A DNA stretch of 64,000 nt from Acetofilamentum sp. Lineage in GTDB: Bacteria > Hydrothermota > 32-111. The DNA is taken from positions 310,487-374,486 of the forward strand of contig DYMB01000001.1 in the NCBI GenBank assembly GCA_020721805.1, given 5' to 3'. Position 1 is the first letter of the stretch, and every line of letters begins with the position of its first letter. The position numbers and the translations under genes are program-made. The notes beneath the pieces are model-generated. The model saw only the letters and a program-made list of their open reading frames with translations, ran no database searches and had not been told where the DNA came from. Positions 1 to 64,000 of this stretch are shown piece by piece.

Positions 1-406
1 AATATGAGTCCATAGTAGTTAAAACGGAATCCTTCATAAGACCAACGATAACAGGATTTGCGGTGGAGTGATCCGAGACAAGCAGAACCATGGTGTTTGT
101 TTTATATGCAAAATCAAGAACAATTCCAACCATCCTTTCGGTTTCAAAAAGTTCATAAATGAGTTCTTTTTCAAGTGTGCTATGTGCTGAATGATCTATC
201 CTTCCAGATTCTATCATAAGAAAAAAATTTTTATTTTCACAGATAGATTTCGTATAAAGAAAATCTAACCAGAATTGAACCATTTCGGATAATGATGGTT
301 GCTTTGTCGTATCCTTAGTAAGTTCATAATCAAGGTGTGAGTTTGAAAAAAGAGCCAGAAATCTTTTTTTATCCTTCGTTTTTAAACTATTTTTATCGGT
401 GATCAT
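1..406 (-). CDS. Alkaline phosphatase, C-terminal part (out of frame, cut by window edge)
   Basis: This minus-strand frame is open from an ATG at 406 to the window edge and is the continuation of the alkaline phosphatase begun at 981, in a different frame. It reads MITDKNSL, then LMIESGRIDHSAH, then LVSDHSTAN. The Asp and His of IDHSAH and the Asp-His of SDH match the zinc-binding residues of the family (E. coli PhoA Asp327, His331, Asp369, His370). The ATG overlaps the TGA of the upstream frame (ATGA), so the fragment could be translated by coupling, but the protein only makes sense joined to the N-terminal part. The rest of the gene lies outside the window. Confidence 0.75.
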   Translation of the reverse strand, partial: MITDKNSLKTKDKKRFLALFSNSHLDYELTKDTTKQPSLSEMVQFWLDFLYTKSICENKNFFLMIESGRIDHSAHSTLEKELIYELFETERMVGIVLDFAYKTNTMVLLVSDHSTANPVIVGLMKDSVLTTMDSY

Positions 407-981
407 TGTATATCCTTTTTTTGAAACTCAGCGATAAGATCTTTTTTATCGAATCTATTATTTTTAAGAAAATATTTCAATCCCCCGCCCATTATAAGAT
501 CTATATTACTTTGAAGGAGTTGTAATGCTATATCATACTCTTTGTTTCGAGAATTTATATGTGCATATGTTCCTGCTGGTGTTGCATGTGTTATTCTTGT
601 GTTTGTGATTATACCTGTTAAATAATTGTTCTTATGGCAGAATTCGATTATGTTTTCTTGTTTCATTCCATCCTTTTTGTTGAAGATGGTCGTATTATCC
701 ATCCCTAAAACACCATTGTTGGTTTTATAACCTGTAAATATTGCAGTAGCGGATGCTGCCGAATCCGTAATGTAAGTCTTATCCGCTGAAGTTTCGCAGT
801 AAAAGATTTGTGAAAATCTATCAAAGGATATCTCTCCTCTCGGATCGGTTTTTAATTTTCTTATTATCGATAAAGCATCAAAACTCATACCATCAGTAAT
901 GATCACTATTAAATTTTCATTGAAGACCGAAATGAAGAATAATGTTATGGAAAGAATGACAAAAAATATCTTTTTAACCAT
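403..981 (-). CDS. Alkaline phosphatase, N-terminal part, interrupted by a frameshift
   Basis: A secreted phosphomonoesterase of the alkaline phosphatase superfamily. It begins with a signal peptide (residues 1-20), followed by the metal-binding Asp30 in ITDGMS and the nucleophile Ser74 in TDSAASAT. It ends prematurely at a TGA just after EFQKKDIQ. A run of seven A residues precedes the break; with one more A the reading becomes EFQKKGYTMITDKNSL and joins smoothly to the downstream frame, which holds the remaining metal ligands. This is therefore either a one-base deletion (pseudogene), a sequencing or assembly slip in a homopolymer, or slippage at the A run. The SD (AAAGGA) and a TTGAAT-17-TATAAT promoter lie upstream, suggesting a gene that was recently functional. 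Confidence 0.8.
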   Translation of the reverse strand: MVKKIFFVILSITLFFISVFNENLIVIITDGMSFDALSIIRKLKTDPRGEISFDRFSQIFYCETSADKTYITDSAASATAIFTGYKTNNGVLGMDNTTIFNKKDGMKQENIIEFCHKNNYLTGIITNTRITHATPAGTYAHINSRNKEYDIALQLLQSNIDLIMGGGLKYFLKNNRFDKKDLIAEFQKKDIQ

Positions 982-1000
982 TTAAAATCCTTTTTTTGCG

Positions 1001-1080
1001 ATTATACCAGTTTGTAAATTAAAATTCAATCTATATTCGATGGTATATTTACTTGAATTTTAATTTCTTTTCTATATAAT
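1001..1080. promoter_or_regulatory. Divergent promoter pair inside a 14-bp inverted repeat
   Basis: On the minus strand TTGAAT (1029-1024) and TATAAT (1006-1001) are 17 bp apart and face the alkaline phosphatase. On the plus strand TTGAAT (1053-1058) and TATAAT (1075-1080) are 16 bp apart and face tRNA-Pro/glyQ. Both -35 boxes lie inside the arms of a perfect 14-bp inverted repeat (1016-1029 and 1053-1066) with a 23-bp spacer. Promoter assignment is by consensus match only. Confidence 0.6.
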
Positions 1081-1102
1081 ATAAAATTAAAAATTAAATG
1101 AT

Positions 1103-1178
1103 CGGAGCGTAGCGCAGTCCGGTTTAGCGCACCAGCATGGGGGGCTGGGGGCCGCTGGTTCAAATCCAGTCGCTCCGA
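1103..1178 (+). tRNA. tRNA-Pro(GGG)
   Basis: The cloverleaf is complete. The acceptor stem pairs cggagcg with cgctccg. The D stem is gcgc/gcgc. The anticodon stem ccagc/gctgg encloses loop atggggg with anticodon GGG. The T arm is gctgg-ttcaaat-ccagt and the discriminator is A. No CCA is encoded. It sits 18 bp ahead of glyQ, so the two are probably in one transcript. Confidence 0.95.
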
Positions 1179-1196
1179 TTTTAATAAGGAGAAGAT

Positions 1197-2039
1197 GTGT
1201 ATTTTCAGGATGTTTACTTGAAATTGTGTAATTACTGGGCTGATAATGGAGCTCTGATATACCAACCTTATAACAGTGAAGTTGGAGCCGGGACCTTTAA
1301 TCCAGCAACATTTTTAAAGGTTCTTGATGAAAAGTATTATAGAACAGCATACCTTGAAATTTCAAAAAGACCAAAGGATGGTAGATACGCTGAAAATCCT
1401 AATAGATTCCAGCAGTTCTATCAATTTCAGGTGATCGTTCAACCAGCGGTTGATGATATTATGGATATTTACACAAAAAGTCTTGAGTATATAGGTGTGG
1501 ATATAAAAAGACATGATATAAGGTTTGTGGAAGATGATTGGGAATCTCCAACACTTGGTGCGAAAGGGCTTGGATGGGAAGTATGGATCGATGGTATGGA
1601 GATAACTCAATTTACATATTTTCAGCAGATTGGTTCGATAATGCTTAAGGTTATCCCTGTAGAGATCACATATGGTCTTGAGAGGATAACGATGTTTGTT
1701 CAGAAAAAAGATTCGGTTCTTGATATAGAATGGAACAAAGAATATAAATGGAAGGATGTAATGTTGCAGCAGGAAAGGGAATACTGTGTTTTCAACTTCA
1801 AGGAATCTGATTCTGACTTCATTATGAGTCAATTTATAAAATCTGAAAGTGAAGTTGATAGATTGCTTGAAAAAGATCTTATCTATCCTGCTTATGATTA
1901 TCTTATAAAATGTTCACATTTTTTTAACCTTCTTGATGCGAGAGGTGTTATATCTCAGAAGGAGAGAGCAAATTATATAACAAGGATCAGAAACCTTGCA
2001 AAAAAGGTGGCAAAAAAATATGTCGAAGGGAAAAGATAA
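1197..2039 (+). CDS. glyQ: Glycyl-tRNA synthetase alpha subunit
   Basis: Catalytic alpha subunit of the bacterial alpha2beta2 glycyl-tRNA synthetase, which charges tRNA-Gly in the cytoplasm. The 280-residue length fits the family. Diagnostic segments are EVGAGTFNPATFL, GRYAENPNRFQQFYQFQV, the nearly invariant FVEDDWESPTLGA and VEITYGLERI, which together form the class II active site. The start is a GTG at 1197, about 6 nt after AAGGAGAAG; the ATG at 1195 is in another frame and closes quickly. The end overlaps the beta-subunit gene by 20 nt, which suggests coupled synthesis of the two subunits. Confidence 0.97.
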   Translation: MYFQDVYLKLCNYWADNGALIYQPYNSEVGAGTFNPATFLKVLDEKYYRTAYLEISKRPKDGRYAENPNRFQQFYQFQVIVQPAVDDIMDIYTKSLEYIGVDIKRHDIRFVEDDWESPTLGAKGLGWEVWIDGMEITQFTYFQQIGSIMLKVIPVEITYGLERITMFVQKKDSVLDIEWNKEYKWKDVMLQQEREYCVFNFKESDSDFIMSQFIKSESEVDRLLEKDLIYPAYDYLIKCSHFFNLLDARGVISQKERANYITRIRNLAKKVAKKYVEGKR

Positions 2040-4110
2040 CACAATTTTTTTTGAACTTGGTTTTGAGGAATTACCTGTCTCTGCTTTAAAACTTATTCAA
2101 AAAGATTTAACAAAAAAAATTTTAGATTTTTTTGAATCCGAAAAGGTAAAGAATATTGATGTACAACTTTTTTTAACACCCAGAAGGCTGGTTTTATTTA
2201 TAAAAAATCTTCCAGAAAAAACTCCAGCGATAGAAAAGATAGAGAAGGGACCACAGGAGAATCTTTTTTTTGAAGATAACAGACCAACAAAACTCGCCGA
2301 AGGTTTTATGAAATCTAGAAAATTAAATCCCAGCGATATTGAAATTAAGGATGGTTTTGTCTGGTATAAAAAGTTGGAAGGTGGAGTAGAAATATCATCC
2401 CTCTTTATAAAAAATATCTTCAACCTGGTGAATTCACTTGAGTTTGAAAAAAGAATGAAATGGGATGATACCAACATAGTTTTCCCAAGACCCATAAGAT
2501 GGGTGAATTCTTTTTTTAACAACCAACAACTTGAAATAAAAATTGGTAATTTGGTTGGGGCAAATTTCACATATGGAAACAGAAATACTGGAAATTTGAA
2601 AATTCCATTTTTCAACGGATACGATTTTCTGGAAAAGACAAAAGATAATTATGTGGTTTTATCTTTTGAAGAAAGAAAACAAATGATAGTTGATAAAATA
2701 AAGGATATAAGCGAAAATCAGGGGCTTTCCCTTATTTGGGATGAGGAATTGCTTGAAGAGGTGACTTACCTTGTAGAGTATCCTGTAATATTCAAAGGAA
2801 AATTTGATAATAGATTTTTATATCTTCCAAAAGAAATAATAATCGCTGCCTTAAAACAACATCAGAGGTATTTCACTTTAGAGAATGAAAAAGGCGAACT
2901 TTCAAACTATTTTATCTTCGTTGCTAACTCCCCATACGCTTCTTATGAAGACATTGTTAAAAATAATCAAAGAATCATCAATTCCAGACTGGAGGATGCA
3001 GAATTCTATTTTAAAAACGACATAGCAAGAAGTATGGATGAATATGAGAATAGATTGAAAAAAACTATTTTTTGTGAGGGGTTTGGTTCTTTTTATGAAA
3101 AGGTTGAGAGGAATGTAAAACTCGTCGAATATATTTTTGGAAAAATGAAGATGGAATATGACCCACAAATTTTAAAAGAGGCTGGTATCATAAGTAAATT
3201 TGACATAGCAACCGATATGATTAAGGATGGTAAAGAGTTCACCAAACTTCAGGGAAGGATAGGATACCATTATGCAAGATTAAAAGGTTTCGACGAGAAT
3301 CTATCCAAAATTTCATATGAACATTATTTGCCTGTTAATGTTGATGGTGATAAACCCAAAACTCTTCTTGGAAAAATTTTTTCCATCTCAGATAAAGTTG
3401 ATAACATATCAGTTGCTTTCGTTTCTGGAAACAAACCTACGGGTAGTAAGGATATAATGTATGTTAGAAGAGACACCCTTTCGCTTCTTTCCCTCCTGGT
3501 TTATGAAAATATTGAAATTGATCTTTATGAAATTTTTAAATTTTCTCTGGAACTTTTAAATCAAAAGGATCATTTGGAAAAGATAATAGATTATGTTAAA
3601 AAAAGAATGGAAATCTTTTTACAGGATTATCATTCGATACCATACGATATATCCCGTTCTCTTTTACAAAGTTCAACCTTTATCACTTCTGATATAAAGA
3701 TGAGGGCAGAAAAAATATTAAACTTAAAGAACGATTTTGATTTCAGAAGGATGGTAGAGGGACAGAAGAGAGTTTCAAATATTTTGAAAAATATTTCTCA
3801 TGTGGAACTGAAAGATAAAAATTTTGAAAATGTCTATGAAAAGGATCTTTACGAAAAAGGTAAAGATGTTTTAATGGTAAATAAAAAATATTTTGAAACA
3901 AAAGATTATGATTCCATTTTAAAAAATCTTTTATCACTTGTTTCATACATAAATGATTTTTTCGATAATGTTCTTGTAAACGATCAGGATGAACAGAAAA
4001 AAAATAAAAGGCTCGCTTTACTCTTTTTTATTAAAAATATTTTTATGGATTTCGCTGATTTCTCTTATATAGTATTTGAACATGTTGATTTAAAAAAGGA
4101 AAAATTATGA
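2020..4110 (+). CDS. glyS: Glycyl-tRNA synthetase beta subunit
   Basis: Beta subunit of tetrameric glycyl-tRNA synthetase, which provides tRNA recognition. It is 696 residues, the usual size. The N-terminal FFELGFEELP and the PRPIRWV and LPKEIIIAALKQHQRYF segments are characteristic, followed by the HD-like LQGRIGYHYA region and a C-terminal anticodon-binding part (DFFDNVLVN). The ORF track begins at a TTG (1996), but I chose the ATG at 2020 because AAAGGTGG lies at the proper distance before it and MSKGKDNTIFFELG matches the usual start. It overlaps glyQ by 20 nt. Confidence 0.96.
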   Translation: MSKGKDNTIFFELGFEELPVSALKLIQKDLTKKILDFFESEKVKNIDVQLFLTPRRLVLFIKNLPEKTPAIEKIEKGPQENLFFEDNRPTKLAEGFMKSRKLNPSDIEIKDGFVWYKKLEGGVEISSLFIKNIFNLVNSLEFEKRMKWDDTNIVFPRPIRWVNSFFNNQQLEIKIGNLVGANFTYGNRNTGNLKIPFFNGYDFLEKTKDNYVVLSFEERKQMIVDKIKDISENQGLSLIWDEELLEEVTYLVEYPVIFKGKFDNRFLYLPKEIIIAALKQHQRYFTLENEKGELSNYFIFVANSPYASYEDIVKNNQRIINSRLEDAEFYFKNDIARSMDEYENRLKKTIFCEGFGSFYEKVERNVKLVEYIFGKMKMEYDPQILKEAGIISKFDIATDMIKDGKEFTKLQGRIGYHYARLKGFDENLSKISYEHYLPVNVDGDKPKTLLGKIFSISDKVDNISVAFVSGNKPTGSKDIMYVRRDTLSLLSLLVYENIEIDLYEIFKFSLELLNQKDHLEKIIDYVKKRMEIFLQDYHSIPYDISRSLLQSSTFITSDIKMRAEKILNLKNDFDFRRMVEGQKRVSNILKNISHVELKDKNFENVYEKDLYEKGKDVLMVNKKYFETKDYDSILKNLLSLVSYINDFFDNVLVNDQDEQKKNKRLALLFFIKNIFMDFADFSYIVFEHVDLKKEKL

Positions 4111-5075
4111 GATTTCCAAGAGGAAGAATTTTACTTGAAAATACCAACATAGAGTTTATAAATTTTGACAGTATTCTAAATGCTGGCAAAAGGGAAAGGT
4201 CTCACAGAATACACGGGTACATATCACTTCTATACCCTTCTGATGTTGATATGATATTTTTATCGCTTGGAGAACCTATAAACGCAGCCAGATTCACACA
4301 GAATGCGAGAACCCTTATTTCAATAAATGAAGTTATAAAAAAGGTGAAAGAATCGAATGTGGGAATTATAAACATATACGAGGTTCCAGAAGAACTTGTA
4401 CTTTTGATGGTATCAACTTTTACTTTAACCCCGATCTTAAAAGATAAAGATCATACTCAAATTTCCGTTGAGAAAATGATAGGGCAGATCGCGGTTGATA
4501 AATTTTCCGGTTTTCTTGAAATAAAAAAAGGTAACGAATTTTTCTATTCATTATTTGAAAAAGGTATTCCCACAAGGGGTTACTTTGGGGATAAGATAAA
4601 TGTCTCAATAACACCCTCTATACTGATACAACTTTTAAAATCAACCTCAAAGGATGGTTTAAATGTTATTTTTTCACTTTATGACAAATTACCTGAAAGG
4701 ATAGAACAGGCGACACCTGCAACAGTTCAGCTTCTTTTAAAAAGTGTTAACAATCTGATAAAAGAATTTGCTGCTTCATATGGACCCACTTTTGCTAAGA
4801 AAGGTGCACTTATAGCAAAATCACATATAGATGAGGATTACAAGTTTATGTCAGAAATAACTATAAACGGAATAGAACTGACAGGTGATGTTTTTGCTTC
4901 TAAAGATGAGTTTATAAAAGCTATGGCTGAATTCACTAACAGGTTTTTAAAAACATACGATGTTATATGTAACGATAAAATTAAAGAGAATATTTTTAAA
5001 ATAGCTCTAAAAGATTTTAGATTTGCTTTGAAATCTCAAGGTTTTTTTAACTATACCATTTTTAAAGATGAGTAA
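4107..5075 (+). CDS. Uncharacterised protein with two DUF4388-like modules
   Basis: I do not recognise a named family for the whole 322-residue protein. It has no signal peptide and no membrane segment. Two similar stretches, one near residues 35-65 (HGYISLLYPSD...LGEPINAAR) and one near 130-160 (FSGFLEIKKGNEF...FEKGIPTRGYF), resemble the short beta-rich 'G-x-L-x-I ... F-x-x-G-x-I' pattern of DUF4388/PATAN-type domains, which are often found in bacterial signalling proteins. The C-terminal third is mainly helical. It overlaps glyS by ATGA and rsmI by 8 nt, so it is co-translated with housekeeping genes. The domain reading is tentative. Confidence 0.75.
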   Translation: MRFPRGRILLENTNIEFINFDSILNAGKRERSHRIHGYISLLYPSDVDMIFLSLGEPINAARFTQNARTLISINEVIKKVKESNVGIINIYEVPEELVLLMVSTFTLTPILKDKDHTQISVEKMIGQIAVDKFSGFLEIKKGNEFFYSLFEKGIPTRGYFGDKINVSITPSILIQLLKSTSKDGLNVIFSLYDKLPERIEQATPATVQLLLKSVNNLIKEFAASYGPTFAKKGALIAKSHIDEDYKFMSEITINGIELTGDVFASKDEFIKAMAEFTNRFLKTYDVICNDKIKENIFKIALKDFRFALKSQGFFNYTIFKDE

Positions 5076-5754
5076 ACTTTTCATCATTCCCAAAGACATC
5101 GGTAATATTGATGATATTTCCTCAAGAATAAAGGAGGTTTTAAAAAAATGTGATTTTCTTGTTTGTGAGGATACAAGAGTTATAGGTATATTTTTAAAAA
5201 AACTCGGTATAGAAAAAAAAGATTACATATCTTTTACCGAATATAACCAAAAAACAAAAACATCGATCATTATAAATATGATAAAGAATGGGAAAATCGG
5301 AGGCCTTTTGAGCGATTCTGGAACACCCTTGATTTCTGATCCAGGTTTTTATCTTGTCAGAGAGGCTATAAACGAAGGAATAGAAATTGTTCCTTTACCC
5401 GGTCCCGTTGCTTTTATAACCGCTCTTGTGGGTTCTGGACTTCCAACCGATTCTTTCACTTTTTATGGTTTTTTACCAAAAAAGGAAGGGAGAAGAAAAA
5501 AGGTTTTAAATGAAGCAATATCAAAAAGGGAAACATCAATTTTTTATGAGTCTCCATACAGGATAGATAAAACCATTAAAGAGTTGAACGATATTGACCC
5601 CGAAAGGAATATCGTTATTGCGAGAGAACTCACAAAAACATTTGAAGAGTTTATCAGGGGAAAAGTCAGTGATATTATCAAAAAGGAATGGACAAAAAAA
5701 GGTGAAATGGTTCTTTTGATAGAAGGAGTTAGAGATGATAAACGAAAAAACTAA
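5068..5754 (+). CDS. rsmI: 16S rRNA (cytidine1402-2'-O)-methyltransferase
   Basis: Tetrapyrrole-methylase fold enzyme that uses SAM to 2'-O-methylate C1402 in the decoding centre of 16S rRNA. Conserved pieces are the N-terminal IIPKDIGNIDDIS (counterpart of the usual ATPIGN-DDIS), CEDTRV, LLSDSGTPLISDPGF, PLPGPVAFITALVGSGLP and FYESPYRI. At 228 residues it lacks the C-terminal extension of some homologues. It starts at ATG 5068, inside the end of the upstream gene, and its own end overlaps the next gene by 20 nt. Confidence 0.95.
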   Translation: MSKLFIIPKDIGNIDDISSRIKEVLKKCDFLVCEDTRVIGIFLKKLGIEKKDYISFTEYNQKTKTSIIINMIKNGKIGGLLSDSGTPLISDPGFYLVREAINEGIEIVPLPGPVAFITALVGSGLPTDSFTFYGFLPKKEGRRKKVLNEAISKRETSIFYESPYRIDKTIKELNDIDPERNIVIARELTKTFEEFIRGKVSDIIKKEWTKKGEMVLLIEGVRDDKRKN

Positions 5755-6340
5755 AAATTTTTTTAGAAACCTTTTAAATCCTTTAATAGATTTTATAATA
5801 TTTTTAAAAATCTCTCCAAATTTTCTTACACTTTTTGGAATGTTGTTATCCATTTTTGCAGGATTTCTTTATTTTAAAGGATCATTTATTTATGGTGGTA
5901 TAGTTCTTTTGTTAGGTTCACTGTATGACACCTTTGATGGTATGGTGGCAAGAAAGAGTCAGAAGGTTACCATCTTTGGAGCATTTCTTGATTCAACCAT
6001 AGATAGGTTTAACGAATTCTTTGTTTTATCGGGAATGATACTTTTTTTCTATTCTAAAGAGGATATTTTATACTCAACCATAGTTCTGTCATCTATGTTT
6101 TTTTCAATAATGGTCAGTTACACAAGGGCAAGAGCGGAGGGACTCGGAATCGAATGTAAGAATGGTCTTATGGGAAGAGTTGAGAGGATGATCTATATTA
6201 TAATCATCTCTTTTTTACCATTGAATATTTTCAAATATATGATAATATTATTTACATTCCTGACTTTTTTAACTGTCATTCAGAGAATAATGATTGTAAA
6301 AGCGGGAACAAACAAGAAGGAGGTTTTAAAAAATGGCTAA
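5735..6340 (+). CDS. CDP-alcohol phosphatidyltransferase family protein
   Basis: Integral membrane enzyme of the CDP-alcohol phosphatidyltransferase family (201 residues, about five or six hydrophobic segments). The complete catalytic motif D-x2-D-G-x2-A-R-x8-G-x3-D-x3-D is present in [12 protein letters not shown]...[10 protein letters not shown]. The next gene, overlapping by 8 nt, is myo-inositol-phosphate synthase. The likely acceptor is therefore inositol phosphate, making the product a phosphatidyl- or archaetidyl-inositol-phosphate synthase. An alternative is the DIPP synthase half of di-myo-inositol-phosphate synthesis, which uses the same fold and is also found beside inositol-phosphate synthase in thermophiles; its cytidylyltransferase partner is not in this window. 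The family is certain; the substrate is inferred from context. Confidence 0.88.
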
Positions 6341-7424
6341 AAAGTCAAAAAAGATCAGAGTTGGAATCATAGGAGTTGGGAACTGTGCTTCTTCTTTGGT
6401 TCAGGGGATAGAGTTTTATAAAAATGCCAGAGAGACTGAAACGATACCCGGTTTGATGCATGTAAATCTTGGTGGATATCATATCTCTGATATCGAGTTT
6501 TCCTGTGCTATCGATATTAACAAAACTAAAGTGGGAAAAGATCTTTCCGATGCTATCTTTGCACATCCCAATAACACCTACAAATTCACCGATGTTCCCA
6601 AACTCGGTGTGAAGGTCGAAAGGGGAATGACACATGATGGAATTGGGAAATATCTCTCAGATGTTATAGAGAAAGCACCAGGAAAAACTGCTGATATCGT
6701 TCAACTTTTTAAAGATACAAATACTGACCTTGTTATTAACTATTTACCTGTTGGTAGTGAGGAAGCAACGAAGTGGTATGTCGAACAGGCATTACAGGCA
6801 AAAGTTGGATTTATAAACGCCATACCAGTTTTTATAGCGACTTCAGAATATTGGGCAAAAAGATTCAGGGATGCAGGTCTTCCAATAATAGGAGATGACA
6901 TAAAATCGCAGGTTGGTGCTACAATAACGCATAGAGTTTTAACTTCACTTTTCGTGGACAGGGGAGTCAGACTTGATAGAACCTATCAACTTAACATTGG
7001 TGGAAACACAGATTTTCTTAATATGCTTGAAAGGGAGAGATTGGAAAGTAAAAGAATTTCCAAAACTCAGGCTGTAACATCGATTCTTCCATATAAAATA
7101 GATGATGAAAACATACATATCGGTCCATCGGATTATGTGGCATGGCTTAAAGATAGAAAGTTCTGTTTTTTAAAGATGGAAGGGACAACTTTTGGAGAAG
7201 TTCCTTTAAACCTTGAACTAAAACTTGAGGTTTGGGATTCACCAAATTCTGCCGGAGTTGTAATAGATGCTATTAGATGTTTGAAACTTGCTCTTGATAA
7301 CAAACTTTCAGGTCCACAGATAGAGCCTTCTTCATATTTTATGAAGTCTCCACCTGTTCAATTTCCAGATTCTATATGTAAGAAAAAGACTGAAGAATTT
7401 ATTTCAAAATACAGTCTAAAATAA
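6333..7424 (+). CDS. ino1: myo-Inositol-1-phosphate synthase
   Basis: Converts glucose 6-phosphate to inositol 1(3)-phosphate using bound NAD. The 363-residue protein belongs to the short actinobacterial/archaeal type. Diagnostic segments are the N-terminal Rossmann [26 protein letters not shown], the signature [27 protein letters not shown] and [15 protein letters not shown]. It overlaps the CDP-alcohol phosphatidyltransferase gene by 8 nt and follows a strong AAGGAGG SD. The pair looks like a dedicated inositol-phospholipid or inositol-solute unit. Confidence 0.95.
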
Positions 7425-7431
7425 AATAAGA

Positions 7432-8052
7432 ATGATGGAAGGTCTATTCATTACTTTTGAAGGTATTGAGGGCTGTGGTAAAACAACCCAGGCAAAACTA
7501 CTTTACGAGTATCTTATAAATAGAAATATAGAATGTGTCCTGACCCATGAGCCGGGCGGGACACTGATTTCAGAAAAGATAAGAGAAATTTTACTTGATA
7601 AAAAAAACTATAACATGGTTTATCTAACTGAACTCTTTCTTTACCTTGCAAGTAGATCTCAACACACATTTGAAAAAATAATTCCTGCTTTGAAAAATGG
7701 TAAAATAGTTATATGTGATAGATATTTTGACTCAACACTTGCCTATCAGGGAGAAGGTAGAAATATTCCCAAGCAAAAGGTTTTCGAAATTAACAATTTT
7801 GCAACAGGAGGTTTGATCCCACATCTTACCTTTTTGATCGATATAAACGAAGATGTTGGATTGGAAAGGTTAAAGGAAAGAAAAGGAAAGGATAGGATCG
7901 AGGAAGAGGAGATCAATTTTCATAAAAGGGTCAGAGGCGCATATCTGACACTTGCCAGAGAAAATAAGGAGAGATTCCGTATCATAGATGGACTCGGTTC
8001 TATAGAACATATTCATAAAGAGATTGTGAACATTGTTTTAAAGTTTATTTAG
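7432..8052 (+). CDS. tmk: Thymidylate kinase
   Basis: Phosphorylates dTMP to dTDP for DNA synthesis. The 206-residue protein has the P-loop FEGIEGCGKTTQAK, the dTMP-binding HEPGGT, the DR-Y motif in CDRYFDSTLAYQGEGR and a short lid (LKERKGKDRIEEE). The start is either ATG 7432 or ATG 7435; no strong SD is visible, and only 7 nt separate it from ino1. It continues the housekeeping run that leads to the protease gene 8 nt downstream. Confidence 0.96.
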   Translation: MMEGLFITFEGIEGCGKTTQAKLLYEYLINRNIECVLTHEPGGTLISEKIREILLDKKNYNMVYLTELFLYLASRSQHTFEKIIPALKNGKIVICDRYFDSTLAYQGEGRNIPKQKVFEINNFATGGLIPHLTFLIDINEDVGLERLKERKGKDRIEEEEINFHKRVRGAYLTLARENKERFRIIDGLGSIEHIHKEIVNIVLKFI

Positions 8053-8060
8053 GAGCATAG

Positions 8061-9626
8061 ATGAAAAAAAAGATAATTTTAACCATTCTTGTGATTTCAA
8101 TACTTTTTTCTTTTGTTGGATGGTTTCTCGTTCTTTATGGTAATAATGACAACACAAAAAATTCTGTTAATATTTTTTTCAATCCGGAAATGAAAAAATT
8201 TGTTCAAACCATTCAACTTTTAAAAGATTCCTATTACAGGGAAGTGTCAGACTCTGAACTTATAGATGAAGCGATAAATGGTATGTTGAAAACTCTTGAC
8301 CCACATTCCGTTTACATTTATAGGGAGAATGATCTTCAAAACTTTTACACTCAAACAAAAGGTAGTTTTGGTGGAATAGGTTTTAGAGTTGGGCTTAAGG
8401 ATGGTTTTATCACTGTCATTTCACCTATAGAGAATACTCCAGCATCAAGAGTAGGTATCAGAGCTGGAGATATAATAGTTCAAATAGATACCATTTCAAC
8501 TGAAGGTATGGATGTTGATAAAGCGGTTTCCCTTATGAGGGGTGAACCCGGAACAAAAGTGAAATTGAAAGTAAACAGGTATGGAAATTTAATAGATTTT
8601 GATATAATAAGAGAGATAATCACGATAAAATCTATACCATTTTATGGTATGGTGGATGATTCCATAGGATATATAAAACTTACACAGTTCACCGAAAATG
8701 TGGAGAATGAGTTCTTTTCATCTGTTAAAGATCTTTTTGAAAAGAAAGGTGCAAAAAAACTTATTTTAGACTTAAGACAAAATCCCGGAGGACTTTTAAA
8801 TAGTGCTATCGCAATTTCAGATATCTTTCTTCCGAAAGGTGCTGATATAGTTTCAACCCGTTCAAAAAATAAATCTATGAATTATGTTTTTAAAGCTATA
8901 ACACCAATATATAAAGGATTTTTCCCGATTATAGTTCTTGTCGATGATGGTTCCGCAAGTGCTTCAGAGATAGTTGCAGGTGCGTTACAGGATTGGGATA
9001 GAGCCCTGGTTATGGGTGATACAACATATGGAAAAGGTTCTGTTCAGTCTGTGATAGATTTTTCAAAGAATGATAAGAATGATAGGGGAATTTTAAAATT
9101 TACAACGGCAAGATATTTCACTCCATCTGGAAGATCTATAGACAGAGAACTTATAAAATTTGAAAAAACTGTTAAAGATACAACAAAATATTATTCATTG
9201 GGAGAATTGAACAGGGAACTTTACGGAGGAGGAGGAATAATTCCTGATTTCATATATCAGGAAAGGTTTATCTCTAAAATTGAAATGGAAATTTACAGTA
9301 AACAGGCTACTATGGAATTCGTTTCCAAGTATCTTGCAAAGAATAATGGAAAAGAAAATCTTGTTAAAAATTTTGATGAAAAGATTTATAACGAATATTT
9401 AAACTTTTTGAAAAAAAAGGAAATAAACATTGAAAATCTAAAAGATGATTCGATAATTTTTAACAGTGTAAGGGATCAACTTATCTATGAGTTTTCAAGA
9501 CAGATAGGAGGAGAAAAACTCTTCTATACAGTTTTCCTTAAAAACGATTATTTAACCAAAAAAGCTGTGACGATTCTTTCAGGTTCTAAAGATATAAAGG
9601 ATATGTTTTTAAAAATAGAACAATAG
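8061..9626 (+). CDS. C-terminal processing peptidase (S41 family) with PDZ domain
   Basis: Envelope protease of the CtpA/Prc type, anchored by an N-terminal membrane segment (about residues 4-28). A PDZ domain follows (about 95-175; GGIGFRVGL and SRVGIRAGDIIVQID). The S41 catalytic domain carries the Ser-Lys dyad: Ser in VLVDDGSASASEIVAGAL and Lys in GDTTYGKGSVQ. A C-terminal tail of roughly 130 residues is helical and Lys/Glu-rich. Start ATG 8061 follows AGGAG. The family cleaves exported proteins near their C termini; the targets here are unknown. Confidence 0.93.
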   Translation: MKKKIILTILVISILFSFVGWFLVLYGNNDNTKNSVNIFFNPEMKKFVQTIQLLKDSYYREVSDSELIDEAINGMLKTLDPHSVYIYRENDLQNFYTQTKGSFGGIGFRVGLKDGFITVISPIENTPASRVGIRAGDIIVQIDTISTEGMDVDKAVSLMRGEPGTKVKLKVNRYGNLIDFDIIREIITIKSIPFYGMVDDSIGYIKLTQFTENVENEFFSSVKDLFEKKGAKKLILDLRQNPGGLLNSAIAISDIFLPKGADIVSTRSKNKSMNYVFKAITPIYKGFFPIIVLVDDGSASASEIVAGALQDWDRALVMGDTTYGKGSVQSVIDFSKNDKNDRGILKFTTARYFTPSGRSIDRELIKFEKTVKDTTKYYSLGELNRELYGGGGIIPDFIYQERFISKIEMEIYSKQATMEFVSKYLAKNNGKENLVKNFDEKIYNEYLNFLKKKEINIENLKDDSIIFNSVRDQLIYEFSRQIGGEKLFYTVFLKNDYLTKKAVTILSGSKDIKDMFLKIEQ

Positions 9627-9633
9627 TGTAGAG

Positions 9634-10188
9634 ATGATAAGAGTTATAGGTGGAGATTTTAAAAATAGAGAGATATTAAGTAAAAATCTGAAAAAGGATT
9701 TTGTTAGACCAGTTACCGCTATAGTAAGAAAATCGATCTTTGATACCCTTTCCACAAGGATTTTGAAAACAAATATTTTAGATCTTTTTGCAGGCTCAGG
9801 AATTTTAGGTATTGAATCTCTTTCCAGAGGTGCCGAACATGTTGTTTTTGTTGAGATAAATAGATTTATAGCACAAAATCTAAAAAAGAATCTGGAAAGA
9901 TTTAATCTGCACACGAAAAGTGAAATTTATAATAAAGATTTTAATATCGCCTTAAAAGATTTGAACTCAAAAGGATACTCTTTTGATTTAATTTTTGTTG
10001 ATCCTCCATATAGGATGTTTAAAATTTTAAACCCTTTATCAAAAATAGATGAAGGTGGGATATTGAAAAAGAATGGAATCATAGTTTCTTTAACAAGTAT
10101 CGATACTAATGTTGATTTAGTAAATTTTTTATTGGTGAAGCAATCAACCTTTGGTATTACAAAAATTTTATTTTTGAGGAGAATGTAA
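9634..10188 (+). CDS. rsmD: 16S rRNA (guanine966-N2)-methyltransferase
   Basis: SAM-dependent methyltransferase for G966 of 16S rRNA. The 184-residue protein begins MIRVIGGDFKNR, has the RPVTAIVRKSIFDTL segment corresponding to the family's RPT-RE-LFN-L, SAM motif I in LDLFAGSGILGIESLSRGA and the catalytic motif DPPY in IFVDPPYRM. It is followed after 1 nt by coaD, a pairing seen in many bacteria. Confidence 0.94.
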   Translation: MIRVIGGDFKNREILSKNLKKDFVRPVTAIVRKSIFDTLSTRILKTNILDLFAGSGILGIESLSRGAEHVVFVEINRFIAQNLKKNLERFNLHTKSEIYNKDFNIALKDLNSKGYSFDLIFVDPPYRMFKILNPLSKIDEGGILKKNGIIVSLTSIDTNVDLVNFLLVKQSTFGITKILFLRRM

Positions 10189-10189
10189 A

Positions 10190-10675
10190 ATGAAAATAAT
10201 CTATCCTGGAACATTTGATCCGATCACAAATGGTCATATCGATATACTTGAGAGGGGTTTAAAACTCTTTGGACAGATCACGCTTCTTGTTTCATTTCAT
10301 CCCTGGAAAAATACACTTTTCAATTTAGACGAAAGGGTTGAAATGATAAAGGAAGTTGTAAAGGTATATGACGGAAAAGTGAAAGTTGACTCATACACAG
10401 GTCTTCTTGTTGATTATATAGATAAGAATAAAATAGATGGTGTTATAAGAGGGCTTAGAGCGGTATCTGATTTTGAATATGAATTTCAGATGGCTCTGAC
10501 AAATCGAAAATTGAATAAGAAATTTGAAACCATCTTTTTTATGACCGATATAAAATATATGTATCTTTCAAGCAGTATCGTTAGAGAACTTGCAAAACTT
10601 AAAGCTGATATAAGAGATATGGTTCCACCATATATTGGAAAAAGACTCAGGGAAAAACTTTCAAATGTATTATAA
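10190..10675 (+). CDS. coaD: Phosphopantetheine adenylyltransferase
   Basis: Fourth step of coenzyme A synthesis: transfers AMP from ATP to 4'-phosphopantetheine. The 161-residue protein shows the nucleotidyltransferase motif YPGTFDPITNGHIDIL, the substrate loop LVDYIDKN, GVIRGLRAVSDFEYE and the ATP-binding SSSIVREL. The start at ATG 10190 follows GAGGAG at the end of rsmD. Its last 11 nt overlap the rhomboid gene. Confidence 0.97.
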   Translation: MKIIYPGTFDPITNGHIDILERGLKLFGQITLLVSFHPWKNTLFNLDERVEMIKEVVKVYDGKVKVDSYTGLLVDYIDKNKIDGVIRGLRAVSDFEYEFQMALTNRKLNKKFETIFFMTDIKYMYLSSSIVRELAKLKADIRDMVPPYIGKRLREKLSNVL

Positions 10676-11438
10676 TACTAACTATTATCAAAGACCAAAA
10701 GTGGTTCAAACTTTAATCGGTGTAAATATTATTGTCTTTATTCTACAACAGATCTTTCCAAAATTTTTTATATACTATTTTTCATTGATTCCATATTTGA
10801 TCACGAATAAATATTTTTTATGGCAATTTTTCACGCATATGTTTTTACATGGAAATATCTTTCACATATTTTTTAATATGTTTGCCCTTTTCATATTCGG
10901 GGTAAATCTCGAAACACTATGGGGTAGTAAAAAGTTTTTTTCATATTATGTGATCTCTGGGCTTGGTGGTGGTTTGTTGCATTATCTTATCAATACAAAT
11001 TCAACCATCCCATCAATAGGGGCATCGGGCGCAGTTTATGGAATTTTGCTCGCCTATGGTCTAACTTTTCCCGAAACAGTACTCTACATTAATTTCTTTA
11101 TACCGATAAAAGCAAAATATGCCGTTATACTTTTTGGAGTTACAGAATTATTGCTGGGTCTCTCAAACACTTCATCAGGGATTGCGCATTTTGCACATCT
11201 TGGAGGAATTTTGAGCGGATTATTCTATTTAAAATTTGAAAGTTTTGTTGTGAAGAGAACCAAAAGGGTAAAAAAAACAAGAATCTACAAAACATTTGAA
11301 GATATGGAAAAGGATAGAAAAAGGGAGAGGTTAAACGAACTTCTTGATAGGATAAGAGAGAAGGGATATAACTCGTTAACTGAAAGTGAGAAGTACGAAC
11401 TCGATGAATTATCACAATGGTTTAGAAATCAGGAGTAA
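10665..11438 (+). CDS. Rhomboid family intramembrane serine protease
   Basis: Six-helix membrane protease that cleaves transmembrane substrates. The oxyanion/first-helix motif FFTHMFLHGNIFHIFFNM, the catalytic Ser in SIGASGAVYG and the catalytic His in HFAHLGGILSG are all present. A soluble C-terminal extension of about 65 residues (LNELLDRIREKGYNSLTESE) matches the DUF6576-type tail common in rhomboids of Bacteroidota and relatives. I used ATG 10665 (MYYNTNYYQRP) rather than the TTG at 10635 of the ORF track, which would overlap coaD by 41 nt. Confidence 0.9.
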   Translation: MYYNTNYYQRPKVVQTLIGVNIIVFILQQIFPKFFIYYFSLIPYLITNKYFLWQFFTHMFLHGNIFHIFFNMFALFIFGVNLETLWGSKKFFSYYVISGLGGGLLHYLINTNSTIPSIGASGAVYGILLAYGLTFPETVLYINFFIPIKAKYAVILFGVTELLLGLSNTSSGIAHFAHLGGILSGLFYLKFESFVVKRTKRVKKTRIYKTFEDMEKDRKRERLNELLDRIREKGYNSLTESEKYELDELSQWFRNQE

Positions 11439-12360
11439 TTTTTATTATTCCTATTCAAAATTTTTAAAAGAAAAATTTAATTCGAATGTATACAAAATAT
11501 CACTCGCTACAGATGAAACCTGCCCGAACAGAGATGGGACCAAAGGGTATGGCGGATGTATATACTGTTCATCCCATGGGAGTGGAAAACCTTTTGAAAA
11601 GGAAGTCCACAAACAGGTTGAAGAGTATTTTGAATATGTAAAAAAAGGGGAAAAATTTATCGCATATTTCCAATCCTTTTCAAATATGTACAAAAAATCT
11701 GATAAACTTATAGAGGAAATTGAAAAACTTAAAGATTTTCAAAAAATTGTTGGAATATCGATAGCGACCAGACCGGATACTGTTAATTGTAAAGTGCTTG
11801 AATATCTCACAACACTATCAGATAGGTTTTTCATTCAGATCGAATTTGGACTTGAAACTTCAAATGACATAACATTAAAAAAAATCAACAGACAGGATGA
11901 ATCCAAAACATTTTTAAAAGCGTGTGAAACGGTGAAAAGTTTTTTACCTGATTCCCATTTGGTTGCACATGTGATCGTTGGTTTACCGGATGAAAATTTT
12001 ATAGATTATGAAAACACCGTAAAATTTTTTTTGCTTTCAAAGAGCGATGGTATTAAATTCCATCATCTATATATAGTTGAGGATTCAACGATTTATCAAT
12101 ATTTTATGAAAGGAAAAGTAAAGTTGCTTTCGGAGAATGAGTATATCGATATAATTTTAGAACTCATTAAAATTCTACCACCCGATAAGATAATTCATAG
12201 AATAAAATCGTCTATGATCCCTGTAAATCTTATAGCACCTCTATGGACCATGGATAGATTCTTTTATGATAAGTTGTATAGAAAAGCAAAAGATAAAAAA
12301 ATTTTTCAGGGAATGATCTATGGGAATAATGATTTTAACTGTTGGGAAGAAAGAAAATGA
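11404..12360 (+). CDS. TIGR01212-type radical SAM protein (YhcC family)
   Basis: A radical SAM enzyme of the YhcC/TIGR01212 family; the reaction of the family is not established in my knowledge. The [4Fe-4S] motif is in CPNRDGTKGYGGCIYCSSHG (Cys-x14-Cys-x2-Cys), followed by IEFGLETSNDITLKKINR and AHVIVGLPDEN, typical of the family. The start is uncertain: ATG 11404 overlaps the rhomboid gene by 35 nt, whereas an AGGAG at 11431 has no in-frame ATG/GTG/TTG shortly after it. The 3' end overlaps rlmH by 41 nt. Confidence 0.87.
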   Translation: MNYHNGLEIRSNFYYSYSKFLKEKFNSNVYKISLATDETCPNRDGTKGYGGCIYCSSHGSGKPFEKEVHKQVEEYFEYVKKGEKFIAYFQSFSNMYKKSDKLIEEIEKLKDFQKIVGISIATRPDTVNCKVLEYLTTLSDRFFIQIEFGLETSNDITLKKINRQDESKTFLKACETVKSFLPDSHLVAHVIVGLPDENFIDYENTVKFFLLSKSDGIKFHHLYIVEDSTIYQYFMKGKVKLLSENEYIDIILELIKILPPDKIIHRIKSSMIPVNLIAPLWTMDRFFYDKLYRKAKDKKIFQGMIYGNNDFNCWEERK

Positions 12361-12769
12361 TCTTTTTTATAACATCTTTGAAGATTATTGTGAAAGAATA
12401 AATAGATTCAAAAAAACCGAGGTAAAATTTTTAAAGGATTATGGAAGATATGGGGATAAGAAGGAACTTATAGTTAAAAACGAATCTGAAGAGATTTTAA
12501 AAAAATTGAAAAAGGATCATTTTAAAATACTTTTAAGAAAAGATGGAAAGATGATGGATTCCATACTTTTTTCAAAGATACTTGAAAAAGAAAAAATTCT
12601 TTTTATCGTAGGCGGAATATATGGCGTGAATTCACAGGTTGAAAAAAACTGTGATCTCGTACTATCTTTTTCACCGATGACTTTTCCACATAGGATAGCG
12701 AGAATAATGCTCGTTGAACAAATTTACAGAGGATTTACAATATTGAACAATATGGAGTATCATAAATGA
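12320..12769 (+). CDS. rlmH: 23S rRNA (pseudouridine1915-N3)-methyltransferase
   Basis: SPOUT-fold methyltransferase that acts on pseudouridine 1915 in helix 69 of 23S rRNA on assembled ribosomes. The C-terminal knot is clear: LFIVGGIYGVN, LSFSPMTFPHRIARIMLVEQIYR and the terminal MEYHK. The start could be ATG 12320 (preceded by AGGGA) or ATG 12329, which gives the family-like MILTVGKKEN. The next gene begins at the ATGA that contains its stop. Confidence 0.95.
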   Translation: MGIMILTVGKKENDLFYNIFEDYCERINRFKKTEVKFLKDYGRYGDKKELIVKNESEEILKKLKKDHFKILLRKDGKMMDSILFSKILEKEKILFIVGGIYGVNSQVEKNCDLVLSFSPMTFPHRIARIMLVEQIYRGFTILNNMEYHK

Positions 12770-14958
12770 AAATCGAGAATCTTGAAAAACTCTACGATGA
12801 TGGTAAATATAAAGAATATGTGGATAAAGTGTTAGAAAATTTATCCTCTTTTGAAGACAAACACATTTTAAAATTATTTTTTCGAGCAGGAAACAGGATT
12901 CCCCAAAAACTTTATGATAAAGTGGAAGTCAAAGATAGTGAAATCCTTAACGATATAGATTTTATGTTCAACAGGTTCCTTTACGATGAGAGCATATCAA
13001 AAGATGAGATTTTGAGGTTGTTAAAAAATATTTTTTTAAAAAACAGGAAAGATCTTTTTGAGGATTTTATTCTTACCTGTCTTGAAAGAGATGGTGTAGT
13101 TTTTTCAGATGAAAAGTTACTTGAATTCATATGGAAACATAGAAACAATGAACTGGTTTTAGAATACTTGAAATATAATCTTGATTTTTCCAACCCTTTA
13201 ATTTCATTTTTCTCTTCATATATATTAAACAAAGATGTTTCGAAACAAAAAGAAGAATTGAAAAAAATTCTTGCAACATTTGAATTGTCTTTTGAACTTT
13301 TTTTGAAAAATGATAAAGATGGTTCAGGTTTCGAAAATTTCCAGAAAGGTTTAAAGTTCACAAAAAATTCTTACATAATCTACAACAACGATATTCACAA
13401 AATAGAAGGTTATGATCAGGTTTTGAAAATTTTTACCTTGAAGGATAAATTGGGAAGAGTTAAGAGGGTGAATGCTGAAGAAATCCTTATTAAAACATAT
13501 CCTATAGATGAAGACGATTTTCGTGTTTATAAATTTTTTAATCCCCAGAAAGCAAAAGAGATGGATATATGTACTTTGATAACCTTGATACTAAAATACA
13601 GAAATTCTGGATTGACTAAAGAGCAGATAAAAGATGAACTGACATTCATATATGGTAAAGAAGCTGGTAGCATACTTTCAAAAAAGAAAAAAGAAATAGA
13701 AAAATGTTCAGAAATAGAAATAGTTTTCGACCAGCCACCTAGATTTATGCTCTCAAAGAGTGGGACCGATAATCTTTTTAAAAATATTGAAAGGATGACC
13801 GATGAGTTTAAAATAAGGGAATACATTTTTAACATTGTCAAAATGAAAAGTTTTTCAAAACATGAAATAGATAGAATTTTAGAGATCGCTGAACAAAAAT
13901 GTTTTGTTGTTAAAAATGAGATCAGATTTTTTCTAACAATGGATTTAAAATATATCGAATCAAAAGATTTCAAAAATTTTAAATATTTCCAAAATATGGA
14001 TTATAAAGAAAAACTTTTGATACTCATGTTGGAGCAGAATAACGATATTACCGATATCATATCTTTTTTTGAAAATTTATCGATAGATAATATAGAAAAT
14101 ATTTATAAAAAGATGAAAGAACAGCAAAAGAAAAAAATGCTTGAGGATGTTGAAAGATCTTTTAGATTATCTAAAAATTTTAATCTTTTGATGTGGTATC
14201 TGAATTTTCATCTTGATGAAAACCTTTTAAAATTAAAAAAAGATTACATAATACTTAGATCGTTGACTATCGCGAACAATGCATTTCATAGTAAAAAGAA
14301 CGATATGTATATCACTTTTATTAAAAAATTCTTTATAACCTCCCAAAAGGGAATAGATCTTTATTTAAAAGATTTTAATGATGAAACTGCCAGAATGATT
14401 CTTCAGGAAATTGGAAAAATAGAGTTTTTAAACGATTACCAGAAGGATACCGCTAAAGTAAAAATATACAGAGTCTTCCCTGATCTTTCTAAAAATGAGA
14501 ATCCTGATGATCTATTCTATTCAACTATAGAGAGCATAAATAGGAAAAGGGAAGAATTACGGGATATCGTTAACAAAAAATTACCAGAAATCTCAAAGAT
14601 GATAGGGGATGCTGCCGCGCTTGGTGATCTTAGTGAAAATTCCGAGTACAAATTTGCAAGGGAACAATATGGTTTGCTATCATCAAAAGCCGAAGAATTG
14701 ACAAGAGAGATAAACAAAACCTATCCCATAGATTTTCAGAAAGTAAAGGAAGATGTTGTGGATATAGGTGTAACTGTGGAAATAGAGGATGATGAGGGAA
14801 TAAAACGGTATACCATACTTGGCATCTTTGATGCCCTCCCAGATAGTGGTATTATTTCATATCTTTCCCCCCTTGCTCAAAAATTAAAGGGCAAGAGAGT
14901 TAACGATACCGTTGATGGTATAAAAATATTAAAAATAGAAAAATGGAGAAACGGATGA
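12766..14958 (+). CDS. greA: GreA/GreB-type transcript cleavage factor with very long N-terminal extension
   Basis: The last 150 residues are a complete GreA: a coiled coil with the acidic tip GDLSENSEY (about residues 619-627), whose Asp/Glu position the second Mg ion for RNA cleavage by stalled RNA polymerase, then a C-terminal FKBP-like domain (IGVTVEIEDDEG ... LSPLAQKLKGKRVNDTV). The first 580 or so residues are helical, Lys/Glu/Phe-rich and have no motif that I recognise. Bacterial GreA is normally about 160 residues; comparably long forms are known to me from Chlamydia and Borrelia. It starts by ATGA overlap with rlmH. Confidence 0.88.
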   Translation: MKIENLEKLYDDGKYKEYVDKVLENLSSFEDKHILKLFFRAGNRIPQKLYDKVEVKDSEILNDIDFMFNRFLYDESISKDEILRLLKNIFLKNRKDLFEDFILTCLERDGVVFSDEKLLEFIWKHRNNELVLEYLKYNLDFSNPLISFFSSYILNKDVSKQKEELKKILATFELSFELFLKNDKDGSGFENFQKGLKFTKNSYIIYNNDIHKIEGYDQVLKIFTLKDKLGRVKRVNAEEILIKTYPIDEDDFRVYKFFNPQKAKEMDICTLITLILKYRNSGLTKEQIKDELTFIYGKEAGSILSKKKKEIEKCSEIEIVFDQPPRFMLSKSGTDNLFKNIERMTDEFKIREYIFNIVKMKSFSKHEIDRILEIAEQKCFVVKNEIRFFLTMDLKYIESKDFKNFKYFQNMDYKEKLLILMLEQNNDITDIISFFENLSIDNIENIYKKMKEQQKKKMLEDVERSFRLSKNFNLLMWYLNFHLDENLLKLKKDYIILRSLTIANNAFHSKKNDMYITFIKKFFITSQKGIDLYLKDFNDETARMILQEIGKIEFLNDYQKDTAKVKIYRVFPDLSKNENPDDLFYSTIESINRKREELRDIVNKKLPEISKMIGDAAALGDLSENSEYKFAREQYGLLSSKAEELTREINKTYPIDFQKVKEDVVDIGVTVEIEDDEGIKRYTILGIFDALPDSGIISYLSPLAQKLKGKRVNDTVDGIKILKIEKWRNG

Positions 14959-16574
14959 AAAAATTTTTTCTTTTGATCATATTATTTATTTCTTTCCATC
15001 TATTTTCGACAGATATTTTTATTCCGGGATCGAAGATAGAGTTCAAAGAAAAAAGGGATTCACTCCTGTTTATCAAAAATCTTGATTTTTCCAATTACGA
15101 TATTTTAAGACCTTTAAAAAAGAATCTTTTTTCATTAAAAACTGAAAAAAATGATACGGTGGTAATTTTTGAAAGTGAGGGTAAACCTGTAAGAATATTC
15201 TTCAGAAAAGATCTTTTTGAAAATACCCTTCTTGAAATGAAAATAAAAATTTTTTCAAATTACAACGAAAAGGATACGGTTTTGTTTTATTTGAATGAAA
15301 TTTTTAATAAGAGGAAAGATTTCTATTCATATTCACAATTGATAGATTATATTTATGAAAACTATAATAACAGTATCAAAGAGTATCTGGAAAAATATTT
15401 CAATTCTTATCCTACCAATATAAATGTTTTATTTAAAAATAGTCTTGTTTATAAAGATTTTAAAGATACCTCTAAAGCCTTTGAAATTTTAAAAAAAGCT
15501 ATACCATACCTTGATACATCAGAAATTTCATTTAACATAGTAGGAGAAATTCTTTTCACATATCATTTGGAGAAGTCCTCTTTGGAAGATCTTCTCATCT
15601 TTGCATTTGATAGATTTTATACAAAAGATGATTTTCCATACATAGTCTATTTTGCTATCGATATGTATGAAGAGAAAATACTATCTATGAATTTTTTAAA
15701 ACATTTCAAGATGCTTTTAAACAAAAATATCAGTGATGAAATTATTTTTCTAATATCATCTTTTTTTATTGATAACAATTATGATGTGGAAAATACTCTC
15801 AAACGATTACAACCACTCTATGAAAGTGAACTCTATTATGATTATGGAGATTGGATAAACTATTATATGGCGAAGGGTAATCTCATTTTAAAAAGATATG
15901 ATCAGGTTAAACAATATTTACAGATGGCAGAGAAAGAGTTTAATTTGAATAATTTTGAAATCTACAGGATAGGGTTTGACTATGCTATTGAGGTTAACGA
16001 TAAGGTGATGCTTTTAGATTACGGTATAAAACTTTTAAGCCAAAATATGTATGATAAAAAAATAAATGATATTCTTGTAAAAGAACTCAAGTTAAAAAAA
16101 ACTGAAATAAGAAGAAGGGTCTTTGATTTTTTAAAAGTTGGGATGGATTCTTTATCTTTACCTGAAGTTGAAGTAACCGATCTTGATGGAAAAATTTATA
16201 AAATCGCTGAAATTTCAAAAAAGAATATAAAGATTTTAAATTTTTTTGCAACCTGGAGCCCATACTGTAAAAAGGAACTGGAGGTATTCAATCTTTTGAA
16301 AGAAGAGTTTAAAAATGATAAAAACTTTGATTTTATTGCTGTCACATCTGAAGATGATAGAGATAGGATCAAGGATTTTGTTAAGGGAAGAAAATTCAAT
16401 TTTAAAGTTTACTGTGGAGGAAATGATTTAATGGATTCTTTAAATCTTGAAGATATACCTGTAATATTACTTATCGATAAAACAGGAAAGATAAGATTTA
16501 TCAAAGTGGGATATACTGAATCGATACTTGGATATGTAAAAACCAGGATGGAATTTCTACGGAGTTTGAAGTGA
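14955..16574 (+). CDS. Secreted TPR-like protein with C-terminal TlpA/thioredoxin-like domain lacking one active-site Cys
   Basis: An exported protein with a signal peptide (MKKFFLLIILFISFHLFS), a middle of about 370 residues made of helical repeats resembling tetratricopeptides, and a C-terminal TlpA/AhpC-TSA domain from about residue 395 (LPEVEVTDLDGKIYKIAEIS, ILNFFATWSPYCKKEL, DIPVILLIDKTGKI). The usual CxxC is SPYC: Ser435 (codon AGC) replaces the nucleophilic Cys, while Cys438 remains, and one more Cys follows about 60 residues later. I chose ATG 14955, preceded by GGAG and overlapping the gre stop (ATGA). Its function is unknown; a monothiol or non-redox binding role is possible. Confidence 0.8.
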   Translation: MKKFFLLIILFISFHLFSTDIFIPGSKIEFKEKRDSLLFIKNLDFSNYDILRPLKKNLFSLKTEKNDTVVIFESEGKPVRIFFRKDLFENTLLEMKIKIFSNYNEKDTVLFYLNEIFNKRKDFYSYSQLIDYIYENYNNSIKEYLEKYFNSYPTNINVLFKNSLVYKDFKDTSKAFEILKKAIPYLDTSEISFNIVGEILFTYHLEKSSLEDLLIFAFDRFYTKDDFPYIVYFAIDMYEEKILSMNFLKHFKMLLNKNISDEIIFLISSFFIDNNYDVENTLKRLQPLYESELYYDYGDWINYYMAKGNLILKRYDQVKQYLQMAEKEFNLNNFEIYRIGFDYAIEVNDKVMLLDYGIKLLSQNMYDKKINDILVKELKLKKTEIRRRVFDFLKVGMDSLSLPEVEVTDLDGKIYKIAEISKKNIKILNFFATWSPYCKKELEVFNLLKEEFKNDKNFDFIAVTSEDDRDRIKDFVKGRKFNFKVYCGGNDLMDSLNLEDIPVILLIDKTGKIRFIKVGYTESILGYVKTRMEFLRSLK

Positions 16575-17065
16575 TTTTTATTTTCATATTTCTTATTTTT
16601 CTTTTGCTCTCAATTTTTATTTTTTTTAAGAAAAAAAATTCTCAAGATATTATAATGTTCCTTTCCTTTCTTCTTGGGATTTTTCAAACTATATTTCTAT
16701 TTTTAATTTTCTTTTTAATATTTTACAGTGAACGGAATGAAATCTATAACATAAATTATAGTTATATAACTTTCATATTTACACTTGAATTTATTTTTCT
16801 AACATTCTTTCTTTTGCTTGTTTTCATATCCAGTAAAAGTACACATATTTTAAAATCTTTTAAAACGATTGTTACAAACTTGTTTCAAATATTTTTTCCA
16901 GTAATACTTTTAAATTTTTTGCTTATTTTTATATTCAATCTCAATCTGGTTGAGAATGGATATATTTATTTAAGGATGATTCAAAAATTTTTTTTTCTAA
17001 TACTCTTTAAAATGTGTTATATTTTTTCTTCTCTATTTTTTATCAAAGAGTTTAACGATGATTGA
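16571..17065 (+). CDS. Small multi-pass membrane protein of unknown function
   Basis: A 164-residue, extremely Phe/Ile/Leu-rich protein with four predicted membrane spans (about 1-19, 26-52, 66-92 and 105-125) and a weaker fifth near the C terminus. No family was recognised. It starts at a GTG that overlaps the preceding stop (GTGA), so it is probably made together with the secreted TPR/thioredoxin-like protein. It is the last gene before a new promoter at 17088. Confidence 0.65.
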   Translation: MIFIFIFLIFLLLSIFIFFKKKNSQDIIMFLSFLLGIFQTIFLFLIFFLIFYSERNEIYNINYSYITFIFTLEFIFLTFFLLLVFISSKSTHILKSFKTIVTNLFQIFFPVILLNFLLIFIFNLNLVENGYIYLRMIQKFFFLILFKMCYIFSSLFFIKEFNDD

Positions 17066-17087
17066 ATTTTTAGTTGAATTTTATTGA

Positions 17088-17115
17088 TTGACATAGCGTT
17101 TTTTTAAAATATAAT
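17088..17115 (+). promoter_or_regulatory. Near-consensus sigma70-type promoter for panD-lipA
   Basis: TTGACA (17088-17093) and TATAAT (17110-17115) are both perfect consensus hexamers, 16 bp apart, in the 73-bp gap before panD. The expected start is near 17122, leaving a 5' leader of about 17 nt with an AAAAGG SD. Confidence 0.8.
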
Positions 17116-17138
17116 TAAAAATCAAAAAAGGTAAAAAA

Positions 17139-17507
17139 ATGTTTAGAATAATGTTAAAGTCAAAAATCCATAATGCGGTCGTGACAAAGGCAGAAGTTTA
17201 TTATGAGGGTAGCATAGAGATAGATGCTTATCTTATGGAAAAGAGTGGTTTATTTCCCAACGAAAAGGTTCTTGTGATAGACATTGAGAATGGGGAAAGA
17301 TTTGAGACTTATGTTATAAAAGGCAAAAGAGGATCCGGTGTTATAGGAGTAAATGGTGGTGCGGCACGTTTAGTCCAAAAAAAAGATAGACTTATCATTA
17401 TGTCTTTTGGATTCTTTACCGATGATGAAATTAAAAAGTATGCTGCTAAAATTTTGGTGTTGAACGAAAAGAATGAGATAAAAGATGAGTTTACCAGAAG
17501 AGTATAG
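17139..17507 (+). CDS. panD: Aspartate 1-decarboxylase
   Basis: Makes beta-alanine from aspartate for pantothenate and CoA synthesis. The 122-residue proenzyme contains the self-cleavage site Gly-Ser in YYEGSIEID, where Ser becomes the pyruvoyl cofactor. [14 protein letters not shown] and [20 protein letters not shown] are family hallmarks. It overlaps lipA by 23 nt and is first behind the promoter at 17088. Together with coaD it gives the window two CoA-pathway genes. Confidence 0.97.
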
Positions 17508-18333
17508 GAAGTATCTTTTCCCTAAATTCAAAGATAATAATGTGAGAAAAAGCCTTGGTGGAAAAAGATATATGCATACTGTTTGTGAGGAAGCTAAATG
17601 CCCTAACAGGGGATTATGTTTTTCCAAAGGAACAGCAACCTTTCTGATCATGGGTGATATATGCACAAGAAACTGTTCATTCTGCGCTATAAAAAAGGGT
17701 TTTCCCTTACCGCTTGATGAAAGGGAGATATTTGAAATAGAGGATACGATAAGGGAATTATCTCTTTCATATGTTGTTATAACTTCTGTAACGAGAGATG
17801 ATCTGGAAGATGGTGGAGCGGCATACTTTGATAGGATAATAAAAGAGTTAAAGAAAAGTTTTGGCGATCTAAAAATAGAAATACTTGTTCCAGATTTTAA
17901 AAAGGATCTCAAAAATCTAAACAACCTTGATTTTTCGTATATAGATGTTTTCAATCATAATCTTGAAACGGTAAAGGAACTTTATCCTGTTGTAAGAAAA
18001 GGTGCTTCTTACGATTTCTCTTTAAAGATGCTCTCTTTTGTTAAAGGCAAAAAAATAAAAACAAAAAGTGGAATAATGGTTGGACTTGGAGAAACTTATC
18101 AACAGATATCTGAACTTTTTTATGATCTTAATAGTGTTGGCATAGATATACTAACCATAGGACAATATATTTCCCCATCCATAAACCATCATAAAGTAAT
18201 GAAATATTATTCTGAGGAAGAGTTCAAAGAATTAAAAGGGATGGCTATGAAAGCGGGGATAAAACACGTGGTTTCTGGAATTTTTGTCAGATCGAGTTTT
18301 GAAGCATTTGAAACTTTTAAGAGGGCTATATGA
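17485..18333 (+). CDS. lipA: Lipoyl synthase
   Basis: Radical SAM enzyme that inserts two sulfurs into octanoyl-lipoyl domains. Both clusters are visible: the auxiliary-cluster motif [12 protein letters not shown] and the SAM-cluster motif [37 protein letters not shown] and the C-terminal VRSSFEAFE (the Ser that ligates the auxiliary cluster) are also present. The 282-residue length is normal. It overlaps panD upstream and an Fe-S carrier ATPase downstream (ATGA). Confidence 0.97.
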
Positions 18334-19103
18334 TAGAGGAAAAGACTTCAGTTATACTTTTTTTGGGTAACAAAGGTGGAATAGGAAAATCTACAATTTT
18401 AGCCAACATTTCATATTTTTTCGCAACTCACTATAATAAAAAGATTGGTATAATAGATATGGATTTTTATAATCCAGATCTGCCATCGATTTTTGGTGTA
18501 GATAACAGGAAGATGGGAATCCAGAATAAAAAAATGATACCTGTAAAAGTGTTATCCAACCTTTTTTTAGCATCCTATGGTTTCTTTTTGACAGATAAAA
18601 AACTTCCAGTCATACTTCGTGGATTTCAGGAAAAAATTATAACAGAACAGTTTGTAAACGATATAGATTGGAATGGATTCGACTATATTTTTGTTGATTT
18701 TCCAGTCAGTTTTTCAGATGGTGGATTGACCCTGATAGAAAAATTGAAGAAAATAGATGGGGCCGTTATAGTAACAAGTAGTCAGGATATAACTCTTATA
18801 GATACCGAAAGGTCGATAATATTTGCGAATCAAAATAGTATTCCAATAATTGGAGTTGTTGAAAATATGAGCAGTCTTGTATGCCCGATCTGTAAAAACA
18901 GTATTGAACTTTACAAAAGGGAGAGTTTGGAAAGTTTGCTTTCGATATACAAGGTAAAAATTCTTTGTAAAATTCCATTCGATAGAAATCTTCTCGTATC
19001 GGTTGATATGGGTATACCATTTATAGAAAAATTTAAAAATTCAGAACTCATAGAACATTTTAAAACTATAGGAGACGAGATCGTAAAAAGGATCGGCGGG
19101 TGA
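18330..19103 (+). CDS. Mrp/ApbC-type P-loop ATPase, probable Fe-S cluster carrier
   Basis: A MinD/Mrp superfamily ATPase of 257 residues. It has the deviant Walker A motif GNKGGIGKST, a switch region IGIIDMDFYNPDLPSIFG, Walker B-like FVDFPVSFSD and the Mrp/NBP35 signature GVVENMSSLVCPICKN, whose CxxC binds the transferable [4Fe-4S] cluster in the dimer. A ParA/MinD role is less likely because of that CxxC and the absence of partition or division neighbours. It overlaps lipA by ATGA, which suggests service to LipA, an enzyme that consumes its auxiliary cluster; this link is inferred. Confidence 0.85.
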   Translation: MIEEKTSVILFLGNKGGIGKSTILANISYFFATHYNKKIGIIDMDFYNPDLPSIFGVDNRKMGIQNKKMIPVKVLSNLFLASYGFFLTDKKLPVILRGFQEKIITEQFVNDIDWNGFDYIFVDFPVSFSDGGLTLIEKLKKIDGAVIVTSSQDITLIDTERSIIFANQNSIPIIGVVENMSSLVCPICKNSIELYKRESLESLLSIYKVKILCKIPFDRNLLVSVDMGIPFIEKFKNSELIEHFKTIGDEIVKRIGG

Positions 19104-19846
19104 AAAAATTTTTTATTTCACAGATATTTTTTAAAAACTCTTTAGATGATCCCATAATATCGTTAAAAAAAATTGTAGGCTTGGAATTAAGAGGGGATGA
19201 TATTATAAGGGATTTTGATAGTTTAAACTTCGAAGTTTTTAAAAATTTAAAAAAAGAGATTATTATTCATTCTTCGATTGAAAATGTGAATATAGAGTCT
19301 TTAAATGAATGGGAAAGGGTGAAATCCGTAAGAGAGGTTGAAAAATCTATTCCTATATCAAACCATTTTAATGCAAAATATTTGATAGTTCATCCTTCAG
19401 GTAAAGTTGTAAATGAAAATAGAAAAAAGGCTCTTGAAAATTCATTGAAATCTTTAAACGAGATAAAAGAATTCGCAAAACTTTTTGAAGTTCAGATTCT
19501 TGTTGAGAATCTGCCTTTTTCATATCTTGCTGACAGTTTTAGTGAAATGAAAATATTTGTTGATAACGGTTTTGACATCTGTTTTGATCTTGGGCATTCG
19601 ATTTTAACCTGTGACGATTTTTTGAATTTGGTAAAGAGTTTGAAGGATAAAATAAAAATTCTCCATTTTCATTCAAACGACAAAAAGAACGATCTACATC
19701 TTTTCAGGAAAGAGGATTTTAAATTATATGAAAATGTTTTAAAACTTATCGATGAGGAAACCATTGTTGTATTCGAATTCAAGGATGAAAAGGAGAACAG
19801 AAAAAATATGATGGAGTTTTTGAATGAATATACCGATAAAGAGTGA
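19100..19846 (+). CDS. Xylose isomerase-like TIM-barrel protein
   Basis: A 248-residue protein of the AP-endonuclease-2/sugar-phosphate isomerase superfamily. Typical barrel-strand ends are visible: YLIVHPSGK, ILVENLPFSYLAD, DICFDLGHSIL (Asp/His metal ligands), ILHFHSNDKKNDLHL and VVFEFKDE. These are consistent with a divalent-metal site, but the substrate cannot be told. It starts at GTG 19100, overlapping the preceding stop (GTGA), with AAGGA upstream, and overlaps map by 23 nt. Confidence 0.75.
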   Translation: MKKFFISQIFFKNSLDDPIISLKKIVGLELRGDDIIRDFDSLNFEVFKNLKKEIIIHSSIENVNIESLNEWERVKSVREVEKSIPISNHFNAKYLIVHPSGKVVNENRKKALENSLKSLNEIKEFAKLFEVQILVENLPFSYLADSFSEMKIFVDNGFDICFDLGHSILTCDDFLNLVKSLKDKIKILHFHSNDKKNDLHLFRKEDFKLYENVLKLIDEETIVVFEFKDEKENRKNMMEFLNEYTDKE

Positions 19847-20588
19847 TAAAGAAATAGATTTGATGAGAGCCTCAGGTAAAATACTTGGAGAAATACTTTT
19901 AGAGGCTTCTGAATTTGTTAAAGATGGTATGACAACATATGATGTCGAGATGTTTATAAGGAAACTTTTGAAAAAGAATAATGTTAAATCACCTTTTCTT
20001 GGATATAAAAATTATCCAGCGGTTAGTTGTATCTCTGTAAATGAAGTTATTGTTCATGGTATCCCTTCTGACCGTGTAATAAAAAATGGTGATATAGTTT
20101 CGATAGATCTTGGTGTTATCCATAGAGGATACATAACAGATGCTGCAAGGACGATAACCGTTGGAAAAGTTTCAGATGAAGCTTTAAAACTTGTTGAGAT
20201 AACAAGAAAATCTTTTTTTGAAGGTGCAAGGATGGCTGTGGAAGGAAACCATCTTTATGATATATCTTTTATGATCCAGAAGACCGTTGAAGCCAATAAT
20301 TTTTCACTTGTCAGAGATTTTGTCAGCCATGGTGTTGGAAGAAGTTTACATGAGGAACCATTTTTCCAAAATTTTGGAAAGATGGGAACAGGACCAATTT
20401 TGAAAAAGGGTATGTGTGTTGCCATAGAACCGATGGTGAATCAGGGTTCATATAGGGTAAGGATTCTTGATGATGGTTGGACCGCTGTAACTGCTGATGG
20501 TAAACTCTCAGCCCATTATGAAAACACTGTTCTTGTTTTGAAGGATAGATTTGAAATTTTAACCGAAAATTATAAAAAGGAGTTTTAA
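19824..20588 (+). CDS. map: Methionine aminopeptidase, type I
   Basis: Removes the initiator methionine from nascent proteins. The 254-residue protein has all five metal ligands: Asp in SIDLGVIHRGY, Asp in YITDAARTI, His in SHGVGRSLHEEP, Glu in AIEPMVNQG and Glu in HYENTVLVL. It has no N-terminal zinc finger. In many bacteria map lies between adk and infA; here that site is empty and map sits 25 kb away in the panD-lipA run. Confidence 0.97.
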   Translation: MNIPIKSDKEIDLMRASGKILGEILLEASEFVKDGMTTYDVEMFIRKLLKKNNVKSPFLGYKNYPAVSCISVNEVIVHGIPSDRVIKNGDIVSIDLGVIHRGYITDAARTITVGKVSDEALKLVEITRKSFFEGARMAVEGNHLYDISFMIQKTVEANNFSLVRDFVSHGVGRSLHEEPFFQNFGKMGTGPILKKGMCVAIEPMVNQGSYRVRILDDGWTAVTADGKLSAHYENTVLVLKDRFEILTENYKKEF

Positions 20589-21950
20589 ATGAAAAAGGAT
20601 CTTGTTTTTGAAAAGACAAACCTCTGGACAAAATATGAGGGAAAAGACAGAGATAAAGTTTTCGATTACGCATCTGATTATATGGAATTTTTAAAAAATT
20701 CAAAAACTGAAAGGTTAACTTTAAAATACTTAAAAAATCTTTCTATTAAAAAAGATTTTTCAGAGGATGGAAGAAAAAAATTTTTTATCGTTAATAAAAA
20801 CAAGAATATAGCTTTCATAAAGATTGGAAAAATTTCCCCACTTGAAGGAATAAAACTCATAGGAAGTCATTCCGATTCACCAAGGATAGATCTTAAACAG
20901 AATCCCTTGTATGAAAAAGATGGTATTGCGCATTTTAAGACACATTATTATGGTGGAATAAAAAAATATCATTACCTTTCAAGGCCTCTTTCATTATATG
21001 GAGTAATTTTTACAAAGGATAATAGGGAGATTGAAATAATGATCGGAGATAATGATAACGATCCAGTTTTTACGATCAACGATCTTTTACCTCATCTTTC
21101 AAGAACTCAATATGAAAAGAGTCTAAAGGACGCTTTCGAGGGAGAAAAGTTGAATATAATAGTTGGTTCTATACCTTTAAAAGATGAAAAGGAGAATTCG
21201 GTAAAAAAAATGATTTTAAAAATATTGAATGAAAAATATGGTATAATTGAAGAAGATTTTGTCTCCGCCGAACTCGAAATCGTTCCACAGGGAAGTGTTT
21301 TTGATATTGGTTTTGACAGATCTCTTGTAGGTGGTTATGGGCACGATGATAGAGTATGTGCTTTCAGTTCAACAACTGCACTATTCGAATCAAACAATAA
21401 ACATACTGTCTGTTCGATTCTCTTCGATAAAGAAGAGGTTGGTTCCACTGGTGCAACAGGGGCAAGATCTCTCTTTTTGGAAGATATTATAATAGAGATT
21501 CTGAAAAGAGAAAAGATTGAACCGACATATGAAAATTTAAGAAAAGTTCTAAAAAATTCTGATTTTATATCCGCTGATGTTTCTGCAGGTATAGATCCCG
21601 ATTTTCCTGAAGTTCATGAACAACAAAATGGTGCTAAGATCGGATATGGAACAGTTGTAACAAAATTCACAGGTTCCGCTGGAAAATCTGGTGCTAACGA
21701 TGCAAACGCAGAGTATGTTTCGAAGATAAGGAAAATACTATCTGAAAATAATGTTTCATGGCAGGCGGCTGAGTTAGGGAAGGTAGATGCTGGAGGAGGA
21801 GGGACCATAGCAGCGTTTCTTGCTTTTTTCAATTCAAACGTTATAGATTGTGGTCCAGCTGTTCTTTCAATGCATTCTCCTTTTGAAATTGTTTCGAAAG
21901 TCGATCTTTATGAAACTTTTAAAGCGTATAAAGCCTTTTTTGAAAATTGA
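20589..21950 (+). CDS. M18 family aminopeptidase
   Basis: A zinc aminopeptidase of 453 residues. Conserved metal-site segments are IGSHSDSPRIDLK, GYGHDDRVCAF, FDKEEVGSTGATGA, SADVSAGIDPDFPE and the C-terminal MHSPFEIVSKVD with its His ligand. It starts immediately after map, behind AAAAGGAG. The adjacency of two peptidases suggests a role in peptide turnover. Confidence 0.93.
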   Translation: MKKDLVFEKTNLWTKYEGKDRDKVFDYASDYMEFLKNSKTERLTLKYLKNLSIKKDFSEDGRKKFFIVNKNKNIAFIKIGKISPLEGIKLIGSHSDSPRIDLKQNPLYEKDGIAHFKTHYYGGIKKYHYLSRPLSLYGVIFTKDNREIEIMIGDNDNDPVFTINDLLPHLSRTQYEKSLKDAFEGEKLNIIVGSIPLKDEKENSVKKMILKILNEKYGIIEEDFVSAELEIVPQGSVFDIGFDRSLVGGYGHDDRVCAFSSTTALFESNNKHTVCSILFDKEEVGSTGATGARSLFLEDIIIEILKREKIEPTYENLRKVLKNSDFISADVSAGIDPDFPEVHEQQNGAKIGYGTVVTKFTGSAGKSGANDANAEYVSKIRKILSENNVSWQAAELGKVDAGGGGTIAAFLAFFNSNVIDCGPAVLSMHSPFEIVSKVDLYETFKAYKAFFEN

Positions 21951-21962
21951 TTATTAAATTTT

Positions 21963-21981
21963 TTATTGATTTTATCAATAA
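21963..21981. promoter_or_regulatory. 8-bp inverted repeat and -10 box ahead of the polysaccharide cluster
   Basis: TTATTGAT-TTT-ATCAATAA is a perfect 8-bp inverted repeat between the M18 gene and the SLBB gene, directly followed by a consensus TATAAT at 21984-21989. No -35 at the correct spacing was found other than sequence inside the repeat, so an activator or repressor operator is plausible. A weak transcript-end hairpin is the alternative. Confidence 0.4.
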
Positions 21982-22019
21982 TTTATAATAAAATAATTTA
22001 TTTAGAAAAAGGAGAAATA

Positions 22020-22475
22020 ATGAAAAGGTTCGCTTCAATGATTTTTTTTATGATCTTTTCTTTATCCATATTTTCACAGGAAACTATCAAGAATGATTAT
22101 TTTTCATATGATGAACAACAAAAATATCTTTTGATAAGGGTAAATATATGGGGTTATGTTAACAATCCTATGTCAACACTTGTTCCTGATGGAACGGATC
22201 TTATTACAGCAATATCCTATGCAGGTGGTCCCAAAGAAAATGCAAACTTAAATTCTGTTGTGATAATACATTCGGATGGAACAAGACAGATATGCGATCT
22301 TGCAAAATATAAAAATGAAAATTCAAGAAATCATAATCCAATTTTAAAGCCTGGGGATACCGTAAGGGTTGGAGGTGATTTTTTGTATCATTTCACGCGT
22401 TATATGAGAGACCTTTACAATATAGCTGTAATCGCAAACATAGCGTATCTAATTTACATAAACCTAACCAAATAA
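22020..22475 (+). CDS. Small exported SLBB-domain protein, polysaccharide export type
   Basis: A signal peptide (residues 1-20) is followed by a single SLBB-like domain (about 38-118; VNIWGYVNNPMSTLVPDGTD, ISYAGGPKENANLN, LKPGDTVRVG) and one C-terminal membrane segment (about 133-150). Wza-type export proteins normally have a Poly_export domain before SLBB; it is missing here, so this is a reduced form or an accessory. I chose ATG 22020 (AAAGGAG before it) rather than 21966. It is first in the polysaccharide cluster, 10 nt before the Wzc-type kinase. Confidence 0.8.
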   Translation: MKRFASMIFFMIFSLSIFSQETIKNDYFSYDEQQKYLLIRVNIWGYVNNPMSTLVPDGTDLITAISYAGGPKENANLNSVVIIHSDGTRQICDLAKYKNENSRNHNPILKPGDTVRVGGDFLYHFTRYMRDLYNIAVIANIAYLIYINLTK

Positions 22476-22485
22476 AGGGGTTTTT

Positions 22486-24654
22486 ATGCTTGAGGATCTT
22501 CAGGAACAGGAGAAACTGACTTTAAGTGATTTTATCAACATCCTTTTAAAATACAGATATTTGATTTCGATTATAATAGTTTCCATTTTTATTTTATCTT
22601 TAACTTTAACATATCTTGAAAAACCCAAATATGTTGCAAAGACCGTTTTAATATTTGAAAGGGTGAATACAGGTTCCACATTTTTCCCTGTAACCGATCC
22701 TCTTGGAATGGTAGCTTTATTGAACAATCAGACACAGATTTTAAAATCAAGAACCTTGATGGAAAGAGTTAACAGATCTTTAAAAGAGGATACCATACTC
22801 TTAAATAGAGGTTATCATAAAGTTACAGCCTCAAGACAGAATCTTTCTATCAACAAATTGCAGGATACCTACATAATTGAGGTGAGCTATAAAAGTACCG
22901 ATAAGTTTTTGGCTGCATATATAACTAATAAAATCGCAAGTGAATATTATAGAATGAATCTTGATGCTATGAGGGTTACAGTTTCTCAGGTAAGAATCTT
23001 TTTGGAAGAGCAACTTAAGAAGATGGAAGACGAGTTGAACAAATCTGAGATACTTTTAAGAGATTACAAGAAGGAAAATAAAATTTCAAACCTTGAAAGC
23101 GAAACAAAGATACTGATAGATCAATTTTCACAATTCGAATCGGAACATAAAGAGATCTTACTTAACATAGATTCATATTCAAAACAGAAAGAATATTTTC
23201 TAAAGGAACTTGATCAAACTCAAAAAAATTTGATAGAAAATTTTACTTCCAACAGAACGGCTTTAATGGAAAACATTTTATCTGAAATCTCGAAACTTGA
23301 AATTGAAAAAGCTTATTATATTTCACAGGGATATTCAAACCAGCATCCCAAAATAATCCAGATAGATAACAAAATTGGAAATTTAAAGAATCAGTTGAAA
23401 GAAGAAACCGATAAGTCTTTCAAAAATAAACTCGTTCAAAAGGATCCTTTAAAATATTCAGGTGATATAATAGATAAGATACTTGAATTGGATAATGATA
23501 TCGCTTTTCTTGAAGCAAAATCTGAAGCCTTAAGAAGTCTTATAAATGTTTACAATAAAAAATTGGAAACTATTCCAGATCAGAATATTCAACTTGTTCG
23601 TCTTGAAAGAAACGCTAAGGTTAACGAAGATATTTACCTTATGCTTAAAAGGAGATATGAGGAAGCTAAACTTCAAGAAGTCGCTGAAGTTGGTAATGTT
23701 TCAATTATAGATACCGCTGTTGTACCAAGTATACCTGTTAGTCCCAAGAAAGGGAAAAATTTAATATTGGGACTTATGCTTGGAATCTTCTTTGGAATAA
23801 CTGTTGCTTTTGTTCTCTTCTTTTTAGATGAATCAATTAGAACAACTGAGGAGATAGAACATTATACCGGTGAGCAGATTCTTGGAATAATAAACTATAT
23901 AAGTAATGGTAAATTAAAAGACAAAAAAGGAACAAAAAACATATCTGAAAATGAGGTGATAGATAGGATAAGAAAGAAGTTGATAATAAATATGGAGCCA
24001 CATGCACCTATAGCCGAGGCTTATAGAAGTATAAGAACCCAGATAAAATACAGAAGTAAGGATGCGGAAAAACTTGTATTCGTTTTTACATCTTCAATCC
24101 CTGGAGAAGGTAAATCAACGACCATATCGAATCTTGGTATAACCATAGCAAATCTTGGGAAAAAGGTTATGCTCATAGATGCGGATATGAGAAAGCCAGT
24201 TATACATAAGATATTCAATGTCAAAAATGGAATAGGACTCGCTCACTATATAAATGGTAAGGCTTCTTTTAAAGATATATTAAGAAATACTGAAATTGAA
24301 AATCTTGATGTGATAACTTATGGAACAAAGCCTATAAATCCCTCAGAGTTACTTGAAGACGAAAAGATGAACGAGTTGCTGGAAGAGTGTAAAAAGTATT
24401 ATGAATATGTCCTTATAGATACTCCACCAGTGAATGTTGTAACCGATCCGATAGTTTTAGCGAACTATGCTGATAAACTTTTATGGGTTGTTTCTCCGGG
24501 TAAGGTTAAGAGGAAAGATTTGAGGCATGCAAAAAAATTGCTTATTCCAGTTAAAAGAAAGATACTCGGCATTATTGTTAACAGTGCGAAAACTGAAGTT
24601 TCCACTTATTATTCCGTATATTATAAAAAATATTATGGAGAAGGTGAATTATGA
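22486..24654 (+). CDS. Wzc-type polysaccharide co-polymerase with BY-kinase domain
   Basis: Inner-membrane chain-length regulator and tyrosine autokinase (722 residues). A Wzz domain lies between two membrane segments (about 24-42 and 427-447), with a long periplasmic coiled coil between. The cytoplasmic BY-kinase has Walker [12 protein letters not shown], Walker A' LIDADMRKP, Walker B VLIDTPP and a C-terminal tyrosine cluster ([15 protein letters not shown]), whose phosphorylation cycles with polymer assembly in the family. It overlaps gmd by ATGA. Confidence 0.93.
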
Positions 24655-25616
24655 AGAAAGTTATTATCACTGGAATAACCGGACAGGATGGGTCATACCT
24701 TGCTGAATTTTTATTATCAAAAAATTATAGGGTCTATGGGATGGTTCGTAGATCCTCAACTGAAAATTTTGAAAGGATTGAACATATAAAAGATAAAATA
24801 GAGTTTTATCATGCGGATCTTCTCGATTTCTCTTCACTCGTTGAAATGATCGATGAGATAAGGCCTGATGAAGTTTACAATCTTGCAGCGCAATCTTTTG
24901 TTCCTACTTCATGGAAACAACCTATTTTAACTGGAGAATTTACAGCACTCGGTGTAACAAGGATCCTTGAAGCGATAAAACTTATAGATAAAAAAATAAA
25001 ATTTTATCAGGCATCGTCGAGTGAAATGTTTGGAAAAGTTCTGGAGATCCCTCAGAAGGAAACCACTCCATTTTATCCGAGATCACCCTATGGAGTTTCA
25101 AAAGTTTATGGTCATTTTATTACCGTGAATTACAGAGAGAGTTATGATATATTTGCCTGTTCAGGTATACTTTTCAACCATGAAAGTCCAAGAAGAGGTA
25201 GAGAGTTTGTAACCAGAAAGATAACAGAAGGTGTTGCAAAGATAAAACTTGGAATGACGGATAAACTTTATCTTGGAAATCTTGATGCTAAAAGAGATTG
25301 GGGGTATGCTGGAGATTATGTGAAGGCGATGTATCTGATGCTTCAGCAGGAAAAAGCTTCAGATTATGTTATAGCGACCGGAGAGACACACAGCGTAAAA
25401 GAGTTCGTTCAACTAGCTTTTGAAAGGGTTAGCCTTGATTACAAAGATTTTGTTGTTATCGATAAAACACTTTTTAGACCCGCAGAGGTGGATCAACTCG
25501 TTGGTGATTATTCAAAAGCAAAGAGGATCCTTGGTTGGGAACCAACCGTAAGTTTTAAAGAACTTGTAAATATGATGGTTGATAGTGATTTAGAAAAGTT
25601 AAAGAATAATGGTTGA
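24651..25616 (+). CDS. gmd: GDP-mannose 4,6-dehydratase
   Basis: Extended SDR enzyme that makes GDP-4-keto-6-deoxy-D-mannose, precursor of GDP-fucose, GDP-rhamnose or GDP-perosamine. The 321-residue protein shows [15 protein letters not shown], the catalytic SSSEMFG and YGVSKVYGH (Tyr-x3-Lys), [17 protein letters not shown] and [17 protein letters not shown]. No reductase, epimerase or aminotransferase to finish the sugar is encoded in this cluster. It overlaps both neighbours by a few nt. Confidence 0.94.
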
Positions 25617-27157
25617 TGAAAAAAGAAATTGCAATAGAATACGCGGTCAAAAACACTCTTTTCCTTTATATAGGGAATCTTTTTGTTTCACTCGCTAATC
25701 TCATAATTTCCATCTACATAATAAGAAAACTTTCAATATCCGAATTTGGATTATACAGTTTCATACTCGGTTCATTCTTTTTCGTTCAGATCTTTTCACT
25801 TTCAAGTATATCAACCATACTAAACAGGTTCATCCCCGAACTCGTTGAAAAGCAGAGATACATCATTTTTAAGAGGCTACTTGAATATTCTTTCATAATA
25901 GTTTTCATTTCACTTTTACTTATTTCTTTAATTTTTGTTTTATTTTCCAAAAGTTTTTCTACATTTTTTAATTTGCCAGATATATTACTTTATAAAAATC
26001 AGATCATCTTTTTTCTTTTCGGTCATATATTGCTTCTTTATGTAAGGGCGATCTCATCTTCCACACTGTTGCAGAAAGAGACGGCCTTGATGAATATTAT
26101 TGCATCGATTTTTAGAGTTTCAGTCTATGGAATTTTTATCTTCAACATAAATTTAAAAAAGATTTTTTTGATAGAAAGTTTTACCAGTCTTTTCAACGCA
26201 TCGATAATATATATATTTGTTATTTTAAAATTTATCAAAAACAATTTAAAAAATGAATCCAAAAATAAAATTGAAAATTTCAGAAAAAGAATCATAAGAT
26301 ATGGTCTACTTTCCTTCTTCAACGAGGTTGGAGCGGGAATGATAAGCAAGGCAACCAGTTATTATGTCATATCTTCAATGTCAAATTCAGTGGAACTCGG
26401 AAAATATTCTTTCGCATACAAGATAAACGATCTTTTTATGAAAATATTTCCAATAGATCAGATCGCAAATGTTTTAAAGCCTATTTTTTTTATGAAATAT
26501 GTTGATAGAAAAGATGATTTAGAGTATATAAACAGAATGTATGTTTTTCTTTATAAATTTTTTTTCTGGGTTTTTGCTTTTTTATGTTTTTATTTCATTT
26601 CAGTTTCCGATCTTGTCATAAGGTTCGTTTTTGATCCCAAATACATCGACTCAAAGAAGATTACCGATGTGATTTTTATGTTTACACTTTTCAATTCTTT
26701 TCAGGTCCCTTTGGGTTTTGTTGTCCTATCACTTGAAAAACTTGAGATAAACCTTATAAGTAAAATCTCTTTGATATTAAATATTTTGGGTTCTATAATG
26801 GTCATCAAATATTTTGGAATACTTGGTGTTGCATTTATTCTCGGTTTTTCTATCCTTTTAAAAAATTTAATAATATTGTTTCTCTTAAGAAAAAATATAG
26901 TGCTTTCCTTTCCGTTCAAATCACTTTTCAGAACAATTATAATTTCATTATCATTATTTTCTTTAGTTTCCTTAGCAAAGAGCATTTTTATTTTTGATTC
27001 AGCTTTGAAAGCTTATATTTTTATACTTTTAAGCTCTTCTGCTGGAGTTTTTATCTATTTTATTCTTTCAAAACTTATTCAACCTTTTGAAATAGAAGAA
27101 AAAAATATAATAAATCAAATGTTTAAAAAAATAAGATTATCATTTGTGAAATTATGA
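25616..27157 (+). CDS. Wzx-type oligosaccharide flippase
   Basis: A 513-residue membrane protein of the MATE/MOP superfamily with about 12-14 spans. The N-terminal half carries the RfbX/Wzx-like KNTLFLYIGNLFVSLANLI and ISEFGLYSFILGSF. Such proteins flip lipid-linked repeat units across the inner membrane. The start is ATG 25616, sharing one base with the gmd stop (TGATG); the TTG at 25613 in the ORF track is less likely. The family call is strong, the substrate unknown. Confidence 0.88.
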   Translation: MKKEIAIEYAVKNTLFLYIGNLFVSLANLIISIYIIRKLSISEFGLYSFILGSFFFVQIFSLSSISTILNRFIPELVEKQRYIIFKRLLEYSFIIVFISLLLISLIFVLFSKSFSTFFNLPDILLYKNQIIFFLFGHILLLYVRAISSSTLLQKETALMNIIASIFRVSVYGIFIFNINLKKIFLIESFTSLFNASIIYIFVILKFIKNNLKNESKNKIENFRKRIIRYGLLSFFNEVGAGMISKATSYYVISSMSNSVELGKYSFAYKINDLFMKIFPIDQIANVLKPIFFMKYVDRKDDLEYINRMYVFLYKFFFWVFAFLCFYFISVSDLVIRFVFDPKYIDSKKITDVIFMFTLFNSFQVPLGFVVLSLEKLEINLISKISLILNILGSIMVIKYFGILGVAFILGFSILLKNLIILFLLRKNIVLSFPFKSLFRTIIISLSLFSLVSLAKSIFIFDSALKAYIFILLSSSAGVFIYFILSKLIQPFEIEEKNIINQMFKKIRLSFVKL

Positions 27158-27762
27158 TTCTTGCAAAAATCATTCAACATTTTATGAAATTAAAAAAATT
27201 TATTTTGTCAAGCCTGTATTCAAAATTTTTATTGAAAAGTAACGGTAAGGTTACCTACTATTCCACACCCTTTATTTCACATCCTCAAAATATTTTCATC
27301 GGTAAGGGTACAATAATATATAAGGATGTTACACTTTTTGCCTCAAAAGAAAAGAACTCTTTAACCGTTGGAGAAAACTGTATAATTCATCCTTATACCA
27401 TCATCAAAGTAACAAAAGGAAGAATAGTTATTGGAAACTATTCTTCTTTAAACAGTTTCTCTATGATCGTTTCAAATGGAGATATAACCATAGGAAACTT
27501 TGTTAGAATCGGTCCACAAACCCTTATAATTTCGTCAAATCATAATTATAAAAATACGGATATTACAATATATGAGCAGGGGGTTGATGGTAAAGGGATA
27601 GTTATCTCTGACAATGTATGGATAGGAAGTGGGGTAAAAATACTTGATGGCGTGAGGATTGGAAGCGGTTCGGTTATAGGTGCTGGTGCAGTTGTTACCA
27701 GAAATGTTCCCCAAAGGGTTTTGGTCGGTGGAGTTCCTGCTAAAATTATAAAGGAGATTTAG
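27154..27762 (+). CDS. Left-handed beta-helix (hexapeptide) acyltransferase
   Basis: A 202-residue acyltransferase of the maltose/galactoside acetyltransferase type. Hexapeptide repeats run from about residue 45 (IGKGTIIYKDVTLF) through IGNYSSLNSF and IGNFVRIGP to VWIGSGVKILDGVRIGSGSV, ending GGVPAKIIKEI. The catalytic His is in SSNHNYKN. It probably acetylates a sugar of the polymer. It overlaps the flippase gene by ATGA. Confidence 0.88.
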   Translation: MILAKIIQHFMKLKKFILSSLYSKFLLKSNGKVTYYSTPFISHPQNIFIGKGTIIYKDVTLFASKEKNSLTVGENCIIHPYTIIKVTKGRIVIGNYSSLNSFSMIVSNGDITIGNFVRIGPQTLIISSNHNYKNTDITIYEQGVDGKGIVISDNVWIGSGVKILDGVRIGSGSVIGAGAVVTRNVPQRVLVGGVPAKIIKEI

Positions 27763-28892
27763 TGAGCAAATTGAAAAATATTTTGATCATTTCAAAATAT
27801 TTTTATCCATATGAATCAGGTTCAGAAAAAACAACAAGATACATTATAGATAATCTTGTAGGAAAAAATTATAAAATCTTTCTTTTATCTTTTAAAGCTA
27901 ACAAAGAGAGATTGAACGAAAAAACTATTTTTTATTCTCTGGATCGTTTTAAAGGGATATACGATTTTTTTGAAAAAAAGAAATTTTTCAAAGAATTTTT
28001 TGATATATTTTTTGGTACACTTATAATTTTAAAAATCCTTTCAAAAGAAAAAATCGATCTTATCAACATCCATTATGCTGAATCTATAATGTTACCTGCT
28101 GTTCTTATTGGAAAATTATTTTCAAAAAAAACCGTTATACTCTGGCCAACGAGTTCGGTATACCATCTTAAAAATTATGATAAAAAGATCAATTATTTTA
28201 TAAGTAAAATCTCTTCTAAATTGGCAGATAGATTCATCGCAAAAGGTATGGATGTTGACGAGATTAAAAAAATTTTTAAAATATCGTCAGATAAACTTTT
28301 TCTAACGCCAAATCCAATAGAATGTAAAGATTATGAGGTTGAACTTAACGATTTTAATGGGAAACTCGGGATCTATTATCTTGGTAAATACAACGGTTTC
28401 AAAAGACCCGATATTCTAATAGAAGCTGTTGGAATGATGAAAAAAGAAAATTTAAAGAAAATAGAGGTATCATTCTATGGTGATGGGGATTACAGGGAAA
28501 AAATGGAAATACTTGTAAAAAGACTCGCCCTTGAAAATATTATCAGGATTTATCCGCCTGTAAAAAATGTGAAAGAGATCATTTCAAAAAATCATGTTTT
28601 TGTTTATCCCTCTCCTTTTGAACCTGCTTTTGCCCAGTCTATTCTTGAATCATTTTCATCCGGAAGAATAGTGATATGCAAGAAAACAAAATCTATGGAA
28701 AGATTTTTTGATAAAAAATCTTATATCGGAATAAAAAGAATGGATCCTTTATCACTTTCCAAACAACTCGATATTGTGGTTGAGAATTATGATTCCTTAA
28801 AATATCTTGGTATGAATGCAAAAAAAATAATAATCGAAAAGTTCAATTTTAATTATTTTATAAGTCTTCTGGAGAAAATATTTCAAAGATGA
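27762..28892 (+). CDS. Glycosyltransferase, GT4 family
   Basis: A cytoplasmic GT-B glycosyltransferase of 376 residues. The N-terminal half begins NILIISKYFYPYESGSEKTTRYI. The C-terminal GT4 domain contains LGIYYLGKYNGFKRPDILIE and the donor-binding PSPFEPAFAQSILESFSSGR. The GTG start at 27762 shares one base with the previous stop and follows AAAGGAG. It should add a sugar to the lipid-linked repeat; donor and acceptor cannot be told. Confidence 0.88.
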   Translation: MSKLKNILIISKYFYPYESGSEKTTRYIIDNLVGKNYKIFLLSFKANKERLNEKTIFYSLDRFKGIYDFFEKKKFFKEFFDIFFGTLIILKILSKEKIDLINIHYAESIMLPAVLIGKLFSKKTVILWPTSSVYHLKNYDKKINYFISKISSKLADRFIAKGMDVDEIKKIFKISSDKLFLTPNPIECKDYEVELNDFNGKLGIYYLGKYNGFKRPDILIEAVGMMKKENLKKIEVSFYGDGDYREKMEILVKRLALENIIRIYPPVKNVKEIISKNHVFVYPSPFEPAFAQSILESFSSGRIVICKKTKSMERFFDKKSYIGIKRMDPLSLSKQLDIVVENYDSLKYLGMNAKKIIIEKFNFNYFISLLEKIFQR

Positions 28893-30016
28893 AAGTTGTT
28901 TATATAAGATTTCAGGATTTTAAAAAAAGATTTTATATTTCAAGTGAGAGGGAAATAGTCAGATCATTCAATAGATTGAAAACAAACTCTTTACTTCTTG
29001 CTTTCGGTGAGAAAAAGAATGAACCTGATTTTGTAAAACTTTTTTCTTCTTTTAAAAACATCAAATTTTTAATCAAATTGAATATCGCAAAGTTCATATT
29101 AAGATTCAAAAACAAGAAGACTATTTTTGTCTTTGATGTAAATTCCACTATGATTTTTATAGGTAATTTTATTTATAGAAAAATTTTTGGAGGCAAAAAT
29201 AGATTTATTCTTGATGTGAGATCGATCCCTGTTGTAGATCCGTCAAAAAAAGATATAATAAGATTTAAAATAAGTTTAAGGATATCTAAACATTTTTTTG
29301 ATGGTTTCTCATTCATAACTGAAGAAACACGAAGAATATGTGAAGTGTTTATAAAGAAAAAATTTAAAACCTATGTTGTATATCCATCGGGATTCAACGA
29401 AGAAATCTTTTATGTAAAAGAAAAAAGAGATGATATTTTAAAAAAATTTAATATTGAAAACAAAAAAATAATTTTTTATCATGGATCGATATCAAAAAAA
29501 AGAGGTCTTGAAGAATTGTCAAAATCAGTTGAGAGACTCAAATTATCCGATAAAAATATTGTACTCTTTGTGGTTGGTGGTGGAGATGGGGAAATGGAAG
29601 AGATGTTGAGAAGTTCAGGAAATATTCTCATACCACCCGTTGCTTACGAATCTATTCCGGATTATATAAGTATTGCTGATGTTTGTGTCTCCCCGTTGCC
29701 CGACTTGGTATGGTGGAGAGGAGCGAGTTCATTGAAAGTGATGGAGTATATGGCTATGGGTAAACCTATGGTTCTTTCAGACATAAAGCCACACAGGGAT
29801 GTTTTACCTGATGGGATAAAAGGATATGTGTTGTATGAACCATCTTGCTGGGAAAATCTTTATAAAGCGTTAAAAAAATTTTTTGATGAGGAAGAATCAT
29901 ATAAAAAAGAATCCTTCAGATTATCAGAGTATGCTCATAAAAATTTCTCATACGATCTTATTGCTTCAAAAGTTTTAAAATTTTATAAAGAGAGTATTTA
30001 TAGGGAAAACGGATGA
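28889..30016 (+). CDS. Glycosyltransferase, GT4-like
   Basis: A second GT-B enzyme (375 residues). The N-terminal half is divergent and Lys/Phe-rich. The C-terminal half has the GT4 pattern: IIFYHGSISKKRGLEELSKS, VGGGDGEMEEM, ISIADVCVSPLPD and LKVMEYMAMGKPMVLSDI. It overlaps both flanking genes by ATGA, so it belongs to the same translation-coupled series. Confidence 0.86.
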   Translation: MKVVYIRFQDFKKRFYISSEREIVRSFNRLKTNSLLLAFGEKKNEPDFVKLFSSFKNIKFLIKLNIAKFILRFKNKKTIFVFDVNSTMIFIGNFIYRKIFGGKNRFILDVRSIPVVDPSKKDIIRFKISLRISKHFFDGFSFITEETRRICEVFIKKKFKTYVVYPSGFNEEIFYVKEKRDDILKKFNIENKKIIFYHGSISKKRGLEELSKSVERLKLSDKNIVLFVVGGGDGEMEEMLRSSGNILIPPVAYESIPDYISIADVCVSPLPDLVWWRGASSLKVMEYMAMGKPMVLSDIKPHRDVLPDGIKGYVLYEPSCWENLYKALKKFFDEEESYKKESFRLSEYAHKNFSYDLIASKVLKFYKESIYRENG

Positions 30017-31923
30017 ATTTTGTTTTTGAAAACAAATTTTTAAAAGTGATATTCTTTATTTTACTGGCTATTGCTATCGTATTTTTTGGTAAAGCTGATA
30101 TTCTCAAACTGTCACTCGTTGGAACACTCTTCTTGTTGATACTTGTAATAACTAACATAGAAATAGTTTTTATTTTGCTTGTTATAGTAGGTTTTACTTT
30201 CAATTTTCTTACAGAAGCGTATGGATTCCCTGGGAAAATAGTTTTTCTTTATGATCTGATAATCTATCTTTTCTTCTTATATGGACTTGTGGGTGGTAAA
30301 AGAAAAATTTACAGGATCGAATTTCTTTTTATTTTTTATGTTATTTTTTTGATGATTTCAACAATTTTAGGTAGGGAGTCTTTGCCGTTGAAATTAAAGG
30401 GTGTTATCGTATATATAAGATATCCTATTCTTTTTATATCTCTTATGAGGCTAAACATAAAATCCGATACATACAAAAGGGTTTTGAAATTCATAATCTT
30501 TATGTCTATACTTCAGGTCCCAACTTCCATAGTACAGTTCTTAAAGGGAAACAGACCTGATTGGTGTGGTGGTTTTCTTGCAAGGCATGGAACAGGCATA
30601 GGTGCTGTTTTGATGGCTTCGATGTTTCTTTTTATACTTGGTTGGATGATAGTTGACAGGATAAGATTAAAATATCTTTTATATTCTATATTTTTTATGA
30701 TACCTCTTATTTTAGGTTCAGCGAGAGCAGGTTTTATTTTCTTTTTTCTCGCGATGATATTTATGTTTATCGTTTATATGTTGCATGTAAAATATGTATC
30801 CGCTTATTCTCTATTTTTTACGGTAGTTGGTATTTTACTCATATTTTTAATTTTTTATACAATGTTGATTTACATTGTTCCCATTTTTGAACCTAAAACA
30901 GCGAAGACCCTTGAAGTTATAAGTTCAATCGAGAACATTAAGAAGGATATGCTTGGGACCTATTCTGAAGGAAAATTGAGAAGGTTGAGTAATCTTCTTT
31001 TTGCTTACGAATATTTAAAAAAGGATATTTTAACTCTCTCTTTTGGTAATGGTCCCGGAACTGTTGTGGTATCAAAAAGTTTTGGCAACTCTGAATTTAT
31101 GCAGGAGTATGAGCGCTTTTTTGAATCTTCACTATCCTTTCCATCATATTTTCTTGAAATAGGAATAGGTGGATTATTTTTTGTGGCTTTGATTTATTTT
31201 TATGTTATCTTTTTTTCATTAACGAGAGCGATACATATAGAAGACAAATTTTTGAGGATCACAGCTTTTGCTTTATCGGGAATATCTTTTCTTTATCTTT
31301 TGGCATCGGTTTATACCGCTGTATGGTCTCAGGAAGCATTACAACTTCTTTTTATAGTTTCCTTTGCTGCTCTTATCGAACCAGCATACGGATCCGCAAA
31401 AAAGGAAAAAATTTTTGCTATACTATTTTTAAAAACTATAAACCCGGGAGAAAAAGCGAGTATTACCAAACTATTAACCTATCTGATAAATAATGAAATA
31501 AAAACCATTTTTGTTGTTTCAAATGAAGATAATGAAAATCTTTTGTGGATTAAAGAGAATAAAAGAAAATTGGGAAATAGTAGAATCAAATGGATAAAAA
31601 GTTCTGGTGATAGACCTTTAGAACAGATATTCTATATCAACTCTTTACTTGAAAGATACAAGGTGAATATGATATTCTTTTATATGGAAGATGATGATAT
31701 AACGGAAGGTATTATGAAAGATGCTTTTAAACACACAAAATCTTTTATCTATGAATTTTTAGATAAAAAGTTTATAATGAAAATATTAAAAAATGATATT
31801 ATAAAATTTTTGTATCTTATAAAAGATAAAAAAATACTGGAACAAGAGAACTATCTTGAGATAATAAAAAAAGAGTGTTACACTTATAATATACAGATGG
31901 AAACAATGGAAAAAAATTTGTAG
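30013..31923 (+). CDS. Wzy/O-antigen ligase-like polymerase with extra C-terminal cytoplasmic domain
   Basis: Residues 1-455 form a polytopic membrane protein with about 12 spans. The large loop and following helices (NRPDWCGGFLARHGTG, LGSARAGFIFFFL) fit the Wzy_C/O-antigen ligase family, which polymerises or transfers repeat units at the periplasmic face. Unusually, about 180 further residues follow (from AYGSAKKEKIFAILFLK): a soluble, alpha/beta-looking, Lys-rich domain with YLINNEIKTIFVVSNEDN and NMIFFYMEDDD that I do not recognise. It starts by ATGA overlap and ends 15 nt before egsA. Confidence 0.82.
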   Translation: MNFVFENKFLKVIFFILLAIAIVFFGKADILKLSLVGTLFLLILVITNIEIVFILLVIVGFTFNFLTEAYGFPGKIVFLYDLIIYLFFLYGLVGGKRKIYRIEFLFIFYVIFLMISTILGRESLPLKLKGVIVYIRYPILFISLMRLNIKSDTYKRVLKFIIFMSILQVPTSIVQFLKGNRPDWCGGFLARHGTGIGAVLMASMFLFILGWMIVDRIRLKYLLYSIFFMIPLILGSARAGFIFFFLAMIFMFIVYMLHVKYVSAYSLFFTVVGILLIFLIFYTMLIYIVPIFEPKTAKTLEVISSIENIKKDMLGTYSEGKLRRLSNLLFAYEYLKKDILTLSFGNGPGTVVVSKSFGNSEFMQEYERFFESSLSFPSYFLEIGIGGLFFVALIYFYVIFFSLTRAIHIEDKFLRITAFALSGISFLYLLASVYTAVWSQEALQLLFIVSFAALIEPAYGSAKKEKIFAILFLKTINPGEKASITKLLTYLINNEIKTIFVVSNEDNENLLWIKENKRKLGNSRIKWIKSSGDRPLEQIFYINSLLERYKVNMIFFYMEDDDITEGIMKDAFKHTKSFIYEFLDKKFIMKILKNDIIKFLYLIKDKKILEQENYLEIIKKECYTYNIQMETMEKNL

Positions 31924-31938
31924 AAAAGGAAGGTAAAT

Positions 31939-33000
31939 ATGTATAATACCATCGATATACCGCTTTTCATAACGATTGAAAGTAATGCTCTACACAATAT
32001 CAAAAAGATACTTCAAAAGTCAAATCTTCATATGAACAATCCAGTTATAGTAACAGATGCTGGAAAATCACTTGAGTATGCAAAAATGGTTGCAAGAATG
32101 CTTAGAATAAAAAAGAGTAAATTCATTATGGTATCCTTTAATACCTATGAAGAGGTTAAAAGGGTTGAAAGGTTTGCAAGAAATTTAAAATCCGATTTTA
32201 TAATTGGTATAGGTGGTGGGAAAGCTCTTGATATAGCCAAATTCGCTTCATTCAGATATGGAGGATATTTTTTAAGTATTCCAACTTTACCATCACATGA
32301 TGGTATAGCATCTCCAGTTGCATCCATAATGATAGAGGGGAAAAGGATGTCGGTTGGTGCTTCCATGCCTCTTGGTATACTCATCGATATAGATGTTATC
32401 AAAAATTCACCGAAAAGATTTATTTTTTCCGGGATAATGGATCTTATCTCAAATGTCTCAGCTATAGAGGATTGGATACTCGCATATCAAAAAGGATATG
32501 AAATAAGATTCAATGGATTTTCAAAGGCGATAGCCCTCTCTGCTGCTGAAAGTGTTTTAAATTTTAATGAGAAAAATATTTACAATGAAGAATTCCTGAA
32601 AATACTTTTGAATGGATTGGTTCTCTCTGGAATCGCCATGGAGATAGCTGGTTCATCGAGACCCGCTTCAGGGTCTGAGCATAATTTTTCACATGCCTTC
32701 GATCTACTTTATCCTGACAACACCTTTCTCCATGGAGAAAAAGTGGGAGCGGGACATTTGATAATTTCATATTTGAGAGATAAAAATGAATATAAAAAAA
32801 TTTTAAACTGTTTTAGGGATTTTGGCATAACTGTGGAACTGAAAAAAATATTTGAAGATAAAGATAAACTTTTGAAAGTTTTTTTAAAAGCTAAAGAAAT
32901 TAGAAAAGATAGATATTCCTATTTAAACGAAATATCTTTAAATGAAAAATTTTATAAAAATGTTATCGAAAAAGTTTCAAGGGATATTTTTTCTGTTTAA
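31939..33000 (+). CDS. egsA: sn-Glycerol-1-phosphate dehydrogenase
   Basis: NAD(P)-dependent reduction of dihydroxyacetone phosphate to sn-glycerol 1-phosphate, the backbone stereoisomer of archaeal lipids. The 353-residue protein has the nucleotide-binding GIGGGKALDIAKFASF, the G1PDH hallmark SIPTLPSHDGIASPVASI (residues 113-130) and SSRPASGSEHNFSHAFD (239-254). Zinc ligands are probably the Asp in GIMDLISN, a His in SEHNFSH and His265 in LHGEKVG. Glycerol dehydrogenase and dehydroquinate synthase are related but lack the SHDGIASP and SRPASGSEH pairing. It follows the polymerase gene by 15 nt with SD AAAGGAAGG and converges on a MerR gene. Confidence 0.92.
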   Translation: MYNTIDIPLFITIESNALHNIKKILQKSNLHMNNPVIVTDAGKSLEYAKMVARMLRIKKSKFIMVSFNTYEEVKRVERFARNLKSDFIIGIGGGKALDIAKFASFRYGGYFLSIPTLPSHDGIASPVASIMIEGKRMSVGASMPLGILIDIDVIKNSPKRFIFSGIMDLISNVSAIEDWILAYQKGYEIRFNGFSKAIALSAAESVLNFNEKNIYNEEFLKILLNGLVLSGIAMEIAGSSRPASGSEHNFSHAFDLLYPDNTFLHGEKVGAGHLIISYLRDKNEYKKILNCFRDFGITVELKKIFEDKDKLLKVFLKAKEIRKDRYSYLNEISLNEKFYKNVIEKVSRDIFSV

Positions 33001-33558
33001 TTTTTTTATATTCTTTATTATAGGTTTTAACTCGTTTATCACATTTAAAATTTCTTTGATTTTTTCTTCAACCTTTTGAACATCCATATTTTCAAGTATG
33101 AGTTTGATCTGTTCTAATTCAAAACCGATTTTTTGAAGATTGTTTATAAATTTTATATGAACGATCAAAGAATCTTTGTACAATCTTATTCCACCTTTTG
33201 ATCTGACGGAAGGAAAAAAAAGACCCAGATTTTCCCAGTATTTTATTCTTCTTGAGGAAAGATTATATTTTCTACAGAATTCTCCTATTGTATACAATTT
33301 TTCATTGTTATCGACTCTTTCGTCAGGTAGGCCAATCTCTCTTATAATTTTGGTTATTTCATGTTCTGTAAAACCTAATTCCTTCAACTCAACGATTTTA
33401 TTTATCTTTTGAACATCTTTACTAAAAAAAAGTATTTCAGGCTCCCTCTGTATTGGGAAAATTATTTTTTTTGAGATGAGTTTTAAAATGAAATCCTTTG
33501 AAGTATTAGTTTTTTCAACCAGTTCATCAAAAGAGATTATATTTTTTTTAAACTGCAT
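32977..33558 (-). CDS. MerR-family transcriptional regulator with two helix-turn-helix modules
   Basis: A 193-residue DNA-binding protein. The second half is a standard MerR domain (YTIGEFCRKYNLSSRRIKYWENLGLF, then RLYKDSLIVHIKFINNLQKIGF) with a dimerisation helix. The first 80 residues look like a second, degenerate MerR-type winged helix (ISFDELVEKTNTSKDFILKLISKK). There is no Cys-rich effector site. Its last 24 nt overlap egsA on the other strand. The ATG lies six bases after a consensus -10 box, so the mRNA is probably leaderless. Confidence 0.85.
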   Translation of the reverse strand: MQFKKNIISFDELVEKTNTSKDFILKLISKKIIFPIQREPEILFFSKDVQKINKIVELKELGFTEHEITKIIREIGLPDERVDNNEKLYTIGEFCRKYNLSSRRIKYWENLGLFFPSVRSKGGIRLYKDSLIVHIKFINNLQKIGFELEQIKLILENMDVQKVEEKIKEILNVINELKPIIKNIKKLNRKNIP

Positions 33559-33564
33559 AGAATA

Positions 33565-33593
33565 ATTATAACAGATTGACAGTTTACTGTCAA
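33565..33593 (-). promoter_or_regulatory. Promoter and palindromic operator of the MerR-type gene
   Basis: On the minus strand TTGACA (33593-33588), a 17-bp spacer and TATAAT (33570-33565) are followed by TATTCT and the ATG at 33558. TTGACAGT-TT-ACTGTCAA on the plus strand (33576-33593) is a perfect 8-bp inverted repeat covering the -35 and most of the spacer, where MerR proteins usually bind. Confidence 0.75.
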
Positions 33594-33731
33594 CATTTTT
33601 AAATAAGAAATTTTTTTGCTAATACTTATAAGAAAATGTAATCGAATTAAATAAAAAAATTTTTATAAAAAAAATAACTCTTTAAAATTTCAATACTTAT
33701 ATCTAAATACATTTTTTAAACAATTTACCTC

Positions 33732-33760
33732 TTGACAAAATTAAAAAAAATGTATATATT
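33732..33760 (+). promoter_or_regulatory. Promoter of the tuf-S10 operon
   Basis: TTGACA (33732-33737), 17 bp, TATATT (33755-33760). Transcription should start near 33767, within TCCTGATT, leaving a leader of about 63 nt before tuf. The context CTTGACAAAA and the TCCTGATT six bases after the -10 recur at the tRNA-tuf promoter at 54584. An 8-bp inverted repeat AAATTCCT/AGGAATTT (33763-33786) overlaps the start site. Confidence 0.75.
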
Positions 33761-33817
33761 TCAAATTCCTGATTTTTTAGGAATTTATTTGGAAATTAAA
33801 AATTAATTTAATCTTTT

Positions 33818-35042
33818 AAGGAGGATTAAATGGCAAAGGAGAAATTTGAAAGGGCGAAGATTCATATGAACATAGGGACGATAGGGCATGTGGATCATGG
33901 TAAGACAACATTGACGTCTGCGATAACGAAGGTATTGGCATTGAAGAAGTATGCTGAGTATACTCCATATGATGAGATAGATAAGGCACCGGAGGAGAGG
34001 GCTAGGGGTGTAACGATAAATGTGGCGCATATAGAGTATCAAACAGAGAAGAGGCATTATGCGCATGTTGATTGTCCTGGGCATGCTGATTATATAAAGA
34101 ACATGATAACAGGGGCTGCGCAGATGGATGGAGCGATACTTGTTGTGAGTGCTAATGATGGAACGATGCCGCAGACGAAGGAGCATATACTGTTGGCGAG
34201 GCAGGTTAATGTTCCGAGTATAATAGTATTTATGAACAAGGTGGATATGGTTGATGATCCTGAGATACTTGATGTAGTTGAGATGGACATAAGGGACACA
34301 TTGAAGGCTAACAAGTTTCCTGGTGATGAGATACCTGTGATAAGGGGGAGTGCGTTGAAGGTGTTGGAGAGTGCTAGTACTGATATGAATGCACCTGAGT
34401 ATAAATGTATAATGGAATTGATGGATGCTGTAGACAATTATTTTCCTGATCCTGTGAGGGATAAGGATAAGCCATTTTTGATGAGTATAGAGGATATATT
34501 CAGTATAACTGGAAGGGGTACTGTTGCTACGGGTAGAGTTGAGAGAGGGCAGATAAAGGCTGGTGAGGAAGTTGAGATAGTTGGGTTGGGGATGCATAAG
34601 AAGACGGTGGCGACATCTTTAGAGATGTTTAAGAAGATACTTGATTATGCTGAGGCTGGAGATAATGTTGGAGTTTTGTTAAGGGGAATAGATAAGGATG
34701 AAGTTGAGAGGGGGATGGTGCTGGCAAAGCCAGGGAGTGTGACGCCACACAAGAAGTTTAAATGTCAGGTTTATGTATTGACTAAGGATGAAGGTGGACG
34801 TAGTACATCGTTTAAGAGTGGATACAGGCCGCAGTTTTTTTTCAGGACGACGGATGTTACGGGGTCAATAGAATTGGCTCCTGGTCAGGAGTTTGTGAAG
34901 CCTGGTGAGAATACTGAATTTATAGTTGAATTGATAACACCGATAGCGATGGAGAAGGAACTGAGATTTGCTATAAGGGAAGGTGGAAGAACCGTTGGCG
35001 CTGGTGTTGTAACTGAAATATTAGAATAAGAGGATTAAGATG
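33818..35042 (+). repeat. Direct repeat, copy 1: identical tuf unit
   Basis: This 1,225-bp tract, from AAGGAGGATTAA before tuf to the ATG of the following ribosomal gene, reads the same at 55014-56238 (offset 21,196), with no difference seen on parallel reading. Identity stops abruptly on both sides, which suggests gene conversion. Confidence 0.9.
33830..35029 (+). CDS. tuf: Elongation factor Tu (copy 1)
   Basis: GTPase that delivers aminoacyl-tRNA to the ribosome. The 399-residue protein has G1 [10 protein letters not shown], the effector loop [10 protein letters not shown]3 DCPGHADY and G4 NKVD, followed by two beta-barrel domains ([22 protein letters not shown]; the C-terminal [15 protein letters not shown]). 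The DNA is unusual: by my count Lys is AAG 29 times and AAA 3 times, while the next gene, rpsJ, has AAG 3 and AAA 12. Arg is mostly AGG and Gly often GGG. The copy at 55026 encodes the identical protein. fusA, rpsG and rpsL, which often precede tuf, are not here. Confidence 0.99.
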
Positions 35043-35363
35043 GTAACCCATAAAATAAATTATAAAATTAAACTAAAATCGTATGACCATCAATTGCTTG
35101 ATCAGGCTGTAAAAGACATAGTAAAAACAGCCAAAAAAACCAACGCTGTGATAATTGGGCCTATTCCTTTGCCAACGAAAAAGACAGTCTATACGGTAAA
35201 TAGAGCAAGTAATGTTGATAAAAAGTCAAGAGAACAGTTCGAAATCAGAGTTCACAAGAGAGCTATTTTTGTTGCAAAATCTACTCCACAAACTATAGAT
35301 GCATTAACAAAACTTGACATACCAGCTGGAGTTGATATTGAAATAGTAACATTTGAAAATTAA
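35040..35363 (+). CDS. rpsJ: 30S ribosomal protein S10
   Basis: Small-subunit head protein and NusE component of antitermination complexes. It is 107 residues. Recognisable segments are [43 protein letters not shown] and IPAGVDIEI. The ATG lies 10 nt after tuf and shares its SD (GAGGATTAAG) with the duplicated tuf unit. It opens the S10 operon proper. Confidence 0.97.
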
Positions 35364-35376
35364 AAGAGAGGAAAAG

Positions 35377-36003
35377 ATGAAAGGTTTGCTCGCAAAAAAG
35401 GTGGGAATGACACAGGTTTATGATGATGCGGGAAATGTTGTTCCGGTTACACTTATTTATGTTGAACCGAATACTATCCTTGAAAAAAAGAACGATGAAA
35501 AATTTGGTTATAACGCTTTAAAACTTGGTATAGAAGAAAAAAAAGAGAACAGGGTCAACAAACCGGATCTTGGACAGTTTAAAAAAATTGGAATAAAACC
35601 TTTAAGGATAATCAAAGAAATAAGATTTGATAAAGATATTATAGATAAAGTTAATGTTGGTGAAAAACTTGATTTAACGATACTCGATCCATCAAAAAAG
35701 ATTAACATCACTGGAAAGAGTAAAGGAAGAGGATTCGCTGGCTGGATGAAAAGACATGGCTTTTCCGGATCACCTGGTTCACATGGTGCGCATGAAGTTC
35801 ATAGACATCCAGGTTCGATCGGATCCAATACTTTTCCAGGAAGAGTTTATAAAGGTAAAAGAATGGCAGGTCATTACGGAAACGAAAATATCACGGTTTT
35901 GAATCTGAAGATAGTAAAGTTCGATAAAGAAAAAAACATTCTTGCCGTGAAGGGAGCAGTTCCAGGGCATGTCAATTCACTACTTATAATAAAGCAGGCA
36001 TAA
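35377..36003 (+). CDS. rplC: 50S ribosomal protein L3
   Basis: Early assembly protein near the peptidyl-transferase centre (208 residues). It begins MKGLLAKKVGMTQVYDDAG. The central finger GRGFAGWMKRHGFSGSPGSH and PGSIGSNTFPGRVYKGKRM are highly conserved. The ORF track starts upstream at 35353, but ATG 35377 follows AGAGAGGA and gives the normal N terminus. Confidence 0.97.
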   Translation: MKGLLAKKVGMTQVYDDAGNVVPVTLIYVEPNTILEKKNDEKFGYNALKLGIEEKKENRVNKPDLGQFKKIGIKPLRIIKEIRFDKDIIDKVNVGEKLDLTILDPSKKINITGKSKGRGFAGWMKRHGFSGSPGSHGAHEVHRHPGSIGSNTFPGRVYKGKRMAGHYGNENITVLNLKIVKFDKEKNILAVKGAVPGHVNSLLIIKQA

Positions 36004-36012
36004 GGAGAAAAA

Positions 36013-36642
36013 ATGCAGGTAACCGTATATTCTTTAACTGGTGAAGAAAAAGGGAAAATAGAACTTTCGGAAAATATTTTCAATATTGAAGTAAATGAGA
36101 ATGTCCTATATGAGTATGTGAAAGAATTTTTGAACAATCAGCGTCAGGGAACAGCGAAAACCAAAACAAGGGGAGAGGTTTCCGGTGGCGGTAGAAAGCC
36201 GTGGAGACAGAAAGGTACCGGTAGAGCGAGAGCGGGTAGCATTCGTTCTCCTTTATGGGTTGGTGGAGGAACCACCTTTGGACCACAACCTAAAAACTGG
36301 TATTACACCATCAACAAAAAGGTAAAAAGAATCGCTTTGAAATCATCTTTAACCTTGAAAGCTAAAGAGAATAAAATTTTAATCATAGAAAATGTTGATA
36401 TGGAAAAACCGAAAACAAAAGTTTTTGCAGACCTTGCTAAAAAACTTCAGATAGCAGAATCCGATAAAAAACTTTTTGTAAGTGAAAAATATAATAAAAA
36501 TTTTTATAATTCGGTTAGAAATCTGGAAGGGTCAATGATAATAATGTCCGGAGAGATTAATCCATATTTTGTTTTAAATTCTGATTATGTGATCTTCACG
36601 GAAAATGGATTGAAAAAATTAGAAGAGGTGTTTGGATTATGA
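36013..36642 (+). CDS. rplD: 50S ribosomal protein L4
   Basis: Binds domain I of 23S rRNA, and its loop lines the exit tunnel. The 209-residue protein has the conserved loop TRGEVSGGGRKPWRQKGTGR and GSIRSPLWVGGGTTFGP. In some bacteria L4 represses its own operon; no such leader structure was identified here. It overlaps rplW by 4 nt. Confidence 0.97.
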   Translation: MQVTVYSLTGEEKGKIELSENIFNIEVNENVLYEYVKEFLNNQRQGTAKTKTRGEVSGGGRKPWRQKGTGRARAGSIRSPLWVGGGTTFGPQPKNWYYTINKKVKRIALKSSLTLKAKENKILIIENVDMEKPKTKVFADLAKKLQIAESDKKLFVSEKYNKNFYNSVRNLEGSMIIMSGEINPYFVLNSDYVIFTENGLKKLEEVFGL

Positions 36643-36929
36643 AGGATTTAAGAAAGATAATCATTGCGCCTTTGATAACTGAGAAAGCTGTATTTGTTGA
36701 AGGCAAAAGAAGAACCTATGTTTTTGAAGTTGACAAAAAGGCAAACAAAAAAGAGATAAAAAATGCTGTCGAAAAACTTTTCAATGTAAAGGTGGAAAAT
36801 GTTAATACCCTTACAAAGAAAGGAAAAGTAAAAAGAACAAGAATGGTTTTAGGCAAACAGAAAGATATAAAAAAGGCTTATGTAACATTGCAGAATAATC
36901 AAAGAATAGAAATATTTGAAGGAGCTTGA
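36639..36929 (+). CDS. rplW: 50S ribosomal protein L23
   Basis: Exit-tunnel rim protein that docks trigger factor and SRP. It is 96 residues with [12 protein letters not shown] near the start, [20 protein letters not shown] and [12 protein letters not shown]. It starts by ATGA overlap with rplD. The next gene begins 5 nt downstream. Confidence 0.96.
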
Positions 36930-36934
36930 TAATT

Positions 36935-37762
36935 ATGGGACTTAAAATTTATAAACCTATCACACCTGGTTTCAGGTTCAAAAAGAGTCTTTCCTATAAA
37001 GAGGTTATAAAAAAAGAACCTGAAAAATCTTTGACAATCCATCTTAAAAAAACTGGTGGAAGAAATAATCTTGGAAGGGTTACAAACAAGTTCATCGGTG
37101 GAGGTTATAAGAAAAAATATAGAATAATAGATTTTAAAAGGGATAAATTTGATATACCGGGTAAAATAAAATCTATAGAATATGATCCAAACAGAACATC
37201 ATTTATCGCACTTATAGTATACCAAGATGGAGAGAAAAGGTATATACTTGCCCCGGAAGGATTAAAAGTGGGTGATGAAATAGTATCTGGTAAAGATGCT
37301 CCGGCAAAACTTGGTAACGCTTTACCTCTTAAAAATATTCCAGTAGGTCTTGATATCCATAATATTGAAATGAATAAAGGTAAAGGTGGACAACTAGTAC
37401 GTTCTGCCGGTTCTTCTGCACAGATACTTGCAAAAGAGGGAGACTGGTGCCATGTTAGAATGCCTTCCGGTGAAGTTAGATTGATAAGGGGTGATAATTT
37501 TGCCACTGTTGGAAAAGTTGGAAATTCAGATTGGGCAAATGTTGTTATTGGAAAAGCTGGTAGTTCGAGACATAGAGGTATAAGACCAAGAGTTAGGGCT
37601 GTAGCCAAAAATCCTGTTGATCATCCTATGGGTGGTGGAGAAGGAAGGACAAGTGGTGGAAGACATCCCTGTAGTGAAAATGGACTTCCAGCAAAAGGTT
37701 ATAAAACAAGGAAGAAGAAAAAGTATTCTGATAAATATATAGTTTCAAGAAGAAAAAAATAG
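36935..37762 (+). CDS. rplB: 50S ribosomal protein L2
   Basis: Needed for subunit joining and peptidyl-transferase organisation. The 275-residue protein has [43 protein letters not shown] and the C-terminal [20 protein letters not shown]. The position that is His229 in E. coli (HPHGGGEG) is Met here, a variant I associate with Bacteroidota and relatives. I used ATG 36935, behind AAGGAGC, instead of 36926. Confidence 0.97.
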
Positions 37763-37772
37763 GAGGATAACC

Positions 37773-38060
37773 TTGACACGTTCATTAAAAAAAGGTCCTT
37801 ATATCGATGAAAAATTAAGAAAAAAGATCGTTTTGATGAATGAAAAGAATGAAAAGAAAGTTGTAAAAACATATAAAAGAGCTTCAATGATTTCTCCAGA
37901 GTTTGTTGGACATACGATAGCGATACACAATGGAAAAAAATTTATACCTGTTTTCATTACCGAAAATATGGTTGGACACCGTCTTGGAGAGTTTGCTCCC
38001 ACAAGAATTTTCAGACAACATTCCGGTGATAGAAAAGAGGGGAAAGTAACAGCTTCATAA
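37773..38060 (+). CDS. rpsS: 30S ribosomal protein S19
   Basis: Head protein that contacts S13 and the A-site finger. It is 95 residues: [47 protein letters not shown]. It starts at a TTG (37773) eight bases after AGGAGG; no ATG is available at that position. Confidence 0.96.
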
Positions 38061-38071
38061 AGGAGAGTAAA

Positions 38072-38413
38072 ATGCAGGCTACAGCTCATGGAAAATATGT
38101 AAGAATATCATCTAAAAAAGCGGTTCTTGCTGCCAATCTTGTAAAGGGAATGAATGTTACACAGGCACTTTATACACTTCAGTTTACTCCAAAAAAAAGT
38201 GCACGGATACTTTACAAATTGATCCATTCAGCCGCTGCTAACGCACTAAGTAAAAAGGGTTCAGAAAATATGACCGAAGATGATCTATACATAAAAGAGA
38301 TAAAAGTTAACTGTGGACCAATGATGAAAAGAAATATGCCAAGAGCGAGGGGAAGGGCTTTTCTCATAAGAAAGAGAACAAGTCATATAACAATTGTTGT
38401 AGAAAACAAATAA
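38072..38413 (+). CDS. rplV: 50S ribosomal protein L22
   Basis: Its extended beta-hairpin reaches the narrowest part of the exit tunnel. It is 113 residues: [33 protein letters not shown] and the hairpin [21 protein letters not shown]. It follows AAAGGAGAG and starts at ATG. Confidence 0.96.
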
Positions 38414-38426
38414 ACGGAGGTTTTTT

Positions 38427-39140
38427 TTGGGACAGAAAGTTCATCCTTATGGTTTTAGAGTTGGAATAAACAAAAACTGGTTTTCAAGATGGTTTAATCT
38501 AAAAGATTATCCTCAACTTTTAACTGAGGATATTCAAATAAGAAAATATGTTAAATCAAAAGCTCAACAGGAAGCCTTAAAACTTGAAAAGAAAGGTTAT
38601 ACAACTGGTATTTCAAGGATCGTTATTGAAAGAAAAGCCAAAAAAGTAAAAATTATAATTTTCACTTCAAAACCTGGATTGATAATTGGTAACAAAGGTG
38701 AGGTCGTTGACACTTTAAAAGAAGAAGTAAAAAGATATTTTAAAAAAGATGAAGTTGATATAAATATCAATGAAATTGAGAATTCTGCTCTTGATGCTCA
38801 ACTTATTGCTGAAAGTATTGCAAGACAGATAGAAAAAAGAGTTGCATATAAGAGAGCGATGAAAAAAGCAGTTCAAAATGCCTTGAAGGCAGGTGCTGAG
38901 GGTATCAAAGTCTCTTGTGGTGGAAGATTAAATGGCGCAGAAATTGCCAGAACAGAATGGTACAGAGAAGGAAGAGTCCCACTACAGACTCTCAGGTCCG
39001 ATATAGATTACGGATATGAAATTTCAAGAACAACGGCTGGTGCTATAGGTGTAAAGGTATGGATATATAAGGGTCAAATACCAACCGATCAGATTCAAAG
39101 TGATGAAGTTAATGTTAAAGTTAAAAAGAAAAATAAATAA
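38427..39140 (+). CDS. rpsC: 30S ribosomal protein S3
   Basis: mRNA-entry protein with a KH domain ([14 protein letters not shown]). It is 237 residues, beginning [17 protein letters not shown], with [27 protein letters not shown] in the C-terminal domain. The start is TTG 38427, behind GGAGG and a T-tract. Confidence 0.97.
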
Positions 39141-39152
39141 GGAGAATCTTTT

Positions 39153-39569
39153 ATGTTGATGCCAAAGAGAGTAAAATTTAGAAAGCAGCAGAGAGGAAAG
39201 AGAGGGGGCACAGCGAAAGGTGGAACCGAGGTTTCATTCGGAGATTTTGGTGCTCAATCGATAGATTGTGGATGGGTAACAGCAAGACAGATAGAGGCTG
39301 CAAGAGTCACGATTCAAAGAACTCTTGGGAAAGATGGTAAGTTGTGGATAAGAATCTTCCCTGATAAACCTGTTACTAAAAAACCTGCTGAAACGAGAAT
39401 GGGAAAAGGTAAAGGTGCTCCTGAGTTGTGGGTTGCGGTTGTTAAACCCGGAAAGGTTATGTTTGAAATAGCAGGGGTTCAGGAACAGGTGGCACTGAGA
39501 GCGGTTGAACTATGCTCTCATAAATTACCTGTAAGAGTAAGGTTTATAAAGAGAGAAGGAGTATTGTAA
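39153..39569 (+). CDS. rplP: 50S ribosomal protein L16
   Basis: Late-assembly protein at the A-site tRNA elbow. It is 138 residues: [80 protein letters not shown] 39153 is well placed after AAGGAGA; ATG 39159 is a less likely alternative. It overlaps rpmC by one base (TAATG). Confidence 0.97.
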
Positions 39570-39766
39570 TGAAGGTTAAAGTTATTAGAGAATTAAATGA
39601 TAAAGAACTGGATTCAAAATTACATGAATTACAGGAACAACTTTTTCTTTTGAGAATTAAATCAAAAACAACGGAGATAACCAATAATGCACAATTTAGA
39701 AATTTAAGAAAAGATATAGCAAAGATTCTAACGATTAAGAGAGAAAGAGAAATCAATAGGAGTTAA
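39569..39766 (+). CDS. rpmC: 50S ribosomal protein L29
   Basis: Small helical-hairpin protein near the exit tunnel (65 residues). LNDKELDSKLHELQEQLFLLRIK and NLRKDIAKILTIKRER match the family. It starts by a one-base overlap with rplP and ends one base before rpsQ. Confidence 0.94.
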   Translation: MKVKVIRELNDKELDSKLHELQEQLFLLRIKSKTTEITNNAQFRNLRKDIAKILTIKREREINRS

Positions 39767-39767
39767 G

Positions 39768-40031
39768 ATGGAAAATTTAAAAAGAAAAATTTTTACAGGC
39801 GAGGTTGTCTCGGATAAAATGAACAAATCTATAGTCGTTGTTGTTAAAAGAAAAAAGATGCACCCTTTATATAAAAAGTATATAAACAGAAAATATAAAC
39901 TGATGGCTCATGATGAAAAAAATGAAGCAAAAATTGGAGATATAGTTAAAGTTCAAGAAACAAGACCTTTATCAAAAAGAAAGAGATTTCGTCTGCTTGA
40001 GATTATAAAAAAGGCTCAAACTGTAGATTAA
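39768..40031 (+). CDS. rpsQ: 30S ribosomal protein S17
   Basis: Primary 16S-binding OB-fold protein (87 residues): FTGEVVSDKMNKSIVVVVKRKKMHPLYKKY, IGDIVKVQETRPLSKRKRFRL. ATG start after AATAGGAG. Confidence 0.96.
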   Translation: MENLKRKIFTGEVVSDKMNKSIVVVVKRKKMHPLYKKYINRKYKLMAHDEKNEAKIGDIVKVQETRPLSKRKRFRLLEIIKKAQTVD

Positions 40032-40044
40032 AAAGTGAGGACAA

Positions 40045-40413
40045 ATGATACAGGAATATACCAGATTGAAAATCGCGGACAATACGGGAGTAAAAATAGT
40101 TAAGTGTATTAAGGTTCTAGGTGGTACCAGTAGAAGATATGGTTATCTTGGTGATGTGATAATTGCATCTGTTGTTGATGCTATTCCTACAGCACAAATA
40201 AAAAAGGGTGAAAAAATAAGAGCTGTTATCATAAGAACTAAAAGAGAATATCGTAGAAAGGATGGCTCCTACATTAGATTCGATGATAACGCATGTGTCA
40301 TCATAGATCCAGCAGGTGAACCAAAAGGAACAAGAATCTTTGGACCAGTTGCAAGAGAATTAAGAGAAAAAAAGTATATGAAAATCGTATCACTTGCACC
40401 GGAGGTAGTTTAA
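40045..40413 (+). CDS. rplN: 50S ribosomal protein L14
   Basis: Subunit-interface protein and RsfS-binding site (122 residues, the canonical length). Begins [22 protein letters not shown]; also [24 protein letters not shown] and [22 protein letters not shown] precedes the ATG. Confidence 0.97.
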
Positions 40414-40734
40414 ATGAAAAAGTTCAATATAAAAAAGGATGATCTTGTAATCGTTACAAAAGGTGAAGATAAAGGGAAAAAAGGCAAAGTATTGAAAGTA
40501 TTAAGAGATAAAAACAGGGTTATAGTTGAAGGCGTGAATATCGTGAAAAAACATCAAAAGGCAAGAAAACAGGGTGAAAATAGTAGAATAATTGAAAAGG
40601 AAGCACCGTTAAGTATCTCTAATGTTATGCTTGTCTGCCCAAAATGTAATACTCCGACTAAGGTAGGTCATATCAGAAGTGATAACAGAAACTTAAGAGT
40701 TTGCAAAAATTGCAGAGAGATGATAGTGAGGTAA
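40414..40734 (+). CDS. rplX: 50S ribosomal protein L24
   Basis: Assembly initiator with a KOW motif (IKKDDLVIVTKGEDKGKKGKVLKV). It is 106 residues. The C-terminal part has two intact CxxC pairs (CPKCNTP and CKNCREM), so this is the zinc-ribbon form. It directly abuts rplN. Confidence 0.96.
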   Translation: MKKFNIKKDDLVIVTKGEDKGKKGKVLKVLRDKNRVIVEGVNIVKKHQKARKQGENSRIIEKEAPLSISNVMLVCPKCNTPTKVGHIRSDNRNLRVCKNCREMIVR

Positions 40735-40736
40735 TT

Positions 40737-41276
40737 ATGTCAGAGTTAAAAAAAGTTTATGACACCAAGATGAAGAAGGAACTGATGAAAGAGTTAAAAT
40801 TGAAAAATATTAACGAGGTTCCCAAAATTGAGAAAATAGTAATTTCAATGGGGCTTGGTAAATCTTTAACAGATAAAGCAATGCTTGATGAAGCTGTAAA
40901 GGATCTTTCGTCTATAACAGGTCAAAAACCTGTTGTAACTATCGCCAGAAAATCTATATCCAATTTCAAATTAAGAAAAGGCGCAAAAGTAGGGTTGAAG
41001 GTAACTTTAAGAAGGGAAAGAATGTATGAATTTATGGAAAGATTCTTTAACGCCGCACTACCAAGAATCAGAGATTTTAGAGGTATATCTGATGATTCTT
41101 TTGATGGTAGAGGAAATTTTAATCTTGGTATTACAGATCATGTTATTTTCCCAGAAATAGAATATGACAAAATAAAATATTCTTTTGGAATGAATGTGAC
41201 TTTTGTGATCAAATCAAAAAATGACCAGCATTCTTACGCTTTATTAAAAAAATTGGGAATGCCCTTTAAAAAGTGA
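40737..41276 (+). CDS. rplE: 50S ribosomal protein L5
   Basis: Binds 5S rRNA in the central protuberance. It is 179 residues: VPKIEKIVISMGLGK, LSSITGQKPVVTIARKSISNFKLRKG, FNLGITDHVIFPEIEYDK. I used ATG 40737, two bases after rplX, with GTGAGG inside the rplX end as SD; the track's 40701 start would overlap rplX. Confidence 0.97.
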   Translation: MSELKKVYDTKMKKELMKELKLKNINEVPKIEKIVISMGLGKSLTDKAMLDEAVKDLSSITGQKPVVTIARKSISNFKLRKGAKVGLKVTLRRERMYEFMERFFNAALPRIRDFRGISDDSFDGRGNFNLGITDHVIFPEIEYDKIKYSFGMNVTFVIKSKNDQHSYALLKKLGMPFKK

Positions 41277-41288
41277 TGGAGGAAATTG

Positions 41289-41474
41289 ATGGCAAAGAAA
41301 AGTTTAATTATAAAAAATCAAAAGGATAGAAAATATAAAATCAGAAAGAGAAATAGATGTCAGATATGTGGAAGATCTCGTGGTTATTATAGGGATTTTG
41401 GCTTGTGTAGAATATGTTTAAGGGAAATGGCTCACAAAGGGCTTTTACCCGGAGTTAAAAAATCAAGCTGGTAA
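41289..41474 (+). CDS. rpsN: 30S ribosomal protein S14, zinc-binding type
   Basis: Head protein in the 61-residue, zinc-binding (type Z) form. The two Cys pairs CQICGR and [22 protein letters not shown] are intact. It starts at ATG 41289 after GGAGGAAATT; the preceding in-frame TTG of the ORF track is not needed. Confidence 0.96.
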
Positions 41475-41485
41475 GGAGGATTCAG

Positions 41486-41887
41486 ATGACGATTACCGAT
41501 CCTATTGCTGATATGCTAACAATTATCAGAAACGCTCAAAAGGCTAATTTTGAAAAAATAAAAATTACTTCTTCAAAAATAAAAAAATCTATTCTTGATA
41601 TAATGAAAAAAGAGGGTTATATAAAAGATTTTCAGGAAATCGTTGAAAAAAATGGAAGAAAGTTTCTTCAGATAGATCTTAAATATGATAAGAATGGATT
41701 ACCTGTAATACATACCATTGAAAAGATTTCAAAACCCGGCATCAGAATTTATCTTTCATACGATGAGATAAAACCTGTTATGGGTGGAATGGGAATCTCC
41801 ATAATTTCTACCAACAAAGGAATTCTAACAGATAAGGAAGCTAGAAAAAATAAAGTTGGTGGAGAAGTTATTTGCAGAGTCTGGTAA
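41486..41887 (+). CDS. rpsH: 30S ribosomal protein S8
   Basis: Central-domain organiser of 16S rRNA; in E. coli it represses the spc operon. The 133-residue protein shows DPIADMLTIIRNAQ, KISKPGIRIYLSYDEI and the C-terminal MGISIISTNKGILTDKEARK and GGEVICRVW. ATG after AAGGAGG. Confidence 0.97.
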   Translation: MTITDPIADMLTIIRNAQKANFEKIKITSSKIKKSILDIMKKEGYIKDFQEIVEKNGRKFLQIDLKYDKNGLPVIHTIEKISKPGIRIYLSYDEIKPVMGGMGISIISTNKGILTDKEARKNKVGGEVICRVW

Positions 41888-41898
41888 GAGGAGGCAAA

Positions 41899-42435
41899 AT
41901 GTCAAGATTAGGCAAACTACCTGTATCGATTCCAAACGGTGTGAATATAGATATAAAAGATAATGTTATCAATGTAAAAGGACAACTTGGTTCTTTAAAG
42001 AAAAATATCCTTCCGGGATTAAATGTGAAAATAGTGGATAATAAAATAGTAATCGAAAATGTTGAAAAAAATAAGATATCCAATATGTACCATGGGACTA
42101 TGACAGCACTCATAAAAAATATGTTGATGGGTGTTACAACAGGTTTTAAAAAGGAACTCGTGCTGGAAGCAAGAGAATATAAAGCACAACTTGAAGGTAA
42201 AAATTTGAAACTGTTGCTTGGTTTTTCACATCCTGTAAATATAAAGGTGCCAGATGGAGTTAAATTTGAAGTTCCAGAGGAAAAAAGAGTTATAATTACA
42301 GGTATAGATAAAGAAGTTGTTGGACAGATAGCGGCAACGATTAAAAAATTGAGAAGATGGGAACCATATATAAGTAAGGGTATAAAATATAAAGGTGAGA
42401 AAGTAAGAAAGAAAGAGAGAAAGACTGGAGTTTAA
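41899..42435 (+). CDS. rplF: 50S ribosomal protein L6
   Basis: Two-domain protein near the factor-binding site (178 residues). Begins SRLGKLPVSIPNGVNIDI; the C-terminal domain has LLLGFSHPVNIKVPDG, ITGIDKEVVGQIAATIKKLR and YKGEKVRKKERKTGV. ATG 41899, after AGAGGAGG, was chosen over the track's 41872. Confidence 0.97.
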   Translation: MSRLGKLPVSIPNGVNIDIKDNVINVKGQLGSLKKNILPGLNVKIVDNKIVIENVEKNKISNMYHGTMTALIKNMLMGVTTGFKKELVLEAREYKAQLEGKNLKLLLGFSHPVNIKVPDGVKFEVPEEKRVIITGIDKEVVGQIAATIKKLRRWEPYISKGIKYKGEKVRKKERKTGV

Positions 42436-42437
42436 AA

Positions 42438-42800
42438 ATGGATAAGAATATTGAAAAACGAAAAAAGAGAGAGAGAAGACACACAAGAATTAAAGGTAAA
42501 ATACTCGTCAACTCTACAAGGCCAAGACTTGTTGTTTTTAGAAGTTTAAAAAATATATATGCCCAGATCGTTGATGACAGAAAGGGTGTTACTCTTTGTA
42601 GTGCATCAACCATAGACAAAAAATTTCCCCAGATAAAAGGTGATAAAAAATCTAAAGCTTTTAAAGTTGGGGAAATGATCGCGAAAAGAGCCATAGACCT
42701 TGGTATAAAAAATATAGTTTTTGATAGAAATGGTTACAAATTTCATGGCAGAATAAAAAGTTTGGCTGATGGAGCTAGAAAGAGTGGCCTTGATTTCTAA
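42438..42800 (+). CDS. rplR: 50S ribosomal protein L18
   Basis: 5S rRNA-binding protein (120 residues): [65 protein letters not shown]. Starts 2 nt after rplF. Confidence 0.96.
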
Positions 42801-42814
42801 AAACTGGAGGAAAA

Positions 42815-43348
42815 GTGAAAAAGAATGTTAGAACAAAAATTGATCTTTCAAGTCTTGAATTGACCGAATCTGTTCTTGATATAAAAAGAGTTGCAAAGGT
42901 TGTTAAGGGTGGAAGAAGATTTAAATTGAGAGCGATAGTCGCTGTTGGAAATAAAAATGGTTTTGTTGGAGTTGGTATGGGTAAAGCTACAGAAACCGCT
43001 GATGCTATACGAAAAGCGACCGAATCAGCCAGAAAAAATATAGTCAGGGTTTATGTTAACGAAAAAGGAACCATACCTTATGAAATTTATGGAAAACATG
43101 GCGCTTCTAAGATTCTTTTAAAACCAGCTGTTGAAGGAACAGGAATAATAGCGACCGAGACAGTAAGAAACATTCTGGAACTTGCGGGAATTAAAAATAT
43201 TCTAACAAAATCTCTCGGTTCAAACACAACTGTCAATTTAGCAAAAGCAACCTTAAACGCAATAACCTCAGTTTTATCTCCAGAGGAAATATATCAGATG
43301 AAGAAAGGAAAAATTTCCGATATAAATCAGGAGGTAGTCAATGGCTAA
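42815..43348 (+). CDS. rpsE: 30S ribosomal protein S5
   Basis: Accuracy and mRNA-helicase protein (177 residues): [38 protein letters not shown], then [19 protein letters not shown]. It starts at GTG 42815 after TGGAGG. It overlaps rpmD by 8 nt. Confidence 0.97.
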
Positions 43349-43532
43349 ATTGAAAATTACACAAATTAAGAGTGAAATAGATTATGATATAACACAAAAA
43401 AGAACAATAAAAGCGCTTGGTTTGAAAAAGATAAATCATACTGTTATTAAAGATGATACTCCTGCAATAAGGGGAATGATAAGGAAAGTGAAACATCTTT
43501 TAAAAGTAGAAGAAATCAAAGATGGAGAGTAA
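43341..43532 (+). CDS. rpmD: 50S ribosomal protein L30
   Basis: Short bacterial form (63 residues): [54 protein letters not shown] 43341 lies within the end of rpsE and follows CAGGAGG. Confidence 0.95.
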
Positions 43533-43533
43533 A

Positions 43534-44004
43534 ATGAAATTGAACCAGTTACATCCACCAAAAGGTGCCTTAAAAGATAATAAAAGAAAAGGACAGGGAC
43601 CTGGAAGCGGAAATGGTAAAACCGCTGGTAGAGGCGAAAAGGGACAGAAATCAAGAAGCGGATATTCTGCAAAATGGGGTTTTGAAGGCGGGCAGATGCC
43701 TTTGATCAGGAGAATACCAAAAAAAGGTTTCAAAAATTTTAACAAAAAAATATATCAGATTGTGAATGTTGAGGATCTAAACATTTTTGATGATGGATCC
43801 GAAATAGAAAAGAAAAATTTGAAAGAGAAAGGTCTTATATCTTCACTGGATAAACCGGTCAAAATACTCGGTAATGGAGAATTAAAGAAAAGAGTTTTTA
43901 TAAAGGTTGATGGTTGTTCGAAAAAAGCAAAGGAGATAGTAGAAAAGAGTGGTGGAAAAATTGATTTCCCTTCAAAAAAAGAGTATGTTGGAGGTGAAGG
44001 TTGA
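43534..44004 (+). CDS. rplO: 50S ribosomal protein L15
   Basis: Late-assembly protein (156 residues): LNQLHPPKGALKDNKRKGQG, GSGNGKTAGRGEKGQKSRSG, FEGGQMPLIRRIPKKGF. ATG 43534 follows GGAG; the track's 43522 start would add MESK inside the end of rpmD. Overlaps secY by TTGA. Confidence 0.96.
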   Translation: MKLNQLHPPKGALKDNKRKGQGPGSGNGKTAGRGEKGQKSRSGYSAKWGFEGGQMPLIRRIPKKGFKNFNKKIYQIVNVEDLNIFDDGSEIEKKNLKEKGLISSLDKPVKILGNGELKKRVFIKVDGCSKKAKEIVEKSGGKIDFPSKKEYVGGEG

Positions 44005-45317
44005 TAAATCTTATAGGAACATTTCAAAATGCTTTCAAAATTCCAGAATTACGTAAAAAGTTATTATACACTTTAGCGTTGATCGGAGTTTACAGAATTG
44101 GTAGTCATATACCACTCCCGGGTATAGATATTTCTTCACTCTCCAGCTGGTTTGCTTCTCAGGCAAGCGGAATACTTGGTTTATACGATGTTTTTGCAGG
44201 TGGAAATCTTCAGAGAGCAACCATTTTTGCACTTGGTATTATGCCATACATTTCAGCATCCATCATTCTTCAATTGCTTGGTGCCATATGGCCATATCTG
44301 CAAAAATTGCAACAGGAAGGAGAAGAGGGAAGAAAAAAGATTACCCAATATACAAGATATCTTACAATTTTAATAGCCATGATCGAATCTTATGGAATTT
44401 CAATATTTTTGGAAGGTTTAGCGCTTTCAGGGTATAGAATAGTTCCACATCCTGGAACCGGTTTCAGAATGTTAACACTTATCACCTTAACTGCTGGAAC
44501 GATATTTGTGATGTGGCTTGGAGAGAGAATCACTGAAAAGGGAATAGGCAACGGTATATCATTAATAATTTTGATAGGTATAGTTGCCAGAATGCCAAAT
44601 GATGTTATGGATATTTCAAGGCTTGTTTTTGCAGGTACTCTGAGTATAGTTTATGTTATAATTTTTCTTGCTATCGCTGTTGGAATAACCGCAGCGGTAG
44701 TACTTGTAACCCAATCTCAGAGAAGGATTCCAGTTCAATATGCAAAAAGGGTTGTTGGAAGAAAAGTTTATGGAGGACAGGCGACATATATTCCTTTAAA
44801 TGTTAATGCCGCTGGTGTTATACCAATAATTTTTGCACAATCAATAATGATGTTTCCTTCAACTCTATCCAATTTCTTTAAAAATAGTTCCATCGCTATG
44901 GGAATTATGGAAATTTTTAGACTTGGAAGTCCTGTTTATCTTACACTTTATGGACTTTTGATAATTTTCTTTGGATTCTTTTACACTTCCGTTGTTATCA
45001 ATCCACAGGATATGGCTGATAATATGAAAAAGTATGGTGGATTTATCCCTGGAATAAGACCGGGAAAACCGACCAAAGATTATATAGACAGAGTGATAAC
45101 AAGGATCACTTTTCCAGGTGCTATATTCTTTGCATTGATAGCTATCGTACCGATTATAATTATAGATAGGATGAGAATACCCGTATATTTTGGAGGAACA
45201 TCCATACTTATAGTTGTCGGAGTTATACTTGAAACAGTTTCGCAGATCGAATCCTATCTTTTGATGAGAAGTTATGAAGGGTTTTTAAAGAAAGGTAAAA
45301 TAAAAGGAAGATTTTGA
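44001..45317 (+). CDS. secY: Protein translocase subunit SecY
   Basis: Central channel of the Sec translocon. The 438-residue protein has ten membrane helices: IGVYRIGSHIPLPGID at the plug region, TIFALGIMPYISASIILQLL, GNGISLIILIGIVARMP and the cytoplasmic loop SQRRIPVQYAKR. It starts at a TTG that overlaps the rplO stop (TTGA), with GGAGGTGAAGG upstream. Its partner secE is at 56482. Confidence 0.97.
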   Translation: MINLIGTFQNAFKIPELRKKLLYTLALIGVYRIGSHIPLPGIDISSLSSWFASQASGILGLYDVFAGGNLQRATIFALGIMPYISASIILQLLGAIWPYLQKLQQEGEEGRKKITQYTRYLTILIAMIESYGISIFLEGLALSGYRIVPHPGTGFRMLTLITLTAGTIFVMWLGERITEKGIGNGISLIILIGIVARMPNDVMDISRLVFAGTLSIVYVIIFLAIAVGITAAVVLVTQSQRRIPVQYAKRVVGRKVYGGQATYIPLNVNAAGVIPIIFAQSIMMFPSTLSNFFKNSSIAMGIMEIFRLGSPVYLTLYGLLIIFFGFFYTSVVINPQDMADNMKKYGGFIPGIRPGKPTKDYIDRVITRITFPGAIFFALIAIVPIIIIDRMRIPVYFGGTSILIVVGVILETVSQIESYLLMRSYEGFLKKGKIKGRF

Positions 45318-45952
45318 TGAAAAAGTTAGTTTTGCTTGGTCCACCTGGTTCAGGAAAAGGAACACAGGCAGAAATTCTTTCTTTAAAGGAGAATTTTGTT
45401 CATTTCTCAACCGGAGATCTTTTAAGAAATGAAATAGCTAACAGAACAGAATTTGGAAAACAGATAAAAGATTTTCTTGAAAAAGGTCTACTTGTGCCTG
45501 ATGAAATGATAACAGATTTTATTATAGAATATATTAGAAAAAATGATCTTTACAACAAAAATGTGGTTTTCGACGGTTTCCCGAGAAGAAATTTTCAGGC
45601 TAAAAGACTTGATGATGAATTAAATTCACATGGGATATCTATCGATAAAGCACTTTTAATCGATATTGACGAAAAGACTATAATAGAAAGGCTTTCCAGC
45701 AGACTTATATGCTCATCCTGTAACAAAATTTTCCCCGGGGATTACGAAGAAGAACTATGTGATATCTGTCATGGCAAACTTATAAAAAGAACCGATGATA
45801 ACATAGATGTCATAAAAAAACGGATAGATGTTTACAAAAACGAGACATCTGAACTTCTTGATTATTACCTGAAAAAAGGAATACTTGTAAAAATAGATGG
45901 TAAAAAAAATACTCAACAGGTTTTCGAAGATATAAAAAGGATGGTTCTTTAA
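45317..45952 (+). CDS. adk: Adenylate kinase
   Basis: Interconverts ATP + AMP and 2 ADP. The 211-residue long-form enzyme has the P-loop [39 protein letters not shown] and a zinc-type LID with Cys pairs CSSC and CDIC. Start ATG 45317 shares one base with the secY stop; the TTG at 45314 is less likely. Confidence 0.97.
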
Positions 45953-45953
45953 A

Positions 45954-46169
45954 ATGTCCAAAAAAGGGATTCTTGTTGAAGGCACGATAATAGATCTTTT
46001 ACCAGATGCTTGTTTTAAAGTTCAACTAGACAACAAGCATATAGTTATTGGACACATATCTGGAAAGATGAGAATGAATTATATTAAGATCGCTAAAGGA
46101 GATAGAGTTACAGTGGAGCTTTCTCCCTATGATCTTACTAAAGGAAGAATAATATATAGATTTAAATAA
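45954..46169 (+). CDS. infA: Translation initiation factor IF-1
   Basis: OB-fold factor that occupies the ribosomal A site during initiation. It is 71 residues: [66 protein letters not shown]. It lies 1 nt after adk; map, often found between the two, is elsewhere. Confidence 0.96.
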
Positions 46170-46185
46170 AAGTTATGGAGGAAAA

Positions 46186-46299
46186 ATGAAAGTAAGATCT
46201 TCAGTGAAAAAAATTTGTAATAAATGTAAAATTATTAAAAGAAAAGGTGTCGTTAAGGTTATTTGTGAAAATCCTAAACACAAGCAAAGACAAGGTTAA
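46186..46299 (+). CDS. rpmJ: 50S ribosomal protein L36
   Basis: A 37-residue protein too short for the ORF track. It reads [20 protein letters not shown], then [17 protein letters not shown]. The zinc ligands Cys11, Cys14, Cys27 and His32 are all present. GGAGG sits 5 nt before the ATG. Confidence 0.97.
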
Positions 46300-46310
46300 A
46301 GGAGGTTATT

Positions 46311-46694
46311 TTGGCTCGTATAGCTGGAGTTGATTTGCCAAAAAATAAAAGAATTGAAATAGCTTTAACTTATATTTATGGTATAGGGCTATCAAGTTCT
46401 TTTAAGATTTTAAAAGAAGCAAATGTTGATCCGTCAATTAAAGTTAAAGATTTAAAAGATCAGGAAGTTGAAAGGATTAGAAAAATAATCGAAAAGAATT
46501 ATAAAGTGGAAGGTGCTTTAAAGGTCGAGGTATCAGAAAATATAAAAAGGTTGAAAGAGATTCAATCTTATAGGGGTATCAGGCATATTAAAGGACTTCC
46601 AGTTAGAGGACAGAGAACAAGAACCAATGCAAGAACAAGGAAAGGCCCATCAAAAGGCAGTATTGCTTTGAAGAAAAAGGCACCAAAGAAATAA
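46311..46694 (+). CDS. rpsM: 30S ribosomal protein S13
   Basis: Head protein contacting tRNA and the 50S bridge (127 residues): [52 protein letters not shown] start at 46311 behind AAAGGAGG. Confidence 0.97.
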
Positions 46695-46706
46695 AAGGAG
46701 GAAATA

Positions 46707-47105
46707 GTGGCTGTCGAAAAGAAAGCACGTAAAAGAGTTAAAAAGAAGGTTAAAAGTATTGAATCTTCTGGAATTTGTTTTGTTCATTCTTCTTTTAACA
46801 ATACTATAGTGACTATTACCGATACAAAAGGAAATGTTGTCACCTGGTCCTCCGCAGGTAATGTTGGTTACAAGGGGACTAAAAAATCTACTCCCTTTGC
46901 TGCACAGATTGCAGCAGAAAAGGCAGGTAAAAATGCTTTAAATCTTGGTATAAAAAAACTTGATGTATGTATAAAAGGACCGGGTGGTGGAAGGGAGACT
47001 GCCATAAGAGCGTTACATAACTTGGGTTTTAAGATCACTTCTATTAAGGATATTACCCCTATACCACATAATGGTTGTAGACCACCTAAAAGAAGAAGAG
47101 TTTAA
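46707..47105 (+). CDS. rpsK: 30S ribosomal protein S11
   Basis: Platform protein lining the E-site mRNA path (132 residues): [74 protein letters not shown] start at 46707 behind AAAGGAGG. Confidence 0.97.
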
Positions 47106-47116
47106 GGAGGATTTAA

Positions 47117-47743
47117 ATGTCAAAATACATAGATTCGAAATGTAAACTTTGCAGAAGAGAGAGAACAAAACTTTTCTTGAAAGGGGAAAGATGTTATACT
47201 GATAAATGTGCTCTTGAAAGAAAAAAGAACACACCAGGTGAAGTGGCAAAAAAGATAAGAAAAAAATTATCAGGATACGCTGTTCAATTGAGAGAAAAAC
47301 AGAAAGTTAAAAGAATGTATGGAATTGTTGAAAAGCAATTTAAAAAATATTATGAAATCGCATCCAGAAAAAAGGAAGTCACCGGAGAAGTTTTACTTCA
47401 ACTTCTTGAGAGAAGACTTGATAATGTTGTTTATAAGTTAAAATTTGCGCCTTCAAGAGCAACGGCGAGACAACTTGTAAACCATGGACATGTTATGGTT
47501 AACAATAAAAATGTAAACATACCAAGTTATCTTGTCAAAGAGAATGATGTGGTAAGCATAAAAGATAAATCCAAGACCCTTGATGTTATAACAAACACTT
47601 TAACAAATAGCAAAGCCCAGATTCCAGATTGGCTTTCTCTCGATCTTCCCAAAATGAGTGGTAAGGTTGTTCAATTACCTCAGAGATATCATATAGATGC
47701 TGATATCAATGAACAGTTGATAATTGAGCTTTATTCGAAATAA
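47117..47743 (+). CDS. rpsD: 30S ribosomal protein S4
   Basis: 16S assembly initiator, often autoregulatory for the alpha operon. The 208-residue protein keeps an N-terminal zinc site (CKLCRRER and CYTDKC). The S4 domain reads LLQLLERRLDNVVYKLKFAPSRATARQLVNHGHV. ATG after AAGGAGG. Confidence 0.97.
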   Translation: MSKYIDSKCKLCRRERTKLFLKGERCYTDKCALERKKNTPGEVAKKIRKKLSGYAVQLREKQKVKRMYGIVEKQFKKYYEIASRKKEVTGEVLLQLLERRLDNVVYKLKFAPSRATARQLVNHGHVMVNNKNVNIPSYLVKENDVVSIKDKSKTLDVITNTLTNSKAQIPDWLSLDLPKMSGKVVQLPQRYHIDADINEQLIIELYSK

Positions 47744-47764
47744 ATTTAACGGAAGGGGTAAAAA

Positions 47765-48742
47765 ATGAAAATAAAACCTTTTCAGATACCACAAAAGATA
47801 GAAGTTGTTGAGGAAAAAGAAAATTACGGTAAATATATAATAGGACCTTTTGAAAGGGGTTTTGGAATAACTATGGGAAATGTTTTTAGAAGAATACTCC
47901 TTTCAAGCATACATGGTGTTGGAATCACAAAGGTAGTTTTTGAAAATGCAAACCATGAATTTAAAACTCTTAATGGTGTAAAAGAGAATGTATCCGATAT
48001 AGTTTTGAATATAAAAAAGATAAGATTCAAAATGAATGAGGATATGGATGATGTCAAGGTTAGTTTTCAGGTAAAAGGGCCAAAAGATGTTTTTGCAGGT
48101 GATATAAATACACCAACTGGAGTTGAAGTTGCAAACAAGGATCTTTATCTTTTTACAATCATTAAAAATACAACCGTAAAAATAGATATGTATCTTGAAT
48201 GGGGAAGAGGTTATCTACAATCTCAATATATCGTTCCGGATAAGAGTATCAAGACTATTCAACTTGATGCTTTCTTTTCACCAATTAAAAGAGTTGTTAC
48301 TTCGGTTGAAAATATGAGGGTTGGTCAGAGAACAGATTATGATAGACTTGTTATTGAAATTTATACCGATGGAACCATTTTACCAAAAGATTCTTTAAAA
48401 CAGGCTGCGATAATATTAAAAGGTCATCTTTCTGTATTTGAAATCGAAGATAAAAAATTACCCATCATCACCGAAGAGTTTGAGGATGATAATGTTTTGA
48501 AAATGAGAGAACTCTTGATGAAAAAGGTTACAGACCTTGAATTGAAGGTAAGAGCAAAAAATTGTCTTGAGGCAAACAACATTCAAACTTTAAAGGATCT
48601 TGTTTCCCAAAAAAGGGAAGATATGCTCAAGTATAAAAATTTTGGTAAACAGTCCCTGTCTGAACTTGAGGATAAATTAAAGGAACTTGGATTAAACTTG
48701 GGAATGGATGTTTCGAAATATTTTAAGGATGAAAACAGTTAA
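47765..48742 (+). CDS. rpoA: RNA polymerase alpha subunit
   Basis: Assembly platform of RNA polymerase (325 residues). The N-terminal domain has FERGFGITMGNVFRRILLSSIHG and RVGQRTDYDRLVIEIYTDGT. A linker leads to the C-terminal UP-element/activator domain (LELKVRAKNCLEANNIQTLKDLV, LSELEDKLKELGLNLGM). Start ATG 47765 after GGAAGGGG. Confidence 0.98.
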   Translation: MKIKPFQIPQKIEVVEEKENYGKYIIGPFERGFGITMGNVFRRILLSSIHGVGITKVVFENANHEFKTLNGVKENVSDIVLNIKKIRFKMNEDMDDVKVSFQVKGPKDVFAGDINTPTGVEVANKDLYLFTIIKNTTVKIDMYLEWGRGYLQSQYIVPDKSIKTIQLDAFFSPIKRVVTSVENMRVGQRTDYDRLVIEIYTDGTILPKDSLKQAAIILKGHLSVFEIEDKKLPIITEEFEDDNVLKMRELLMKKVTDLELKVRAKNCLEANNIQTLKDLVSQKREDMLKYKNFGKQSLSELEDKLKELGLNLGMDVSKYFKDENS

Positions 48743-48751
48743 GGGGGAAAA

Positions 48752-49162
48752 ATGCGGCATAATGATAAAATCAATAAACTTTCAAGGACAACCGAACATA
48801 GAAGAGCAATGTTGAATAATCTGGTTTCTTCTCTTTTTGAAAAAAATGTTGTTATCACCACGACGGCAAAAGCAAAGGAGGCAAAAAAACTTGCTGAGAG
48901 ATTGATAACTTTTGCCAAGAATGATGATTCTTTTACTTCAAGAAGGGAAGTGGCTAAAAGGTTAAAATCAAGAAAACTTGTGAAAAAACTTTTTGATGAA
49001 ATAGCACCAAAATTCAAATTGAGAAATGGCGGATACACAAGAATAGTAAAGGTCGGTTTAAGAGGAGGAGATGGCGCATCAACATCGATTCTTGAACTTG
49101 TTGAAAAACCAGAAAAAAAAGAGAAAAAGGATAAAGAAACCAAAAAAGAAAAAAAAGAATAA
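48752..49162 (+). CDS. rplQ: 50S ribosomal protein L17
   Basis: Exit-tunnel rim protein (136 residues): MRHNDKINKLSRTTEHRRAMLNNLVSSLFE, VITTTAKAKEAKKLAERLI, YTRIVKVGLRGGDGASTSILEL. It ends in a Lys/Glu-rich tail of about 20 residues (EKKEKKDKETKKEKKE), longer than in E. coli. Last gene of the supercluster; a terminator hairpin begins 16 nt after its stop. Confidence 0.97.
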   Translation: MRHNDKINKLSRTTEHRRAMLNNLVSSLFEKNVVITTTAKAKEAKKLAERLITFAKNDDSFTSRREVAKRLKSRKLVKKLFDEIAPKFKLRNGGYTRIVKVGLRGGDGASTSILELVEKPEKKEKKDKETKKEKKE

Positions 49163-49164
49163 AT

Positions 49165-50298
49165 ATGAATTTTTTCAAAAAAAGCCCATTTTTATGGGCT
49201 TTTTTGATATCAGTATTCTTTCTCAAAATAAACAGTTTTGAAATCAAGGGAGTTTGGGTTACAAGGTGGGATATATACTCACCACAAAGAATTGAAGAGA
49301 TAGTTGAATCCCTCTCATTTGCAAATGTTACAGATGTTTATGTTCAGGTATACGGTTCTGGTTATGCTTTCTTTAAATCTAAAATCGCACCTTTAAGATA
49401 CAGAGACTTTGATCCACTTGAAACTTTTGTTGAAAAAGCACATTCCAGAAATATAAGGATTCATGCCTGGATCAATCTTTTATATATGTGGGATAGGAAA
49501 GAATTGACAGAGGAGAACAGTCATATTTTAAACAGGTATCCGAGTTCTGTTGTTGTTGATGATAAAAATGTTTCACTCCTCGATTATTCTTTTGAAAAAG
49601 TGAAGTCAAGAAATATAGAGGGTTTTTTTATCTCTCCAGCATCCGAAATAGTTAAGGATTATCTTTTATTTCTTATCGATGAGATCCTTGTAAATTATAA
49701 TGTTGATGGTATACACCTTGACTATGTGAGATTCCCCGGAAAAGAGTTTGTTTACGATGTTTTCATAAGATCCGATTTTATGGAAAAATTTCTTATTGAT
49801 CCTTTCTTTCTGGATTCCGATAGAACAAAAAAACTTTTCGGTTTAAAGGGAAATGGGATCCTTAAAAGTGAATGGGAGATCTTTCCAAAGGAAGAGTTGA
49901 ATATTCTCATAAAGGAGATATTTACACTTGTGAAAACTCATAATCCAAATATAAAACTCTCTTGTGCAGTCTTTGCTGACATAAATGTTGCTGAAGATAA
50001 TTTTCATCAAAAATGGATTGATTGGATCAACGGCTCATATATAGATTATGTCCTGATCATGGCTTATGCTTCCTCTTTTAAAGTTATAGAAAAGCAGATT
50101 GAAAAGATTCAAAGCAGAACATCGCTTTCCAAAGTTGTTGTAGGACTTGCGTTGTATAATCAGAGTATAGAGAATTTAACCGATAATTACAATCATTTAA
50201 AAAAATATCCTGTACTTGGTTTTTGTATATTTTCAAATCAATCTTTAACTGAAAAGAAAGGTGGTTACTCTTATGTTGGAAAAAAGATCTTCAATTGA
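49165..50298 (+). CDS. Secreted GH10-like hydrolase (DUF187/GHL10 family)
   Basis: A 377-residue exported protein of the YngK/GHL10 type, a TIM-barrel family expected to act on glycans. A signal peptide or anchor (NFFKKSPFLWAFLISVFFLKINS) leads into IKGVWVTRWDIYSPQRIEEIVE, IRIHAWINLLYMW, VDGIHLDYVRFPGKE and IDYVLIMAYASS, the usual strand-end motifs with acidic residues. The start is 2 nt after rplQ without a good SD. The signal-peptide codons themselves contain an intrinsic terminator hairpin. The end overlaps yggS by 26 nt. Confidence 0.85.
   Translation: MNFFKKSPFLWAFLISVFFLKINSFEIKGVWVTRWDIYSPQRIEEIVESLSFANVTDVYVQVYGSGYAFFKSKIAPLRYRDFDPLETFVEKAHSRNIRIHAWINLLYMWDRKELTEENSHILNRYPSSVVVDDKNVSLLDYSFEKVKSRNIEGFFISPASEIVKDYLLFLIDEILVNYNVDGIHLDYVRFPGKEFVYDVFIRSDFMEKFLIDPFFLDSDRTKKLFGLKGNGILKSEWEIFPKEELNILIKEIFTLVKTHNPNIKLSCAVFADINVAEDNFHQKWIDWINGSYIDYVLIMAYASSFKVIEKQIEKIQSRTSLSKVVVGLALYNQSIENLTDNYNHLKKYPVLGFCIFSNQSLTEKKGGYSYVGKKIFN
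49178..49205 (+). terminator. Intrinsic terminator of the S10-alpha supercluster, inside the next coding region
   Basis: AAAAAAGCCCAT-TTTT-ATGGGCTTTTTT is a 12-bp perfect stem with a 4-nt loop, ending in a T-tract and preceded by an A-tract, so it can work in both directions. It begins 16 nt after the rplQ stop and lies within codons 5-14 of the secreted hydrolase gene. Confidence 0.85.
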
Positions 50299-50956
50299 GT
50301 TTCAAAAAAGGATCGATAAGCTTTTTAACGATATAGAAAAATACGCTGTAAACAAACCTGTTGAAATAGTCGTGGTCTCAAAAAAGCAGTGTGTTGAAAA
50401 AATGGAAAAAATTTATCAATCTGGTTTTAAACATTTTGCTGAAAATATACCTCAGGAGATCAGGGATAAAAAAGTTTTTTATTCAAATAATGCGGTTAAA
50501 CTTTCATTTATCGGAAACATCCAGAAGAATAAGATTAAGTATATTTTTGATAACACAAGCCTTATCCAATCGATAGATTCACTTGATAACGCCTCAGCGG
50601 TAAACGATTATTATATGAAAAATAACAGGATTATCGATATACTATTGCAGATAAAAGTTTCAGATGAAGTTACAAAACATGGTTTTGAAAAAAATATTAT
50701 AAATGAAGTTTTTGAAAAGATAAAGGAATTCAAGTTTTTGAAAGTAAAGGGAATAATGTGCATAGGTCCCAATACCGATAATAAAGAAATTGTTGAAAAA
50801 TCTTTTTATGAAACTTTTGAAATTTTCAAAAACTTGAAAAAAGAGAGTAAAGATTTTGAAATTATTTCAATGGGGATGACCAACGATTATATAATCGCTT
50901 TGAAAAATGGTTCAAACATGATAAGACTTGGAAGATATTTTTATGAAGGGTTATAA
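50273..50956 (+). CDS. yggS: YggS family pyridoxal-phosphate homeostasis protein
   Basis: PLP-binding barrel protein that buffers the cofactor and affects amino-acid and keto-acid balance; no catalytic activity is known. The PLP lysine lies in EIVVVSKKQCVEKM. HFAENIPQEI, LSFIGNIQKNKIKYIF, SMGMTNDYIIALKNGSNMIRLGRYFYEG correspond to family motifs. ATG 50273 with AAAGGTGG upstream was chosen over the GTG at 50261. It overlaps both neighbours. Confidence 0.9.
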   Translation: MLEKRSSIEFQKRIDKLFNDIEKYAVNKPVEIVVVSKKQCVEKMEKIYQSGFKHFAENIPQEIRDKKVFYSNNAVKLSFIGNIQKNKIKYIFDNTSLIQSIDSLDNASAVNDYYMKNNRIIDILLQIKVSDEVTKHGFEKNIINEVFEKIKEFKFLKVKGIMCIGPNTDNKEIVEKSFYETFEIFKNLKKESKDFEIISMGMTNDYIIALKNGSNMIRLGRYFYEGL

Positions 50957-52430
50957 AAATATTATCATTTTCTTCCTGATCCTTATATTATATTCGATCG
51001 TTGAACTTCCATTCATAGATAGAATTCCCAAGATATGGGTCGATGAGGTCTGGTATGGTGGGACAGCATACAATTTTTCTCAGGGAAAAGGTTTTACCAA
51101 TCAAAATGTTGTTGGGCTTTACGGTGGTGATTATCTATTTGGATATCCTTTATTTCTTGGAACCTTTTATAAAATTTTTAATACATCTATGTTAACATCA
51201 AAATTGTTTTCTTTTTTTCTTGGAATTTTGTTTATCATTTTTTTTTATTTTCTCTTTTCAAAAATTCTCAATTTTGATTTAAAACAGAAAATAATCTTTT
51301 TTATATTTTTTATTTTTTCATCAACGGTTTATATCGTATATAGAACCGTAAGACCCGAGTGTTTGAAAATATTCTTTTCCATGCTCTCTTTATATTTCTT
51401 TTTGAAAGGTATCAAAGAGAAAAACTATTATTTTGTTTTTTCTTTCCTTTTTTCCTTTTGTGGAGTTTTAACACATCCTGATGAGATATTTTTTACGATA
51501 ATTTTTTTCTTTATCGTATCTTTCCATTCGTTCAAAAAAAATGATATTAAACCATTTCTATTCTCATCTTTGACCTTGATAGTTTGTTTTTCCTTTTTTC
51601 TTTTCTTTATCTGGTTTGTTAAACACTCATCAGTACAGGAATTTTACTTTCTTTATTCAAGAAGACTATCGATAAAAGAGTATTCACTTTTAGGCGATCC
51701 GTTTCAAAAGTTGAAAAATCTGTATGGGGATTATGCTTTCGGTTTGAAAAGGTTATATATATTTTTGTTTGAAATCCTTATTTTTCCTGTATCATTTTTA
51801 ATTTTCAAAAAAGATAAAGATATTAAAATTTTAAGTTTTATCGGATTTTCATATTTTATTCTTGGACTTTTATTTATGGAAAGATTTGTTACAAGAGGTT
51901 TTATATCGATAATATTTTATTCGATACTTGTTTTAACCTTAATTTTGAAAAAATCTGACAAGAAGAAAAAAAAATTGCTTATTTTTTTATCATCCTTGTA
52001 TTTTTTAAATAATCTTCTCTCAATTTCCTATTTTATCTACATAAACAGAAATATTACATCCTACGGTTTAATAGAAAAGTATATAAATGAAAGATCAAAG
52101 AATGCGAATGTGGTGATTTCAAATGTTATTTTTTATTTTCCTTTAAAGGATAAAATCTTTTTCAACGACTATACTTACTATAAGTTAACAAAATATAAGA
52201 CTCTTGATTCACTTTTAAAATCGCAGGATATGGATCTCATCATCATCAGCGATTATTTTTTAACTGGAGTAAAATCTGTTTCAATGAGAAAAGAGGAAAA
52301 AGAGGTTGTTAATAAATTTAAAATTTTCTATGGTAAATTGGATGAGAGTTTAAAAAAGAATTTTTTACTTTTCGATACTTTAAAAACTGATGGTTATGGC
52401 ACAATAAAGTTTTATAAAAATATTGACTGA
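50943..52430 (+). CDS. Polytopic GT-C fold glycosyltransferase (ArnT/PMT-like)
   Basis: A 495-residue membrane protein with about ten or eleven spans. The first periplasmic loop carries the acidic motif in WVDEVWYGGTAYNFSQGKGF, typical of GT39/GT83-like enzymes that use polyprenyl-phosphate sugars, and GDYLFGYPLFLGTFYKIF follows. The C-terminal part is a soluble periplasmic domain of about 120 residues. ATG 50943 behind GGAAG is preferred to the TTG at 50928. Substrate unknown. Confidence 0.8.
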   Translation: MKGYKNIIIFFLILILYSIVELPFIDRIPKIWVDEVWYGGTAYNFSQGKGFTNQNVVGLYGGDYLFGYPLFLGTFYKIFNTSMLTSKLFSFFLGILFIIFFYFLFSKILNFDLKQKIIFFIFFIFSSTVYIVYRTVRPECLKIFFSMLSLYFFLKGIKEKNYYFVFSFLFSFCGVLTHPDEIFFTIIFFFIVSFHSFKKNDIKPFLFSSLTLIVCFSFFLFFIWFVKHSSVQEFYFLYSRRLSIKEYSLLGDPFQKLKNLYGDYAFGLKRLYIFLFEILIFPVSFLIFKKDKDIKILSFIGFSYFILGLLFMERFVTRGFISIIFYSILVLTLILKKSDKKKKKLLIFLSSLYFLNNLLSISYFIYINRNITSYGLIEKYINERSKNANVVISNVIFYFPLKDKIFFNDYTYYKLTKYKTLDSLLKSQDMDLIIISDYFLTGVKSVSMRKEEKEVVNKFKIFYGKLDESLKKNFLLFDTLKTDGYGTIKFYKNID

Positions 52431-52457
52431 AAAGTTAAAAATTGTTAAAGTAATTTT

Positions 52458-53480
52458 ATGAAAAAGATTCTTATAACAGGTGGAGCTGGTTTCATTGGAA
52501 ACAACTTCATCAGATATGTTTTAAAAAAAAGAAAATATAGGATAATAAATGTGGATCTACTTTTGTTTCCAAGTAGTTTTGAAAATATTAAAGATCTGAT
52601 GAAAGTGGAAAACTATAAATTTTATAAAGGTGATATAAAAAATTATAAATTCCTTTTAAAAATTTTTAAAAAAGAAAAAAATATTGATGGGGTTATAAAT
52701 TTTGCAGCATGGTCGCATGTTGATAAAAGTATACTAAAACCGAAAGATTTTATAGAGACCAATGTTTATGGTGTTTTCAATTTACTTGAGATACAGAAAC
52801 TTGGTTTTTTTAGAAGGTTTCTACAGATATCTACCGATGAAGTTTATGGTGATCTTCCGTACGATACTCTTGATAAATTTAATGAAGATTCACCTCTTAG
52901 ACCATCTTCACCTTATTCATCCTCAAAGGCATCCGCCGATCTTTTATCCCTCTCATATTATAAGACATATGATCTTGATATACTTATAACAAGATCCTCA
53001 AACAATTTTGGCGAATATCAGTTTCCTGAAAAACTCATTCCTCTAACAATTTTAAAGATAATTAAAAATCAAAAAGTACCAGTTTATGGAAACGGAAGAA
53101 ATGTAAGAGACTGGATATATGTTCTGGATAATGTCAGGGGTATTATGAAGGTTTTTGAAAAAGGAAAAAGCGGAAACATCTACAATATTGGTGGAGAGAA
53201 TGAGGTAACGAATCTGGAACTGGTAAAAAAGATTTTATATTTTTTTGATAGGGATGAAAGTTCTATCGAATTTGTAAAAGATAGACCAGGACATGATAGA
53301 AGATACTCTCTTGATATAACAAAAATAAAGACTCAACTTTATCATAAAAATATTTATGATTTTGAAAAATTTTTAAAAAGGACTGTCTACTGGTATAAAA
53401 ATAATTTGAAATGGGTTGAAAAATGTCTTGATCAAAATTTTAAAAAATACCATTTACAAAATTATAACAAAAGGATATGA
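52458..53480 (+). CDS. rfbB: dTDP-glucose 4,6-dehydratase
   Basis: Extended SDR enzyme (340 residues) that makes dTDP-4-keto-6-deoxyglucose. It has the Rossmann ITGGAGFIGNNFIRYVL, NFAAWSHVDKSI, the active site ISTDEVYGDL with its Asp-Glu pair, YSSSKASADLLSLSYYKTY (Tyr-x3-Lys), RSSNNFGEYQFPEKLIPL and RDWIYVLDN. It is followed directly by rfbA; the epimerase and reductase genes of dTDP-rhamnose synthesis are not in the window. Confidence 0.9.
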   Translation: MKKILITGGAGFIGNNFIRYVLKKRKYRIINVDLLLFPSSFENIKDLMKVENYKFYKGDIKNYKFLLKIFKKEKNIDGVINFAAWSHVDKSILKPKDFIETNVYGVFNLLEIQKLGFFRRFLQISTDEVYGDLPYDTLDKFNEDSPLRPSSPYSSSKASADLLSLSYYKTYDLDILITRSSNNFGEYQFPEKLIPLTILKIIKNQKVPVYGNGRNVRDWIYVLDNVRGIMKVFEKGKSGNIYNIGGENEVTNLELVKKILYFFDRDESSIEFVKDRPGHDRRYSLDITKIKTQLYHKNIYDFEKFLKRTVYWYKNNLKWVEKCLDQNFKKYHLQNYNKRI

Positions 53481-54352
53481 TGAAAAAAACAAAAGGGATA
53501 ATACTCGCTGGTGGTAAAGGAACAAGATTGTTTCCTTTAACAAAATTATACTCTAAACAACTCATAAATGTCTACGATAAACCTTTAATATACTATCCAT
53601 TATCAACATTAATACTTTCCGGAATAGATCATATACTTCTTATCTCAACACAAAAGGATATACCACTTTATAAAAAACTTTTCAAGGATGGGAAAGATTT
53701 AGGATTGAAGATTGAGTATGCTGTTCAAAATAAACCGAAGGGCATCGCGCAGGCACTTATAATAGGTGAGGATTTTATAAAGAATGATGATGTGATGCTT
53801 ATTCTTGGTGATAACATCTTTTTTGGTGATATGGATTTTTTAAGAAAATCAAGGGAAAAAAATGAAAATGCGACTATTTTTGCATACAATGTTTCCGATC
53901 CGGAAAGATATGGAGTTGTAGAGTTTGATAGCAAAGGGAGAGTAATTTCAATTGAGGAAAAACCGAAAATACCAAAGAGTAATTATGCTGTTTGTGGCCT
54001 CTATATTTATGACAGTATGTGCAGTAAATATGCTAAAAGATTGAAACCATCAAAAAGGAATGAACTGGAAATAACCGATCTTAACAATTTATATCTATCA
54101 AATGGTCAATTAAAATGTGAAAAAATGGGAAGAGGGATCGCCTGGCTCGATACGGGGACACCGGAATCACTTCTCGATGCGAGTCTTTTCATCGGTGCTA
54201 TTGAACAGAGACAGAATTTGAAAGTGGGATGTATAGAAGAGGTCTGTTTAAGGATAGGATTTTTAAAAAGAAAAAATTATTTAAAACTTGTAAAAAAATA
54301 TCCAGAATCAGATTATAAAAAATATCTTTTAAAGATCTATGAAGAAATATAA
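53477..54352 (+). CDS. rfbA: Glucose-1-phosphate thymidylyltransferase
   Basis: Makes dTDP-glucose from dTTP and glucose 1-phosphate. The 291-residue protein has the nucleotide loop ILAGGKGTRLFPLTKLYSKQ, the sugar-binding YDKPLIYYPLSTLILSGI, LGDNIFFG (metal site), ISIEEKPKIPKSNYAVCGLY and AWLDTGTPESLLDAS. ATG 53477 or 53480 may be used; the AAAGG spacing slightly favours 53480. It overlaps the rfbB stop. Confidence 0.94.
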   Translation: MMKKTKGIILAGGKGTRLFPLTKLYSKQLINVYDKPLIYYPLSTLILSGIDHILLISTQKDIPLYKKLFKDGKDLGLKIEYAVQNKPKGIAQALIIGEDFIKNDDVMLILGDNIFFGDMDFLRKSREKNENATIFAYNVSDPERYGVVEFDSKGRVISIEEKPKIPKSNYAVCGLYIYDSMCSKYAKRLKPSKRNELEITDLNNLYLSNGQLKCEKMGRGIAWLDTGTPESLLDASLFIGAIEQRQNLKVGCIEEVCLRIGFLKRKNYLKLVKKYPESDYKKYLLKIYEEI

Positions 54353-54583
54353 AAAAGTATAAAAATCGGTCTATTCTGACATAACACAATTTTTTCTAAT
54401 CTATTATTTATAGATGAATCAATTAAAGGATAAAAATAAATTTTAAAAAAGAAAATTTTATATAATACACAATTGATGCTATCCAATTAAAAAGAGAATT
54501 TTTAAACGGTAATTTTTTATAGCAAAAAGATTATTTTATAACCATTTTATTGGTCTTTAAAATTTTAGTTTAAAGATAAACTC

Positions 54584-54611
54584 TTGACAAAAACTTAAAA
54601 AAATATATACT
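54584..54611 (+). promoter_or_regulatory. Promoter of the tRNA-tuf operon
   Basis: TTGACA (54584-54589), 16 bp, TATACT (54606-54611). Six bases later comes TCCTGATT, so the start is expected at about 54618, 12 nt before tRNA-Thr. The rest of the 277-bp gap after rfbA is AT-rich and holds only a 6-bp inverted repeat ATCTAT/ATAGAT (54399-54415). Confidence 0.75.
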
Positions 54612-54629
54612 AAAAAATCCTGATTGCTC

Positions 54630-54701
54630 GCTGGTGTAGCTCAGGGGTAGAGCAGTGGTTTTGTAAACCACTGGTCGGGGGTTCAAATCCCTCCACCAGC
54701 T
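54630..54701 (+). tRNA. tRNA-Thr(TGT)
   Basis: Acceptor gctggtg/caccagc, D stem gctc/gagc, anticodon stem gtggt/accac with loop tttgtaa (anticodon TGT), T arm ggggg-ttcaaat-ccctc, discriminator T. CCA is not encoded. First of four tRNAs upstream of tuf copy 2; counterpart of E. coli thrU. Confidence 0.96.
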
Positions 54702-54705
54702 ATGT

Positions 54706-54788
54706 GGAGAGATTCCCGAGCGGTCAAAGGGGGCAGACTGTAAATCTGCTGGCTGATGTCTTCGTAGGTTCGAATCCTACTCTCTCCA
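54706..54788 (+). tRNA. tRNA-Tyr(GTA)
   Basis: Acceptor ggagaga/tctctcc, D arm ccc...ggg, anticodon stem gcaga/tctgc with loop ctgtaaa (anticodon GTA), long class II variable arm, T arm gtagg-ttcgaat-cctac, discriminator A. Counterpart of E. coli tyrU. Confidence 0.95.
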
Positions 54789-54797
54789 CACTAAATC

Positions 54798-54870
54798 GCG
54801 GGAGTAGCTCAGTTGGTAGAGCTTCTGCCTTCCAAGCAGAATGTCGCGGGTTCGAGCCCCGTCTCCCGCT
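54798..54870 (+). tRNA. tRNA-Gly(TCC)
   Basis: Acceptor gcgggag/ctcccgc, D stem gctc/gagc, anticodon stem tctgc/gcaga with loop cttccaa (anticodon TCC), T arm gcggg-ttcgagc-cccgt, discriminator T. Counterpart of E. coli glyT. Confidence 0.96.
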
Positions 54871-54910
54871 TTTAAACAAGCCTCAAGAAGAGAGATATTT
54901 TGGGGAATTA

Positions 54911-54930
54911 TTTTTTTTATATAAAAAAAA
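54911..54930. repeat. 20-bp A/T palindrome between tRNA-Gly and tRNA-Thr
   Basis: T8-ATAT-A8 is a perfect 20-bp palindrome in the 63-nt spacer, just 3 nt before tRNA-Thr(GGT). It contains no GC pairs, so a stable terminator is unlikely; it may be a processing site or a melted region. Confidence 0.6.
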
Positions 54931-54933
54931 CAT

Positions 54934-55006
54934 GCCCATGTAGCTCAGTTGGTAGAGCACATCCTTGGTAAGGATGAGGTCACCAGTTCAATCCTGGTCA
55001 TGGGCT
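54934..55006 (+). tRNA. tRNA-Thr(GGT)
   Basis: Acceptor gcccatg/catgggc, D stem gctc/gagc, anticodon stem catcc/ggatg with loop ttggtaa (anticodon GGT), T arm accag-ttcaatc-ctggt, discriminator T. It lies 19 nt before tuf copy 2; counterpart of E. coli thrT. Confidence 0.96.
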
Positions 55007-55013
55007 AAAGAAG

Positions 55014-56238
55014 AAGGAGGATTAAATGGCAAAGGAGAAATTTGAAAGGGCGAAGATTCATATGAACATAGGGACGATAGGGCATGTGGATCATGGTAAG
55101 ACAACATTGACGTCTGCGATAACGAAGGTATTGGCATTGAAGAAGTATGCTGAGTATACTCCATATGATGAGATAGATAAGGCACCGGAGGAGAGGGCTA
55201 GGGGTGTAACGATAAATGTGGCGCATATAGAGTATCAAACAGAGAAGAGGCATTATGCGCATGTTGATTGTCCTGGGCATGCTGATTATATAAAGAACAT
55301 GATAACAGGGGCTGCGCAGATGGATGGAGCGATACTTGTTGTGAGTGCTAATGATGGAACGATGCCGCAGACGAAGGAGCATATACTGTTGGCGAGGCAG
55401 GTTAATGTTCCGAGTATAATAGTATTTATGAACAAGGTGGATATGGTTGATGATCCTGAGATACTTGATGTAGTTGAGATGGACATAAGGGACACATTGA
55501 AGGCTAACAAGTTTCCTGGTGATGAGATACCTGTGATAAGGGGGAGTGCGTTGAAGGTGTTGGAGAGTGCTAGTACTGATATGAATGCACCTGAGTATAA
55601 ATGTATAATGGAATTGATGGATGCTGTAGACAATTATTTTCCTGATCCTGTGAGGGATAAGGATAAGCCATTTTTGATGAGTATAGAGGATATATTCAGT
55701 ATAACTGGAAGGGGTACTGTTGCTACGGGTAGAGTTGAGAGAGGGCAGATAAAGGCTGGTGAGGAAGTTGAGATAGTTGGGTTGGGGATGCATAAGAAGA
55801 CGGTGGCGACATCTTTAGAGATGTTTAAGAAGATACTTGATTATGCTGAGGCTGGAGATAATGTTGGAGTTTTGTTAAGGGGAATAGATAAGGATGAAGT
55901 TGAGAGGGGGATGGTGCTGGCAAAGCCAGGGAGTGTGACGCCACACAAGAAGTTTAAATGTCAGGTTTATGTATTGACTAAGGATGAAGGTGGACGTAGT
56001 ACATCGTTTAAGAGTGGATACAGGCCGCAGTTTTTTTTCAGGACGACGGATGTTACGGGGTCAATAGAATTGGCTCCTGGTCAGGAGTTTGTGAAGCCTG
56101 GTGAGAATACTGAATTTATAGTTGAATTGATAACACCGATAGCGATGGAGAAGGAACTGAGATTTGCTATAAGGGAAGGTGGAAGAACCGTTGGCGCTGG
56201 TGTTGTAACTGAAATATTAGAATAAGAGGATTAAGATG
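55014..56238 (+). repeat. Direct repeat, copy 2: identical tuf unit
   Basis: Same 1,225-bp tract as 33818-35042. It begins at AAGGAGGATTAA and ends with the ATG of rpmG. Flanking bases differ immediately outside (G here against T upstream; A here against G downstream). Confidence 0.9.
55026..56225 (+). CDS. tuf: Elongation factor Tu (copy 2)
   Basis: Identical in protein, and as far as I can read in DNA, to the copy at 33830, including the G-ending codon preference. It is co-transcribed with four upstream tRNAs and followed by rpmG, so a different promoter drives this copy than the one in the S10 operon. The GTPase motifs are as in copy 1. The placement matches E. coli tufB, whereas copy 1 occupies the tufA-like position before rpsJ. 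Confidence 0.99.
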
Positions 56239-56385
56239 AGAGAAATAATCACAATGGTTTGTTCAGAATGTAAGAGAAAAAATTATATGACTACAAAAAA
56301 TAAGAAAAAACAGACTGAAAAACTTGAACTTAAAAAATATTGTAAATTTTGTAAAAAACATACTCTTCATAAAGAGATAAAATAA
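56236..56385 (+). CDS. rpmG: 50S ribosomal protein L33
   Basis: A 49-residue protein below the ORF-track cutoff. It reads [19 protein letters not shown] and ends [18 protein letters not shown]. Both CxxC pairs (Cys9/12 and Cys36/39) are intact, so it is the zinc-binding form. The ATG and its SD (GAGGATTAAG) belong to the duplicated tuf tract. Confidence 0.97.
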
Positions 56386-56391
56386 ATGTTT

Positions 56392-56465
56392 AGGGCAGTA
56401 GCTCCAACTGGTAGAGCGTCGGTCTCCAAAACCGAATGTTGGGGGTTCAAATCCCTCCTGCCCTG
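56392..56465 (+). tRNA. tRNA-Trp(CCA)
   Basis: Acceptor agggcag/ctgccct, D stem gctc/gagc, anticodon stem tcggt/accga with loop ctccaaa (anticodon CCA), T arm ggggg-ttcaaat-ccctc, discriminator G. It lies between rpmG and secE, a placement common in bacteria. Confidence 0.96.
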
Positions 56466-56481
56466 ATTTAAAGGAGAATCT

Positions 56482-56673
56482 ATGAAATGGTGGAATAATT
56501 TTTTAAGGTATTTAAGAGAGGTTAAAGTTGAGTTGAAAAAGGTTGTTTTGCCTGATTCAAAATCTCTCTGGGGCTCAACTTTAGTTGTTATTGTTGTGTC
56601 TATTATTTTGGGTGTTGTTATCGGTGGATTCGATCTTTTAATTTCTAAAATTTTTGGAATATTTACGAGGTGA
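56482..56673 (+). CDS. secE: Preprotein translocase subunit SecE
   Basis: Single-span clamp of the SecYEG channel (63 residues). NFLRYLREVKVELKKVVLP is the conserved amphipathic helix, followed by SLWGSTLVVIVVSIILGVVIGG and one membrane helix. ATG after AAAGGAG. Ends just before nusG. Confidence 0.95.
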   Translation: MKWWNNFLRYLREVKVELKKVVLPDSKSLWGSTLVVIVVSIILGVVIGGFDLLISKIFGIFTR

Positions 56674-56675
56674 TT

Positions 56676-57209
56676 ATGGATTGGTTTATGCTGCAGGTTT
56701 ATACTGGCTATGAAAAAAGAGCAAAAAAACTTATCGAGGAAGAGATAAAGAGAAATAATTTTCAAGACAAAATAAGTCAAATTTTTATACCTGTTGAGAA
56801 TGTTATAAGATTGAGAAAAAATAAAAAGATCATTCTGGAAAAAAGTCTTTTTCCTGGATACATTTTTATCCATATGGAAAATTCAGAAGAGATGATACAA
56901 TTTTTAACACAGGTTTGTTCTCAATCCACATTTCTTGCCGGAAGAAAAAGACTAATAAAATTGAAGAATGAGGATAAGATAAAAATTGAAGATCTTTTGA
57001 AAAATAAAGATAATGTTCGCGAAGTTTTGGAAATACCTTTCATGGTCGGAGATAATGTAAAGATCGTCTCAGGTCCTTTTAAAGATTTTAATGGAATCGT
57101 TGAAGAGATCGATAAAGATAAAGAAAAGATGAAAGTAACAGTAACCATATTTGGAAGATCAACACCAGTCGAATTGTCTTTTACACAGGCAGAGTTGATA
57201 GGTAAATAA
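56676..57209 (+). CDS. nusG: Transcription termination/antitermination factor NusG
   Basis: Processivity factor linking RNA polymerase with Rho or the ribosome (177 residues). The NGN domain has WFMLQVYTGYEKRAKKLIEE and FPGYIFIHME; the KOW domain has GDNVKIVSGPFKDFNGIVEEID. ATG 56676, behind GAGGTG, was chosen over the GTG at 56670. Confidence 0.97.
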   Translation: MDWFMLQVYTGYEKRAKKLIEEEIKRNNFQDKISQIFIPVENVIRLRKNKKIILEKSLFPGYIFIHMENSEEMIQFLTQVCSQSTFLAGRKRLIKLKNEDKIKIEDLLKNKDNVREVLEIPFMVGDNVKIVSGPFKDFNGIVEEIDKDKEKMKVTVTIFGRSTPVELSFTQAELIGK

Positions 57210-57227
57210 ACATAAAGGGGGAGATAA

Positions 57228-57653
57228 ATGGCAAAAAAAGTTGTTGCGATCGTAAAATTACAGATTCCCGCCGGAGCAGCTACACCTGCACCACCAGTGG
57301 GACCGATACTTGGACAACACGGAATAAACCTTATGCAGTTTTGTAAAAATTTCAATGTAAAAACTGAAAAACAGAAAGGTTTGATAATTCCCGTTGTTGT
57401 AACAATCTATCAAGATAAATCTTTTACATTTATCACCAAGACCCCGCCCGCTTCTGTTTTGCTTTTAAAGGCAGCAAGCCTTGAAAAAGGTTCTGGAGTT
57501 CCTAACAAACAGAAAGTTGGTAAGGTCAAACTTGAAGATGTAAAGAAAATAGCTGAACTAAAGATGCCGGATCTGAATGCAAAAGATCTTGATGGAGCTG
57601 TAAGAATGATAAAAGGAACCGCTCGTAGTATGGGCATCACAGTGGAGGAATGA
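57228..57653 (+). CDS. rplK: 50S ribosomal protein L11
   Basis: Stalk-base protein of the factor-binding centre (141 residues): [80 protein letters not shown]. Overlaps rplA. Confidence 0.97.
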
Positions 57654-58351
57654 TGAAAAGAGGAAAAAGGGTTATTGAAAATAAAAAACTTGTTGATAAA
57701 ACGAAAAAGTATTCTATCGATGAGGCTATAGATATATTAAAAAAGACAAAAAAGGTTAAATTTGATGAAACCGTTGAACTCTCGATGTTGCTTGGAGTTG
57801 ATCCTAAAAAATCTGATCAGATGGTAAGAGGTGCTACTACACTTCCACACGGGACAGGGAAAAAAGTGAGAGTACTTGTCTTCGCAAATGGGGATAAAGC
57901 AAAAGAAGCCATTGAAGCTGGAGCGGACTATGTTGGAGAGGATGATCTTATAGAGAAGATTTCAAATGGATTTCTTGATTTCGATCTCGTTATCTCAACT
58001 CCAGAATTGATGAAAAAGATTGGAAAACTTGGGAAGATCCTTGGAACAAGGGGATTGATGCCAAATCCAAAAGTTGGGACAGTTACAAAAGATATAGGAA
58101 AGGTTGTTAACGAAGCAAAGAGGGGAAGAGTACAATTCAAAATGGACAAAAATGCAAATCTGCATACTGTTGTTGGCAAAATTTCATTCGATAAAGAAAA
58201 GTTGAAAGAGAATATAATTCATATCCTGACTGAGATAAAACGCGCAAAACCTCAGTCAGCCAAAGGCACTTATTTTAAGAGTGTCACATTATCCACAACT
58301 ATGGGAGTGGGTGTTCCTCTGGATACAGCGGAAATTAACTCAATAAAGTAA
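57653..58351 (+). CDS. rplA: 50S ribosomal protein L1
   Basis: L1-stalk protein that guides E-site tRNA; in E. coli it represses rplKA translation. The 232-residue protein has VELSMLLGVDPKKSDQMVRG, TLPHGTGKKVRVLVFANGDK, LGTRGLMPNPKVGTVT and PQSAKGTYFKSVTLSTTMG. ATG 57653 gives better spacing to TGGAGG than the track's ATG 57650, and shares one base with the rplK stop. Confidence 0.97.
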   Translation: MKRGKRVIENKKLVDKTKKYSIDEAIDILKKTKKVKFDETVELSMLLGVDPKKSDQMVRGATTLPHGTGKKVRVLVFANGDKAKEAIEAGADYVGEDDLIEKISNGFLDFDLVISTPELMKKIGKLGKILGTRGLMPNPKVGTVTKDIGKVVNEAKRGRVQFKMDKNANLHTVVGKISFDKEKLKENIIHILTEIKRAKPQSAKGTYFKSVTLSTTMGVGVPLDTAEINSIK

Positions 58352-58360
58352 GGAGATAAA

Positions 58361-58897
58361 ATGAGCGATCCCAAAAAATTGGAACTTAAAAAAGAGACCG
58401 TAAAAACGATTGCTCAAAAATTAAAAGATGCCAAAGGTGTATACCTTACCGATTTTAAAGGGATAACTGTTGAACAGGTAAACGAGTTAAGAAGAACCTT
58501 TGATAAGGATAAGGTAGAATACAAAGTTGTTAAAAACTCTATTCTGTATTTTGCTTTAAAGGAGGTCTTTTCGGAGTACGATTTTAATATGGCTTTGAAG
58601 GGAAACACATCGGTTGTTTTTTCTTTTAAAGATCCGGTTTCACCTGCCAAAACCATAAAGGAGTTTTTCAAAAAATATAAAAATCCTAAAGCAAAAACAG
58701 CGATTGTAGATGGGAAAATCTTTGATGAAAAGAGTATAGACAAGTTGGCTGATATTCCTTCAAGTGAGGAACTTATGAGAAATCTTGTCGGTTCAATACA
58801 GTTGCCACTTTACAACTTTGTATATGTTTTAAACGGTATCATAAGCAATTTCGTTTATACGGTTGAAGCTATCAAACAGAAAAAGGAAGGTAATTAA
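58361..58897 (+). CDS. rplJ: 50S ribosomal protein L10
   Basis: Anchors the L7/L12 stalk (178 residues). AKGVYLTDFKGITVEQVNELRR, YKVVKNSILYFAL and ALKGNTSVVF mark the N-terminal rRNA-binding domain; a C-terminal helix binds L7/L12 dimers. ATG after AAGGAG. Confidence 0.96.
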   Translation: MSDPKKLELKKETVKTIAQKLKDAKGVYLTDFKGITVEQVNELRRTFDKDKVEYKVVKNSILYFALKEVFSEYDFNMALKGNTSVVFSFKDPVSPAKTIKEFFKKYKNPKAKTAIVDGKIFDEKSIDKLADIPSSEELMRNLVGSIQLPLYNFVYVLNGIISNFVYTVEAIKQKKEGN

Positions 58898-58906
58898 GGA
58901 GGAAAA

Positions 58907-59281
58907 ATGTCAGATAAAGAAAAAATCATAGAGATGATCGAAAAAATGACGGTTCTAGAACTTGCTGAACTAGTTGATGCTTTAAAGGAAAAATTTGGTG
59001 TTACAGCGGTGGCACCAGTTGGCGTAGCAGCACCACAGGCTGGTGGGCAACAGGCTGCTGAGGCTGAAAAAACAACCGCAACGGTTATTTTACATTCAGC
59101 CGGGCAGTCAAAACTTCAAGTTATAAAGGTTGTAAAGGCAATATTGAACATTGAATTGAAAGAGGCTAAAGAGATAGTTGATGCTGCTCCAAAAGAGATA
59201 AAGAAAAATGTTTCAATGGAAGAGGCTGAAAAGATAAAAGAGCAACTTGAACAGGCTGGAGCTGTTGTAGAATTGAAATAG
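58907..59281 (+). CDS. rplL: 50S ribosomal protein L7/L12
   Basis: Flexible stalk protein that recruits translation GTPases (124 residues). N-terminal dimer domain [19 protein letters not shown], Ala/Gly/Gln-rich hinge, C-terminal domain [20 protein letters not shown] ... [37 protein letters not shown] after AAGGAGG. Confidence 0.97.
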
Positions 59282-59287
59282 TAAAAC

Positions 59288-59311
59288 AAGGGGGAGCAAA
59301 ATCTCCCCCTT
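59288..59311 (+). promoter_or_regulatory. GC-rich hairpin between rplL and rpoB
   Basis: AAGGGGGAG-CAAAAT-CTCCCCCTT forms a 9-bp stem 7 nt after the rplL stop. It is followed by CACAAC rather than a T-run, so it looks more like a partial attenuator or an RNase III-type processing site than a full terminator. E. coli has an attenuator and an RNase III site in the same position. Confidence 0.7.
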
Positions 59312-59332
59312 CACAACAAAAAAGGAGTTGTG
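59312..59332 (+). promoter_or_regulatory. Second hairpin presenting the rpoB ribosome-binding site
   Basis: CACAAC-AAAAAAGGA-GTTGTG is a 6-bp stem whose 9-nt loop carries most of the rpoB SD (AAGGAG), 5 nt before the ATG. It directly follows the GC-rich hairpin. A role in setting the rpoB-to-rplL ratio is inferred. Confidence 0.5.
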
Positions 59333-59337
59333 AATAA

Positions 59338-62300
59338 ATGAAAAGAATATCTTTTTCAAAATTGAATTCAAATTTTAAGTTTCCAGATCTTTTGAGTATA
59401 CAAAAAGAAGCGTTTGATGAGTTTTTACAAGCTGATGTTCCTTTTGAGAAAAGGAAATATCAAGGGCTCCAGAAAATATTTAAAGATTTTTTTCCAATAG
59501 ATGATGCAAATTCAAGGTTCAGTCTGGATTTTGTAAAATATGAACTTGAAGAACCCATATATTCTTTCGAAGAATCAAAATACAAAGGGCTTACCTATGC
59601 TGCTCCATTAAAGGTAACTTTGAAAATGATATATAAAAATATAAACGAGAAAACAGGAGAACCAACCGGAACCATAAAGGATATGATAGAACAGGATGTT
59701 TTTTTGTGTAGTATCCCATTGATGAGTGAAAATGGAACATTTCTTATAAATGGAATAGAAAGGGTTATAGTCAGTCAAATACATAGATCTCCGGGTATAT
59801 TCTTTACAAGAGAGGAGAGTGAAGGCGGTAAATTCATATACTCTGCACAGATTCTCCCAAACAAGGGATCCTGGCTTGAATTTACTGTTGATCTCAATGA
59901 GACGCTTTATGCCAACCTTGATAGAAAAAGAAAATTTCCCGCAACTATACTTTTAAAAAGTTTTGGATATGATACGAACGAAAAAATTTTTAACCTTTTA
60001 TTTTCTAAAGAACAGATTTTATTTTCTGAAAAAGATGCTTTGAAATTATCAACCGGTTTAAATGGAAAAGTTATTTTTTCAAATGAGGTTGATAAAAAAA
60101 CGGGTGAGGTTATTTTTGAAGCGGGCACGGTAATAACAAACGATGTTATTCAAACTTTACTTGAAAGACAGATAAACAAAATAAATATAGTTAAAACCGA
60201 TAACGATGTCGCTCTCAATGTTATTCAAAACACTTTGAGAAAAGATCCGACAAATAGTTTTGAAGAGGCTTATGAGAAATTGTTTCTTTATCTTAAGGGG
60301 ACAAATCCTCCAACCGTTGAAGTTGCCATGAAATTTTTTGAAGCCGCTTTCTTTTCCGTTGAAAGATATGAACTTGGAAAAGTTGGAAGGATAAAATTGA
60401 ATGAAAAATTAAACCATAAAGTTGATAGTTCTAACTATGCTTTGACTAAAGAGGATTTGATATATTCTATAAAAAAATTTCTTTATGCGATAAATCCTTC
60501 TGTGGAATTTAATTTTGATGATATAGATCATCTTGGAAGTCGTAGAATAAGAAGAGTGGGAGAACTTATAGAAAATCAGTTTGAACAGGCTTTTACAAAG
60601 ATGATAAAGAGCATCAAAGAAAGGATGATGATGAAAGAAGAAGTGACACCTAAAGATCTTATAAATGCCAGACTCATTTCATCAACGATTCTTTCGTTCT
60701 TTACGACGAGTCAACTTTCTCAGTTTTTAGAAGAAACAAACCCACTTTCAGAACTTACACATAAAAGAAGAATATCTGCACTTGGTCCTGGAGGATTGAC
60801 AAGGGAAACCGCTGGTTTTGAAGTTCGTGATGTTCATCATTCACATTATGGTAGATTGTGCCCCATTGAGACTCCTGAAGGTCAAAATATAGGTTTGATC
60901 ACATCACTTTCAACATACGCAAGGGTAAATGAATTTGGATTTATCGAGACTCCATATAGGAAAGTGGTGAATGGTAAGGTGACGAATACCGTTGAATACT
61001 TAACAGCCGATCAGGAAGATAAATATTTTATAGCCCAGGCTAATTCACCTTTAAATGAGGATGGAACCTTTAAAAATAAAATGGTACTATGTAGAAAAAA
61101 AGGAGATTATCCTCTGGTTCCAGTTGAAGATGTTGATTATATAGATGTTTCACCGATGCAGATAGTAAGTCCCTCTACCTCACTTATACCTTTTCTTGAG
61201 CATGATGATGCAAATAGAGCCTTGATGGGTTCTAACATGCAAAGGCAAGCGGTTCCGTTGTTGAAACCTTCCTCCCCAATTGTTGGAACTGGAATAGAAA
61301 GAAGGATCGCACTTGATTCTGGAGCCGTTGTTGTGGCAAAGAATGATGGGGTTGTTGAAGATATGAGTGCTGATTTTATTAAAATTAAAACTGATGATAG
61401 AACCAATGAAAATATTTTTGATGAGGAAGCAGGCTATGATATTTATAAATTGAAAAATTTTGAGAGAACTAATCAGGATACCACAATTATTCAAAGACCA
61501 CTCGTAAAAATCGGACAACGGGTAAAAAGGGGAGATATCATCGCTGATGGACATTCCTGTGAAAATGGTGAAATAGCTCTTGGACAGAATGTTCTTGTAG
61601 CTTTTTTACCCTGGTATGGATATAACTTTGAAGATGCAATAGTTGTTTCTGAAAAATTGCTTGTTGATGACAAATTTACATCGATACATATAAAAGAACT
61701 TGAAGTGGCTCTAAGGGAAACCAAACTTGGTCCCGAAGAGTTTACAAGAGAATTACCAAGTGTTAGCGAAGAAGCCGTTGCGAATCTTGATGCAAATGGC
61801 ATAATAATGATCGGTTCAAAAGTTCAACCTGGAGATATACTTGTCGGTAAAATCACACCTAAAGGTGAAATAGAACTGACACCTGAAGAAAAACTTTTAA
61901 GGGCTATTTTTGGGGAAAAAGCAAGCGATGTTAGAGATACATCCTTAAGAGTACCTCCAGGAATTTCTGGTGTTGTTGTGGATGTTAGAGTTTTATCAAG
62001 GGAGAGTAAAAATAAGGGTGTTGTTGAAAGAGAGGTTGTAAAGGAAGTCGACGAAAAAATAAAAAGGATTCTCAAAAAGAGAAACGAATATTTGAAAGAG
62101 ATTCTGTTAGATAAAAAATTGAACGAATCGCTTAAAGATATATACGGTAAAGTGGTTATAAGAAAAAATGCAAAAATAACCACCGAGATTATAAAAAAGG
62201 TAGATTTTTCAACGATAATTTTTGATAAAGAGGTTTTGCCAAACGATTATAGGAAGGTTAATAAAATAATCAGGGATGCTTCAAACGCTATAAACAAAAT

Positions 62301-63114
62301 CAAAAATAGAATAGGAGATGAATCTCTTGATCAACTTCATGGAGATGAATTACCCAACGGTGTTTTGAAAATAGTTAAAGTTTTCATCGCGCAAAAAAGG
62401 AACATCCAGATAGGAGACAAACTCTCTGGAAGGCATGGTAACAAGGGAGTTATCGCCAAGGTTGTTCCCATCGAAGATATGCCATATATGGAAGATGGAA
62501 CACCGATAGATATAGTTTTGAACCCGCTTGGAGTTTCAAGCAGAATGAATGTCGGTCAAATACTTGAAACTCTTCTCGGTTATGTTGGTTATAAAAAAGG
62601 TGAAAAATATATCACACCCGTGTTTGAAGGTGCAACCATAGATGAAATAAAGAAATTTCTTTCTGAGGTAGGAAATCCTTCAGGTAAAGTTGTTCTTTAT
62701 GATGGCAGAACTGGAGAACCTTTTGATGAAATGGTTACCGTTGGTAATATGTATATGTTGAAACTATCCCATATGGTTGAAGATAAAATACATGCAAGAG
62801 CAACCGGTCCATATTCTTTGATCAGTCAACAACCGCTTGGTGGTAAAGCACAGTTTGGAGGTCAAAGGTTTGGTGAAATGGAAGTATGGGCACTTGAAGC
62901 TTATGGAGCAGCCTACACTCTTCAGGAGATGTTGACCGTAAAATCTGATGATGTTAAGGGTAGAACCGAACTTTATGAATCTATAGTGAAAGGGAAAAAT
63001 CCTCCTGAGCCGGGATTACCCGCCGCTTTCAATGTTCTGGTTAAAGAGATGAATGGATTGTGTCTTGATGTGATACTAGGGAAAGAAGAAGAAATAGATG
63101 AAAAAAAAGAATGA
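59338..63114 (+). CDS. rpoB: RNA polymerase beta subunit
   Basis: Catalytic-cleft subunit of RNA polymerase (1,258 residues). Landmarks run in order: PDLLSIQKEAFDEFL near the start, INGIERVIVSQIHRSPG, the rifampicin region FFTTSQLSQFLEETNPLSEL then THKRRISALGPGG, CPIETPEGQNIGLI, the RHGNKGV motif (SGRHGNKGVIAKVVP), GGKAQFGGQRFGEMEVWALEAYGA and a short acidic/Lys tail. The residue equivalent to E. coli Asp516 is Glu. It is split from rpoC in the normal bacterial way. ATG 59338. Confidence 0.99.
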   Translation: MKRISFSKLNSNFKFPDLLSIQKEAFDEFLQADVPFEKRKYQGLQKIFKDFFPIDDANSRFSLDFVKYELEEPIYSFEESKYKGLTYAAPLKVTLKMIYKNINEKTGEPTGTIKDMIEQDVFLCSIPLMSENGTFLINGIERVIVSQIHRSPGIFFTREESEGGKFIYSAQILPNKGSWLEFTVDLNETLYANLDRKRKFPATILLKSFGYDTNEKIFNLLFSKEQILFSEKDALKLSTGLNGKVIFSNEVDKKTGEVIFEAGTVITNDVIQTLLERQINKINIVKTDNDVALNVIQNTLRKDPTNSFEEAYEKLFLYLKGTNPPTVEVAMKFFEAAFFSVERYELGKVGRIKLNEKLNHKVDSSNYALTKEDLIYSIKKFLYAINPSVEFNFDDIDHLGSRRIRRVGELIENQFEQAFTKMIKSIKERMMMKEEVTPKDLINARLISSTILSFFTTSQLSQFLEETNPLSELTHKRRISALGPGGLTRETAGFEVRDVHHSHYGRLCPIETPEGQNIGLITSLSTYARVNEFGFIETPYRKVVNGKVTNTVEYLTADQEDKYFIAQANSPLNEDGTFKNKMVLCRKKGDYPLVPVEDVDYIDVSPMQIVSPSTSLIPFLEHDDANRALMGSNMQRQAVPLLKPSSPIVGTGIERRIALDSGAVVVAKNDGVVEDMSADFIKIKTDDRTNENIFDEEAGYDIYKLKNFERTNQDTTIIQRPLVKIGQRVKRGDIIADGHSCENGEIALGQNVLVAFLPWYGYNFEDAIVVSEKLLVDDKFTSIHIKELEVALRETKLGPEEFTRELPSVSEEAVANLDANGIIMIGSKVQPGDILVGKITPKGEIELTPEEKLLRAIFGEKASDVRDTSLRVPPGISGVVVDVRVLSRESKNKGVVEREVVKEVDEKIKRILKKRNEYLKEILLDKKLNESLKDIYGKVVIRKNAKITTEIIKKVDFSTIIFDKEVLPNDYRKVNKIIRDASNAINKIKNRIGDESLDQLHGDELPNGVLKIVKVFIAQKRNIQIGDKLSGRHGNKGVIAKVVPIEDMPYMEDGTPIDIVLNPLGVSSRMNVGQILETLLGYVGYKKGEKYITPVFEGATIDEIKKFLSEVGNPSGKVVLYDGRTGEPFDEMVTVGNMYMLKLSHMVEDKIHARATGPYSLISQQPLGGKAQFGGQRFGEMEVWALEAYGAAYTLQEMLTVKSDDVKGRTELYESIVKGKNPPEPGLPAAFNVLVKEMNGLCLDVILGKEEEIDEKKE

Positions 63115-63139
63115 AGAAAAAAAAGTATCTTTAGAATAA

Positions 63140-64000
<861 letters not shown>

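Follow-up and report, generated by a model that had tools for sequence, protein, structure and literature searches.

No chemical difference between bacteria and archaea is regarded as firmer than that in the enantiomer of their glycerol phosphate, and to our knowledge no bacterium has membrane lipids that are all of archaeal handedness. In a survey of phyla that included WOR-3, Coleman et al. 2019 (PMC6431249) found glycerol-1-phosphate dehydrogenase (G1PDH) in two FCB phyla only, and Villanueva et al. (PMC7852524) described Cloacimonetes that encode GGGPS and DGGGPS together with a G3P dehydrogenase and without G1PDH, WOR-3 being absent from the main text of that paper. Isobe et al. 2014 (cited in PMC7852524), working with Methanosarcina acetivorans genes in E. 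coli, reported that archaeal lipid is fully reduced only with ferredoxin. For ester lipids, PMC13400652 compared G1P and G3P as substrates of PlsY from B. subtilis and E. coli and reports that both are used, with no significant difference; PlsC of both species, according to the same paper, accepts both lysophosphatidic acids. A search of the open-licence PMC literature yielded no account of a bacterium that has G1PDH and is without G3P-forming enzymes.

The G1PDH gene considered here lies in a stretch of 64,000 nucleotides of Acetofilamentum sp. (the window). The genome that holds it (G000; 1.70 Mb, 99.8% complete) belongs to the phylum Caldifarciminota (candidate division WOR-3) and to a family of five genomes, G000-G004, of which G001 is a congener and corresponds to UBA6260 (contig DJVI01000014). 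What is new appears to be the genome context and not the gene: to judge by gene content, the archaeal enantiomer seems to be the sole one that this bacterial family can draw on for its lipids.

Genomic setting of the G1PDH gene

The annotated genes of the window that bear on this question are as follows.

5735..6340, forward strand: CDP-alcohol phosphatidyltransferase; best match archaetidylinositol phosphate synthase, 158 bits (cut-off 180)
6333..7424, forward strand: myo-inositol-phosphate synthase (INO1)
21966..22475, forward strand: SLBB-domain (Wza-like) polysaccharide export protein, first of the exopolysaccharide genes
22486..24654, forward strand: Wzc-like chain-length/BY-kinase
24651..25616, forward strand: GDP-mannose 4,6-dehydratase (Gmd); 458 bits, above cut-off
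25613..27157, forward strand: Wzx-like flippase (PF01943)
27154..27762, forward strand: hexapeptide acetyltransferase
27762..28892, forward strand: GT4 glycosyltransferase
28889..30016, forward strand: GT4 glycosyltransferase
30013..31923, forward strand: putative Wzy-like multi-spanning membrane protein, inferred and without a family match
31939..33000, forward strand: glycerol-1-phosphate dehydrogenase (G1PDH/EgsA family), by profile, residues and predicted fold; ATG start, 353 aa
32977..33558, reverse strand: MerR-type regulator, convergent with G1PDH

A preliminary description of the window had placed G1PDH at the end of a surface-polymer cluster, and the genes from 21966 to 31923 indeed precede it, with 15 bp between the end of the Wzy-like gene and G1PDH; tuf and ribosomal genes lie beyond the convergent MerR gene. 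Two elongation factor Tu genes (33830-35029 and 55026-56225) stand about 20 kb apart and have identical N-terminal sequences. In each of the five family genomes, G1PDH adjoins exopolysaccharide genes. At the G002 locus, Wzx, glycosyltransferase and Wzy genes are absent and G1PDH directly follows gmd, with an SLBB gene nearby, which indicates that G1PDH is not tied to polymer assembly.

Identity and affiliation of the G1PDH

The open reading frame was present as previously described, and both motifs named for it, SHDGIASP and SRPASGSEHNFSH, were found. It matches the NCBIfam G1PDH model PRK00843 over its full length with 291.7 bits (E 6.8e-87), a score below the curated cut-off of 413, as is true of every WOR-3 G1PDH, and the glycerol dehydrogenase profile with 83 bits. 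Across an alignment of 99 relatives, D121, D168, H248 and H265 are invariant, and the sequence carries the S-[HN]-DGI motif. We take these four residues to be metal ligands or substrate residues, the metal-ligand assignment being general superfamily knowledge. Residue 167 (window 32437-32439), just before the assumed ligand D168, is Met in all G1PDHs of the family, and outside it this position is Gly or Ala almost everywhere in the same alignment; since this family-specific Met adjoins an assumed metal ligand, the specificity of the enzyme could differ, a point that counts against an exclusive supply of G1P.

A sequence search of the PDB gave 191 bits for 3ce9, 155-160 bits for archaeal G1PDHs and at most 60 bits for characterised glycerol dehydrogenases. 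The fold comparison repeats this rank order: the AlphaFold2 model (pLDDT 92.7) matches 3ce9 and the archaeal G1PDHs 4rgv, 4rgq and 5fb3 with E values of about 1e-20 to 4e-26, followed by AraM (9h4x, 5e-17) and glycerol dehydrogenase (1jq5, 4e-16). The closest solved structure, 3ce9 from C. acetobutylicum, was deposited as a glycerol dehydrogenase and carries G1PDH motifs, and its label is probably mistaken. Together, profile, active-site residues and predicted fold support the assignment as a genuine G1PDH rather than a glycerol dehydrogenase, as first proposed. That the gene encodes a glycerol dehydrogenase or another Fe-ADH without a role in G1P formation, a reading to which the shared superfamily and the label of 3ce9 lend some colour, is scarcely credible given 292 against 83 bits in the profile comparison and the higher structural rank of archaeal G1PDHs over characterised glycerol dehydrogenases. 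A second Fe-ADH of G000, on contig C65, was considered as a G1PDH and rejected, as its match to the G1PDH model is weak and covers one third of the sequence; by sequence it looks like an ordinary Fe-ADH.

G1PDH was found in 67 of 147 WOR-3 genomes, so that the gene by itself is ordinary in the phylum and the earlier description of bacterial occurrences as few goes too far for WOR-3. All G1PDHs of the family fall into a single clade (100/100) that lies outside the archaeal one (100/100), and the deep position of the family clade is not settled (AU test, p 0.43). The term 'archaeal-type' is thus imprecise. The separation of the two clades speaks against a recent transfer from archaea as the source of the gene, but the AU test does not settle the matter at depth. 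Elsewhere, in several bacterial phyla, G1PDH genes lie directly 3' of a HAD phosphatase gene (L127:2622-4371, L161:7293-9044, L158:488-2350 and L174:7218-9041), pairs whose annotation suggests a route from dihydroxyacetone phosphate through G1P to glycerol; in the tree, these HAD-linked G1PDHs are placed closest to the family clade, although weakly so. In the sister family the gene set is reversed, with GpsA and GlpK present and G1PDH and GGGPS absent.

Ether- and ester-lipid genes

The preliminary description had proposed a search for a G1P-using prenyltransferase, and one was found: GGGPS is encoded in 5/5 family genomes, in each case in the order geranylgeranyl reductase-GGGPS-IspE. The geranylgeranyl reductase scores 177.5 bits against TIGR02032 (cut-off 158.8), and in four family genomes a 2x4Fe-4S ferredoxin gene lies just upstream of it. 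On contig C3 of G000 (L084:9032-12000), the ferredoxin-geranylgeranyl reductase pair, adjoining GGGPS, is duplicated in tandem over 1.43 kb (99.5%); it is single-copy in the other family genomes checked. A DGGGPS-like UbiA, encoded elsewhere in the genome, reaches 182 bits against the DGGGPS model (cut-off 296), and its gene adjoins uppP in four family genomes. With GGGPS, this putative DGGGPS, the reductase and the ferredoxin all encoded, a G1P-using prenyltransferase exists in the genome, and the use of G1P as an ether-lipid backbone, one of the two uses first considered, is supported. Two observations count against a lipid supply of G1P alone: the profile search gave no strong DGGGPS-like UbiA match in G004, and the GGGPS frame of G000 is interrupted within an A14 run, perhaps through a sequencing error or at a slippage site, and is intact in the relatives checked. 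The search for CarS (CDP-archaeol synthase) returned only weak CdsA-type matches, and we assume that bacterial CdsA may stand in for it. The overlapping genes at 5735-7424 are an inositol phospholipid head-group pair, the CDP-alcohol phosphatidyltransferase scoring higher with the archaeal (archaetidylinositol) model than with the bacterial phosphatidylinositol phosphate one; on this annotation, it may attach head groups to the same lipids.

The bacterial ester pathway is present as well. PlsY, with conserved GSGN-GATN, GGKG and HxxN motifs, and PlsC are encoded in all five family genomes. PlsX and FASII were sought in the window's genome only, where a plsX-fabH-fabD-fabG-acpP-fabF cluster was found, with PlsX (269 bits), FabH and FabF above cut-off, and where a CdsA-like gene also occurs. 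A second PlsY paralogue of G000 (L083:6454-7095) is without the C-terminal HxxN motif. As PlsY, PlsC, PlsX and FASII are kept in the window's genome and GpsA is gone, the bacterial pathway is complete there except for its backbone supply.

Loss of recognised G3P-forming enzymes

The GpsA C-domain was found in 0/5 family genomes versus 53/60 relatives, and the N-domain in 0/5 versus 132/147 WOR-3 genomes. Ten further WOR-3 genomes are without the N-domain; these are single, mostly incomplete genomes, and no other WOR-3 family with more than one genome is without it throughout. When the survey is limited to genomes with a completeness of 90% or more and a contamination of 5% or less, the N-domain is present in 85 of 93, and five of the eight without it make up the family. 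From a background of 3/88, five misses in five by chance would have a probability near 5e-8, our own calculation, which addresses missing data and not independent losses. GlpK was likewise found in none of the five genomes, and three of the four genomes of the sister family have it; GlpA/GlpD was found in none of the five with a model that was positive in the controls E. coli, B. subtilis and S. acidocaldarius.

The locus itself points the same way. In the sister family, gpsA (verified, 426 bits) abuts plsY in the order der-plsY-gpsA-MerR (L176), and in G000, G001, G002 and G004 the order is der-plsY-MerR, where plsY overlaps the MerR gene; G003 has a response regulator after der-plsY and no gpsA. 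An assembly gap was rejected as the cause, since four genomes are contiguous across the locus without gpsA and the scattered absences elsewhere fall mostly in incomplete genomes. From these searches, every recognised G3P-forming enzyme seems to have been lost from the whole family.

Source and handedness of the lipid backbone

The retention of G1PDH with loss of the recognised G3P enzymes suggests that the membrane lipids of the family may all have archaeal handedness. G1PDH would convert dihydroxyacetone phosphate to sn-glycerol-1-phosphate, from which GGGPS, the DGGGPS-like UbiA and the ferredoxin-driven geranylgeranyl reductase would form an archaeol-type ether lipid, while FASII, PlsX, PlsY and PlsC would build fatty-acid ester lipids on G1P in place of G3P; head groups would be added by CdsA and CDP-alcohol transferases, including the inositol-phosphate pair of the window. 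Such a scheme supposes that PlsY and PlsC of the WOR-3 family would accept G1P as the E. coli and B. subtilis enzymes do, that no G3P would come from uptake or from an enzyme not yet known, and that the place of G1PDH among exopolysaccharide genes would reflect only envelope co-expression. On the genes present, we consider it somewhat probable that G1PDH supplies the sole endogenous glycerol-phosphate backbone, with ether and ester lipids both based on G1P. The stronger proposal, that the membrane lipids, fatty-acid esters included, are built solely on sn-glycerol-1-phosphate and that the archaeal enantiomer fully replaced the bacterial one after the loss of gpsA, is put forward tentatively, as a reading about which doubt slightly outweighs belief.

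Other sources and uses of the backbone were weighed against this. In a heterochiral mixed membrane, as in the FCB mixed-membrane model with both backbones (PMC7852524), G1PDH would serve the ether lipids only and PlsY would use G3P scavenged through an importer or from glycerophosphodiesters or lysophospholipids; uptake of either enantiomer, G3P or G1P, is described for the bacterial binding proteins UgpB and GpxB in the abstract of PMC12718374. A complete FASII/PlsX/PlsY/PlsC pathway that depended on an imported backbone would be unusual, however, and the endogenous G3P synthesis expected of a mixed membrane was not found, GpsA, GlpK and GlpA/D, the three recognised routes, being gone from all five genomes; we regard scavenging as unlikely. 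Quite improbable is an ordinary set of ester lipids whose G3P comes from an unrecognised enzyme or from a G1PDH of switched stereospecificity. The loss of gpsA calls for some compensation, GpsA could have been replaced by an unrecognised enzyme family, which again tells against G1P alone, and Met167 is confined to the family; yet all other active-site residues, SHDGI included, fit the G1PDH pattern, and GGGPS is kept throughout the family.

The position of G1PDH, last in the exopolysaccharide operon and beside such genes in every family genome, would suit the second use first considered, with G1P as a substituent or building block of the polymer. Profile and Pfam annotation of the cluster found no cytidylyltransferase or other nucleotidyltransferase and no glycerophosphotransferase, G002 has G1PDH without polymerase and glycosyltransferase genes, and GGGPS is at hand as a user of G1P; the proposal is thus not upheld, and we hold it very improbable. 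The preliminary interpretation is therefore supported in part, for the enzyme and the ether lipids and not for the polymer.

If all lipids of the family do rest on G1P, a living lineage can exchange one backbone enantiomer for the other and leave the rest of the pathway unchanged, and the family would be the counterpart in nature of the finding, made recently in vitro, that PlsY and PlsC accept G1P.

Comparison with known systems

The enzyme shares full-length homology, active-site residues and fold with archaeal G1PDH (EgsA; 4rgq of M. jannaschii, and also 5fb3), and the SHDGI motif with most archaea, and differs from it in identity (about 30%), in the separation of the clades (100/100 on each side) and in its bacterial host. 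Bacillus AraM is likewise a G1PDH in a bacterium that also holds a PcrB/GGGPS-family enzyme; its structure is a more distant match, at 22% identity, and Bacillus, unlike the WOR-3 family, retains GpsA, which was a control match in the GpsA search. The enantiomer promiscuity of PlsY and PlsC (PMC13400652) provides a means of making ester phosphatidic acid from G1P, although the accessible part of that work concerns E. coli and B. subtilis enzymes and names no natural G1P-limited bacterium. The pathway of the FCB group (Cloacimonetes; PMC7852524) resembles that of the WOR-3 family in combining GGGPS and DGGGPS, the latter a DGGGPS-like UbiA in the WOR-3 family, with a bacterial fatty-acid pathway, and the two are mirror images in their backbone supply, the Cloacimonetes MAGs having a G3P dehydrogenase without G1PDH and the WOR-3 family a G1PDH without G3P dehydrogenase.
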